NCBI GenBank assembly: GCA_921293015.1
Contig: OV121094.1
Coordinates: 3,648,764-3,712,763, forward strand
Source: Phorcus lineatus
Lineage: Eukaryota; Mollusca; Gastropoda; Trochida; Trochidae
DNA: 64,000 bases
Reading direction: 5' to 3'
The position numbers were made by a program, and so were the translations under genes. Every line of letters begins with the position of its first letter. Positions within the stretch are counted from its first letter, which is position 1. Below, piece after piece: positions 1 through 64,000 of this stretch. A model generated the notes under the pieces. It did no database searches. It was not told the DNA's origin and was given only the letters and a program-made list of their open reading frames with translations.

Positions 1-642
1 CGCTTTTGCGGAATTTCAGGAGTTAAGTGGAAGCGACGACTCAATAATTGGAAAAGTTCAAATTCATGGTGAATGTGTTTCGTTCGAAACGGAATTAATG
101 TTTTACGAGACTTTCAGGACAAAATGCTCAGCGGTAGCGTGGTTACTATTTAACCGCATGTGGTTGAGATGGGTTATTTAACAGAGACATTTCGGGAATG
201 AATTGGTCAAAAAAATTTTCGTTGATCATAAGGTTTTTAATGATTGCAAAAGTTCAAATTATATGATAGAATGTGTCTTCGAACATTGAAAATATATTGT
301 CGACATTCTGCAACACAACGTAAGCCATGAATGGTGTACCTCTTTCCTTTGAAATATATTATGGGAAAAATCATCGGTTGAGAACATACAAATGGTAAGA
401 CAATTTACAACATAAGTATGTTTATTCCATAATTAAGCAGGCGATGAGGCCACATACCTTTCTGGTATGAGGTATTTCATCTAGATCATTTAAAAAGGTT
501 CTCAACCCGTTTCAAATTACATTTGAAATATACATGCATGTCAATTGATTTACAAATTACTGACTATGGTATGTCGCTATCGCCTTGAATTCATAATCGT
601 GATAGTAAAATGTTTTTTTAAAACTTTAAAATTTGCAAGTAC
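1..642. other. chordin intron 6, partial
   Basis: This is the left-most stretch, downstream of the exon 6 donor on the minus strand. It is AT-rich with no recognisable exon or repeat. The next chordin exon (phase 0) was searched for here and not found. Confidence 0.5.
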
Positions 643-736
643 CTTTCTCTCGCCATTCTTGCTTTTCACTAAGGGAGTTTCAACCATAATGTTCCCGTTT
701 GCGTCTGTAATCTGTAGGAACTTTGCCCGATCGAGT
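643..736 (-). CDS. CHRD: chordin coding exon 6: CHRD domain continued
   Basis: The acceptor GTTTCAG|AC and donor AAAG|GTACTT bound 94 bases. In phase 2 from exon 5 it reads RLDRAKFLQITDANGNIMVE and then a basic tail, KSKNGERK. It aligns with the RLDRPTRIRFSDSNG part of vertebrate chordin. It ends in phase 0. The next exon, expected to carry the VCG.W motif, was not found in bases 1-640 and probably lies outside the window. Confidence 0.87.
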
Positions 737-3700
737 CTGAAACATGAAAAGACAGAACTTCATTTAGGCGCTATTTATGTACAAACATCATTAAACGAAT
801 GAAGTCTGATACGAAATTCATAACGTTGATACGCAGAAAAAGCGAAAGGTAAATGTATTAATCAAATTTCTGAGTAGGTTATGAAAAATGTCTTTAATAA
901 AAAAATGACAGCTTTGTGAAAATCTGAGGTAGTCATTTATGTAACAGTTTCTTATTTCTGTTCACCTGTTATATTTAACTGCATAACGAAGTCCGCCATT
1001 TTCTGCCGTGATCCGAACGATTGCCACGGCTTTCGTTTTGACTGGGTTTCCGCGCACGTTGCGCCCGACAAGTAGCGCAATGAACTCTGAAATGAAAGTG
1101 TTGAAATCAAAGGTTAGACGCTTTTCATCTCGTGAACAAAATTACATTTAAGAAAGTTTTTATTGAAAGGCTACGATGGTTCGCAAATTGCTGTTTTGAA
1201 TACTTATTTGAAATTAGTTGAATTATCTCATTTAAGGGCGGTTCAGAAAAATTAAGAAAAAATAAGAACTATATGATGAAGTAATAACTGAAAAACATAT
1301 CTAGGTTCTTTTAAATGGATCATCGAAGTTTACTTGATGTTTAGTGCGCAAATTAATAATGAAAATCAATGATTGATATTCATACGACTGTATGAAATAC
1401 TGTGATATCAGCACAAGTTTGTAAGCTTTTAGCAATTAGATCAATATAACATAAAAGATTTGAAAAAGTGGGGAGAGCTGTGCTGATGAAATCGGTTTAG
1501 CATAGTCCATAGGTTTGTAAACAGCAAGAACAAACAGCATCAGTTATTGGGCGTAAGTTATCGGCAACAAACAATAAGTTGTACATGTACTGCAGATAAA
1601 ACATTTTCGAAACACTTCAATTCGGATGCTTACTGATGAATCGCAAGAAATGAGTGAAACTTCGAAGTCTTGAATTGCTTGAACATCGACTAACTCAAAT
1701 AGCATTGCCGTGATCCAGTTCCAATCAAATCCGCCATTTTGATTCTGTGATCAAACAGCAGTTGTTAATGATACAAAGAGGAACCTTCGTAAATCATAAC
1801 TTTTTCTCTTCAGGGTGAGAGGTGAGGTGATAAGGAGTTTAACGCGTGTAGAACTGTTCTCTACTGCAGACAAAGTTGCCGAGCCCCTTGCGGGCTTCGA
1901 ACCACGGACCTCTCGAACTGAAGCCGAACGCGCTAACCATTGCGCTATCCCGCCCCTTCAAGCTGAGAAGAAAATTCCATTGTTACTATGGAAGGGTACA
2001 TTCAAGTAACTGCTACCTGTTCATTTGTCGATGATTATGAATTTGCAATGTTCTCTTCAAGCCTAATGAACTTATAATTGAAAGGTTATTTACCTCCCTT
2101 CACCTCTTTCTCGTGTTCATCGCGACTAACAAGTTTATCTTTCTTCTTGGGTCGACCGCTTATGCTGTACTTGTCCTCAAAACTGGAGTCTGAAAAAATG
2201 TTGTTATTTTGAAAGAAGGAGATATTTAAAAACATGATAATTCAAGTTATAATATCATTATTTCAACAAGCTGGTGTGAGCGGAGATATACATATCACTT
2301 GTAAAATATAAAATGACATTTTCCGGCGACTACCCAAGATGTTATTGTAGTTCCATCAAAAAGCATCACTTAGAAGATACTATTAACCAAACAACTACCT
2401 GCGATTGATGATATGTGCTTTAAGATTATCTGAAGGTTGTAGCGTGAGGTCATGATACAAAGTTGGAATGTGAACATGAAGCATGAAATGAGATAAAACG
2501 GCGCCACCCCCTGCTCAGTGACACCGACATATTCAACACTGCAGAGCGAGAGTACGACTAGTTGTAACGTAATCGCTACATTGGGTCACTTCCTAGATAC
2601 GATGAGCAAACCAGAACTGAGATGAAGAACCTCCGCCGTTTCGTCTGCCAAATTTGTTTTAAAGTGGGTCGAGAGTACGACTAGTTGTAACGTAATCGCT
2701 ACATTGGGTCACTTCCTAGATACGATGAGCAAACCAGAACTGAGATGAAGAACCTCCGCCGTTTCGTCTGCCAAATTTGTTTTAAAGTGGGTCGAAATGT
2801 TGATAATGACCATTTTCTAAGTTGCAGGCAAGCAGGATCGAGTAAAGATATTATTAAGCAAGATTAGTTGTTAAGGCATTATCACAAGTGCCATGTATAC
2901 AAATTACACGAAAGATGATACTCTTGGGTGTTCCAAGAAATCTGGAGAAACGTTATCTGCGAAATGGAGGTTAGGATTATGTAATTATATTGTTACCGTC
3001 GTGACTTATGTTCATTCAGTATACTTTTTCCCTAAGCACAAGTCAGGACATCTATATATTAAAAGAGACATCTTATAATCCCACCCACAGTGACTATGAA
3101 ACAGTGCTGCAGCCGATTAAGGTTATTTTCCGTGTCACCAGCTGAATAAAAGATGTGTTATTAGGAAATCCCTTTAATCGAAGGAGATGCAACACGTTAC
3201 GAACGGGCACTTAAAGAGTTAATGGTTTTGTCGTACATGTGGGTGGTCTTACGCCGATTAAACAAATATCAAACGAAACATGTAGGATTATTTTTGCGAA
3301 ACTTTCTTCAACATTCATACACAAGGTACGTTTAAAAGTAACCTATCATCTGGCCATGCTCCAAAATTATCAACAATAACGAATATTATCATGGCCACAT
3401 TACATAATCCACTTTTTGCAAAGCAACCATTGTGTTAAACAAGCTATTCATATAAAACCCAGGTGCAAACTTCCACGTTGAATACAGAATAAAATATACA
3501 AGTATGTGAAACGAGGCCTTTTCTACCTTGGAACAGTACAGTATTATGTTAAAGCAGATTTCAATTCAGCGTACATCATTTATAAATAAAGGGATATTAA
3601 TGTAATAGGGTCAGGCCGACATGTCGAGGAATATTTGAAGGGTTACCCTAGATTTTGTATGTATACATCTAAAGAGGCAGGTCTATCTGATACGGTTCGC

Positions 3701-6700
3701 CTTGTTGTTCCGAGGGAAAATGACATAAAATAGCGATGTAGTTTTACTAATTTCCAACATTATAAACACTCCCTCTAAACCGACATCCTTCTAGTCAGAC
3801 ACTCACTTTAGGGCATTTAGTTATTTCCAAATGTGATTTTTCAATGCAAGAAACTTCTTAATCCGACAACCCGACAATCCAAAGAAAAATTCTAACCAGA
3901 GGCAGTATCGGTATAAAGAGCGAGGACATGTATTTACAATACGTATACATACACCTGTCTGATGTATGATGTAAAACGTAAAGTTAAACCTACCTTCCCC
4001 GGGGCAGGTCTTGCAGCATCTTTCCTTCACCAGGATTGGACTATCACATTTAGGCTTTGGACATTCATTCTTGATATTTTTACATATAATCTGCCCCTTG
4101 AGCTGTAGAATTCCTTTCTTCTCGATCTGCGGGTATACAAGTAAATAGAAAACAAATATTAATTTGAAAACGCTCTGACTTAAAATGATTACTAGGCCTA
4201 CTTTTCTTGCAAGTCCTGTCATGGCAAAAATTCTATAAAAAATTTTTTTGGTTACTTAATCACTGTTAGGGATCGTTTATCATATTTAATGTCTCAATCT
4301 AACGAATCGGTAAATTTACCATTAAGGATGAATTTATTACTCAATGTCGTTCGTGATACCAGTAGCGTCAGGGGATTAAAGCAAAACACAATCAATCAAT
4401 TTGCAGCTTCCGTTTAAAGCTGTTATAAATATTTATAAGGGAGCGGGCCTGACAGGTAAGGCTTGTATCATCATGTAGGTGTTTATACCTGCTGTAGTAT
4501 GTGTCTTGTTTATAGGTGAAATGCTGGCAGGTGAACAGCGTTCTGAAGGGCCAGGTAACGTCTGACTCCTTGTCAGTTACTCGCTAATTGGCTTTAATGA
4601 TATCAACGAACGACGCTTACCGTATGAAAGGGAGGGGGGGGGGGGCTGGTGTGGGAGGGTAAGGAGACCGAGGTTTTAGAGTTAGAGAAAGATTTAGTGA
4701 GGTGAAGAAGAGACATGCGATAAGCAAAAGGGAAAAGGGAGAGGGATAGCGGAGGAAGAGGAAAGAGTTGTAAAGGTAGACTTTGTGAGACCGGCCAAGG
4801 AGAGAAAGGGTTTGGGGGAGAAATGGATAGAATTAGGGAGGTTTGGCAGGGACAAACGAGGAGGTTTAACCTCAGGCACATGTGAGGGCTGCTGGTATTA
4901 TGGCAGGGAGAAGGTCCGCAACACCATTGTTGCTATGCATTGCAGTGAAACCTGCGCGCATCGGCTGGAACTAGCGAACCATCGGTGATACTGCACTGAA
5001 TTTCAGTGTACCGTTGTACTGCGTGTAGAACAGTTTTCGACTGCAGATTCGAACCACGGACCTCTTGATCCGAAGCCGACCGCGCTAACCACTGTCCTAA
5101 CCCGCCCAATAGGCAGTTAGAGAATGCAAGGAGAGTTTGGGGGAGCCTTAATCATTTAAATGAAAAGTGTACACAAATGTTTTGGAGCTATGCAAATTCA
5201 AAATACACCCACCATCTTACCCTGTCCTTTTGTCCGGAGGTGATGAATAGATATGCAATAGATTACACCTACTAGTACTCTACTTAAGATAGATATTCTT
5301 TTTAACAAATGTGAGTAATAAATTTACACTTATTATGTTTTGAAGTGTTTGTGATAAAGAAGGTTTATCAGGTTCATGAATGTACCATTTTATCTTCACA
5401 TGAGTATTTACATATATATCCATACAGTACTTTGTTCGCCGAAGGAATTTTTATTTATATAGTGTGAGAGCAAGTGATTTATGTTGACAGGACAAATCGT
5501 AATTATCATAAAAATCACATAGAATTAAAATGAGTTCTTATGCTGCAGGCGACAGAATAAACAGTTTTAATCAGATAAACAAAGATCTTTCGTGTTGATC
5601 TTTTGAATCCAAATTGAAGACCATTGACCAATTTTACGAGTATGCATGAATAAGAAATGCAATAAAATCTTAGTTAATTATATAAAAATGTTTTATATCA
5701 ACTACTCGAGAAAAAAATGCAAGGGTGACTATATATTCTTTCATAGTTGTATATTCATATACTATAACCTTGATTAGAACAAAATGCAAGTTTATGCTTG
5801 TTTAAGTGGATAAATCAAAGATGTGCATAAGTGATGGTCAAATGTGTAATATATATATACATAGTCCAAATTGTTTATACGAGTGTTACGCGTAATGACT
5901 GTACTGTTGTGTTTGTGTCCACCTACATTGCCACTGCTTTGCGTTCATTTGCGGTTATTTTGCGGTCAGGCGCGATCAGAGTGCAATCTGAATTCATTCG
6001 ACCGCGATCTGAGTGCAATCTGAATGCATTCGACCGCGATCTGAGTGCAATCTGAATACATTCACTACAGGTAAAGATATATGCAACCCACTGTACCTAC
6101 CATGTGTCCAGCCCGATACGTTGCAATTGCATGTCATGTTAAAATACTCTTTTTTATCATATCAAAATTATAAAGGTTGATAAGACAAGTTACAGGAATA
6201 GAAAAAAATCTGATAAAATAAAAAGCAGTAAAACCTAAAGCAACTGACAACGATAGCATCATAACAAACCGGAGCAAAATTCTAACAAATATTGTTTTGT
6301 AAACATGTAAGTCTTTGTTGCATTCAAAAGGAAAACAATACTAAGATTTGGAACAGACTGAAATTGCTGGCAATCATTAGTTGTCGATTACACAAGGTTG
6401 TTGTCCAAGGGCGATATGTAAGTGGTTACACACTTCCAGATGTATCCTAGATATGTTGGTATAATATACATCGTGCATGGTAAGAACACAAGTCCTAAAA
6501 TAAGCATACAAGTCACGAAATCATGAAATACAAATCCTTCGAAAATAAAGAACTATAACTTTCACTATTTAAGTAGCAACCTCAAATCTACCAGTTAACA
6601 ATGCCTTCGGCGTATCTTTTCTTTATATTTTTAAGTGAAACCAAATTTGATGTCAATTGTTTCTAAGGACTCGATTTTATCTTAAACACCCTGAAAAGGT

Positions 6701-9700
6701 GTTTCAACTCAGATAGATGTACTAGAGTCAGTGCAAACTGGAAACGTCCATCAAGCGATGGGAAACCAGTGAAGCATAAAACGCCACCCGGATAAAGCAG
6801 TGGGGTTTCATATCGGCAATTATCTGGTTACTCGGCTGAATAGATCCCAATAAATGCTCCCTTCTACAGCAGGGAAGAAGACACTGAATTAAACCCACAA
6901 ATGACAGTATCAGCCCCGAATTTACGAAACGGGACTAAATTGAAGAAATCACTGCTATAGTAGGTTGCGTGCAAGAAAACGTTAAAGTGAGACCGTTTTC
7001 ATTGCGGTGACCAAACCATGACTGAATCTGACATGGCTTGGCCTATCTTATGACGACTTTTGGATTAAATGGCATACTTTGAGATCAAATTTGAAACGAA
7101 ATTGACACTTTTGGTGACAATGTGGCACCATGAGTTATTGGGATGTAAAGTGAGAGAGCGCAATACGAGAGATGAAAGAAACTGGTTATGTTTATATACG
7201 GGAGGGAGCCACAGTGGTTAACGCTCTCCGTCGCGGATCAGAAAGTCTGGGGTTCGAATCTCGAAGGTCAATTGGTGTCTTCGGTTTAACAACATTGCAT
7301 TGTGGTGGAGTATCTAATGGGCCTCAATGGGATATTTCAAAAGGTTGTTGTTGTATGTTACTCTAAGGCTTTAGGTCTTATGCTAGTTCCTTTTGCCCTA
7401 CAATTACTTGAGCTGTGTTACTTTGAAATTGAGAATCGAGAGAGAGGGACAAACACAGAGTGAAAAGGGAGAGTGTAGCGAAAGAATCATGCATGATCCA
7501 ATGACTGACATCAATATTAACATGTTTATCACTGGTATAAAACGAAATCCCTAATTAATTAGTGTATTTATATAGCCCCCATATCCACACCGAATGCATG
7601 CTCAAGGCGCTCCCTGCATTATTACCCTGGTCTAACCCAAGCTTAAAGGGCACCTCCAACACAATGTGGTGAACAGAGGCACATTTGAATGATGTCTCTT
7701 GCCTAAGGAGACACCGCAAGCTTCTAAACTCGTGTTTCAGTGTTGGGCAGGGAATAACCCTTGGACTCTCAATTCATACAGCAATGATCGGGTAACCCAC
7801 CCATTCTGCGAGCCACGCCAGATGTCGCTGAACTTCACTGATAGCGGTCAACTGAGCTACGCACAGGACAACGTGCCACCACTTATTCTCATACTTATTT
7901 CGGGGAGGTCATATATGATCCAAGACCACTGTTCGCTAGAGTAAGAAGAGCAAGGCATACAATACTCTGCAAATAGTGAAATTAGGCCATCAAAGTTACC
8001 CATACATCCAGAATGTCCGTCAAAGGCAAAGATCAACTTATCGAGTTTATCTCCATCTCAACATTGTCATACTATAAGTGTACCGTAAGAGCCTTCTCTA
8101 CTGCGCATGTACACAGACCCGAAGGGAATAGCGGAGATAGGGTAAGCGTTGAAAAGGGGGCTTATGGAAAGGGGTTGAAAAGTGGGTCTGCAAAGGGAGG
8201 GTTGGAAGCTGGAGAGGTATTTGACGGGGTTGAGGAGGGGTAATAAAGGTAGTAGTTTAAAGGTACTTTATTCGGAATCGAATTATCCGATTTTGGATAT
8301 TCACAAAAATATAGAAATTTCGTTCACGGTGAGATGATGGGGTGATTTGGGGTTAACGCCGCTTTCAAGACTATCTTACTTATATCATGGGTGCTGGTTT
8401 CATTGAAGCGAGAAAACCCGCAAAACCGTTATGGCTATACATTGCGGTGAAACTTGCTAGAATCGTCTAAAACTAGCAAACCATCGGATATTTCGTTCAA
8501 GAACTAGCTATATGTTATTTATTGATAAAAGAAAGAAACGAGCTGTTCTGGACAAGACAGGTAATGGTAATACGAAAAGAAAAACTTTTTTTGAAAATAG
8601 TTTTATTTTCATGATTTTATGAATATACTAGAAAGTAATAGCTAAGAAATTACACAGGACATTCATCTACAAGTGTATAGCATATTTCCTGAACTAAGGC
8701 TAAAAAGTTCATTATGGTAATTGGATTTCAAAATGTTCTTTCCTCCTTTCCTCATGATGTTACAATAATTTTTTTACGCAAATATAATCAGCTCCAAGTT
8801 GACTACACTGATTAATTGATTGATTAACTAGCAGATATCGAATTTAGTTTTTATAATTGGATTGTATTCTGTTTAACCCTAACTTGTCAAATGATAAGTT
8901 AGATTAGATATCAACGATAAAAGCATTATACTAGTCTAGCTTTCTTGGCGTTAGATTCACAACATCTGGTGTTTGATAGTGCAAGATTGTCTAACGTAAA
9001 AAATGAAAGAAGTTTATCATAACCTGTAGTTGAAACTAGTTTCAACTTGGACGCGTTTGTAGAAGTATAATGTGTATCACATTAAATAAACTAGCTTTTG
9101 TAAAAATTCTCTCACATATTGTTATTAGAATGTTTTTAAAAAAACGTTTTGCATGCATTTAATGGGTTCCCTACATTTGAATAGAGACGTAAATCGGACA
9201 GGTGCGAACACAAACGACTACTAACTCTGAGAGATCAGTTAGATAATTTATGAATGGGACATGTTTAGAGATGAAAATGGTATGTTACAATACTTTTAGC
9301 TATGTATTACTGCCGCACATTATCTAGTTGACAGATGTTACTTATATAACATATTCCTTAAATTCCGTCTACCATGAGGGGTTTGCAAAGTACAATGAAC
9401 GTTTTCTATTTCTCAGATGTCTGGTGAATAACTCTATTATCTATCTCTTTGGATGTATATGCCTATGTAGTTATCATGTATTTTTATATCATGTAACACC
9501 TTTGTACGTATCATTCTCGCAGGAAACCAACAGTTATGAAAAAGGATACGAGCACTTTTAAATAATGTGTGAAGTGCACTTAAGAAGCATGTTGATGACT
9601 TGACGTGTGCATATTTACTTAAAGATAAGGCTTGTTCCACGCAGAGACATAGCCCCTAGCCTGAAGTACATCTTTTGATATTGAAATGGACGTGTTGCCT

Positions 9701-12700
9701 TCTCTGAAACAGTTCATGGCACATCACACAATAAGGCGAATTAAATTGCAACGCGCTGATCTTAACAGGCTAATGTCCATTTAAATGATAACTTCTTGAT
9801 TTTACACTTTACCCCAAGAAGGATATGATTTAGCTCTGACCCTTCGACCTCTGGTACTCTCTTTAACATAATAAAAACTGCTGATAAATATTTTTCAAGT
9901 GGGACTAATACCTTCAGTTTTATAGTTTTTCTTCCCATGGTGTCGAGTTGGTATAATTATTTGGTTGATATGCATATATGCCTGGTTTGCATATGGTACC
10001 AAGGTATGTCATTTCGAGCGGTTTCAAATGAAACGCGTTTTACCCACAATAGACATTCTTAAAATAGTATAATTCCTACTCTTGGAATGGAATTGCATTA
10101 TCATTAAATTATTCAAACCATACTAATCTGTTCATACATTGATAAATCATACAGCAACTGGTGTCTGAATGTAATTAGATAATAGAGAATGCAGAACATT
10201 CGGTAATGAAAACTTTCACTTTCATTTATAAAAATGACTCAACGCTTATAATCTTTAATTTTGTGAAACACATAAAGATTCCCAATGGTTTAAGTGTACT
10301 TAAAAATCCATTGTAAAGTGGCGTTATGAATCGTGATAAATTTACACCTCAATAACATGAAGTATATCTCGAATTTACATAGAAACAGAATATTGTAACA
10401 CACATAAGAAAATTTACTTTAAAAAAAATGTTGATTCGCATGGTATTATTATGAGTTGTACGTTTTTAAACAGTATCAAGTTATATTATTAACGAAGGAA
10501 TGAGAAGATTGTACCAGGGAGGGAATGAGTGTGTATACCGCCGCTTTGTCAGTATTTCAATCGTGTTAGGAGGTTGAAACCCTTCGTCTGTATAAGTAGC
10601 AGATCACATAGCAACATCGAGTGAGTTGGGGTTTAACGCCGCTTTCAAGATTATTTCACTTATATCGCGGCTGCTAATATTACTGGGAGAAAGAGATTGT
10701 GGCTATGCATTGCGGTGAAACCTGCGAGCATCGGCTGGAATTAGCGAACCAGGAGTGGTACTACACTGAAACCCAAACCTGAATGCGTGTAGAAATGTTC
10801 TATATTGCATATAACATTGCCGAACCATGGGCCTCTTGATCCGAAGCCGAACGCGCTAACCACTGCGCAATCCGGCCCACATAGCAACGAGGTGTATTAG
10901 TTATTTGAATAGTTGGTGATGGTTAACCATTTTCATTCATTCCAGTACTGCACATAACATTAATCTCTGCCAAGATTACAAACCTAATTTCCCTTGAAGT
11001 TTAATAACAATTCAAATCTACTGGTTAACGAGGGCTGCTCTTATATATGTGACATGTTCAAGCTTAAGATGTATTAATCCACGAGGGAACCCCGTGGGGG
11101 GGACAATTGTGTGAAGTAATCCCAATGAACAAGCCTCTTCACTACCCTAATCCGTCACTAACTACTTGGAACATGCGGTACAATGCCCTTTAATCCACCG
11201 TTTACTTTGTACGACCACTCACACCTCCGTTTGATTCCCTGAACGTTTTATCACACCTTGAGCGATAATCTTATCCCCATAAGTTAGGGGGGTAATTCGG
11301 CTTCCCTCCCGAGAACGTGCCGCAAGAGCGGTAAGGGGGATTAATCCCCCCGAACTTGCCATAACGCAGCAAATCACATCCCCCTCCAAAACACTCATAC
11401 GACTAGTAAGTGTCCAACCAATTGGCACTCACCACCAGTTTTTGTCAACGGTGTTCTAAGTTAGTTCTTAAGTGTCATGTATAAATGAGGAAATAGCGTT
11501 ACTCGGAGAAGATTTATCGTTGAATAGATTTTAATTTGCAAATTTATTGGGTTTTTACTTTAAGACATTTTTAACTGATGCACATTTAAAATGTCGACGT
11601 TACAAGCACTATCTTGAACTTGGGTATCAACCAAAACATCGAACAAGATAACGACGTTCGCACATAGGAATTCGAATATGAAAAGTAAAACTGGATTTTA
11701 CTATGTTCTTGCATGCGGAAAAAACAATGCGAACAAATATGAACTAGTCAATATACCCTGTCTCGCCGTAAGTTTCAAATAATTGGATAGGTGAGCGCCA
11801 CGTCATTGAGTTAAGAATTGAAAGAAAGCTTTATGTTTGACGTACAATTACTAGCCACGACTGTACACATCAGCATCAAACTAAGTAAGACACTAACATG
11901 TACTACATTAAAGAAACAGTATCATGCTCTAGGAAATTATATTTCTTCAATATTTCCCATAAAGATAACAATATATACAGAATGTATTGTCTTCAGTAAA
12001 TGAAACATCCAACCCAACTATCCGTGGGTCCTATGAGAAATTATCACAAATAGAAAGGAGACTGAATGCGGCCAGTTATAGGGTGGACCCTTCTATTCAT
12101 TTGAGTAAGGGAATTTGATACACATACATGTAGATTATTCGCCCTCTGTGCATAAGTTTACGGCTACCGTTTATTGATGAAAAGTACTGTTTTGCAGTTG
12201 ATAACATTTGTTTTCTTTTCCGTAAGATCACTCTTTTTCTCGTAGAAAACGTGCTACATTATCTTTAAATATAGAACATTACAATGATATAGAAAGTAAG
12301 TTTATTGGCAGATATAAGAACGATTGTCAAAAACACCGGAATGCTAAAGGTAGCGAGAGGTTGCGGAGAGATAGAGGTAGATGGATGATGAATACTGGAG
12401 ATAGATGATTTAAGACAGATATCTGACATGGGGGGGGGGGGGGGGGGGGGGGGAGGGGTGGGGGGTGGCGATAGCAACATGAGCTGCAGATTGAGAGGAG
12501 ACAATGTTATGACTGTTTACAATATGCATTTACATATAACAGACATACATAAAGACAATGTTGTCTCGACAAGGCATATCAAATTGACTGATCCTGGGAT
12601 GTATTTATATGAAACTATTTTTGGAACACAAATAGTATGGCGATTCGCCTGTGTTCTGCGTTTATTAAGTGATATGTGTCAACGGTTTCAAGAACAAAGT

Positions 12701-15700
12701 AACGACAGTTGAAGTTTCTGAGATTTTTATACCAAATCTAAAGTTGTCTCTCGTCAGATTTGTTTCACTTATTTATTCTAATATATTGCAATTTTACTGT
12801 GTTGTTCAACCACTTTTTAACCACTCAACGATAGTAAAACAAGGCTATCACTCATTCACACATTTGCTTTATTGCACTTCGTTTTATTTTCCAACTTTTT
12901 ACCCCTAAAAAATACGAGTAGGATAATTTAAAAAGGTTTCAAGTATAACGAATACATAAAAGTAAAATGCCATGAGTCTTCCTTGCCCTTTGGTCTGATG
13001 AATGGACAAAATACTAAACAAAGTACACGAGCTTGTAAGGTTTACATGGAGACTGAAACTAAGAATACCGCCCTGGGCCCTTACAATTTCAGTGTAAACT
13101 TCTCTCCTTTACGAAATATAACCTTCCTGTTATAGGAACAGTAACGGGTGTAAGTAATTTTAACAAACACGAAAACCAAAAAGGAATAGCTGCTAAAAAC
13201 GTGTATATGTCGTATTTATCCCTCTTGTAGATGATACACATGAAAGAGCAAATCAAAACGACCAGATTTCAATTAGCAATACAGTATACAAATTTTACCA
13301 AATGAGCTGTCTGATTTATTAATTATCATACTTAGAGTTCTATTCTTATTTTTTATATCAGTTTGTTAGTTGTTTATGCCCATTATGATAAACAAAACAT
13401 TAACTTTAGAAGAAGTCCATCACGTACAAGGCAAAGAAAACATGAAGACTCAAAGTAATAAATATCATTCATGTTTCCAGTTAACACAACTCCGTTATGA
13501 CACGTTTTTATTATTATTTTTATTGGCATGATAGTAAGAATAAAGATCTAAATAAAACTGCTAATAAACGTCAATAAAAAATTATGTTCTGTTTTCGTTA
13601 CAGGCCGATGTGAGGGCTATTCATTACATCAGCAATTCAACTGTCATGTACGCCTTTTATACATGTGTTTCCACACCACAATTGACAAGCTCTAAGGAGT
13701 AAAAGGGGAAAGTAATTAAGTGACACGTAACAAAACAAGAGTTATGAATATAGTTCAAAAGATTAGTAGGTGATAGATTGTCATTGTCTCATAATATCAT
13801 ACCATATGGCATAAAAACAATAGAGCTAAACCATTTCCTTGTCGCATGCCTGAAGGCGACAATAAACATCCTCGCCTCGTCCCTTTGAGCGCATGTTAAT
13901 CGCTATATTCTCTGCGAAGATCCTTCAAAAAGCGGTCCTTATCAATGCTAGATATCAGGGCTCGTCATCTTGACTGTTTCCTCAACTCAACATTACGTTT
14001 TTATTCAACGGCAGTCTATCCTTTGTTGATGTCTCCTACTTTAGCTACTGAATGTAATACACTCCATAATAAATTATATCGTCCGTAAGATGGGATAAAT
14101 TAAGTATTATATACACTAGATAATAATCCATTCACGACATCCTCTAAAGCACATAACAAACGTCAGATAATCCATTATCATTTGCTTGGATGGAGAGCTT
14201 GCTCGTCATAAAATCGAGACCCCTCATAGATGTGATTCGTTAAGTATATTACTGAATCGAAGGCTAATGTTGCACTTAAGGGTCTTCTTTTCACCAGAGT
14301 TCATCTTGGGGAGAGTAACTTTAAGATTTGCATCGTTAGTTTTAAACAGTTGCTAGAGTATAGAGTTACTATTTGGAGTGAAGGAATCCAGGTAGCTTCA
14401 CAGCTGCACGGCGTTTTGTTATATTCTAAATTGTTGTGTAGGATGGCATTGCTATATTAAGTATGGGTCCGTAGTGATAACGTTGGTTGATGACTTATGA
14501 ATCGTAAAAAATATAATGGACAGACTAAATAAACTATATTGTTTTCATGGCTGTTATTTTATCAGAGTGTTGACGAAGCAAGAAATCAGTTTACATACTT
14601 TCAAAATGTTATTATACTATTTTTTAAAAGAATGTTTACTTTAAGTAAAATTTAAAAACTTCAATACAGGATTCAGTCAAAATAGAGTATGTCAGAGAGT
14701 AATACACGACATGTTTGAAGGGGACGTTACCACGCAATCAAATGAATGGAGGGCATGGATGAATCAATCACATTAAAGCAGTATATATTTTTCTTTTCAT
14801 GGGACAACAAAGTAATATATAAGTAACTGACAAGAATAAATACATGCCAGCAACTGCCATACTTGATAATCCATTTCATGACACACGACATATGAAACTA
14901 CATGTAAGTTAACTGAATTAAGAATTTGCCTCGGAGCGGATTTTACAAAACAAAGGTACAGATTGTAAAGGAATAGTTGATAACTTGTTATTGGTTCTCA
15001 GAATAAAGAGACACGAGAACCCGTGGATCCATACAATGATAAAAAAAACTGTAGTTTTAGCCTTAAATGAATCCTACAAAACGATTAGGAATCAATAAAT
15101 GAGTTGAAATTGATGAGTTAAGCAAAATTCTCTAAAGTAGTTTATTCTGCTAAGTACTTTATCATCTACTTGAAATTCAGTTCACGAGCAAAATATTTCA
15201 AAAACACGGTTGAAATATGAACAGCATTCCTTCTATGAAAAGTTTGCTAGGAATTACGATAAAAGAGATAAGTTTGATTGAAAAGACTAGGGTTATCAGA
15301 GTTTTTTATATCTTATGTCAAAACGTCAAAATGAATGACGTATGTTTACAATGATATGGGAGGAGTAAAATTTTGGGAAAAAGATAGAAAAATGAGAATG
15401 ATAATTGAAAAAGAAAACACACAATACAGAAGGGCGGGGTAGGTAGGGTGGTCGTGGGTCACATACTTCCAAACGGGGGAGGGGTATGGAGAGACCGTGA
15501 TGTTATGTCAAAATACTGGTATCACACAACACAAACATAAGTAATGAAGTGATGAGTGAACCGTTTCGGTCAAAACCTATCAACGAGAGACTGGGTTTTC
15601 ACAGGAAGACCACGTATCATGTAGGTGGACTTGGACAGCTTAGATGTGGACTTATTTCGATGTTGCGCATCTTAATGCATTTAATTTAATTTTGAATAAA

Positions 15701-18700
15701 GGTGATGTTTATTAAACGAGCTGATGCTGCTTACCGGGACACATTCACACTTGACACAGACCATGGTTCCAACTGGTAGAAGAGCGGGGCTCCAGCGCTG
15801 TTCTAGATGGTAAAATGTCCCTCCTAACCAGCAGCCTGTAACAGGAATCATGGAAGAGGATTCAAACAAATACTTTGTTAAGAGATGATGACACATTATA
15901 GAAGCAAGTCTCTGTTCCCGTTGAGTTTTGGGTGAATGAGGGTTGTGGTACAAAATTATCAACATGTCTTCAAGCATATTCAACAGCTTCAGGTTTACAG
16001 AGGGGGACTTTTCCCTGTAGTTATTCTTTTGTCTTTCAACAGTTATACGAAACCCAAACATATGTTGCAAATAGAATCGTTTTATCTTATGAATTGGATT
16101 GGTCAATTCTGTTGCAACTTATGGTAACAATTTCCATTGGAGTTTTGTTTTGAAACATGAAGCTGTTAATTGAGAAACCAAGACCAAGATGAAAAGGGAA
16201 ATACATTTCCATAAAATTTAAGTGAATGTATATATTTATGAATATAAACCCCCGTAATGCTATTACTTAAAATAGAAAAATAAATACATTTAAATTTATG
16301 TGCAATGAAAACCGTTTTAAGAAATATCTGCAATACCATAAAGAATATTCTATACGAAAATGTCAAAAATGATGCAAATTAACCCTAAGTCAGCATCCGG
16401 TTTGTCAAGGTAACCTTTTTCAAACTTTTATTATATTTCTTCAATCTTGATAATTCCGAAATAACAGTCAACCATGAATATCTCGTTATTCTGACATGGT
16501 GAGAAGTCAAGAGATTATAATGTCAAATATTATATCTGAAGTCATATCTACTCTATGTGTGAAAGATACGTATGTAGTATGAAATGGCAAGGTTAATATT
16601 GTCTAAATGTTGCGCGATCGAGTCGGAAGTTTATTATATAACGCAGGCCAGGTTCAAGACTGATATAATACTTACACTGAGATAATTTAAGTTCAATTTA
16701 TTGACAATAATAACGTTGATATTGTTTATATCAAGCAATTTTTAACAAAATACACTTGAACGCACAATATACATTACACTATGAATTTCAATGTACGTAT
16801 AGCGATTTTGTTTAAATTCAAATGTTTAAACGTCAAAAGACTAAACTGTAATATTGGTGTAATGATAGTGACTTCATCATTCTTTTGTTCTCTTTCATGT
16901 GATTGAAATCATTAATAGGAACATGTTTTGGTGATATTTATAAAATTTAAATCGTTCTACTTAAGGAGTATAGACTGTCACCAAAAGCCATTTGAACTAA
17001 TAAAATTTAACTTTCAGTGTGTAATAAATGACAACGATTCTGCGGTCAAAAGACAAATGTGTCAATTTTCCAGGCCTACAAGTGATTGAGTGAAAGCACG
17101 GGGGAGAAGGCCTCGCCCGTCAATGAAACCACGTCTTTTAAAGGCGTCAAACACTGGTGTAAAAATAGACCTATTTATTCAATACATCGATATTCAACAT
17201 GATTTATTTAAGATTTCTATAGTGAGTTTAGCAGTGGCGATACTGTTTAACATTTCAATAGCGACTTGTATGTGGTGAGAAAAGAGCCTTGATGCGCTTA
17301 AAGGACAGATCATATTATGACGGGTTCGCTGTAGTAAGTCTCGCCCGGTGCATACTTCTTACCGGCCGTCACTCACAGTGTACTCGCATAATAGCGCTGT
17401 ATGTGAAACTCTCTACACCGTGCCTCTGTTCGCTCAGTCAGAGATAAGAAGAAAAAGATTGAAACGAAAACAAGCTGCTGTATATTTCAGGGAATTTCTC
17501 GGTTTAATAAACAATTATCTTATTTAGAATGAAATGAATTTTTAAATATTACATGTGGAAATTGACGCGAGAGCACGTGGTGAAATAAACACTTCAACAA
17601 CATCGGCTTAACGGTGTCAAGGTAGTTCTTTCGCTTTTAAATCATTTAAGCAAACAGGTCATATTTCGAACGGTGGAGCAATTATCATATGTATGACAAC
17701 GTGCGGACATTGGTGAATAAAATGAAGTTGATTCGTTTTCCCATAGCGTAATATTCAAGCAGCTTACATATAATTTTAATAAACTGGAGTAAATTTAATA
17801 TATGAAAGTAATCAACGTGTAATATTAGGTAAAATGACCAGGTACAAAATAAGAAAAAAGTCCTTCATAAATTACCTCATGAATTCATAAATTAATATCT
17901 CGCTATTAATATCGTCTATGGTTTTGAAATTATGTAATCAGGGTATAAAGAAAAAAATATGTTACTTACCTGATGTTTGAATTTACTTAAACTTAACCTA
18001 CGAGTTTTTAAAATGAGGGTATCATATTTCAAAATCCAGTGTATATAACAGCTCTGGTACAGATTATAAGGACACTCTAAATGAAGGTATATTCTACCTG
18101 ACATTCGACTTACTTTCTCTACTTTATCACCAATGACCTTTTTAATCATTTAGCAAAGCGTGTCATGTTTTTTATAGTGGTAGGCCATTGATTATATATA
18201 CAAACTTCGATTAAAACACTGATGTTATATTATTTACTAGTCATTGAAAACTTCTCTATATTTCCAATTCTACCAGCATTGAATCAATTTAGCAAAACGT
18301 ATTGCAGTAGCAAATTATTCTTTCTATAACCTGCTTTATGATTGACTTGCTCTTCGTATTCAAATAATTGCTATCAATAGATACGTATGAACTCATGAGT
18401 ACCACAGGTAAGTTTAAACGATTACAACATAGGTATAAATAAGTTTTAGCGAAGTGGTGATAGACATTCTATTCATATCAAAATCATTGATTAATCATAT
18501 ATATCACGATATATGCAAGACAGTATTATTCAACTTGCAGGTAGACGTGTTGATATGATCACAGGTGCAAATTAGTCGATCATAACTCGGTTCATTGACT
18601 TTCAAAATCAAAATTACTAAGCCAAAGAATATTACATTGAGATATATTGTAATAGAAAGAAATGTTACCATTTTTAATCCATAGGTAACTTATGTGATTA

Positions 18701-18867
18701 GAACACAGGTGAAAATGAAATCATAACTCACCTGGTGTTTGGCTCTCTTTTTCTTCTACTTTATCTTCAATGAGAGGCAAACGTTTCAATTTTCGCACCT
18801 GTACTCCGGGTATAAGAATCACTATACACAAGACCCGGGCTAGAGATCGGAGCAGTGAGGTATCCAT
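643..18867 (-). CDS. CHRD: chordin, 5' part of the gene (coding exons 1-6; continues past the window start)
   Basis: Chordin is a secreted protein that binds BMP ligands outside the cell and sets up the dorsoventral axis. Six exons on the minus strand (18867-18732, 15835-15735, 4126-3994, 2189-2094, 1086-966, 736-643) join into 681 bases, 227 codons, with no stop. Every junction uses GT/AG, and the phases (1, 0, 1, 1, 2, 0) match across all introns. The product has a signal peptide, then a VWC domain at residues 47-120 with ten cysteines (47, 72, 75, 77, 94, 101, 106, 116, 117, 120), then a lysine-rich linker, then the start of a CHRD domain (EFIALLVG, later NRLDRAKFLQITDANG). The order signal-VWC-CHRD and the segment CKNIKNECPKPKC match the chordin family as I recall it (vertebrate chordins have CKNIKPECPTPAC). 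The remaining CHRD repeats and the C-terminal VWC domains must lie left of base 1. Partial gene, no sign of decay. Confidence 0.9.
966..1086 (-). CDS. CHRD: chordin coding exon 5: start of first CHRD domain
   Basis: The exon lies between ATTTCAG|AG and AACAG|GTGAAC, 121 bases, entering in phase 1 and leaving in phase 2. It begins EFIALLVGRNVRGNPVKTKA and ends LRYAVKYN. The opening corresponds to the DFVALLTG start of CHRD domains in vertebrate chordin, and the alternating hydrophobic pattern fits the beta-rich CHRD fold. Confidence 0.87.
1087..2093. other. chordin intron 4 with a SINE fragment
   Basis: Intron between exons 4 and 5. The only recognised content is the tRNA-like SINE head at 1842-1956. 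The rest is AT-rich and featureless. The 229-bp intron 5 (737-965) is likewise empty. Confidence 0.6.
1842..1956 (-). mobile_element. tRNA-derived SINE, family A, head portion
   Basis: Read on the minus strand, the head has a pol III A-box (TAGCGCAATGGTTAGCGCG) and a B-box (GTGGTTCGAAGCC). A short unique part similar to the copies at 4884, 10616 and 50860 follows (TACACGC...TTCTCTACTG). Only the 5' head and part of the body are present. It could be mistaken for a tRNA gene in part, but the body continues past the tRNA-like region. Confidence 0.7.
2094..2189 (-). CDS. CHRD: chordin coding exon 4: linker between VWC1 and CHRD
   Basis: The acceptor TTTTTTCAG|AC and donor GGGAG|GTAAAT bound 96 bases in phase 1 at both ends. 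The product begins DSSFEDKYSISGRPKKKDK and stays charged to its end (RDEHEKEVKG). It has no cysteine and no recognisable fold, as expected of the poorly conserved linker that separates VWC1 from the CHRD region in chordins. It was found by extending the frame from its neighbours, and it is too short to recognise alone. Confidence 0.8.
2190..3993. other. chordin intron 3
   Basis: Intron between exons 3 and 4. Apart from the 2 x 123 bp duplication it is AT-rich and shows no other recognised element. Confidence 0.6.
2547..2792. repeat. perfect tandem duplication, 2 x 123 bp, in chordin intron 3
   Basis: The 123 bases from 2547 are repeated without a mismatch from 2670, beginning CGAGAGTACGACTAG and ending AAAGTGGGT. 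The perfect identity means either a very recent duplication or an assembly artefact. The unit matches nothing else recognised in the window. Confidence 0.9.
3994..4126 (-). CDS. CHRD: chordin coding exon 3: C-terminal half of VWC domain 1
   Basis: The exon starts after CCCGCAG in phase 0 and ends GGGGAAG|GTAGGT in phase 1. It encodes IICKNIKNECPKPKC followed by a CCKTC end, adding six cysteines to the four of exon 2 for the canonical ten. The CKNIK-EC-P-C segment is the part most diagnostic for chordin VWC1 rather than other VWC proteins such as kielin or crossveinless-2. Confidence 0.9.
4884..5106 (-). mobile_element. tRNA-derived SINE, family A, near full-length
   Basis: The tRNA-like head lies at the right (rc of ACCGCGCTAACCACTG and TTCGAACCACGGACC). 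A body with GAAACCTGCGCGCATCGGCTG follows and is shared with the copies at 10616-10877 and 50860-51106. The 3' hairpin tail is not clear here. A purine-rich stretch with a 12-G run (about 4628-4645) lies just left of it. Confidence 0.75.
5971..6063. repeat. 32-bp tandem repeat, about 3 copies
   Basis: The units start at 5971, 6003 and 6035. The core is CGCGATCTGAGTGCAATCTG followed by AATGCATTCGAC. The first copy differs at a few bases. It lies in chordin intron 2. Confidence 0.8.
7202..7290 (+). mobile_element. tRNA-derived SINE head, a different subfamily
   Basis: On the plus strand the sequence has an A-box-like GCCACAGTGGTTAACGC and a B-box-like GGGGTTCGAATCTCG, 34 bases apart. A non-tRNA body follows. 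It is not a functional tRNA, because the acceptor stem does not pair. The 3' end could not be set. Confidence 0.5.
7560..7890 (-). mobile_element. tRNA-derived SINE, family D, with an L2-like 3' tail
   Basis: On the minus strand the head reads TGCGTAGCTCAGTTGACCGC (A-box), with a B-box-like GTGGGTTACCCGATC. The 3' end carries AGCGCCTTGAGCATGC and then GGGGGCTATATAAATAC. This tail resembles the 3' end of the LINE at 45411-45455 in the same window (AGCGCCTTAGAG...AAGGCGCTATATAAATG). That is the usual sign that a LINE's reverse transcriptase mobilises the SINE. A related head lies at 32886-33020. Confidence 0.7.
8343..8486 (-). mobile_element. SINE family A, body and 3' tail only
   Basis: This copy carries the tail (plus strand GGGGTTAACGCCGCTTTCAA) and the body (TGCGGTGAAACTTGC, AACTAGCAAACCATCGG) shared with the copy at 10616, but no tRNA-like head. 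This is consistent with 5' truncation. Confidence 0.7.
10616..10877 (-). mobile_element. full-length SINE family A with target-site duplication
   Basis: The best copy in the window, 262 bp, flanked by perfect 11-bp direct repeats CACATAGCAAC at 10605-10615 and 10878-10888. Read on the minus strand it has a tRNA-like head (GCGCAGTGGTTAGCGCGTTC, then a diverged B-box), a body with TGCTCGCAGGTTTCACCGC, and a 3' end made of a GCCGC...GCGGC hairpin followed by GTTAAACC and AACTCACTC. The duplication shows retroposition and fixes both ends. Confidence 0.88.
12430..12453 (+). repeat. 24-base G homopolymer
   Basis: An uninterrupted run of 24 G followed by more G-rich sequence (AGGGGTGGGGGG), in chordin intron 2. 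It accounts for the glycine- and proline-rich open frames on the two strands here, which are not genes. Confidence 0.95.
15735..15835 (-). CDS. CHRD: chordin coding exon 2: N-terminal half of VWC domain 1
   Basis: The acceptor GTTACAG|GC and donor CCCG|GTAAGC bound 101 bases. Translated in the phase set by exon 1 it reads GCWLGGTFYHLEQRWSP and continues to CVKCECVP, giving four cysteines. The pattern C-x-GG-x-x-Y...W.P...C..C.C is the typical first half of a von Willebrand factor C domain. The exon ends in phase 0. Confidence 0.88.
15836..18731. other. chordin intron 1
   Basis: An AT-rich 2.9-kb intron. Two donor-like sites on the minus strand (near 17970 and 18090) sit in short sequences resembling the end of exon 1, but no supported exon was found. 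A slightly GC-richer stretch at about 17080-17440 has no recognised feature. Confidence 0.55.
18732..18867 (-). CDS. CHRD: chordin coding exon 1: start codon and signal peptide
   Basis: The ATG at 18867 opens a 45-codon piece that ends in phase 1 at CCAG|GTGAGT. The N-terminus has arginines at residues 7 and 11, then a hydrophobic core (VLCIVILIPGV, residues 12-22), as in a secretory signal peptide. A basic RKLKR stretch (25-29) and an acidic EDKVEEKE stretch follow. The split glycine codon is completed by exon 2, giving PGCWLGG, so the signal exon is spliced directly onto the first VWC exon. No other ATG lies between this one and the donor in frame. Confidence 0.85.
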
Positions 18868-19013
18868 GTTGTCCGAGTAGTGGACAGGTGGTCGGTCAGT
18901 CGATCTGCTAATAATCCAAATGGAAAGGAACGACACACACAATATAGTAAATCAAATGAGATGTGTTCACTTCCCCAAGCCCTGGCAATTGCACGAGTTG
19001 TCATCAAGCGAGG

Positions 19014-19022
19014 ATTTTATAC
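19014..19022 (-). promoter_or_regulatory. TATA-like box of the chordin promoter
   Basis: On the minus strand the sequence reads TGTATAAAATCC, about 147-155 bp upstream of the chordin start codon at 18867. A TATA box here would place transcription start near 18985-18992, with a 5' leader of about 120 bases containing no long intervening repeat. A moderately GC-rich stretch lies further upstream (about 19040-19250). The position is plausible, but no transcript evidence is available. Confidence 0.45.
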
Positions 19023-19249
19023 ACAGGCCAAATAAGCTTAAAATCACAATTAGAAAAAAGCCTATTAAGCCGATGCATGGCGCTTGGGTTTTGAGCAAAT
19101 ACATGGTTGCGAAGCCTGCAAAGCGAGCGCTAGATACCCACTCGGCTTCTTAAGTGACTGGCTTCTAGTGAGGGGAGTAGTGTACGCGCTGGCTCAGCGC
19201 TTACTTCTGTATTCAGCGGGTCGTGTAAGCGGGCTGCATGGCACTCGGT

Positions 19250-20474
19250 AATAAACAAAAGTAATTTGATTTTAATTACTCGATACGGGCACATCAGAAA
19301 TGATATCTTGTAAAACTGACCAGTGTTTGTGGCATGTAATAAACGCAGGCCGTTGACAAATGCGATTTTTACGTGATTGTCGTGTTTTTCTTTGGATAAG
19401 GTGCGAAGGAGTTGAAATCGAAAACTGTCTTAATTGTATCTTACGGAAGTGACTGAATGGCCGTTCACACTTTCGTTTCGAAAATCGTTCAGATGTAATT
19501 CTATCTCCTACTAATCGTTATATCCTATCCTTGATAATGTGTACTTCAGTGTTCTTGTTCACATTTCGTTTTGAAAGGAAAATTGACGAAAGTCTTTAAC
19601 CTTTTAAACTTGTAGCTTTCAACTTCTTGCAGTGACATTTGAAATAGCGGAAGTACTTTCGAGACAAACCACCTTCAATAGTTCAAAAGTCGTTTTCTCT
19701 GTTTCAGGTATTCGTTTTAAACCTTATTATTAGGAAATGCCATTAACGAATATAAGTGAAGAAAAGAGACATTTAAATAACGTAATTTACCAAACATATA
19801 ACATGACTTATCTATCTCAATGAATGAAATTTTAGAATGGCTATTAAAAAAACAGTTATGTTTAACCATTTCATAGTTCTAAATCTTAAATTATCAAGAA
19901 TGCCAACTTAGTTTAATTTTGAATATGACACGAACAAGTAAGTGAACGGTATCGATATCCTTTAATGTCTGCGTACGTGCTTATTCAAACTTTTTATATG
20001 GAAATTGTACCTCTATTCTTATTTGTATAAGACACAACATCTCATTTGTTATCCATTTTTACTTAAATTTCAATGACATTATTGGGCATGATAAATACGA
20101 TGAATATTAACTATCAAAAGTGGAATAAATTAGAGCAAGAAAAAATAACAAGATTTTTAGAAAGGTGTACGAATATTGAATAAATAATCAGTTACAAATG
20201 AAACCAAAGACATGTTTGATGACAGTAAATATTTTGTAGAGAAATTTAAAACAGATAAGTTAATTGGATTATTTGAAGAAAAGAAACGAAAATATTAAAG
20301 AAGTAAAAATTGATGTAACTGAATAATTCAAAAGAAAATAGAGAGGATATGAATTCAAAGCTAAATTACAGGGCTATATTAAACTAGATGGACCTTGTAC
20401 GATAGAGCAAAGAAAAGTATTCAGAGACAGACAAAAAAGATGTAGAGAAAACAAATCATTCACATAAGAAAGTA
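19250..20474. other. upstream of chordin, no feature seen
   Basis: AT-rich sequence upstream of the chordin promoter. No exon-like frame or recognised repeat. Confidence 0.5.
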
Positions 20475-20816
20475 AAATAACATCATGTACACAGAGAAAT
20501 AACATCATATACACAGAGAAAATAACATCATATACACGGAGAAATAACACCATTTATGCAGATGAAATAACACCATATACACACAGGAAATAACACCATA
20601 TACACACAAGAAATAACATCATAAACACAGAGACAATAGCATCGTATACACAGAGAAAATACCATCATATACACAGAGGAAATAACACCATATATACACA
20701 GGAAATAACACCATCTACACACAGATAATAACATCATAAACACAGAGACAATAAGATCGTATACACAGAGAATATAATTTCATATACACAGAGAAAATAA
20801 CATCATATACATAGAT
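20475..20816. repeat. minisatellite, about 22-bp unit
   Basis: About fifteen imperfect copies of a unit containing AACATCATATACACAGAG, with lengths varying between about 21 and 24 bases. The minus-strand 71-codon open frame here is a by-product of the repeat. Confidence 0.9.
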
Positions 20817-22486
20817 ATATCTTTACATTAAATATGCAATTTGAAGAATATTGCTAAAATTCATTGATAAAATGAAAAAATAGTCAAACCATGTCATAAA
20901 AAAGAACTATAGCAATACCAAGGCATATTCGAAAGAAATATTTTTAAAATCGTCTTTGGAATTAGTATATATATTTGGACAAATATAATTAAAATGGAAA
21001 TGTAGGAAATCTAAACATCATATATCTTTTGTAACAGTTATATCATAAACTTTATTTAACAAATACTGTATCAAGTCATTCTACTTCAAATGAACGGGTT
21101 ATCCTTAACTCAAATAAAATACCTAGGAAATACATGATCTCGATTTCATATTTCAAAATCAACAAGTTCTTAAAATTATAATCGAAAGTAAACCATGTAA
21201 CTATTAATTCAAAGTTCAAACTTACATTTGTAAAACCAAAACGAGATGTCACAAATGTTTCAAAATCATGTCATAAATAATTTGCCCTTTCTTGATCATT
21301 ATGCCATTTATTTAGATTTGATATCACGTGTGATCCTTTTAATTATTGATAGTTCCCTGATTACAATATGTTTCATATCCTTATTGGGTTAATTTTGGAA
21401 TAGCTTGTTGGCTAGTTGTGCAAACTAAACAATTATAAGTAAAATGTTGACCAATCCATTTCATATATTTTTATGACAGCTACCCGAAGATTATACAATT
21501 AGCCATTTCAATTCTTTCCGCTATAAATACCTGTACCACACTCATAACTTTAAGTATGTGAAATGCTCTTACTTAAACACTTTAGATATAGACTTTGTAT
21601 TTCAAGAATATACCAGCCTTTAAAGCTGTTTGAATATATATATTAATACTTTGGGAAAAAGAACTTTAAAAAAAACACTACATTTTTATGACATGAAAAA
21701 TAAATCCCCGAAAATTCTTTAACAAAATTATCAAAACACATGTGATTCAATAGGCATTTAAAAAATCATCCATTCGTTTAGTAAAAAATCATATCACTTA
21801 AAAAAATTGAGGTGATTTGATCGTTTTAATTATTCGATTATCAAACAAGAGATTTAACTCTGGGAAATTGTGTCTTTACCTGGGTGCTGTTGTAAAGGAA
21901 ACTGGGCGGGCATAATAAGCAGTCTATATAAGAAGAGAGTGATAAAGACGTGTCAGCACCAAACTATGTAGTTAGTGATCGTGAGATAAATCTTCGGGTC
22001 GTCGTGGATGAATGAACAGTTCACTCACAGACAAACACTGTAGTCCTTTGTCGAAGCCCGACTGACAACATGAAGAAGTGAAATCATTATTAAAAATATG
22101 AATGAAATACTATGTAATGTAGATAACCCTGAAAGTTTAGAATGATTGGGCAATTGCATTTCGTTAAAAGGACAGATTTTGATATACATATATATGTACA
22201 CGGAACTTCAGTACTATAATTTGGTCATTGGAGCATTGTGGGTTGAAAGGGTAAAAAGCACGGTTTTGAGAGAAATAGAAAGTTTGTCAAATAACAGCAC
22301 GTACAGGATTTTTTATTTCATCAAAGCATTGCTAAAAAAAGGATCTCAAATTTTAAAATATTTACGAAAATGCAATGCATTTTATTGTTTATCAAAATAA
22401 GGATTGCAATGTATTAAATTATCGATTAACTCTAGTTTAAACTTGTTCATTACATGTTTTAGGCTGATTCTACATCACTTTATTTT
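20817..22486. other. AT-rich, no feature seen
   Basis: No exon-like frame, RNA gene or recognised repeat. The 84-codon open frame at 22146 has no coding character. Confidence 0.45.
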
Positions 22487-22500
22487 GTATCTTGGAAGAG

Positions 22501-22550
22501 TGAGTTATTGTTTAACGCCGCTTGGGCAATATTTCAGCCATTAGCGGCGA
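22501..22550 (-). mobile_element. 50-bp hairpin mini-retroposon with target-site duplication
   Basis: Fifty bases lie exactly between two copies of GTATCTTGGAAGAG (22487-22500 and 22551-22564). On the minus strand the insert begins TCGCCGCTAATGGCTGAAAT, and its ends pair (CGCCGCT with AGCGGCG) over a short loop. TTAAAC and AATAACTCA follow. It matches the 3' end of SINE family A and the separate copy at 57456-57514, which starts at the same base. Confidence 0.8.
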
Positions 22551-22564
22551 GTATCTTGGAAGAG

Positions 22565-24939
22565 TATTCTTAAAAGGTTATATCATGTTTCATCAATAAA
22601 TGTCTACACTGTAGTAAATAGTTCTGAACAATAGAGAGTTATTGTGATATCTTACTCTTTGAAGTTCAAGTACATACCAATATTTAACTGTTAAGTCTTA
22701 GTTAAACATTTAGTCTATCTTTTCGAAATACAGCATAATAATTATCATATTTTATATCCGTTACATATCTAAAACATTTTATCAATATCACCATTAAAAA
22801 GCATTACAGCAACTTTTTTTGTTCGTTACGACGCAATTCACATCATTAAGACTAAGTAAAACCTGAAATGAATTTGATCCACTGATGATAAAAAGCCGAC
22901 GTTCACATATCCTAAGTTCGTTACATAAATGTCTCAGCATTAATCAATCTTGAAAATGTGTGAACATGATATCTCAACACGGCGATTATCACACTGCCCT
23001 AATTAAACACCGTTGTGTTGACACTAAACCATAGTCGCTAATGATGTCATTGATATTAAGTAATTGAACCGGTTGCGATTGGCCGAATTGATTACGATTT
23101 TGTTGGGGAAATATTTCTTTGACACATTTCAAAGGTGGAAATTTCACACCTTTCATATAAATAATCTGCAGTGATCCCTCTTTTCAACGGCGTTCAATTC
23201 TGGTTTGCGAAAATGTTTTCTTAGCAATTTGTCCATGTTAATTCGGTACCACTGTAGCAACCAGTGGCTAAAACAAACATGCTTAATGTAAGCTCGTTGA
23301 AAGACAGGCGAGGTTCTCATGTATGCGTAAATATAAGATGTTTCCTAAGCAACACTTGCAAACAGAGGCTTATTCTGTAGTTATACAGTAAGAACCCGTA
23401 ATTTAGAAACTTCAAGAATCAACGGTGCAATGCAAAAGTGAGGTTCATTGCAGTACTATTAATTGTATACAAGTTCAAGCCCATGTTTAAAAGTTTCAAA
23501 ACAATATCCTCGTTAGCATTTAATTGAAGAACTGATATACAAATATTCAAAAATAATCATAGATGGAGATTTGAAGAAAAGAAAAATAAAAGAAGATATG
23601 ACCAAAGAGTTAGTTGGCCTAGCTTTATGGTCTAGTCTTATATGTTAGCCTAGGAATTGTATACAAGCATCCGTTACTCAAACTTTTGAAGGCTCGTTAA
23701 ACTCCAACTGGATAAATGTCATGGATAATTATATCTGAAACAGTCTAACGCTGTTCCGCTCCAAAATACATATACTTTTACTGCAAAATTCTGCATCTAT
23801 TTTATTATGTTTACAGTTACCTTAATTACCAGATAATTAACCAAAAACGCACTGCTTGAATACACATCTTAAGATCCTTCTAAGTATGTTATTCATTTGT
23901 TGCAATTATAACATCTAAATTAAACTTTTCCTTGTTCTATTCCACATTTAAGAACTCTGAAAATGTGTATATGGCTTACAAATATATTTGGTTCCAAATC
24001 CATTCCTAAAAGAATCCCAATTGGAACCCAGTGCATAAGAAAGGCATAATCTGCCTCAACAACAAGCACTATATTGTAATTTTGAAATGAACACCCCTCT
24101 TTGTAAGATGACAGCAATGAAAATGACATCAAATCTATTTCTGTTCTATCCTTTTCCAACATCGAAGCACGAGTCATTAACTGTGCTCGGATACTGCCAT
24201 CGTGCATACATCACTAATTCCTCAAGTCATCTTCTCCTAGAAGAAACCTCTTAATGGACTTTATATCGTCTTTGTAAAGGCACAGGACCATTGAAACTTT
24301 ATACATGCTTATGATCCTTGATGTGTTATTGTAAACTGCTGACACTAGCAACATAACCTGAGATAGCATCGACTAAGAAAGTTCATGCCTCAGTAACATT
24401 AAAGCATGGGTCGTACTCTGAATGGTATACGATTATGTGAGCCTGTTTTGTTAGACATTTTCTTTCCATAATCGATTTTTGACACATTTGGCCGTGATTA
24501 ATTGATTATACGTTTTTTATAATTGCATTAATCATATTTGGGACGCATCTTAATTTTTATATCACGGTATACAAGTAAATGGACCTTTTCAATCTATAGC
24601 GTGCACGCAGACTTCACGAAGCTACCAATAGAATATCCGTTAACTGGCTTGCAGCTACAAATAATTTCTAGCATTTAAAATATAACTAATTTACAATGTG
24701 AAAGACAAAAAGACAGATCATGATGATAAAATATTCACAATAATTGATAGTAGAGATACATGTAAAAACTTTAAAAAGCAATTAACACCAACCAAATTTT
24801 GATTTGATAAAGAATCGAATCTATTGATTATCTACGGTGATGTAACATTAAAAATGCAGTAGCACGATTTTAACTTTTTTTATTTCTTCCCAAAGAAACA
24901 TTAGTTTAGGCCAAGTGTGTTTTCTTCAGAGTGTCAAAC
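22565..24939. other. AT-rich, no supported gene
   Basis: A 95-codon minus frame at 23920-24207 has somewhat better composition than its surroundings, but I recognise no family in it and no splice context. Nothing else is seen. Confidence 0.4.
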
Positions 24940-25200
24940 ATCTCATTACTCGACCCGGGTATCCGTAGTCGTTAAAAAATTATCAAGTATCAAACAAAAA
25001 CTATACTGCCGGCCATTTTTGTGTGAACACTTTTTAATCATTTGAGGAAGGGAAATGGATAATCAAAACTTAACTGAACATTATTCATTCGATTTAAAAC
25101 TGTTTCTTTTGATTAAAAACACTGCCTTGCAATTGGTAATATTTATTTTCGTTTTGGTGATATAATTTTATTTACCACATAATCGCTACCGTCCCTTCAA
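24940..25200 (+). repeat. dispersed repeat family R1, copy A
   Basis: Shares an ordered series of blocks with the copies at 35415, 46281 and 61948 (the last inverted): GTGTCAAACATCTCATTACTC, TATCCGTAGTCG, GTGTGAACAC.TTTTAATCATT, GCCTTGCAATTGGTAA, and the end GCTACCGTCCCTTCAA. Identity is moderate, so these are old copies. No open frame and no clear target-site duplication. Confidence 0.65.
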
Positions 25201-28200
25201 TGAATTCTAAAAAAGAAAAGTTGAACAATTGGCACAAGATATGTATATATTTATTGAACGATCTATTATATATCCTCAGAGTTGACAATATTGGTGAGGT
25301 AATTACAAAATAATCTTTTTTTATCTGTGTATAAACAAACAGTAAAATATTCAACACAGAGATTTTCAACACAAGACTTTTGACTTGTCATAAAATACTA
25401 TGAAGAAATATTCATAATGCGTCTCAACCCAGTCTAATGAATAATGAAGGAGGAAAACGTTTCCTTGCGTGGGTGTCATTTCATCACGTAATTTTTTCGC
25501 ATCGAAATTACAAAACATAGCATAACACAAGAGGATATAAATCTTTTGATAAAAATAATTTGCTAATTGTGTGCTTTTCATTCAGTAACCCGTTGGAAAT
25601 GACAACGGTTTCAAGACCAAATTAAGTGATTCTTTGTATTCGCTTTTACGTCATTTCAACCTGAATTAATCATCATACGAGTTTGACAGATGTTGACTAA
25701 CTGATCTTACATGTGTCATCATTCCCGAAAGCAAAGAACTATTTTATGGATGTCCTTCCATTCAATTTCGCGCTTATTCTGACAAGTGCATATGTTTCCG
25801 AAAGTTTCACTATAATTAGACATGTCGAGCGCGTTGATCAAGTCGACAAACTGACAGCGTTATGAATTGATGGGACATTAAGGTTTCCTTATTCTTCTTG
25901 AAACCATTTGACGTTTTCATTGGGTGACTTGTGCAGGGATATACATTCCCACCCCACAGAGGGATATAGATAAGCGATGACTTTTTTATACTGTAAGAGA
26001 CTGACCATATTTTAGGTTAACTGTCGCCGTCGTTAACGTAGACTTCTTCGCCATTGTTATTCTCAACGTTATTGTCAAATTTAATTAACCCATTGCAAAA
26101 TTTTTGATTTTCCAACATAGTGTAATCGATAATCAAACGAAGTTATGATTGCCATCATTAAAAACGTCGTTATCATCATCATCATCAGAAGTAATACAGC
26201 CGTTAGCAGGTAAAATTATCATATGTGCGAATATGACCGTAATAACCACAATCGTCGTTAGCATATGCATTGTAATCCTGTCTCTAGTATTGCATCAATC
26301 TTAATATATCCACCATGTAATTAGGTTCTATTGCAACAATCCCTTCTCAAACTGCCGTTACGAAGGGACATGGGTGTTATTAAATTGCTCAAGTGTACAG
26401 CTTAACCCGTGCCCTCGATCACATTCTAATGTCTTATCACGATGAGTCCGTTTTAAACTATGTCCAGGCCGTCAACCTGAGGGATCGGGGACTGTTGATG
26501 ACATAAGCGTGGTTTTATATTGGCAGGTATGTCTAGGGGCCTGCTCTATCTCTCCTAGGGAGATTAGCGTCCTGAGACCAAGAATGCTCTGAGACGACAG
26601 GTAAACATTGACCGAGCCGGGGAAAGGTAACAAGTGAGAGAAAAGGAATGGGGAGAGTGGTTTGTAGTTGTGTGGGTGGGTGAGAAATAGGGAAAGAACT
26701 TGAAGGAATTGGAGACGTTGAAGGAGGGGTTAGTTAGTTCGGGTGATGGGAAAGATGCAACTGAGGATATTTGAGGAGAAAGTGGTGTTGATGGTATGGG
26801 CACAGGGGTATTGTAACAGTGGAAGAATGAATTGGGAAGTATGGTTAAAGAGGGGTTCAAAACACGGTTCTCAATAAAAATGTTCGTGGCCGAAGTGGCT
26901 TCCTCTTGACATAGCAGAGACGTAAAATGCATTAAATGAATTCAGTTTTAAGACTCTAACTACACGGATAATCAGTCAGAAACGAAGACGGGCATTGGTA
27001 CAGGTAGGTAAGGGCTAAACAAAGATTACAATTGAACACATCGGGGAGAATACACTGAAAGTTACTTATATTAACAATCTATTAATTCCATAAACAATAC
27101 GCTTCGTAAAAATATTTCCCGATGCAATAAAATTACTTATTACCAACAACCAATTCATTCCTTTTACAACGTGCTATATGCAAATATTGGAATTGGACAA
27201 GTGTTGGAAATGAATTATTTAGAATGGAAAAGACCCCCCCCCCCCCCCCCCCCCCCCCCCTCCACCCCCTCATCTGAATGTTTGTCAGAGGGCAGGTATC
27301 GCCAGTTGATTGGTTCAGCGTCGATAAGGATTAAATTAAGGAGAGAATACGCAACGGGAGGAGTTAAGATCTGCTAGCTAGAAGAAGCATATATTCACAC
27401 CCTGTTGTTAGTTTAAGTGATATTTGACAATAGCCAGTGACCGGTGTTAGTGTTTGGTTCCAACCCATAAAATACAGTAGCAGTGTATCTCCCTGGTTTA
27501 AACTCCGCGACACTTTCTAATTACTGTCTGTGTTATGAGATGTGGCAAAAGTGCCATGTATGTATTGCTGCAGAGAATTGTGAATAGATTCAATATTTCT
27601 TCTCCTGTTTCATATACATTTGAGAAACAAATACCTGTTTTCCTGAAAATATGAAAAGATTTAGCATATCATTTACTCAAACCTACTGTAATGCTTCTAA
27701 GATTTGCATACGAAACATTATTTATTCCTGACACTAGCCGTCAACTTTTCTACGATTAAATATATTTTGTCACATGATCATATAGTCGTATCTTGCACGC
27801 AACTGGCCATCTCTCTGTCAGGGCATCACACGCACAGGCTGGTAGACTATGATGAGTTTGAACATGTGCCATATGTAACTTATTTCCTATCTGGTTGATA
27901 ACAAGCAGTGTCATATTGTCCATATGACAACCAGTATAATTACTTTTTATCACTAGAGAAGCCATTTCTTCCTTTAAGACGCACCAAATGGAAAATATTA
28001 ATATAATAATGAAATAAAATAAAATGATAAAATAATACCGAAGCGCTCGTTGCATTAGACAGCATACTATATGTGACTTATAAGAAACTCGTGCCAGTGT
28101 TTTTATAACCCTCGTGTCGATGATAAAAAAATTCATTTTGTCACTCTTTTTATGAAAGTCGAACCAAACATGTCAAAGGGTAATAATCTCTATATTTTGT

Positions 28201-28278
28201 TTCAAATTACGTCATTAAAAAGACAGTAATCTCAAACATCAACTTATATATCTCTGATGAAAAACAGATGTCGATTGT
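25201..28278. other. no supported gene; poly-C tract inside
   Basis: Holds a 27-base C run at 27234-27260 and a purine-rich patch around 26600-26880. The open frames here follow from composition. No exon-like sequence was recognised. Confidence 0.45.
27234..27260 (+). repeat. 27-base C homopolymer
   Basis: An uninterrupted run of 27 C followed by TCCACCCCCT. It lies alone in AT-rich DNA. Confidence 0.95.
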
Positions 28279-28560
28279 GCTTAAAGGGGTTTACTGTATG
28301 TTGTTGGAGTCAAATATGTCAAACTTTATGAAATTTGTTAATGTATCGAGTAGTAGTGGTTGGAACAAACATTCTAATGCTAGACAGTTATGTATTTAGA
28401 TATTAAACAGCTTTAAGTTATGCTCTCTGATCAATAACCGGAAAATGGCGCGAGCCAATGGATCGAACGTAATTTTGGAAAACTAATTACAGCGGACACA
28501 AATACAAATATGTGTTGGGAGTGTTTGATAGTTTATTCAACTAATACAAATGTTAATTCG
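28279..28560 (+). repeat. dispersed repeat family R2, copy 1
   Basis: Aligns in order with 63558-63835. Shared blocks include CTTAAAGGGGTTTACTG at the start, GTTGTTGGAGTCAAATATG, AACCGGAAAATGGCGCG, and CGAACGTAATTTTGGA. No coding capacity is seen. Confidence 0.65.
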
Positions 28561-30060
28561 ACTTTAACCTTTTTATGTTCGTTTTCCTATTAGATGGAAA
28601 TTAAGGGAGGCGACGTAAACCTAAACCTATTCAGTTTTACTTTAAGAAATGAGGTTATGAGGATAATTACCCCCTATCCCTTCAAAACATAGACCTTCTT
28701 TTCTTAGGTATGCCATACCGCAAATCATCAACTTTTCAGTATTCAGTAAGCATTTTGTGAACTTATGGACCATGCGTTTTCCATTTGAAGTTTCATTTCC
28801 CTGTACACTTAAATGAATGATATTATCTATTTCCTGGATCAATTGATGTAAAATTGTTTTTTTAATGATACGCATGCATGTCTTTTATGTTACCGCTAGA
28901 ATATATTATAATTTTTTTCTAGTTCCATTTGTCAAATTCTAACGTTTTCACACGAAACTTCCCATGTTGTCGATCAAACATTCAAATTCGTGTCGCGATA
29001 TCTTGTCATCTTCAAATAAAAAAATAAAATCAGACTTTGATTAAAAATCAAACAGGAAATACGACAGGTCTTTACCCTCTGTAGATAGATGACGGAGCAA
29101 ATTCTGTGAATAAATGAGAGAAAAGTGTTTTAAGATCCGCAATCTGTGTTATGAATTATATATGCCATGCAAATCAGCGTCACGAATATATGTCTATCGT
29201 ATTATTTTAGTCACGATCACACGCTGTAAATGATTTTTTAAGAATTCATAGAAGACAAATAAATTGACAATAAAACTGAAGATCATTTCGCCTAACCTGT
29301 CATAAAAACCATCATATCAAACTCCCACGTAACTCTACCACATTGCAGCAAGTCTAGAAAGATCTATGTTAATAAACATTTATAAGTCAAGAGCCTAGTA
29401 ATTTTTTTCTAATTTCTAGCAATAAATCATAAGTCACGATCCTTTTCCAAGAACAAAGCTAACGCAATAGCTCTTGATGAACTTACTAACTTATTTAGGA
29501 AAGGGTTTTCCATTCACGTAGTAATGTAATAATTAAGTACACATACTGGTGCATTTCACAGCGTTTCTGACATCAATGATAATTTCAAATCGTATCAATT
29601 GACATGTAAATGCCGAGGACTCATCGGACACGCCATGTATCATGATTTCAATCAATAAGCGATGTCGATATTCAAAACAGCTGACGTTATTTTTAATAAG
29701 TTTCACTCAATGAAACACTTTTAAAAGTATAATTAACCATCCCGCGGGCCGGCCACATGTTTTCCATTTGTGTAAGTTAAAATCCTTCTTTCAAAGTTTC
29801 ATTCAAATCAATAAAGTCTATCCATAATATTAGTGATTTATGAAATCTAAATCTAAATCTATCTGTTCTACTTCAACGAAAACGTAGACTTCTTTGTTGA
29901 AATACATAAACTCATTACCGTTTATAAAGAGATAACCGTAATTACCCTCAGACGGGAAGTTGTATATTCATTATCTCAAAGTAAAATTTTCGATCGATTA
30001 CAAATGCTATCAACCTGTGTCTCTGCAAAGATTTCTATACCGTATAGCCCTAATATACGC

Positions 30061-30061
<1 letters not shown>
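28561..30061. other. AT-rich, no supported gene
   Basis: A 77-codon minus frame at 28642-28875 is unrecognised and has no splice context. Nothing else stands out. Confidence 0.4.

Positions 30062-30142
<81 letters not shown>
30062..30142. repeat. (TA)n microsatellite, about 40 units
   Basis: An uninterrupted TA dinucleotide run of about 81 bases. It produces the IY-repeat open frames on both strands, which are not proteins. Confidence 0.97.
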
Positions 30143-30144
<2 letters not shown>

Positions 30145-31046
30145 ATATCGACACACATGTCACAAATGAGAGCTGTGTACAGCCGTCCACTTAAATAAGT
30201 CATGTTGCAACGATTACAGTGTGGATTATTTCAAGATTGTCTTCACATCTTTCTTAAATTGTGCATAACTTTATGCCCTTTACACCGCAACATGTACCCG
30301 GTGTCACCCGGGTAACAGTCCCGAAGACCCCACCCGAACACCCCATGGGGTTAGGAGCTGGTTCCTGTAGGTTAAGTCACAAACCAGACGGAGTGTAAGC
30401 GGTGATCGACTTCTGGCGCTATTTACAATTGGTTACATCAAGGGTATCGGGTTTTACGAGTCAAAATATGTCGTGGAGGATTATTGGCGTCAAATTACAC
30501 TTCGTAACCGAATTACGCTGTTTGTTTTATTTGATTATGACGGTGTACCCGTTATTAGGTCAGCAAACATCGTTATACATAGCAATGGACTTATTACTTG
30601 TCAGATTAAAACGATGGACAAAAGTATTCTCAAGGTGACATTATTTCCATATACCTACATGTTAGCATATAGACATTTTGGTTGCATCGTTGTTGAGGTT
30701 GAAATCACCTCAGCTAAAGTGTAGAGGTATTTATTTCCATTAAATAATTCGTTTTTAACATCATCAAATATACCTTAGGATGAATTTGAAGAAAACTTTG
30801 CCATACATCATCATGTCATATGTGATAACTAGTGTTTGCTGATCAAGTGTGGTCGTTCCTGGTATAAATCTTTGAAGATTAAAGGGTACTTATCAGGTTT
30901 AAGCAAAAATAATAATTTGAAGTAACACAAATCCATGACAATTATGCATGCTAAACTAAAATTACCATGCAAAACTTTGGAAAATACGTTACCCTGTATC
31001 TACAGCATCGTCAGTAGGTTAGCAATATTGTATTTAGTATTGTAGT
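30143..31046. other. no supported gene
   Basis: A GC-richer stretch at about 30290-30420 begins two overlapping open frames (30402-30638 and 30473-30724) of unrecognised content. No splice or promoter context was found. Confidence 0.4.
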
Positions 31047-31350
31047 ATCAGAAAAAAACATTGCACATACAAAAATCATTGCACATCAGAAAAAACCATT
31101 GCACATCACAAAAAAACATTGCACATCACAAAACATCATTGCACATCACAGAAAAACCCATTGCACATCAGACAAAAAAAACCATAATAGAATCATTGCA
31201 CATCAGAAAAAAACAATACACATTTGAAAAAAATCATTGCACATCAGAAAAAGTATTGCACATCAGAAAAAAAATCATTGCAAATCTGAAAAAACCCCAT
31301 TGCACTTCAGAAAAAATCATTGCACTTAAGAAAACTATCAATGGGCATCA
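31047..31350 (+). repeat. minisatellite, about 20-23 bp unit
   Basis: About thirteen imperfect copies of CATTGCACATCAGAAAAAA, varying mainly in the length of the A run. The 107-codon open frame rich in HCTSEK repeats is a product of this array. Confidence 0.9.
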
Positions 31351-31425
31351 TACAGACAGACAGACACAGATACTGTCTGTATAACGAGAGAAACTGACAG
31401 ACATACATAAGTTCAAAGACAGAAA

Positions 31426-31803
31426 CAGGGGCGTAGGAAAAAGGGGGGGGGGGTAGGCTTGGGGGGGGGGGGGGGGGGGGGGGCTTTTTTCGAAATGTTT
31501 TTTTTTTTTCAAAATGACTATTTTCCCCTTTCTACTACATATTTCCCAATAACTGGTCTAGTATTGTTACAAAACAGTTACTATGCACTACTTTGAGGGT
31601 AGTTCTAAAACTACTCTGAGGGTAGAACTAAAACATCCAATCAAACAAGGAATTTAACTGACTTTAGTATTATGTCATAATTGATGATAAGATGTGATAA
31701 GAAGCCAGCAAATTTCCCTTTTTTTTTTTTTTTTTGGTTACAAAATTTCAATTCCACCCCCCCCCCCCCCCCCACCACTTTCAAATTCGCTCCTACGCCC
31801 CTG
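31426..31803. mobile_element. hAT-like non-autonomous element with 13-bp inverted ends
   Basis: The left end is CAGGGGCGTAGGA, and the right end is its perfect reverse complement at 31791-31803. Just inside the ends lie G runs (31443-31453, 31461-31483) and, on the right, a C run (31757-31773), so the arms are also inverted. CAGGGGCGTAG-type ends are known from hAT-family elements of marine animals. An 8-bp target duplication was looked for and not found (GACAGAAA against AGTAATAC). No transposase. Confidence 0.65.
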
Positions 31804-32885
31804 AGTAATACAGACACGTTTATTGATAAACAAATGTTAATACAAAGTTTGACAACATTTGTAATGCACGCTGCACAAAACTCTGTTTGCCAAGCAGAGC
31901 TTTTACAAATAGCAACGAAATCATTGAATATAATGAATATAAATAATAATTAATTAATAATAATGAGTGACAAGCAAGCACGGGGGCCTGATCCACAAAG
32001 AAGTAGTAGAGTTACAACCAATCGTTATTTTTCAATGAAATTGAGATATTTCAGCTAATGAAGATTAAGAGGAGAGTTATTTCCAACATGCCCCTCCTGT
32101 CCTGTTTTAACATCACTGCGAGTCACACCGGACACAGTTCACCCACGCTCATTAAGGGCCCAGGTGGGATAAGGACGCTTTAATAGACCACCTGTGTACC
32201 TGTAAAGCGCAACTCCGACACAACACACTGCACATGTGCTAATGTGTACGGAATACATGCTTCAGTATCGCAAGGAATTCTACTGCCATAGACATTGCCA
32301 AGAAAAACTTGGTTTTGAAGACGTTACAAATATCCGAATATAACCACGCCTTCATTGTAACCCGAATCTTGCATCTCGCCCGGGACACGAATACGGTGTA
32401 AAAGGGGAACTTTATTTTGTATCAGAGGAATAATGTATTCTCAACAATATTCTATTTTAAATGTAAACAAAACAGTTCAAAATGCAGTGCTTGTTCGACT
32501 CTTTGGCAGATTTTCTGACTATCTGACTTCAACGAAATGGTAAATCCCTGGACTTAAGAAGGTTCAATATTCACAACAGTGCCACGTCCGGTCAATAACT
32601 TTGTCAGCATTTACATCTCTGCATTCGTCGACAATCTTCCAATCAGTGCTATTAGTAGTATTAGGAGATATAGTTTTTAAGAAAAACTAGTAAATTCAAC
32701 AATGCATTGAAAATATTATTACATACATTTTTTTCTTTATACATTGCCTCCATCTCAAAACCAAGTACCCATAAATACTGTTTGATGAACAGAGACAAAT
32801 ATATCTCGTTCACAAGCTTACACAAAGAGGCTGTCAGTCTCTCAGTCTCTTACAAGCCGACTCGTGTCTGAATTGTGAAGAGCGG
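31804..32885. other. no supported gene
   Basis: AT-rich with a moderately GC-rich patch at about 32080-32240. No recognised feature. Confidence 0.4.
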
Positions 32886-33020
32886 GGAATCACATTTCAA
32901 ACTCCAATTCTCAGCACTAAACCGGTCTCCCACCTATTCCGAGAACCGGACGATTGTTGCTGAACCTCTCTGACAGCGGCGAACTGAGCAACACAGAGGA
33001 CCACATGTCGCCATTTATCC
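32886..33020 (-). mobile_element. SINE family D, head portion
   Basis: On the minus strand it reads GTTGCTCAGTTCGCCGCTGTC and then GAGGTTCAGC, the same order as the head of the copy at 7560-7890. The L2-like tail is not seen to its left. Confidence 0.55.
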
Positions 33021-35414
33021 AAACTAAGTTATGTGTGATATTTTTTCTAGAGGAATTGAAGTAATTCTCTGTTCCTTCACATCTGGTGTAGTTTTTCAAA
33101 TGTTCATAAACAATTTGCACATCAGAGTTTTTTCATATGAACGGGTGACATTTGACGAAATACATATATCTGTACAAAGGAACAATAGTTGGTGTACATA
33201 CCTTTGGATACTTGAGAGAAGGGCCTTGAATGTAGGCTGGAGAATATTCCCATATCAATACGTGACATTATACATATGTAATTAATCAATAGCTTATGTT
33301 TTTACAAAACATTTCAACTAATGTTTATAACCGTCGTTCGCATGCTGTGTCTTACCTACGAGATCTCTATTGCATCTGTATTTACAAACCAACAACCAGT
33401 TAGGAACCTGCCATGCTGTTTATTACGTATAATCATATCACGTTAATCAAAACTATCCTGTAACAACTTCATGTCCTGCTGTTTAGGAAATACATGTTAT
33501 TGAAATATTTTTGAAAAATGAATGTATGATTTGAAATTGTCATATCAGTTTCGTTGGAAGTGTAGGTGAAATTGTTTTAAAAATTGTAACATCGTGTGAT
33601 TATGATTTTGAAAGAATATATATGTTGCAAAATGACCGAAGCAAAACTCTAAAATGGTCAACAAATTCACAGATTCTAGTAATGTTTTGAATTGAACGGA
33701 CGAATATTTGAAGTTTAATTTCCAAGATAAATTCCCAAACAAAGAAATGGAAAAAAATGATTTACTTTGAAAGAAAAGTTACATCCTTTTTACACTAAAC
33801 TAACTTAAAAGGGTTTTGAATCAAATCGTGCCTTATCTTATCTGAGCTGATAAGCTGTATTGCCTATAGATACACACATGCTTATCTTTCAAACAAAACC
33901 GGTAATGATGAAAACGGAAAAGCCAAGTGTTATTTCTCCAGCAGTGCTTTTAATGATTTCATTCTTTTATCAAGATTCAAACCTGATCACGAAATAAATT
34001 AGATCAAACTTCGATTATGCGCACAACAAATACCGGAAGTGAAAGCCGGAAATAGAAAGATAGCAGTGTCGCAGCTGGGAAAGAGCGATTTCGGTGATGT
34101 CGGAATAACAACGTTTTTTGTGAGTTTGGTAGTTTTAATTAGTTGTATATTCTCAGCCAAATCATGTCTTAATTAGTGCACTTGAGGTCACGTGATTTAT
34201 AGAGCACGTGTGTGAGGGTGTCTGTGATGAATCATGGGTAAAACTCCAGCGGTTGGTACACCTGTAAAGATGCACGTGTGCTTGTGAAAGGTGCGAAATG
34301 TGCGTTAATTTTGACCCCTTAGCGCTGGTTTTGGTTAATTTGAGGTTCATCAAATGTTATTATATTTATTTTGGCTTCAACCAACGTATGTTTATGGGTC
34401 TGGAGTCGTCTCCTCATCAACATTGTTCACCAATTTGAGGTTTGTTTAAAAAATCGACCTCCATGGAACTCGTTCGTACAATTGAGTGATTTTCAAATGT
34501 ATCTGTATAGAATATACCATACTTGAGTCATGCATAGGTTTACCAGGGCTTGATCTTTATATATCCTGACGGAAAGCGGAGTGTATATCGATTTGAGGCA
34601 CGAGGGCCGTAAACATAGTCCTGCCAGTAGTAATCTATGTATTACCAAGTCAATTATGCAAATTAGCACAAAAGATCAGAGTAACGCTGATACTGTCGAT
34701 TTTGAGGGGCTGCTATGCATTTGCAGTAGCATTTGGTATCTTAGTTCATTCATTTAGTGATTCATTCATCGTTTGAAGCACAACATTGATGTGTATGTCA
34801 AAATATTTGCAATGGTTCATCAAACATAACAGATTAGAAATTATGTGAAAAATAAAATGACGTCTCCACCCGAAGATTCAATTGTTCATATGAATAACCC
34901 TCTTATTGCCATTGACGAATGTCCAAAACATATTAGGCTGTAGCGGAGCACAATATTATATTGAGTATAAAGTTTCACTTCTGTAAATGAAGAGGTTTCT
35001 CATATGTATATCTTAAGCACCTGTGTTTTCTTCAAGTGTCATTATGCACAATAGTAGTGTTGATTTCTTTGAAGTGTCATTAATCGCATGTAAAATATTG
35101 TCCTTAACATTTCACAAATACATATAGAGAATAATCAAAGCTGATTTATTTGTTTTTATACAATATTCAAAAACATTTTATTTCATTACATTTTAATGAT
35201 TTGCCGGAAGAAATCACCTCAGAGGTCTGGAGAAGTACACATTTGCTGTTGATTTTCAAATTTTAAAAAAATCACTTTCAGAATTTGCTGCTTTGCAATG
35301 ATTTTTAAGATTTTATAGAAAAAACATAGAGTTTGCAAGTGTATATAAAAGGTACCAAAGCACGTGTTTGAAATATTTTTTTGTTAAACATGTCCCCATT
35401 AACAATTGGTTTAT
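33021..35414. other. no supported coding sequence
   Basis: Apart from the promoter-like cluster at 34032-34278, no exon, RNA gene or repeat was recognised. Confidence 0.4.
34032..34278. promoter_or_regulatory. promoter-like cluster: two ETS sites and three CACGTG E-boxes
   Basis: ETS-type sites ACCGGAAGTG (34032) and GCCGGAAAT (34045) are followed by three canonical CACGTG E-boxes at 34189, 34205 and 34273; the first lies in GTCACGTGAT. An ATG in good context (34236-34238, AATCATGGG) opens MGKTPAVGTP and then meets a GTAAAG donor-like site. No downstream exon was identified, so the gene, if any, is unknown. Confidence 0.35.
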
Positions 35415-35665
35415 GCAAATTTTATTTTCTTCAGAAATATAAATCATACCATTTCTCAACCCTATTATCCTTACTCGTCGAACAGGATGTCAAGTATCAT
35501 GCTAAAACTCCATGCGCCCATTTCAGTGTGAACACCTTTAAATCATTTGAGTAAGGGAAACCGAAACCGAAACCGAAACCGAAATTATTATTTTTGTTTG
35601 AATAATTAAAAAAGATTGTCATTCAATTGGCAGCATTTCTTTTGAGATTTCATTCGTTTTGTTGA
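35415..35665 (+). repeat. dispersed repeat family R1, copy B, with a hexamer array
   Basis: Shares CTATTATCC.TACTCGTCGAA, GTGTGAACACCTTTAAATCA and CAATTGG with the other R1 copies. It contains a short perfect array of AAACCG (35557-35585, between four and five units) where the other copies have unique sequence. Confidence 0.6.
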
Positions 35666-36628
35666 AACATCTTTGATTTGATTTAGTTTTGATTTCTTAG
35701 TAAACTCTCTGTAATGGATCCGAAAAGGAAGTAAGTAAATAAACCTAAAATCCGTGAATATTTACAATATAGACCTTTTCATTTAGAAAATATTGCTCTG
35801 CTATAGTGTATTCCGTTTCTAAATGCCATTTAAAAACTTCGTTTCTTGTTACTGATCTTATGTTTCAACGTTCAGGATGCACTTCAATGGTTTGGAGCAG
35901 TAGATCAGCTGATCTCTACAAGGCATGTTAATGTCTCACCGCAGAAATGCACTCAATGACCCCGTGCAGTAGATATTACTTACCTTGCTTCGTATGCACA
36001 GGTGAGACCAGGTGAGAGCTAGGGGATCAAATAACGCTCTCATCATGTGAAGCGTGTCAGATCCGGTGTTGAATAACACAGAAGAATCTCACAACATGCC
36101 ACTGAAGATGTTACAAGCAGTTATTGTAACATATCCATGTTGTGGGCTTCGCTATAATCCTTTTAAAAACAAACATGTACAATAGAATTTTATTTCAAAT
36201 ATTGTGCCAAAATTTTATCACAATTTATTAATTTTGTTATACGTTGGTTATGTTCTGACTTACTGATAATCGGTAGCCAGTATGGATCAAGCAAGTCATC
36301 AGCATAACCAACTGTGCAGGTTGGTGTATAGCCCTATGAAACATGAGAAATAATAAAATGGCTGGAATGTGTGAGATGTACCCAGCTATGTATCTTCACA
36401 CATCGCCTTTGTTCAAAATGTTCCTCTCTATGTGAAGGAATTCAATTACTGTGTTAAGGCCAAGGTTTATTTACAAAGTGTATACAAATGAGCTAATTTT
36501 ATAGTGCTTAAAGGGGATGATGCATCAGTTTTGATTGTTGAGTATTTTGTTGAGTCAATGTTAATTGCTTGTCCTAATGTTTCATGCATCAGTTATTGAA
36601 GCAACAGTTAAGCCTCTGACAGTTTGTA

Positions 36629-36919
36629 TGACGTCACATGATTCGTATGGAGGCTGATATATACAAAATCCTACATGATAGTAAAAACACAATTTTAAAG
36701 GTGAATGCTTGAAAAATCGTGTTATTTTACATAGCATCACAATTAACTTTGGTGATTACATGCCTTCAAATTTATAACTTGTGTTATTACTCACCCGTGT
36801 GCATAATGCAGTGTAATATGTAGGCTATACAGCAATATCACACAGGTGTAACGCCGCTCGTATGACGTCATAAATGTGTTCCGTTCTGACGTCACAATGC
36901 TTGTACCCTCGTCAAAATG
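36629..36919 (+). promoter_or_regulatory. promoter-like cluster: three CRE palindromes and a YY1-type ATG
   Basis: Perfect TGACGTCA sites lie at 36629, 36863 and 36887. Twenty-two bases after the last is GTCAAAATGGCAGCGG, which combines a YY1-like motif with an ATG in good context (36917). The frame it opens (MAADMLVSRHKAIILLRLI) stops after 19 codons unless spliced, and no convincing donor was found. Confidence 0.35.
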
Positions 36920-39900
36920 GCAGCGGATATGTTAGTTTCAAGACATAAAGCAATTATACTATTACGCTTGATTTAGGTTGGCGATTTATTAACAGAATTC
37001 TAATTTTTCTTCCATTTAATATTATTTTTATAATACTCGATTTCGCTCGTTTGATAATAAATGATCAACTCGTCTTTACTAACAAATTGAAGGATTCTCC
37101 ATATAGTGTTACCGTGGAAACTGATACTCACCCTACTCTACCCCTCGATATCCTCATCATACCACACTGATTGCACTTTCTTCTCTCTAAAACCCTCTCT
37201 AAAACCCACTATCAAGTACGTACAGATGGTTCCCCACAGTTCGGAGAACATTTGTAGGGTAGTGTTAAATTCGTTGTGTCATTATCAAATTTCATCATAT
37301 ACTATATCTAAAGGAAACCACGTAAAAATCATGCACCCACTGACCAGTGTAAATATCCTGTAATGTGACGTATTCAGGAACCCTGGGGGAATCGGGTCAC
37401 AAATCTTAAGGGGGTTAACCTATGTAAGGAAAATGTATTCAAGGACATGTTCAAAACGGACGTGGTGGTATCAAGATCAGCAAAAAACAATCCCCATCCC
37501 CCAACCCCAACCCCATCCAAATGCACCACCACACCACCAAACCACCACACCACCTTGGTTCCACCACTATTACGGAACATTTGTAGAACATTTTCACAGT
37601 TACAGGACATTTATTCGCATTGGGCAGTGAAGACACGAAGATTATAGGCAGTGTGTTACGAGGTGTTGTGGGGGTGTCAGAGATTAGGGGAATTCCCGTG
37701 TTACGATATGGGAGGGAATGTTGCGCCGGAGATTAGGACAAGGGTCATCGGGGAGGGGATGCTGATCTTTGAGGATTTACTCCGGGGGTCGAATCCAGCC
37801 TATGTAACAGCGTCCATCTCTAATAAGGGTATCGATGAGAAGAGTGCTCAAAATTCTGGTCCCTTAATAGGAGCTTTTGACAAATAAGAAATGGAAATAT
37901 AGTGAAAAAGAATGTAAAAATTATATCTGTGAATTATATTCATTCTTAAGAAGTTAATTACTTATCCTTGATCGAAAGATCTAGAAACGTTAATTACCGC
38001 AAGGGAAGTCATAAACTCGCGTCTTTTCTCGAAACTCACGCTGCTTGAATTTTGTTGAAAAATAATTTCATTACCCTTGTTAATAAATATTATAAATTAA
38101 GACATTATGAAATATTTTTCGTTAAACTAATTATACTTTATCGACCACCCTTCATTAAAACGATCACGACAAATATTAGTTAGACAAAAATAAACATCGG
38201 CTTAAGTATAAGCTGTTACCATAAATTTATAATGTTTAACGCCAGCGTTAATGTATAGAGAATCTCACCCAAGTGTCCCGTGATATCGAATATATCAACA
38301 CGAGTTGATAAAAGTCACAGATATCGGAGGCTTACTTTTTTAGTCCAAAATCATTCTTTATTACGTTTTTATGAAAAATGTGTATCTGTGAACACTGCAA
38401 TACCCTTAGACTCCTAATGCGGTGATATCATAGCATTAGAACGTCATGATGTCTATGACGTCAGAGCATTGTGAGCGTATTTAATGTCAGCTCAAGTATG
38501 AAATATTACAATGTAAAGCGTCTACTGTCAGCTGAAGTATACAAATGTTTCATGTTTACTAGTATATCGTTGAAAGCGTTCTGTCTCAGCTTAAGTATAA
38601 ATTGTTAACATGTATCTATAATGAATTTAAAGCGTTTACTGTAAGCCTAATTTTACAACTGTTCCAGTTATAAATCATGAGTTTAAAGCAATCAATGTCA
38701 ATGTAAGTATAAAATGTTACCGTGTATATCACATGAAGTTAAAGCGTTATATTCTTACCAATTTCTATAGTAACATGAAGAAAATGGTGATCTAGGATTA
38801 GGAAACAAGCATTGTCAAAGTCACCAATAAAACTGTTTTATTGTTCCCAAACTATGCTATCCACCTGTAAAGAGACTCAGATTTCCACAAGTGACATTTT
38901 AAGGGACCTAACATCTGCATGGTACTTCACAGGGACATAAACATAGCTCAGGTTTCCCTAACTACCTTCACGGAGCAAATCCCCTTTCTTTCAAAGGGCT
39001 GACTGACAACCTGATACAGTACATGGGCGTCACTCTGATACACTGTAGACAATAGAGCTAGTGAAGTTAGACGAAACACTTCTTTGTAGAAGAATTATTA
39101 ATTATAACCACGGAATGTATAAATGGTTTAAGGACAAACTATTTTGTTAAACTGATCAATACCCTTTTAAAAATGTGATAATTTCAGCAGATGCAAATCC
39201 TATGTTCACTGTATTTTTTTATATTACGATTGCGTGGGAGTTTATCAAATGTATGATAGAACATTGTGTTCCACGGGAGTTGTCGCTTTTGAGAGATCAA
39301 GCTATCATTCAGATAAAGAAACATCGTTTGCTCGCTGATTTCATCAGCTGGGAGATCTCATAAAACCTTACATCATTATGGTTAGGACTCAGAAAAAGAT
39401 GTCATCACAGTGATGTGACGGACTTGATGACAAAGAAGTACAACGATGACCACTATGACCACTACTTCTAAATCGTCAGCTCCTATACAATACATTCCGA
39501 TATAAGTATTGTTTCCGAGTTTGAGGACCTTGAGAAAAATAATTACAAGCACTAGTTTATAGCAAAAACTAATCAAATTTTAATTTTGTAACAACTTCAA
39601 CAACGATCATGTTGATCATGATGTAGGAAGTTTAATGTTAACATTTTCTGTTTTGAATTATTATTTGAATACTTATCATTTACTATGAGTGTCCAATCAT
39701 CTCTCGCAGTGTTGTTACTGTTAGACGACTCTGTCTCGTTTTTTATCGAGTACATATGTCTGTACGTGTGTTGATGGTAAGTAAACGCATTACGTAAGTA
39801 CATACTTCTTTTATGTGATATAAAGCACACGCTAACGTTTCATATCTTTTAAGTTCATTTATTACATGAATGAAACTTATGAATGCGTGGGCGCAGCGAG

Positions 39901-40974
39901 AGTCATTATATCCGCAACCAATAAGCCATAACTCACATCCTCTACCGACCATACTTATAGTACTTGTATAAAATAGACTACGTGAGTAGTCAGCTCAAGA
40001 GGAAAACGTAAGATTCTGCTTTGCTTAATTTCTGAACTCTGCAACTTTTCTCCATCCATGTTTTTTTCATCATAACGTTAGATTTTAAACAAGTTGACAT
40101 TGCAACATTAAAGAGTTAGAAAAGTATTCTAGCACATGCCTTAAAAAGTGGAATATATGTTATCCTTATATGTGTATCAAATTACATCATGACATTCAAA
40201 TATTCCTTAATGGTTCAATAGGCAATAACATGACCTTTGAGCGAGGGTTCATTTGTAACATGACATCATTGTGTTCCTGAATAAGATTACCTTCGTATAA
40301 TATAAGAGATAGTCCATTGCGTTTAGCTTCCTAACATTTGGTTTTCTGAAAAGAAGCATCGACTAAATGTAAACCCTATTGAGACAGAAAGACACACAGA
40401 CATCTTTTTAAAGTTATGGGTTATGAGTGACTATATATACAAAGTAAAAATACAAAAAAAAATCATTTTAAAATGATAATAAGAGATAAGAAAATTAAAG
40501 AAGAATCTAAATTATACATAAACATTATCACCAGTATGTAAACATCTTGCAGACTTTGGCAATAATGAAATGCATGTAGAGCTTGGAGAATACAAAACAT
40601 AATTTTCAGATCTGGGGATAATGCATAAATCTGTGATTTTTATTGCAGAAAAATTAATTTTGATTAACCTTTAATGTGTTGTTTCAAAGGTAGACAACTG
40701 CTTTGTGGCTAAGATGACAGGGCAGTGTCAGTATCGTGTTTTTGTAGATGAGAAAAACCGAACAAACAATATACATACTGTTGGACACCAGGGTTGTTTA
40801 CAGCATTAACTACATGTATTTGCAAATCAGTTAGCATGTATGGTCTGACAACATAGCTTTGAAAACGTAAACGGAGCGAGTGTTAAAGCTAGATTGCTGA
40901 AATATTCAACATGTCTCTATCGCCGTCTTGTTTTAACAGTGGATCTGAGTAATTGCCAAAATTTTAAAGTTTCC
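36920..40974. other. no supported gene
   Basis: Contains a proline/histidine-coding CCA-rich stretch at 37490-37560 that gives spurious frames on both strands, and one further TGACGTCA at 38456. No exon or mobile element was recognised. Confidence 0.4.
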
Positions 40975-41110
40975 ACTTCGCGCATGCCCGTTATTTCGCG
41001 AGACTTCCTGTCCTCGCAAAGGTCACGACCTGCCAACAGAATGGTGAGGAAACCATTTCAAACTCTCGCGCGAATTGACGTGATGTTTGGCCAGCCCCGT
41101 GTCCAATGCA
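40975..41110 (+). promoter_or_regulatory. CpG-rich promoter-like patch with an ATG|GTGAGG junction
   Basis: In AT-rich surroundings this patch has CGCGCATGCCCG, TTTCGCGAGACTTCCTG and CTCTCGCGCG, resembling NRF1-, TCGCGAGA- and ETS-type core promoter elements. An ATG at 41041 is followed at once by GTGAGG, the layout of genes whose first exon carries little more than the start codon (common in ribosomal protein genes). No downstream exon was recognised. The 92-codon frame across it is probably not the protein. Confidence 0.3.
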
Positions 41111-42518
41111 GAAGACATGACAAGGAATACAGAATTCAACAAAGAGATATGAAAGAGGGACGTTCTAGTTGATATATGTGAGGAACGCATGTTTGAGATG
41201 TCGCCTTAAAGTCTAAACAAACGAGAAAGCGTTTCCTTAAACCTTGAAATATTCACGAGCTTAATATTTTGAAAGACCTCTTTTGAAATTGAGAAAAAAA
41301 GCGTGACTTCCTATCATGAACAATATTTCTCGTTCAAAGTGACCTTGACTCGATTTGACCTGAGGTTAGGTTATTTAAGGTCAAATGTGCCACTCCCTTT
41401 ATTTCAGTTCACCTTTGAGAGACTTTCACTGTGAGTTAATGATAAATATAAACTGTCATTGCAAGATCTTAACATGAATATCATATTATCACATCGAAGC
41501 AAATAATCTAATTTTCATGGCTTTCACATACTAGTATTAATCTTAAATATTGGGACAATGAAATTCGCTATGATTTGTTACAATGAACAGGTGAAAATAA
41601 GAGATACAAAACAAACACTTACAGTTTCTGTGAAGTTTTAATAAAAATGTGACTCGTGCTTACCTCTGAAAATCTTCAATCAATGAAAATGTAATGCCAA
41701 AAATTGCATGAAAAATTACGCGATATATGATTCCTCTATTTAAAGAGAAAACATGGTAAAAGCAGTGGTGAAAATTAATCATGCACGCAGGACAGTAACT
41801 AGATTTGTTTATTCTTACATTTGTTTTACCTTTTGCCTTTCAAAAAGTTGTTAATTGTCCATTTAGAATTAAACTTATCAAACATTTCAAAGCAAAACTC
41901 TATTATTCACCTCAAAAAATGGAGAAAGCTCAACTGGTCAGCTTAAAAAACGTAAATTTGTGGTAAAAAATATACAACATTTTTCCTAATGAATAGTAAT
42001 AGATTACAAGGTAACATAAAAGTAGAATGAACGAGTTATTGGTCATTCAAAGTGAAGGAAAACATGCGTGTTGATAACTGTTCGCCTTATATGACTCCGA
42101 CCATTTAAAGAATTTTCGAATTCTCTACTCGTACACCTATTCTAATGATAAGTTTGGCACTGTAAATCATTGTTGCATTCGTTTACTGCCTGTCTGAAAA
42201 TTTCTAGAAGTAAATCAACCTATATAAGAGCCACCTTTAAAAACACTGGATCGTTCAATGGTCTCACATTCGACTTTGCGATCATCTGCGATCATCACCA
42301 TTTATTATATGAATGGATTATTTCCGTCTTTCTGATTGGCCTACTTGGTCACATGCATATGACAGCATTGACGTCATGCGATTTCAACCTGTGTGAATCG
42401 CGAGAGGTTGATATAACAATCCAAACGTCTCCGGTGGATTGAAATAGCTTTCGGAAATCCCGGAATCTACCGGAATTACCAGAAAAATGGTAATTTAAGA
42501 CCTATTTCATATAATAAA
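41111..42518. other. no supported gene
   Basis: AT-rich. One TGACGTCA at 42369 is the only feature noted. The 90-codon frame at 42170 is unrecognised. Confidence 0.4.
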
Positions 42519-42662
42519 ACAATATAGACTTCAGTCTAGGTCGATCCAATGATTTATCGACCTTAGACATGTGGTATTCACCTCGAGTTCGCCTCTGTGG
42601 AAATCACATGTATATAAGGTCGATAAATCATTGGATCAACCTCACTTGAAGTCAGTAATTGT
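42519..42662. mobile_element. foldback (MITE-like) element, 144 bp
   Basis: The left arm (42519-42573) and right arm (42605-42662) are imperfect inverted copies sharing a 20-base perfect core, GATCCAATGATTTATCGACC, plus flanking matches (ACAAT, GACTTCA, ACATGTG). The loop is 31 bases and itself partly palindromic. No coding capacity. No target-site duplication was resolved. Confidence 0.75.
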
Positions 42663-43076
42663 TTATTGGTACAATTTACAAGTAGAATTCATCTATTGAC
42701 TACGTACAAGACTCCATCGACTGTTTCACTATAAACAACTGCTGTTTTAAAGAGGCTGACCTATCGACTACAGTCCGGCATGTTTTTTGACGTTCACATG
42801 ACGTAAAAAAGGATGCTGTACTTTTACTAATTTTACAACATCATAAGATTAAAATATATGTATGGATAGAATATCCGCTCAATTATGATAAGACTAATTA
42901 ACAATTCCTTGTAATGCCGCAGCAAGTCTTTTCACTCTCGTAACGCAAATGTTTGGCTTCACTTCTCATGGTTGCTTTGTTTTACCGAGTGTATGCTCTC
43001 ATTTATCTAGTAGTAATATCTAGATCAACCAAAATGCTACCCTCATATTGTAATCATATCCTTATAACATACTTAT
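42663..43076. other. no feature seen
   Basis: AT-rich sequence between the foldback element and the LINE. No trace of the LINE's missing 5' part. Confidence 0.45.
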
Positions 43077-45275
43077 TTGAAAAGAAATGTCCCCTTAAAT
43101 ATTGATTACACAGAAATTATTAGAAAATTCTTTTATTCTGAATTCCAGGAATTTGTTAAAGACGTGGAATGTAGTACATCTCTACAGATGACGAATGGTA
43201 CTCTGGACGAGCTCATTTCTGCTTACAACAGCGGTTTTCAAAATCTCATTGACAAACATGCTCCAGCACAAACGAAAGTTATCACACTTCGACCAAACGC
43301 CCCGTGGTACAGTGATGAACTTCGCGAACTCAAGCACAAACGACGTAAAGCCGAGCGACTCTGGCGGAAGACTAATCTTGTTGTACACCACCAGATGTTA
43401 AGAAGTTTATGTCAGTCATCTCACAAACTGCTCTTAAAAACTAAACAGGACTATTTTTGCAATAAAATTATCGAATGTGGAACTGATTATAAACAACTCT
43501 TCAAAATCAGCAAGAAACTAATGGGACACTCCAACGAAGTTATCCTGCCTAGCTGTTCATCAGACAAGTTACTGGCCAACACGTTCAAGGATTTCTTCAC
43601 TGATAAAGTGAAGAACATCAGGAACAGTATCCAGTCGGATGGTTCAGATATCTCTACCTTGACTTCAGATGAAAAATTCAATGGCGAATATTTGGCTAGT
43701 TTCTCTCCTGCTACAGAAACAGAAATTCGCAATATCATCATGAAAGCACCTCCTAAATCGTGTGAATTAGACCCGGTTCCCACCCATCTGTTGAAGTTGT
43801 GCTTGGACAAAGTTCTACCATTAATTACAGCCATCGTCAACTCATCCCTGGAGGAGGCAACTGTTCCGCAGTGCTTCAAGGAAGCATTGGTGAGACCATC
43901 ACTGAAGAAAGCAGGCTTGGACAAAGAAGTAATGAAACACTATAGACCTGTCTCAAATCTGGGTTTTATCTCCAAAATTGTTGAGAAAGTAGTATTTTCT
44001 CGCCTAAACCTGCACCTCCAAGTAAATAACCTCCATGATAACTTTCAGTCTGCATACAGATCTGATCATTCGACAGAAACCGCACTCTGGCGTGTTCATC
44101 ATGATATCGTGAAGCAACTAGACAACAAGAACGCAGTTGCAATGGTGTTGATTGACCAATCAGCGGCTTTTGACCTTATAGATCACGAAATTCTGTCAAC
44201 GAGATTGCAGTATAGCTACGGTGTGACTGGTGAAGCTCTGTTGTGGATTCAGTCCTATATGTCTAACAGAACACAGAGGGTTGTAGTGAGATCAACAGCT
44301 TCTGACAGCATGGAGATTCAATTTGGTGTGCCTCAGGGATCTGTCCTAGGACCAGTCCTATATTGCCTGTACTCAAAGCCTATGAGTAACATCTGTCAAC
44401 GGCATGAACTGCCCTACATGGTTTATGCGGATGACCATCAAATGTACAAGGTGATGAATCCACAGTATTCTTGTCTACTCGCCACGAGAGCACTAGAGGC
44501 CTGCATGTCAGACATCATTCACTGGACTGGTTCCAACAAGCTTAAGATCAATGAGGAGAAGACTAAATTCATCATTTTCAGTTCTAGGAACTCTCGTCTT
44601 GACACCACTGACAAGCAAATACAAGCTGGTAACAATTCTGTTCGAACCGTTGAAACCGTGAGGAACTTAGGTGTTCAATTTGACCAACATCTCACCATGG
44701 AGAAACAGGTTAATATGGTAGCTAAGTCATGTTACTACCAGATCAGAAGCATTGCTGCCATACGTGGTTACATCACTGAAGAATGTTGTAAGACCCTGGT
44801 ACATGCTCTTGTCACATCAAGATTGGATTATGGCAATGGACTTCTCTGTGGACTACCTGATACTCTCACCAATCGCCTACAAAAGGTCCAGAACTGTGCT
44901 GCACGACTCATTACCAGGACAAGCCGACGGCAAGAGATCACGCCTGTCAGAGAGGTGTTGCACTGGCTCCCAGTGAAACAAAGATGCCAGTATAAGATCT
45001 TAACATACACCTACAAGTGTCTCCATGGCATGGCACCAAGCTACTTACAAGAACTTGTGGCCCCATACTATCCTGCTAGGACATTACGATCTGAATCTGA
45101 GTCCCTCCTCTGTAAACCCAAGACACGCACAGTGATGTATGGTGACAGATGCTTTGACAGCATATCAGCCAAGCTGTGGAACACACTTCCATTGTATCTG
45201 AAAGGCTCATCCTCACTAAACATTTTTAAGAAAGATCTTAAAACTCATCTTTTTAAAATAGCCTATTCTGCATAA
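43077..45275 (+). CDS. LINE reverse transcriptase (L2/CR1 clade), N-terminally truncated, frame intact
   Basis: A 732-codon frame encodes the reverse transcriptase that copies the element's RNA into the genome. The N-terminal region (1-230) has the [20 protein letters not shown] linker that normally follows the endonuclease domain, which is absent. RT motifs follow in order: [18 protein letters not shown] (about 288-305), [15 protein letters not shown] (323-337), motif [15 protein letters not shown] (357-370, catalytic Asp360), [10 protein letters not shown] (417-426), and YADD (450-453, catalytic pair). The C-terminal DYGNGLL...[12 protein letters not shown] region is typical of CR1/L2/Rex relatives. 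The residue after SAAFD is L rather than the usual T or S. The ATG used is probably just the first one after the truncation. The long frame without stops suggests recent insertion. Many copies must exist elsewhere in the genome. Confidence 0.88.
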
Positions 45276-45410
45276 TGCATTTTATTACTCATTTAATCAC
45301 TTATCTTTTACATGTTTTACCCTTCACTTAACACTTCATCTTTTACTCCTAAGTTTTACATTATCATTTTTTTTAAACGTGCATACCTTATTTTATTTTG
45401 TATAATGTAA

Positions 45411-45447
45411 AGCGCCTTAGAGTGTTTTAATAAGCAGATAAGGCGCT
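45411..45447 (+). other. 3' hairpin of the LINE
   Basis: AGCGCCTT and AAGGCGCT form an 8-bp stem with a 21-base loop, followed by ATATAAATG and the (ATT)n end. Such 3' structures are the recognition part for LINE reverse transcriptases. SINE family D (7560-7890) carries a similar end. Confidence 0.7.
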
Positions 45448-45480
45448 ATATAAATGTTGTGTATTATTATTATTATTATA

Positions 45481-46280
45481 TAGTAACCGTAACTCTTTGC
45501 TTGTTACTAATTACATTGTGATAATCAAATACAATTTGTTTTAATTTTTTCTTGGTTTGAGAACATTTTTCTCCAAATGTTCACACGTATGAAATGACTC
45601 TGACAAAACAAAACAAATTCCTTCAATATGCCATATCTCTTTCACGTATACCATATTACTTATTTCTTCCGAATTGAGAAGTATCTATCCCTTCAATCAA
45701 ACAGGGCTAGCCCCAAAGCCCCCATTCCACCGATAGTTCTAATCAATGATCTACCATCCGTGATTATATATATATATTCCAAGACGTATACACACGTCCT
45801 TGATCTATCAATAACTTTGTTCAAGCAGTTCAATAGTAAACGAAAAGGCAATTTTGTGTTATTTTCCTTCAATATGCACTTTTCAAGTGCAGGAGATCAA
45901 AGTATGTCCCAAGGCATTTCAGTCATTCTTCAAAGAGCCTCATTACCGTCATCCGCTAATCCTCTTTCTCCGCCGTGACCAAATGAAGTAATGGATCACA
46001 AATTCTACAAATGAGTGTCAGCGCTTTCCTATTACACCTGTTTTAATCAATTGATCACATAACACGGTTTATTAGAGGTATATCGCAGAAGGGTCCCTGG
46101 CTCTGTTTCTCACCAGGCATTCCATTTTTAACCAAAGTTTTACAACTAAAATTCACAACTTATTAACTAAATTACAATTATCTACGTTATTCTGTGTCAT
46201 TTAATTCTTTAAAAGTAGCACGGATTTTGAAAAGTTCATCTCCCATTTGGTTTTCCAAATAAACATACGTTTGTGCCAAA
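45481..46280. other. no supported gene
   Basis: AT-rich. The 116-codon frame at 45628 is unrecognised and has no splice context. Confidence 0.4.
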
Positions 46281-46562
46281 TGTATTATCTTCATAGGGTC
46301 GAACATCTTGATGCCAGACATGATCGTCCGTTCTCGTATAGAAAATATTATCACGTATTAATCAAGAACCACTGGCGGCAAATTTTGTAGGACAGCCTTT
46401 AATCATTTGAGGTAGGCAATAGATTCGCTTAGCTTAAGTTAACATGGCACGTTCAATTTAGATTTTTTTCTTTTGATTATAAAACATTGTCTTTCAATTT
46501 GTAATTTTAGTTATTGTGAGATCATTTTATTTATTTTTAAAATATGCTACTGCCCCTTTAAT
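46281..46562 (+). repeat. dispersed repeat family R1, copy C
   Basis: Shares GGGTCGAACATCTTGATGCC, CTTTAATCATTTGAGGTAGG, GTCTTTCAATTTGTAATTTTA and the end TATGCTACTGCCCCTTTAA with copies A, B and D. Diverged and noncoding. Confidence 0.6.
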
Positions 46563-48368
46563 ATTGAGTGATGTTTGTTTTAAAACGAAGAAGAAAACAA
46601 TGTAAGAGGAATAAAATCTATTCTCAATTTCAGTCTTCTTCTTGATTCAACATTGCACCTTGATATGGCCATGAGAAGAGACTGAAAATACACATATAGT
46701 AATTGGAACTTCCTTCTTCATATGTCGATTAAATGATTTCTTCATTTCTCCTCAAATATAAAAGTAAGGCTTTCCGGTTAAAAGTTTCATAGGTTATATT
46801 CATTCATACATAAGCTGAAACACACGCGTCTCTAGAATCGCCCCAGCTTCTAGTCTTTGTAATAAATTTTAATTCATGATATTGAAACCTTAACTTCAAC
46901 TCAGCTCAAAATATGGAACCTTTTTTAAAGCAAGTTTGTTCATTCCAGCTAAGACATCTCTTTAAAGTTAAATAAAAGAGTCATGGTTTTGAAAAAAAGT
47001 TGATTTTAGTTAATTTCTGTTAGGGACACGTGTCAAGTTAGCTGAGGTTTATAAAAGGTTATACAGTAACACTGTGAACGAGCTTTTGAACAGTGAATAA
47101 TGTTTAAAAGTAAATATCATATCATTGTTCTACAAACATAAATATTTTCAATAATATAATGTGAGCTTAATGTACGATGCAGATACCATGATATTCTTGT
47201 GGTTACAGCTCAAGTTTGTTTTTGAAAAAAGTGTGAGTTGTTTAAAACAACACTTGTCTGAAACGTAGTTTAAATCACAATTCCAAAATTAACATTTACA
47301 CGCAAAATGTAATTCATTTCTAGGAAAAACATTTCAACCTGATTATCCGGTTTTAGAAAATGGCATCCCGTATAAACCGCTGTTTGTGGGATTCTGTGTA
47401 AACACACCTTTTGTCTTCAGAAAAATGGAATCGTTTAGTCTTACCGAAATTAATATGTTAGCACTTACGAAATACCGGTAATGGTTAGAAGATTTGTTCT
47501 GGAACATTTGTTTTATTTTTCGTGAGAACACTTTTATTACATATAAGGGCTAAAATGCCTTTAAATACAGTCTTCTGAATGATTTAACTCACGTTTCCTA
47601 ATGTAGCTTTATGTACCATAATGTCGCTTTGGTAAATTGGCGCAGAAACCCTTGCCTTTTGGATATCTCATAATCACCATTAAATTGCAAAAATATTCAT
47701 ATATTTAATAACTGTTACGTATAACGAGACCCTGCCTAACACATCCATTCATCTGGCTTGCTAGACTATAAACTGTATTCCCATCTCGCTATTTCAGATA
47801 GCAGTTTTGGGTGAGACTTTTTTTTTATTATCTAACATCACTTGAATTAATTGGAAAGATGTCGCCCAAGCGCGATTTTTAACACATGAAAGTAAATTCA
47901 ATAGTTAATAATTGGCTTCAACACTGAAGAAGACTCACTTTGGTGCTGAAAGGCGCAAATCATCATTTGTGAAGGTGTTAACCTTTTAGAAAAAAATATC
48001 AGCACCTGACTTCGTAATGACTTTACGTTTTCAAAATCTTAATCCTTCTCGACGGGTGTAAACCTTTGTTACAGATTAGATATAAGTAAATTAACATAGT
48101 GATTATTTTACAGACGTATGTTTTATCTGGACTCTAAAAAGGACGTTGGATGTCTTTTATTTGTTTAAAAGACAATTCTGGCACGACCAAGACTTTACGT
48201 CTTTTTAAAAAGATTTTACACGAGTTTACTTCTCCCTTCGTTGACACGATATCACAGGTTAAGGTCAAATGTTTTCAATTTTACATTTATTTTAAACTCC
48301 TTTCCCACATTTGATGAACAAAATAATGTTTTATGACTGGGTTTCGTTGTGTATCTAAAGCGTAGCGT
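46563..48368. other. AT-rich, no supported gene
   Basis: A short stretch at 47925-47965 (CACTGAAGAAGACTCACTTT then GGTGCTGAAAGGCG) resembles linker sequence seen in some retroelements but is too short to assign. Nothing else. Confidence 0.4.
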
Positions 48369-48672
48369 GGAGCACGGTGGTGTAGTGGTTAGCGCGCTGG
48401 TTACGCCAATGACACGGGTTCGAATCCAGGTGGAGGCACCATAAATTTGTGACCTGGGCGTTACACTGTGTTGTGTCCTTGGGCAAGGCACTTCACTCAC
48501 ATTGCACCCATTCCATCCAGATGTACAGTTGGGTACCTGAATGGATGTACGGACGTATATGATCGCGCGAAGCGCTCTGTAGCTGCATCGAAAGTGCAAT
48601 TCCCTCAGGGTAATAATGTACATTGTACTGCCAGTGAGCAGTCCTGGATTGGATATTAGGCGTTAAAATTAT
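48369..48672 (+). mobile_element. tRNA-derived SINE, family C, near full-length
   Basis: The head has an A-box (TGGTGTAGTGGTTAGCGCG) and a B-box (CGGGTTCGAATCC). A central block, TTGTGTCCTTGGGCAAGGCA and CTTCACTCACATTGC, resembles a conserved SINE core found across metazoan SINE superfamilies (V- or Meta-like; I am not sure which). The tail ends TAGGCGTTAAAATTATC. It could pass for a tRNA gene by its boxes, but the 3' half shows it is a SINE. No target-site duplication was resolved. Confidence 0.75.
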
Positions 48673-50100
48673 CATTCATTGATTGACTGTTTTACCACAA
48701 AAAGGGGAATCCATCGTTATGTGAGACATTGCCCTTTTTTGTATAAACCGGCGTTTCAATTTGTAAATATTTAATAATAAAAAATAAGAGTTGGTTTAAA
48801 ACCTAATAATATGAAAGTTACTTTTCATAAAAACAGATTTCACACTAGGAATGCATTCCAAAAAGAAAGCCGTAGATACTTGATTTTGTTTCAAGGAAAC
48901 AACAAATCTCGTGTCTTTTCATAACAGCGAAACCAATTGAAATATGTTGCTCATTAATTTGAAAATAATGAATATAGCTTATATGTTCTTTCATTTGTGT
49001 CGGGTATAACGCTTATTGTTCATTTCAGCCATTCCTCATTTCATTCTTATCTAAAATGAATAATTTCTAAAATTCATCATCCAAAATAAGTAAGAAATCA
49101 AATTCGAATAAATGTAAATATATTGAGGTGACTTCCCCGATTAAATATCACAACGAACTGACTTAGCTTTCTTAAATCAAAACTGACTCGATACTATTTC
49201 CCAAACGACTTATCAGACTGGCTCGATTATATAACATATGACCCTCAACTGATTCGCTCTCAACTTTGTGGCGACAGTTGATCTCAAAACAAATGGACTT
49301 ATCGATATATATGGCTCCTTAAGTCTTGAATAACCCCAATCGTTACCTATATGTATATATGAGGCTTGTGACTATCACTGTATGTATGCAGTTGTCAACA
49401 GTATACACGCCCGCTTCACGCTATTCTTAACACCTTTAATTCCACTCATGATCGTAAAGAAAGGGACACTATCACCTGGAGACCGAGTAGAATATTGAAT
49501 CGAAGACATTACCCAAACCGTCAGTCGAACCTCTATAAGAAGAGCGTCTGTATATTACGCCTTGTTGGAGTCCTTTTGGTTAAAAAGTTAGCTACGCAAT
49601 TGTTATTGCAACCGGATACGATATAAGATCATGCATGAATGAGCTACTGTTAAAATGATAAGTCAGATTATTACATAGTTAGTGTCAGCAAATGCTAGGC
49701 ATTATGATGCACTATTCTTTCAAATTACACTAGCCAGTGACGGAATCAAAACATAACCAATTGCCCCCGCATGGCAAACTGGCGCCAGCCCGTATGACTG
49801 GCTTATTCAAGACTTGCAGCATTTCCTCAACTTTTCCTGTTGCCCTCAAGGCTACTGCGACGGATGTCTACTGTCCAATAAGAAATCGTATAAGAACTGA
49901 AATTTTCGCCGAAGAGGGTGCTGCATTAATACCCCAAATTCAGGCGCTTAGAAGAAAGATTTAGACTAAGGAGTGTCGGAAACTGGCGCGAATTGATGCT
50001 TTGAGAGGAAGTTGAGAAAACAACTGTGTTTTCCTGCCAGTCACATTCCTCCAGTCTTTCAGGCCTGAAATCCAGTCCTCTGTACACGTAGTATACTACA
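48673..50100. other. no supported gene
   Basis: AT-rich to about 49700, then GC-richer. At 49737-49964 the plus frame and an overlapping minus frame (ending LPCGGNWLCFDSVTG) both look protein-like, but neither was recognised. Confidence 0.35.
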
Positions 50101-50167
50101 GTTAGACATCTTTGTCGGCAAAATGGGATCCAGGCATATTCAGCCTGCAGGCATTATTTGATGTCAC

Positions 50168-50383
50168 CTGTAGCCGACTATCCAACATGAAGGTGAGGTT
50201 CGACATGAAAGTGTCCTTGGCTAATCCCTGGGACTGGGCTGTCTGTGACACAGGTATAAGGTAGCTCACGTAAATAAACATAGCTGTCACGAGATTTACT
50301 GTCATTCCTGTGTCTGGAGCCGATATTCGCTCGTGAAAATCTGTTGACTTTTCTTCAAGTACCACTTCAACGCTTTGTTTCAT
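50168..50383 (-). CDS. candidate first coding exon of an unrecognised gene
   Basis: The ATG at 50383 opens 72 codons up to CTACAG|GTGACA (phase 0). If read through, the frame stops at 50102. The sequence begins MKQSVEVVLEEKSTDFHERI, and a second methionine (residue 27) starts a hydrophobic stretch, VNLVTAMFIYVSYLIPV, that could be a signal peptide or membrane segment. An NRF1-like GCGCGCATGCGCAG lies 31 bases upstream of the ATG, and the region is GC-richer than its surroundings. I recognise no family. The sequence on the left (49737-49964) has coding-like frames on both strands and could be the next exon or an old element. Could also be noncoding. Confidence 0.3.
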
Positions 50384-50413
50384 TCATCGTCTGATAAGAC
50401 TCCAGACGCTTAG

Positions 50414-50427
50414 GCGCGCATGCGCAG
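50414..50427. promoter_or_regulatory. NRF1-like palindromic site
   Basis: GCGCGCATGCGCAG matches the NRF1 consensus (TGCGCATGCGCA) at nearly every position. It lies 31 bases upstream of the candidate start codon at 50383. Such sites mark CpG-type promoters. Confidence 0.45.
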
Positions 50428-50859
50428 TATGATCTCTTTAACGATGCAGCGAAGGATCTAATGGCGCTTATTGGAAGATTATAAAGATATTACGGGTAGA
50501 TTCGAACCTGTCACAACAAGGTCACATCTAGCATTTCAGTTGTTGATAAATTTGCACTGATCCAGCAGCGAAACAAACATGCGGATGAAAATGATGACAT
50601 TTTAACCAGAACATGATTAATCTTTGCTTGCAGAACAGATTGAAGTCGAAAGACTTTTTAGGGACGATAACAACTGAAACAGGATGAGTTTGGGAATAAA
50701 GGGCCAAAGGTGGAAATGGAATCCTTGAAAGAAGGAGGCAAATATCTGGTAGCATTAATTAAAGAGGACATGATGGAAAATAACGAGCAGATTAGTATAC
50801 GAAGTGGCCGAACAATACTGAGCCGTTCTCTACAATGTACAGGGCATTAGTCAAGAGTA

Positions 50860-51106
50860 TCTCACTTAACTTCTACTAGTATTGTTTCAGGGAGAAAGCC
50901 CGCAAACCATTGTGGGTAAGCATTGCGATGAAACCTGCGAGCATCGACTGGAACTGGCGAATCATGGCTGGTACTGGGCTGAAATTCAGTGAAGCATTGC
51001 ATCCAAACCTTACTGCGTGTAGGACAGTTCTCTAGTGCACAAAAAGTTGGCAAGCCCCGGTCGGGATTCAAACCCCGCACCTATTAATCCGAAGCCGAAT
51101 GCGGGG
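50860..51106 (-). mobile_element. SINE family A, diverged copy
   Basis: Follows the same order as the full-length copy at 10616: CTCACTTAACTTCTACTAGT, GGGAGAAAGCCCGCAAACCA, GAAACCTGCGAGCATCGACTG, GCGTGTAGGACAGTTCTC, and at the right a tRNA-like head with a degraded A-box. The hairpin tail is missing. Confidence 0.7.
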
Positions 51107-51907
51107 TTGTAGTTGTTAAAACTCAGTGCTATCGGAACTCTATCATGTTAAGGTGCAATAAATAAAACTTTTTCCCATTTTCAATTACTCTCTAACATCA
51201 CTGGTGATGCGATGACTTCATTAGCCGTGTAAGCAATAACAGTTAAAGTGCGTCTCTCGATATGACAATATGACATTAACGGGAAGATTTGATTACCCAA
51301 GTCGTGGAAGTATCTTATTTGTCTCATTCAATAGGAAACACTAATTGCGTTTTTGAATAAATAACCCAGTGAAAATAAATTCAATAAATTATTAAAGCTG
51401 GTCCTTGAATTAAATCTCTTTATATAAATACATATCATTCACATCCACCCTTCTCCATTGAATGTAATATAGCTCACTTTACCTTGCCCGAGGATATTCA
51501 AGACTTGTAGGACAGGTGCACCGATTACCTGAGGGATTACGTTATTAAATCATTCGATAAATAACACCTGTAGAATAAAACAATAAAAATATGTCATTTT
51601 CTCTTTTAAAGTTATGAAAAATTATCACATTTTTGTCCCCTGTGGGAAGCAGGTATTTATTTATATGATAATAAATCATTCATAATTTATCCAACAATTC
51701 CGTGTACTCATTCATTCGTTGATGATAGTCATTCTTAACTTTGATAAGTATGTCGTTAGTGGCTATAGATTTTAAGGATCTTTCGTTTTATTGTTAAACA
51801 TATTTCTAATCCGTTCAGTAAAGAAACAGACCAGTTATCAATCACATCACTTTATTCTAGAAAAGGTTACAAAGATATAGTCTTTCTTCATACAAAAATT
51901 GAAATTG
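51107..51907. other. AT-rich, no feature seen
   Basis: No exon, RNA gene or repeat was recognised. Confidence 0.45.
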
Positions 51908-51909
51908 TA

Positions 51910-53366
51910 AACTCTTCAAAAAAAGAAACTTGACACTGACTTTCAAAGTTCAATATAAAGACCACAGATGCAAGTTAAACATTGAAATGATAACTAAAAC
52001 GCTGTTTGAAGAACTCTGTTCAGTAAATTTTATTCAGAATAAGCATGACCTTGAAATGCACAGGTGCACAAGTGTTTCAACATCACAGGGGTGCACAAAT
52101 GTCAGTATCGGGTATGGCCACCATTGGCATTGATTATTGCTTGGCACCGAAGACCCATGGATGCAATCAAGTTGTCAATCACAGCTTGTGGAATGTTCTG
52201 CCATTCGTGCTGAAGTGCTGCAAGAAGTCCTGGAAGTGTTTGGGGTGGTGGATTCCTACTGCGCACGCGTCGTCCCAGGTCATCCCAGAGATGCTCAATT
52301 GGTGACAAATCTGGTGACCTGGGTGGCCATGGCAATGTCTGGACATTGTTACGCTGTAAAATGTCTTCACAAACACGTGCAACATGTGGTCGAGCATTGT
52401 CCTGCTGAAAGAGACCACCATGGACGTTGACGTGAGGAATAACGTAAGGCTGTAGGAGCCAGTCCCTATACCGTGCTCATGTGAGGTTACCCACAACATG
52501 CACAAGGGGTGTACTAACACCGTGACGAGTCCCGGCCCACTCCATGACACTCCCATCTCCAAATGGGACAACCTCCTGAACACAGTTGGCAGCATAACGT
52601 TCTCAACGACGTCGGTATACACGTGCTCGTCCATCACTTCGTCGAAGCAGAAAACGAGACAGTGAAGAGAACGGTTCCCCACCTTGCACGTGCCCATCTC
52701 ATCCTCTGTTGACACCACTGGAGACGTTCCGCCAGATGACGGTGCGTTAAAACGGGACGTCGAACCGGTCATCATGGGAAAAGTCCAGCCTCTCTCAGCC
52801 TGTTGCGTACCGGAAATTCGACGCAGGCCTGGTATCTGCGTTGTTGTTGACGTTGCTGTCCTGGTGCGTTCCCGAAGGTAGAGCAGTCGGATGTACCGAT
52901 CTTGGGCCCGAGTAGTCACCTTTGGTCTGCCTGACCTTGGCCTATCACCAACGCTGTTTCGGGGGTTGAAACGGGTTCACAATGAAGAGATGGTCTGTCT
53001 GGACACGCCAAAGTGTCTCGCTGCGTCGCTCCTGCTTGCAGTCTGCCAATAGCGTTGTTGCGTTGCGCTCTGTTCAGTCTTGGCATTCTTCAGGTCGCTG
53101 TACCGATGTTGTGTAGTCTGAATGAACAGCGGCTGATATGGCTTTGTATACCCCTAAACCAGACGTGTCTGCATGTAAACCTTCATGATCCCATGCTGCA
53201 CGTGCTTTGGCAGAAAATGCATTTGGACGAATCGCTCGTTTTCGTCCCTGAACACAACTTTTGAGCAAGCCTTTCTTTAAATCACAGGTATGGATCATGA
53301 AAAAGATTAACCCGTTTCGAAAAAATCGATTTCGCATGAATGTCAAGTTTCTTTTTTTGAAGAGTT
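51910..53366 (-). mobile_element. Tc1-like DNA transposon with perfect 26-bp terminal inverted repeats
   Basis: The ends AACTCTTCAAAAAAAG... (51910-51935) and their exact reverse complement (53341-53366) are each flanked by TA, the target duplicated by Tc1/mariner elements. The element is 1457 bp, the usual size for Tc1. It carries one transposase on the minus strand, now broken. The perfect ends mean it could still be mobilised by a transposase made elsewhere. Confidence 0.92.
52102..53086 (-). pseudogene. Tc1-like transposase (DD34E), inactivated
   Basis: A cut-and-paste transposase of about 330 residues. The ATG at 53086 starts MPRLNRAQRNNAIGRLQAGA, the DNA-binding helix-turn-helix region. 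A one-base frameshift follows at once, with the family pattern DAARHFGVSRQTIS continuing in another frame, and then a TGA in place of Trp. Further shifts lie in the middle. The C-terminal frame is intact from about 52477 to 52102, apart from a TGA at its start. It contains QQDNARPHVA and SPDLSPIEHLWD; the Asp and Glu are separated by exactly 34 residues (DD34E). The 246-codon open frame on the same strand is mostly a shifted reading of this gene. No active protein is expected. Confidence 0.9.
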
Positions 53367-53368
53367 TA

Positions 53369-54503
53369 TATACAAAACATACCTCTTTAAAAATGCTCAT
53401 TCTCAATCTCATTGAAGCATGTCCTTTCTTCACAATTGTTAGTAGAAATGAATTTGTGAAGAATTGATAATGCCACTTTGTATCTAGAAAATTTCATTTA
53501 TACACTAAGGTGCATATCTCAGAATGAATGAGATGATTGACTCTCTTAGGAAATAGATTGACATAAGATAATGATATTTGAAGATATAAAATACGTGCTA
53601 CCCCTTTAACGTAAACAATTTTAGAATTCGTCAGGGGTTAGTTCACTGCTCCCTGTCTCATCAGCTTGTAATTCACACAGTGATTCATCTAGTGTGAATA
53701 CCTATTCTACTTTATGGTAATTACAGCATTGGGTAATAAATGTAAGGTAGTTGTCAGGCATCGATCACGGTAGGCGGAAGCAGCGACTGGGACTGCTTCA
53801 TCACCTTTATGAGCTAACGGTCTTTATCGTATGCCTATTGATCATTACAAGGTTATAAAAGACATATTGTTTAGAACAGGTAATTCAATATATATTGAAT
53901 TTCATGATGATGTAATTTTGCATTTCAGCATTTTAGTACAATTTTATTGAAATAGTATACATTTATTATATATATAGAATATATATATTTGTACGAAGGG
54001 CTTTTTGAAAAGATGTCGTATCATTTTCATGAATTTCCAGTTATGCTTCCTGCAACGGTATGATCCTCAAATGCATTGAACAAGATTCTTTGCTTCTTCT
54101 CGTGATTATTTCACTGCTTCAAGAAAGCATCGACCACACCCTCCTGCTACTCTTTTCATTTGAGAAATGGTTCTGTGGAGCTCTTTGATTTATCATTACC
54201 TCTTGATTAAGACGTTTGAGGAGTAACTTAATGCATCATTGTGATGTTTGATATAATGTCAATTTAATCAATGTAAGAAATTACCGAAAAACAACAATGA
54301 TAGCGCAGCAAATGCAAGGGCATCAGAACAGATGACGTCTTTTGTTTTTCCTAGGTATGCCGAGATTTTGGTCAAATGTCGATATGACTATTACTAGAGT
54401 GGCCATCATTAGCGTTCGCTCCTGTCACACACACCTGTAAATCAAATGATTCGTGAAGGACCAGGGGATCTTTCTCAACTTATTCAGAGCAGCAGTTTAA
54501 CGT
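53369..54503. other. no supported gene; short R1-like fragment
   Basis: A piece at about 53525-53615 (GATTGACTCTCTTAGG, GTGCTACCCCTTTAACG) resembles parts of repeat family R1. The rest is AT-rich and featureless. Confidence 0.4.
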
Positions 54504-54767
54504 TCATCGGCATTTGCTAAAATTGGTAACACATTTTACAACCTCCTTTGAATCCCAGAAGTGTTCGATTGGGTTCAGGTCAAAACCAGGGTAGATTACA
54601 GATCGCGCGTTAGTGTAGGAAGACCATGTTAGGTCTAGCAACATAGGGAGAGTATTACTCTGTTTGAAAATGTGTTGAAAATGTTGTGAAAAACATTGAA
54701 CAACATGGGGTCTTATCGTTTGGTCGATACACGTCTGAGAAGTGACGCTGTACTCGGTTTCAATCAA
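54504..54767 (-). pseudogene. second Tc1/mariner-like transposase relic
   Basis: The minus-strand frame contains IRPHVVQCFSQHF (compare NARPHVA...) and FDLNPIEHFWD, the C-terminal signature around the third catalytic residue of Tc1 transposases. The spacing between them is longer than normal and the intervening sequence is degraded. No terminal inverted repeats were found. It is unrelated at the base level to the element at 51910. Confidence 0.6.
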
Positions 54768-57442
54768 ATCCCTTCCCAGATCATGACGCTAGGCGCAAAC
54801 AAATTTATCCTTTTTGAAAACGTTTCTGTAGTGAAGCGATCACCCTGACACCACCTAAACAGAATAGTACATCTTCATGAAAAACCACGTGGGCGAAAAC
54901 TGCAATAAAGTTATAATCATCATTATTTTAAAATAATAACTATTATTGCAATTAGAACCGATTAGTATACTTAAAGAGCTGGGTGGTAGCGTTTTAGTTC
55001 AATGAAACGTTTTTCATAACTCAAACAACTTCCCCTTAACTTTTCATAGAATTAAATGCAAGTATTTCAAAACAATCATATGCAACATAATGGTACGCAT
55101 AGTAGATATGTAGGTAACGAGTGTGTACTAAATCACTTTCTGTAATCAATACTTCATTAATCACATTGATTCCCTAAAAATACGATTCTTTTGAAAGCAA
55201 ATGAACCTTGTTGTTTAAGTTTATAATGCATAATGAATAAAAACGTTTTAGGGATTTAAAAATTGCATTTATTCACGTGGGCTTGAATGTAAGAATGGAC
55301 CTAAGACCCATCACGCTATAATTTTTCAGTACACACAATAGAACTTGTTTCGACCCTACAGACTATATTTGCCGTAGCATTTATTCGCCTGATTCTTTTC
55401 CGGAAACGACAAATCAAGAAGACAACCGGTTCCACCAACATCAACCTATTTGATAAATGTGGTTATTAACCCCTACAAGTGTTATGAAATCCTTAACAAT
55501 CACACCTGAATGACATGATGAGGGTTAATATCTCACTATACGAAGTTATGATCATCATTGGTTGACGTTTATTATCGGTCTGCCTACCTGTCCTGCAAAT
55601 GACGTGACACCATACCAAGGTGACAGTTGCTGGCGCCGTTCTAAATATCTCACTTGCATTATTGCCTTGACAGCATGTGTGTGTCATTTTCGATACATCA
55701 TTTTGTACATCTAGAAGACTAACAGGAAGGCTCTGAAGAATTAATTCTAACGAAATGATTAAGGAAATAGGAATAAATTGGAAAAATGCATCAAAGAAAA
55801 TAGATTTCCATCTAAATCTTGCTTTTGCAGTGGTCATGTTTCGGACTATGGTGAATTAAAAGTTGAAATATAATATACAACAGTGAGTGGGTTAGACTTA
55901 ACAGCTAGGTAATCATAAAAGTTTACAACATTATCAACAACGACAATTATGTCCAATTGAAATTTAGTGCGTGTCAATGTTTCTAACGACAGTTGGTTTG
56001 ATTCATTGATGCTATCCGTCTTTGTTTGTGAGCAGGGTGGCGTTTTTTCGTGAAAGAATTCAAAGATTATGTTAGAAATGATCGATCTTATTTTCACCAG
56101 GAAGCAGTCACAGTAAGGTTTACCATAAAACCATTCAAGCAGTATCCAGGTCGTGAATTGATTAAAAGGCTCAATCTAATGCAACGAGTAAACAATTCTT
56201 CATGTTATGCAGTTCATAAACTTAGTGTTATAAGTTATTACCTGAAAGAAAGCTACGATATGTTTTTGTGTAAAGATTACTGGGTTTTTTTACCAAGGCA
56301 ATCAAGTTAGAATTTAACTGACTTAAGCACCACAAAAATAGTCTGACTTCATTCGCTCTTTACAATGTAAGTGCAAGCAATGTAGATATAGTCAATAATG
56401 TTGCCGATAATCTTTGCGCGGATCATATTTTCACAACCAATAGTTGTAACCATACAGGCAGTTGTAAAAATCATTTGAGGTTTTTTTTAAGTTCAACGTG
56501 TTCGTGTACATTTTTCAGTATACTTTTTTTAATAACATGAACGTTACCAGTGTTGATTTTACACCTCTTAGGTAAAATTACCATTTGGCTTCTAGTCACT
56601 AAATATATCAAATTATGAGATTTTTTATTTCTGATTAAATTCTGTATCTTCCTTACGACATCCATCTGTGTAAACAATGATGTCTCAGACTACTGTCGTG
56701 TGGAATTTGGCAAGTAGATGTAATGTTTCTCAAACAAGCATTTCCCACATCAACTGTCACCGATCCCATATACTGGGACTTTTGAATCTTTCACCCTCAT
56801 TTCTGAACGCATCTTATCTTCAAGTAAATAAGTCCATTATATTTCAAGGACTAGCAGCAGAGGGTATTTGCACTTCACTAAAACATAACCCGGTTAAGCT
56901 TAAAAAGCGCAGTAACTTGGTCTTTATTTGGGTATAATATTGTTTCAAGGGAGGTGTGTCTTCTATTTCATGAATAGAGACCACACGAATAAAGATTCAG
57001 AAGGATTTACTCGGCAGTTGTCGTCTCAATTAAGGAGCGGTGCATATGATAAGTGGGAAACATGTTATCATAACGGATTATCCAAATAGCCTCTATACAA
57101 TGGCTTTAACGGAGGTCCCTAGTGAAGTACTCGGGAAGATGATACACGACCTCCGTGTGAAGTTTGGACCATTGGCGTCTCAGAGTGAAAGTTTTTATGA
57201 CATATGCAAGAACTCCTTAAGGTGTAGAGCGATATTTAAACAGAATCTTAGTAAAGTTGTGAGTTATTTGGGATGCAAGACAGTTTTAACCCACATAAAC
57301 TTGCTAACACAAGTTTGATCATTCGACCAAGAACACCGTCGCAGTTTTACTGTTGTCCTATACGATCTTTCTAAAATGTTTTTTGTAATAAACACAATAA
57401 AAAGAATCAAATCGCATATACATATGCATACCGAAAGTTTGT
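54768..57442. other. AT-rich, no supported gene
   Basis: Several open frames of 80-115 codons occur on both strands (for example 55493-55837, 56677-56937, 57040-57318). None shows a recognised motif or a splice context. Confidence 0.4.
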
Positions 57443-57455
57443 TCATTTGCCACTG

Positions 57456-57514
57456 TCGCCGCTAATGGCTGAAATAATATCCAAGCGGCGTTAAACAATA
57501 ACTCACTCACTCAC
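57456..57514 (+). mobile_element. 59-bp hairpin mini-retroposon with target-site duplication
   Basis: The insert starts TCGCCGCTAATGGCTGAAAT and ends with AATAACTCACTCACTCAC. It is flanked by TCATTTGCCACTG (57443-57455) and TCATTGGCCACTG (57515-57527), 13-bp repeats with one mismatch. The stem CGCCGCT/AGCGGCG is conserved. It is the same unit as at 22501-22550, in the opposite orientation and with a longer ACTC tail. Confidence 0.78.
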
Positions 57515-57527
57515 TCATTGGCCACTG

Positions 57528-59694
57528 ATTTGTAGTTCAAGTGTAATGCAATTTGAGTTTAGTTTGGACGTCGATGAAATAACTTAAGCAAAACTAACAA
57601 AGGGTTACCCTTTGTCCATGTGTGAAATAGACATTCTTACACTTATTTAGGGATGATCTGGTCTCTCGTGCAAACATCCGAATTTTGGCATGTTGAAATA
57701 GACATATTTTAGAACTTTTGATTTAAATTTAGAATAAAATGTTCAATATCGACTCGGTAAGAATAAAATCAGGACAACCACATGGACATAGTGCAAAGGA
57801 AAAAACATGAGTAAGTGGTAAAGCAGTTGATAAATTATATAGGATTTTGTAAAGGAAATTAAAAAGTAATGTTTTCAAAATTTTGACCCCTGGTCACTTC
57901 AATGACCAGCTAAAACTGTACGGTTAATTGTGAGGTATGATAAATATTTGCCTTGCAGAAGCATGGATCTGCACGTCTGTATTGAAAATTCAACATTGTA
58001 CGTTTCTTATTTGCAATGCTACGATATCTAAAAGGCATCCCAAAATACATAATATTTCCTCAAGTATACCCAGGTATGTGAAGAAACTTTTGGTATGCAG
58101 CTGCAGAGATCGTCAAGGTATTGAAACAACAGAGTGAGATATAGTTGTTAGATATTGTCAATCAGACAATAAATTTCTTTAGGCTCTATTACCTGGCACT
58201 TTCACACCACGTTGTACCAAGAGCAAGAACAACTCCGCTAATTTTAACATCTCCCATGTATGTAAGAAAATAATTCAAAGTTTATCAAACTGAAATTATC
58301 TAACACTTGATACAGTCAAAACCTCAGGTTCTTAAATTCGTTTGTTAAAATGTGTGTTGATATTTGAATAGATATTCCGGGTAAACAATACAAAATAATC
58401 ACAAGCCCAAAAGATTGTCATCTGATATTGCCTTTTTGGCAAGTCCTAATTTTTTGCTTTACTCCATGGAGTATGACTCCCTTATATAATATAAAGAAAT
58501 ATTCATGCTGTGTACATTTGCTTATGCGCCATTTTAACGATAACGTATCGATGTTATAAACAATCATTAAAAATATATTCAAGTAGATACATGTAGTAAA
58601 GTAAACATGGACTGGGGAACTATAGGTACAGGTATGCCTCGTTAACCATGTAAGTGATCCTAATATTGTTTTCATGTACCTACGGGCCAATTCAAGCTTA
58701 CCATTTGGTGAAAAATTCATATCTATATTTGTAAACCATAATTTCTTAAATGAAATGTCAGTTTTACCATATTTTCTCTTCATGAAGGTAAAACATGCCC
58801 TAACGATTGACATTATGGCTGACGTTGTCTGAAATGATTGATCCTCTTTAAAACTGAAAACCATGTGAAGTAAGTGTGTCTCAGGTTTTTTGGAAGTTGA
58901 CGGTCAAAAATTTTGAGGTCAAAGCGGAAGCCTTGAAGACCTCTCTGTTGACTCGGCAATCCTTGATATTCACAATTACTAAATGCCAATATACAATAAA
59001 ATTGCTGAACGAAGATCATTTTCTAATCGCGAGATAAACAATGACCGTAGATGATCAGTATGCTCCGCAAGAGCAAAGCATTTTGTGATTGAAATGTCGA
59101 CTTAGTAGAAGCTAAAAGTTAATCATTCACTATTTCAATATCCTCGAACTCCTTGGCATGACTAATACTGCTGTTCTTAGATCTCATGTATGTTGTGGTG
59201 GTGGTTGTAATGTTTGCATCTTAGATTTTATATGAAGTAGAATTCGGAGCTCGACGTTTGGAGATTAGGTGGCTAACGAATACACATTGTTTTTGTCGAG
59301 AAGAAAAGTTCTGTTTTTTTACTCAAAACCTCGAAATGATTCTTGCACATGTACACTGCACCCACAATACACCACTTCTAACAATAAACAAGAAAACATC
59401 ATCCCCATCTTGTAAGGTTTGATTCGATGATTCCAAGCATGTTGTAGAGGTCAATCTTTTGACGTCTTCACGTCAAACCTGTGTGGGAGGATACTTTAAG
59501 TTGCTTTTTAATTCACATCACAGTTTGAAATAGCTGCATCCTTTGTCCCGCTGATCGCACGCCTACAGGCCCGCGTTAGTCGCTGATCCTTGGTACTGTA
59601 GAGAAGACGTCAGCGAGTCTTCACCAGGTGTCGTCTCCAGCAGCTCCATAGGTGTACGCCTTGCTCTCAGCTTACCTGCATAAAGCAGGGGATT
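57528..59694. other. no supported gene
   Basis: A 148-codon minus frame at 58418-58864 and a 92-codon minus frame at 59563-59841 (ending LRARRTPMELLETTPGEDSL...) are open but unrecognised. The latter overlaps a GC-richer patch with a GTAAGC donor-like site and may be worth checking. Confidence 0.35.
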
Positions 59695-60295
59695 GGAGTG
59701 TGATGTGTTTGACCTGTGGAGTGATACGTCATGCATTTTGAGTGATGCATGTTGCATTTTGAGTGTTGGGGGATGTTTGATGTTGAGTAATGCCTGTCGT
59801 GAGTTGCGTGATGAATTATGTGAATACTGATGCTTGGTCAAATGTTTGGCATGTTCCGCTCACGTGATTCATGATGTGTAATACATGATGGTGTGTGACA
59901 TATAACGCCTGTTCTGTAATTTTTTGTGTGATTTATAGTGCGTGATGAAAATGATGTGAACTATGTGATGCATGATGCGTAATGCATGATGGTGTGTGAC
60001 ATATAACGCCTCATCTGTAATTTTTGGTGTGATATATAGTGCGTGATGAAACTCATATGCATCACACATAAAAGACATATTAATCACACAGTGATTTACC
60101 TATTTCACATCATGCATTACCTATTTCACGTCCAGCACCAAACATTTCACATCATATTCACATATTTCACCTTAAGTTTTACATATTTCATATCGTACAT
60201 CACATATTTCACATCATACTTCACCTATTATTTCATATCATACATCACCTGTTTCACATCATGCATCACCTACTTCACATCATGTATTATAAATG
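59695..60295. repeat. GATG/CATC minisatellite array with strand switch
   Basis: The left part (59695-60055) is built from GTGATGCATGATG-type units. It includes two 78-bp copies, at 59873-59950 and 59974-60051, that match at about nine bases in ten. From about 60060 the complementary motif takes over (CATCATGCATTACC, CATATTTCACATCATACATC), so the array reverses orientation. Confidence 0.75.
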
Positions 60296-61947
60296 TATAG
60301 GAAACTGACCAATATCGTGGTTAAAAATTCATGACATTGTTGTAAAAATTTTAATAAGGATTACAACAACATATCAACCCTTACTGAATAAAAGAGTTAC
60401 ATTATACAAAATTTATGAGGAACAAACAAATCATCGAGGCAGGCATGAAGTTTATAAGAAAATGTAGCAATATGAGTCAGCCTGTGTATATCTAACAGGA
60501 TAGTACATCGTACAATGTACCTAAAGTACATGTACACATGTACGTAAAATATCTTGAAATCTGTGTACTTCTCCTGGCAACTCACTTCAAACAGGCTTCA
60601 TTAAGAGGACGACGGAAGCATGTTCTTTAACTGAAAGTAAGTATTTTTTGGACGCCAACTGTCGCATTATCCTTGCCACGAAAAGCATTTATATATAAGT
60701 GTTCGTCTCAGCTCGATGGATATAATTCCAAATTCGTTATGATTATTTAGTGTCTAGTCGAATGTCTCAGACTGGGTATCTGATCAAAAGGAACTTTAAG
60801 TGGGCTGTAAATGATTTTTCGTGTGAACCGCGTATCACTTGATTAATAAATTGCCATCTAAGGCGTCAACAGTTGTTTCCCTTGGTTTTCGTAAGTTTGG
60901 GCATTATACATTCTCTCTCCATAGATATAACTCAGTTTGTTTCCTTGACTGAATACACCATTACGAGTAGTACAAGTTTCTGGGCTATAATTACAAAATT
61001 CTGATTGTTTTCATTTCAAGTTAGGCTACTGTGTATTTAATTTTAGAGATTAAATGTTTTTGTAGCCGATTAGGACGGCGTTGTACATTTTCAAGATTAA
61101 GGGAAATTTGGCCCACCTGATAAAGAGATGTATGTAGGAAGAAATTACTTGAGTTGCCTCTGTTGGGAAAAGAACATCGATCAAAACTAAATCGGGAAGG
61201 GAATATCAAAACAATTGTTTAGAAAACATCATCGATAATTTATTTGTTAAAAATATAAGTAAAGTAGTTCTAACATGCCTTTGAAAACAAACGCCGCTTT
61301 TTCAAACAGCAAAACTGTTACTTTTCAATCACGTTCTGCCACCTATTACTATCGTCTTGTCCCTGGTGTATTATTGTTAACATTATTAACTCTTGCGGAC
61401 ACGTATTGTAATTGCATATATTAACAACAAACCAAAGTACAAATAAGATGACAGTCACGTAAAAGAAGTTTAAAAACCGTGATTGATCTCATAACTAAAT
61501 AACAGATTATACCGAGGGTTTTTGTTGAAGTACGAACACGCAGATGTGTCTTCCAAATTGATGAAAGAACCTTTTATTGTCTATTTTTTGATTGCTTTAA
61601 AAATGTAATGAAGTGGAAGTTATGTTATGGATTACGCTAAAATAATTATATCTCACACTCTGTTATTTTCACAGGAATAATGGGAATTCAAAATATTTAT
61701 GGATAATTTGGAAACATAGCCTTACAACATACCATTGAAATAAAAAGCAAATAGCCTGACCAGGTTTTGAATCGAGAAACTAAGACAAGATTCTTTCGTA
61801 AGGAACATAATTGGTGAAGAAACAAAATATGTTGTATAGTGCAACATCAAATAGACCATTGTTTAAATGAATAGTTTGAGTACTGTGATTGGGAAAAAAT
61901 CAGTATAATAGTTACGTAATGTCAAAGGTCTAAACAGACATTCTTTA
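60296..61947. other. AT-rich, no feature seen
   Basis: No exon, RNA gene or repeat was recognised. Confidence 0.45.
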
Positions 61948-62220
61948 AAGGGGCAATAACACGTTTTTCTAGGTCAGATCTCACGAAATCTTACCAATTG
62001 CAAGGCAAACAGTTCTAAAACGAAAATACCATGATCATTTAAGCTATGCAAATTCCTTTCCCTACTTTAAATGATAAAACGGTATTCACATTAAAATTTC
62101 CGCCAGCAGTTGTCGCCAGATACTTTATAATGTCTTCGACGAGTACGGATAATAGGAAGGAGTCATGAGGTGTTTGACTCTCTTAAAATGATGCATTTGT
62201 CATAAACATACTTTATTGGG
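61948..62220 (-). repeat. dispersed repeat family R1, copy D (inverted)
   Basis: The reverse complement aligns with copy A over most of its length (GAGTCAAACACCTCATGACT, CTATTATCCGTACTCGTCGA, AACTGTTTGCCTTGCAATTG). On the plus strand it starts TTTAAAGGGGCAATAAC. Confidence 0.68.
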
Positions 62221-62357
62221 GAAAATTTAAAGAAGTAAAATTTCTAAAAAAATCGTTCTTCTTTAAGTAAGCACAAATTTTACCTAGAAAAAACTTCATT
62301 CAGCGTGTTCATATTGATTGATGCGGTCGTAAAATCCTCCCACATATGCTATTAACA

Positions 62358-62453
62358 ACAATCTCATTAAAATCTAAAATTGCTGCACTATGTTACGCAG
62401 CTTATACACACGTAATGTAGTGGAGCATTTAGATTTCATTTTAATGAGATTGT
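62358..62453. mobile_element. foldback (MITE-like) element, 96 bp
   Basis: The left arm starts ACAATCTCATTAAAATC and the right arm ends TTTTAATGAGATTGT, its inverse. The inner arms also pair (GCACTATGTTACG with GTAATGTAGTGG). The loop is short. Noncoding. Confidence 0.7.
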
Positions 62454-63131
62454 ATTTACAATACACTACGATTGAGGAATGGATTCATCACCATATGATA
62501 ATCTGGCTGCGAATCACATATACAATTGACAAATTTTATGTAAAGATAACAAATTGTCAATAAAACTATATCTTTTTAATTTAACGTTACTAAATGCAAC
62601 ACAATATTTCAAGTTAACAAAAGGAGTTTTGAACAACCTACTGGTACTTAGTTCGGTTAAGTTACGCAAATCAAATTGGTCGAATAACTAAACGTCATAG
62701 CTGAAATATACTTACACGTTTTTACAAGTTAATTCGTACAGAATGATTAACCGTGATGTAAGCCCGAGTGCAACCAAGCATGACTTACGTTTAGTGTTTT
62801 GTCCCTTTTACATTGAGAGATATAGACAGCTGTAGAGATTTAGTGGAACGGGGGGACAGGCGGACAGCGATACAGGGACTGGTATTATTACTAAACAAGA
62901 CAGGGAGATGGTTGTATGTATTGTAATAGTGAGTGGGAATGAAAGAGGCCGGTATCAAAACAGAATGACAGAAAGAAAACCAGCGCAGGGAAATATACAG
63001 ATACAGAAAAAGTGACACACACAGAGATCAGGCAAATTTTGATGTTGAAGGTATTTTTGATTTATATTTATACTTGATATACTATTTAAATTAAATCTAA
63101 CCCAGCCTTAACATATTGATCGTCATTGCAG
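62454..63131. other. no feature seen
   Basis: AT-rich sequence. The minus frame at 62791-63018 has no coding character. Confidence 0.45.
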
Positions 63132-63330
63132 ACAAATCCTGATGAGAATGGTATTGTTGACAAGCACTGTCCATGTAGAGATGATTTGTGTCATGTATGT
63201 CAAGGGTATGAGCTACACATGTACCAACTGACACGAGTAACCACACCCAGTGTTACCATGGAGATGTATTCTAAAGGTACGGGTATAATAGATGAACAAA
63301 TAAAACGAGAGGCAGATATACACCGTGAAC
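63132..63330 (+). CDS. candidate internal exon of an unrecognised gene
   Basis: A clean acceptor, GTCATTGCAG|ACAAATCC, opens a frame of 66 codons up to CGTGAAC|GTATGC (phase 0 in, phase 1 out). An earlier donor at 63206 (CAAGG|GTATGA) is also possible. The frame ends at 63374 if unspliced. It starts TNPDENGIVDKHCPCRDDLC, a short cysteine cluster (CPCRDDLCHVC), and ends in a charged helix-like stretch, IIDEQIKREADIHRERMQR. This last part loosely recalls the N-terminal helix of G-protein alpha subunits, but the spacing does not fit well and the GTP-binding motif is not in the window. Identity unknown. Confidence 0.3.
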
Positions 63331-63557
63331 GTATGCAGCGATTAAAGTGTATTTTATGTGTTATTATATCTTAAACCATTTCACTTCAACCAAACCGTGA
63401 CACATCTACCCTGAAAAGTCAGTGAAAGCTGTAGGGTATTTTTAAAACGTTATCATGTGACAGGCATAAGATGAAAAATTATTTTCACTTTCGTGAACAT
63501 CATTTCCACGTTCTTCAAGCACTCTAAATAACTCTTCTCTTCAGTTTACGAAATCTA

Positions 63558-63835
63558 TTAAAGAGCCACTCCGTGAGTTGTTGGTGTCAAATATACTAAA
63601 CTTAATTAATTGTGTCATTTGATCGCGAAGTATCGACTGTTACCAAAGAGACACATTTTTAAGCTTAATTGTTTTTTACAGTGACAATATGAAGGCAGAA
63701 CGTCGCAATTATGATCGAAAACCGGACAGTGGCGCGCGTCAAATAGTCAAACGTAATTTTGGAGACTTATGTGTAACATCCAGTAGGGCAGTTAAGAGTT
63801 GACAGTGTTTGTTAGGTTATGTAACTAGTATCCAT
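63558..63835 (+). repeat. dispersed repeat family R2, copy 2
   Basis: Matches 28279-28560 in order: GAGTTGTTGGTGTCAAATAT, AACCGGACAGTGGCGCGCG, CAAACGTAATTTTGGAGAC. The start has TTAAAGAGCCAC in place of TTAAAGGGGTTT. Noncoding. The remaining bases to 64000 are AT-rich and featureless. Confidence 0.65.
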
Positions 63836-64000
63836 GTATATTGGACGTGATATCTAAATGCTGTGCATTTATAAGGCTGTTTTTAGATTTTCAAGGAAAA
63901 GCTGTATTTGTCATATATATGTCTTTTGGACATGAAAAGTTAAGATGTTTTGATTTTATATCACCACATATCACATATAGGTTCGTATCAAAGGTAAATA

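What the first reader, a model, noticed from the sequence alone, without database searches (positions are those of the whole stretch)
22487..22564. A complete 50-bp retroposed unit with its own 14-bp target-site duplication
The 50-base insert is exactly bounded by two perfect copies of GTATCTTGGAAGAG. It is only a hairpin (CGCCGCT/AGCGGCG stem) plus a TTAAAC...ACTCA tail. Random 5' truncation of a longer SINE could give one such copy, but the copy at 57456 begins at the identical base. The hairpin plus tail may therefore be a mobile RNA in its own right, far shorter than typical SINEs, or the place where reverse transcription regularly stops.
Basis: partly seen in the sequence, partly recalled or inferred. 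Interest (0 to 1): 0.7.

Follow-up and report, generated by a model that had tools for sequence, protein, structure and literature searches.

The report
LINE tail hairpins inserted alone
The 50-base unit is the last hairpin and tail of a larger jumping gene (a LINE), and in this genome that scrap seems to be inserted on its own again and again, cut at nearly the same base, far more often than longer pieces of the parent element in the copies read.

Summary
Confirmed, and much larger than the window. The unit's 3' 24-mer has 1,269 exact copies in the 958-Mb genome (control 0). I read 138 copies chosen only by 3' sequence: in 87 a target-site duplication ends within 5 nt of the hairpin's 5' base; 11 continue upstream into a LINE 3' UTR; 14 start inside the hairpin; 26 have the hairpin arm but no duplication ending there (one row refiled by eye). 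Exchanging right flanks abolished the signal (68 of 91 against a mean of 0.0). The parent is a LINE with RT and RNase H. LINE variants reappear in solo units, so the units come from LINE RNA more than once. Random truncation is rejected as the main source. In sample A, 81 of 90 copies reaching the stem base stop there (15 of the 81 without a matching duplication). Templated sequence ends 1-2 nt outside the stem; further bases do not match the LINE (0 of 11). I favour a template RNA that really ends at the stem base (trimmed or cleaved LINE RNA); a programmed reverse-transcriptase stop is the main rival. A SINE with a similar tail showed no solo unit (0 of 9), a small control.

The parts
22501..22550 (-). 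Solo unit u1: stem-loop (arms 22543-22549 and 22516-22522) plus tail TTAAACAATAACTCA (22501-22515; CTC continues to 22498)
22487..22500 (.). Target-site duplication of u1, copy at the 3' end of the unit
22551..22564 (.). Target-site duplication of u1, copy at the 5' end of the unit
57456..57517 (+). Solo unit u2: same stem-loop, same first base, longer (ACTC)n tail
57443..57455 (.). Target-site duplication of u2, 5' copy (12 of 13 bases match)
57515..57527 (.). Target-site duplication of u2, 3' copy (overlaps the tail by TCA)
10619..10877 (-). Comparison element, not part of the unit: tRNA-headed SINE with a similar 3' stem-loop and tail, flanked by an 11-bp duplication (10605-10615 and 10878-10888)
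   Evidence: the tRNA-like head is my reading of the sequence, ARAGORN called no tRNA
8342..8483 (-). Comparison element: copy of the same SINE, 5'-truncated in its body, duplication 12 of 13 bases

Best explanation
The unit is the solo 3' stem-loop and (ACTC)n tail of a LINE that carries reverse transcriptase and RNase H (I-superfamily type). The LINE's endonuclease and reverse transcriptase insert it by target-primed reverse transcription. In most cases the RNA being copied already ends at the base of the stem: LINE RNA is trimmed from its 5' side, or cleaved, down to the protein-bound 3' stem-loop, and this 50-60-nt stub is what gets copied. Shown here: the units, their duplications, the sharp 5' end, the LINE parent and the match of solo variants to LINE variants. 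Inferred: the machinery used, and the existence and making of the stub RNA.
For: 1,269 exact copies of the 24-mer. Of 138 copies read, 87 have a duplication ending at the stem base, offsets -5 to +2 with a mode of -2 (L242 refiled by eye). 78 of 86 duplications scored are perfect, the modes are 12 and 13 bp, and 61 of 86 overlap the ACTC tail by 1-3 nt, as expected if the nicked target anneals to the tail. Flank exchange: mean 0.0 of 91 against 68 of 91. LINE parent: RVT_1 E 1.5e-32 and RNase_H E 2.7e-8 in neighbouring frames of one copy. Of 20 LINE ends read, chosen by hand to cover prefix types, 3 have GAATGG, all 3 with T before the stem; solo GAATGG units carry T or G, never A (0 of 9, against 62 of 88 for TAATGG; Fisher p 5e-5). 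So the base outside the stem is copied from LINE RNA. Copying ends there: in the 11 copies with 3 or more bases between duplication and stem, the third base is G 6, A 4, C 1, T 0, while the LINE has T there in 86 of the 100 places listed out of 207 (hand count).
Against: No RNA data: no 50-60-nt RNA has been seen. Extra untemplated bases also occur at ordinary LINE 5' junctions (recalled), so they do not prove that the template ended. The eleven informative prefixes are few, and 14 of 31 two-base prefixes are neither CA nor CT. 26 of 138 copies with the hairpin arm have no duplication ending at the base. A second variant link, GCTCA with A (2 of 2 LINE ends, 13 of 15 solo units), is not significant against other T7 solo units (50 of 76; Fisher p 0.14). 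A protein-bound upstream RNA segment could give an equally exact reverse-transcriptase stop.
Confidence: 0.55

Rival explanations
1. Programmed reverse-transcriptase stop. The template is full-length LINE RNA, but the enzyme, anchored to the stem-loop through its tail-binding region, usually lets go just after copying it, leaving hairpin-only insertions.
For: Stringent-type LINE proteins bind the 3' stem-loop (PMC4176376, passages), so a special event when the stem has been copied is plausible. The stop is sharp, and solo units of more than one LINE variant share it. The bases at -1 and -2 are often LINE-templated.
Against: No scatter of templated ends at -3: 0 of 11 have the templated T. When the enzyme reaches the 5' base of the stem, the stem has already been unwound, so no structure remains there to block it (inference). 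The SINE with a similar tail shows 0 of 9 such stops, but its helper LINE may differ and nine is few.
Confidence: 0.35
2. Independent ultra-short retroposon: solo units are themselves transcribed and copied as a family of their own, borrowing the LINE machinery like a SINE without a head.
For: 91 solo to 9 LINE-linked copies in sample A; 39 of 127 solo copies share an identical 27-nt left part.
Against: Solo variants and the base outside the stem follow LINE variants. No Rfam family or tRNA gene was called in the window, and I see no promoter in 50 nt (not tested). Transcripts of a solo copy would carry flanking DNA on both sides.
Confidence: 0.08
3. Ordinary random 5' truncation of LINE or SINE copies; the shared start of the two window copies is coincidence.
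For: Ordinary truncation does exist in the same genome: LINE copies with duplications ending at -45, -59 and -283, further LINE copies whose similarity starts at -19 and -39 without a confirmed duplication, starts inside the hairpin (14 of 138), and the truncated SINE at 8483.
Against: The stem base takes 87 of 138 copies, or 113 with the copies that have the arm but no matching duplication, in a few bases, while all longer LINE copies together are 11 of 138.
Confidence: 0.01
4. A DNA transposon of MITE type whose inverted repeats are the stem.
For: Short inverted repeat, many copies, flanking duplications.
Against: Duplication length varies from 9 to 18 bp; a variable (ACTC)n tail lies outside the hairpin on one side only; the same hairpin ends a LINE.
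Confidence: 0.01

Closest known systems
Stringent-type LINE 3' tails (UnaL2, ZfL2-1, ZfL2-2; PMC4176376, passages)
   Same: 3' stem-loop followed by a short simple repeat at the end of a LINE, the part the LINE protein recognises
   Different: Here the stem-loop and tail are inserted alone, in most copies read, with a nearly fixed 5' end; the parent LINE has RNase H. Protein binding was not tested
SINEs with a LINE-derived 3' tail (PMC3747384, passages)
   Same: Short, non-autonomous, flanked by duplications, LINE tail at the 3' end
   Different: No tRNA, 5S or 7SL head found; about 50-60 nt; arises more than once from LINE RNA
5'-truncated LINE copies
   Same: Same parent sequence, same 3' end, same kind of duplication
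   Different: Truncation is normally at various positions (PMC3747384, passage); here one position dominates
Short LINE-derived retroposons of trypanosomatids (SIDER, TSIDER1; listing only)
   Same: Short non-autonomous relatives of a LINE clade (ingi)
   Different: Those retroposons share a 79-bp signature (start of abstract of PMC2323293), by my recollection at the 5' end; this unit has only the 3' hairpin

Membership tests
SINE | 5' head from a Pol III gene (tRNA, 5S, 7SL) | tested here: not met
   Unit begins at the stem base; no tRNA called in the window, no Rfam family at gathering score
SINE | 3' tail shared with a LINE | tested here: met
   LINE copies end in the same stem-loop and tail
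SINE | Target-site duplications of variable length | tested here: met
   86 scored, 9-18 bp, 78 of 86 perfect
5'-truncated LINE copies | Truncation points spread over the element | tested here: not met
   Sharp peak at the stem base; only the LINE-linked minority is spread
5'-truncated LINE copies | Derived from the 3' end of LINE RNA | tested here: met
   Hairpin variant GAATGG and base -1 go together in LINE and in solo copies
Stringent-type LINE tail | 3' stem-loop plus simple repeat | tested here: met
Stringent-type LINE tail | Bound and required by the cognate LINE protein | not testable with these tools
   needs a binding or retrotransposition assay
I-superfamily LINE (parent) | RT followed by RNase H | tested here: met
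   RVT_1 E 1.5e-32 and RNase_H E 2.7e-8 in adjoining frames of one broken copy (L192)
I-superfamily LINE (parent) | Placement in the clade by an RT tree | not tested
   the clade name is recalled
MITE | Terminal inverted repeats at both ends and fixed-length duplication | tested here: not met
   Variable tail outside the hairpin, duplications of 9-18 bp
Retrocopy of a discrete small RNA | Copies start at the 5' end of a real RNA | tested here: inconclusive
   Sharp start and untemplated extra bases fit; no RNA data

The most novel reading that the evidence does not exclude
LINE mRNA in this animal is routinely reduced to a 50-60-nt protein-protected 3' stub, and that stub, not the full-length RNA, is the main substrate of the LINE machinery. 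It would be a promoterless mobile RNA shorter than any SINE I know of (recalled), made by RNA decay or processing, and could be a route by which bare LINE tails, raw material for new SINEs, are seeded across a genome.
Probability: 0.5. Interest if true: 0.82.

Novelty: new variant of a known kind. Interest (0 to 1): 0.72.

Why it matters
LINE copies are usually described as truncated at various points. Here one nearly exact point, the base of the 3' recognition hairpin, accounts for most of the insertions read. That gives a natural readout of what the LINE enzyme is handed as template, a direct way to tell RNA processing from enzyme drop-off, and over a thousand genomic copies of the tail to study it with. 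It may also bear on how SINEs acquire LINE tails.

Tried and rejected
Other collections: pattern scans of viral contigs and genome contigs gave 0, 68, 0 and 5 stretches; in the flanks printed I see no copy of the hairpin, so I take them for chance matches. The L2-like LINE in the window (ORF 43077-45275; clade recalled) was considered as the parent and rejected: its tail is a different hairpin followed by (TTA)n. The tRNA-headed SINE as parent was rejected: similar tail but a different left arm and loop. As a control, 9 tails of that SINE type (up to 2 mismatches in the right arm, ACTC or CTCA behind it) were found in 324,627 fetched bases, which are mostly flanks of target copies and partly overlap: 8 run on into the SINE body, 1 is too decayed to tell, 0 are solo. 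Independent self-copying family: lowered. Random truncation: rejected as main source. The binomial p value printed used a denominator I had not derived and is not used. Similarity start points are not all truncations: L099 differs from the reference beyond -94 but carries LINE coding sequence further upstream, and four copies break near -247. A larger control on the SINE tail, counts for single solo variants and a random genome sample could not be run. Papers: the searches listed no title or abstract start on a LINE-tail-only unit; the main mollusc SINE papers are not held, so this is weak evidence of absence.

Full report
OBSERVATION. The 50-base insert lies at 22501-22550 on the minus strand between perfect copies of GTATCTTGGAAGAG; the match can be read as 15 bp. 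The second copy, 57456-57517, starts at the same base and has its own duplication, 12 of 13 bases. The two copies are 94% identical over 50 nt. Both fold into a stem-loop whose 5' base is the second base of the unit. Nothing in Rfam reached its gathering score in the window and no tRNA was called.

GENOME COPIES. The window belongs to a 958-Mb genome in 74 contigs. The 24-mer AGCGGCGTTAAACAATAACTCACT, which covers only the right arm of the stem and the tail and so leaves the 5' end free, has 1,269 exact copies (605 + 664; reversed control 0). I read the first 100 listed, all on contig C1 (sample A, L082-L181), and 38 of the 40 matches to a longer 3' pattern, all 38 on other contigs (sample B, L216-L253; the other 2 are in A). 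Limits: exact matching favours young copies; A is one contig; B holds one tail type; about 1,130 copies were not read.

FIVE-PRIME ENDS. file the 138 as: stem-base start with duplication 86 (66 of 100 in A, 20 of 38 in B), LINE-linked 12 (9 and 3), starting inside the hairpin 14 (10 and 4), hairpin arm present but no duplication 21 (11 and 10), arm present with a best duplication elsewhere 5 (4 and 1). One LINE-linked row, L242, is a solo unit by eye (duplication ending at -2), giving 87 and 11. Duplication ends in the 86: -5: 2, -3: 9, -2: 31, -1: 24, 0: 14, +1: 5, +2: 1, relative to the first C of CGCCGC. Exchanging right flanks between copies gave means of 0.0 at the base, 0.1 inside and 7.7 upstream of 91, so the 4 upstream calls are within chance. 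A relaxed cut-off gave 76 of 91 against 2.8.

PARENT. In sample A, 9 of 100 share the same upstream sequence. Behind L099 lies a frame with RNase H (Pfam E 2.7e-8), preceded by a frame with RT (L192; RVT_1 E 1.5e-32). A shorter RT piece stands before L179 (L194; RVT_1 E 1.8e-8). No tree was built; the I-superfamily name is recalled. A pattern for this LINE 3' end just before the stem has 207 matches in the genome; it uses another filter than the 1,269, so the two counts are not a ratio. Of 29 LINE ends looked at, three have a duplication where LINE similarity begins, at -45, -59 and -283; similarity in two others begins at -19 and -39 without a confirmed duplication; many reach the end of the stretch fetched.

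RATES (my arithmetic). In sample A, 10 of 100 start inside the 27-nt left part, about 0.4% per nt. Among 9 LINE-linked copies 3 end between -6 and -100 (L095, L131, L175; the first without a duplication), again about 0.4% per nt. At the stem base 81 of the remaining 90 stop, if the 15 with arm but no matching duplication are counted as base starts (66 of 90 without them), where about 2% would be expected for five bases.

ORIGIN FROM LINE RNA. Twenty LINE 3' ends, chosen by hand from the list to cover the prefix types, were read. Three have GAATGG, all with T just outside the stem; two have GCTCA, both with A. Solo GAATGG units have T 6, G 3, A 0; TAATGG units A 62, T 21, G 3, C 2 (Fisher p 5e-5). 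Solo T7/TCA units have A in 13 of 15, but T7/CCA units have it in 50 of 76, so this second link is not significant (p 0.14). The first link shows that the base outside the stem was copied from LINE RNA of the same kind, and that solo units arose more than once.

WHERE COPYING ENDS. Between duplication and stem the commonest strings are none (20), CA (15), A (11), T (8) and G (5) of 86. CA and A continue the main LINE sequence CTCA|CGCCGC. Where three or more bases stand there (11 copies), the third is G 6, A 4, C 1, T 0, though the LINE has T in 86 of the 100 places listed (hand count). So templated sequence seems to end at -2 or -1, and further bases, often G, are untemplated. This fits a reverse transcriptase running off an RNA end. 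G could reflect a cap, which is recalled and only a lead. Against this, 14 of 31 two-base strings are neither CA nor CT.

INSERTION STYLE. Of 86 duplications scored, 78 are perfect, the modes are 12 and 13 bp, and 61 overlap the ACTC tail by 1-3 nt, as in target-primed reverse transcription with annealing of the nicked target to the tail. Tails of solo units (median 16 nt of exact repeat, n = 66) are a little shorter than those of LINE copies (median 20, n = 9).

CONTROL ELEMENT. A SINE with a tRNA-like head in the window (10619-10877, duplication of 11 bp) has a similar stem-loop and tail. In 324,627 fetched bases, mostly flanks of target copies and not fully independent, 9 such tails were found: 8 run on into the SINE body, 1 is too decayed to judge, 0 are solo. 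Nine is few, its tail repeat differs and its helper LINE may differ. A genome-wide count did not complete.

MECHANISM. Shown: a defined unit, its duplications, its LINE parent, origin from more than one LINE variant, a sharp end. Inferred: insertion by the LINE's own machinery and a template ending at the stem base. Proteins of stringent-type LINEs bind their 3' stem-loop (PMC4176376, passages), which could both protect a stub from trimming and deliver it to the enzyme. The enzyme-stop rival explains the same peak but would be expected to leave some templated ends beyond -2, which I did not see in 11 cases.

NOVELTY. Known parts: stem-loop tails, SINE-LINE tail sharing, target-primed insertion (PMC3747384, PMC5135761, PMC4176376; passages). 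Not found in the listings of the searches: a LINE tail inserted alone with a fixed 5' end. The main mollusc SINE papers are not held, so a prior report may exist.

The RT frames, first read by eye, were confirmed with Pfam; L099 was removed from the truncated LINE copies, which lowers the upstream loss rate to about 0.4% per nt; the GCTCA link was tested and is not significant.

Noticed in passing
window 43077-45275 (+) and 45411-45450: Another non-LTR RT frame (Pfam RVT_1 E 1e-28) followed by its own strong 3' stem-loop and a (TTA)n tail (-20.2 kcal/mol, z -4.01); whether it also gives solo hairpins was not tested.
   Followed up: partly
window 10619-10877, 8342-8483, 4926-5108, 1841-1955, 50909-51039 (-): A SINE family with a tRNA-like head; the copy at 1955 looks internally deleted, with the head region running into a GTTAAACTCC tail-like sequence.
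   Followed up: partly
window 11955-12238, 24888-25173, 35393-35583, 46253-46295, 62057-62167: A further dispersed repeat family (repeat sets D10, D13, D16, I1), not identified; that they are one family is my guess from their positions.
   Followed up: no
window 2547-2792: A perfect 123-bp tandem duplication (two identical copies), possibly very recent.
   Followed up: no
window 3821-4222 (-): A 133-aa frame with a weak Pfam match to Amnionless below its cut-off (E 9e-7).
   Followed up: no
L193 1170-2156 (+): A 328-aa frame of an inhibitor-of-apoptosis type protein: two BIR stretches (E 1.1e-31) and a C3HC4 RING finger (E 2.9e-10).
   Followed up: partly
L196, L197, L201, L212 near -247 from the stem base: Similarity of four LINE copies to the reference copy begins at almost the same place, -245 to -249: an indel in the reference copy, a LINE variant or a second preferred end; not examined.
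   Followed up: no
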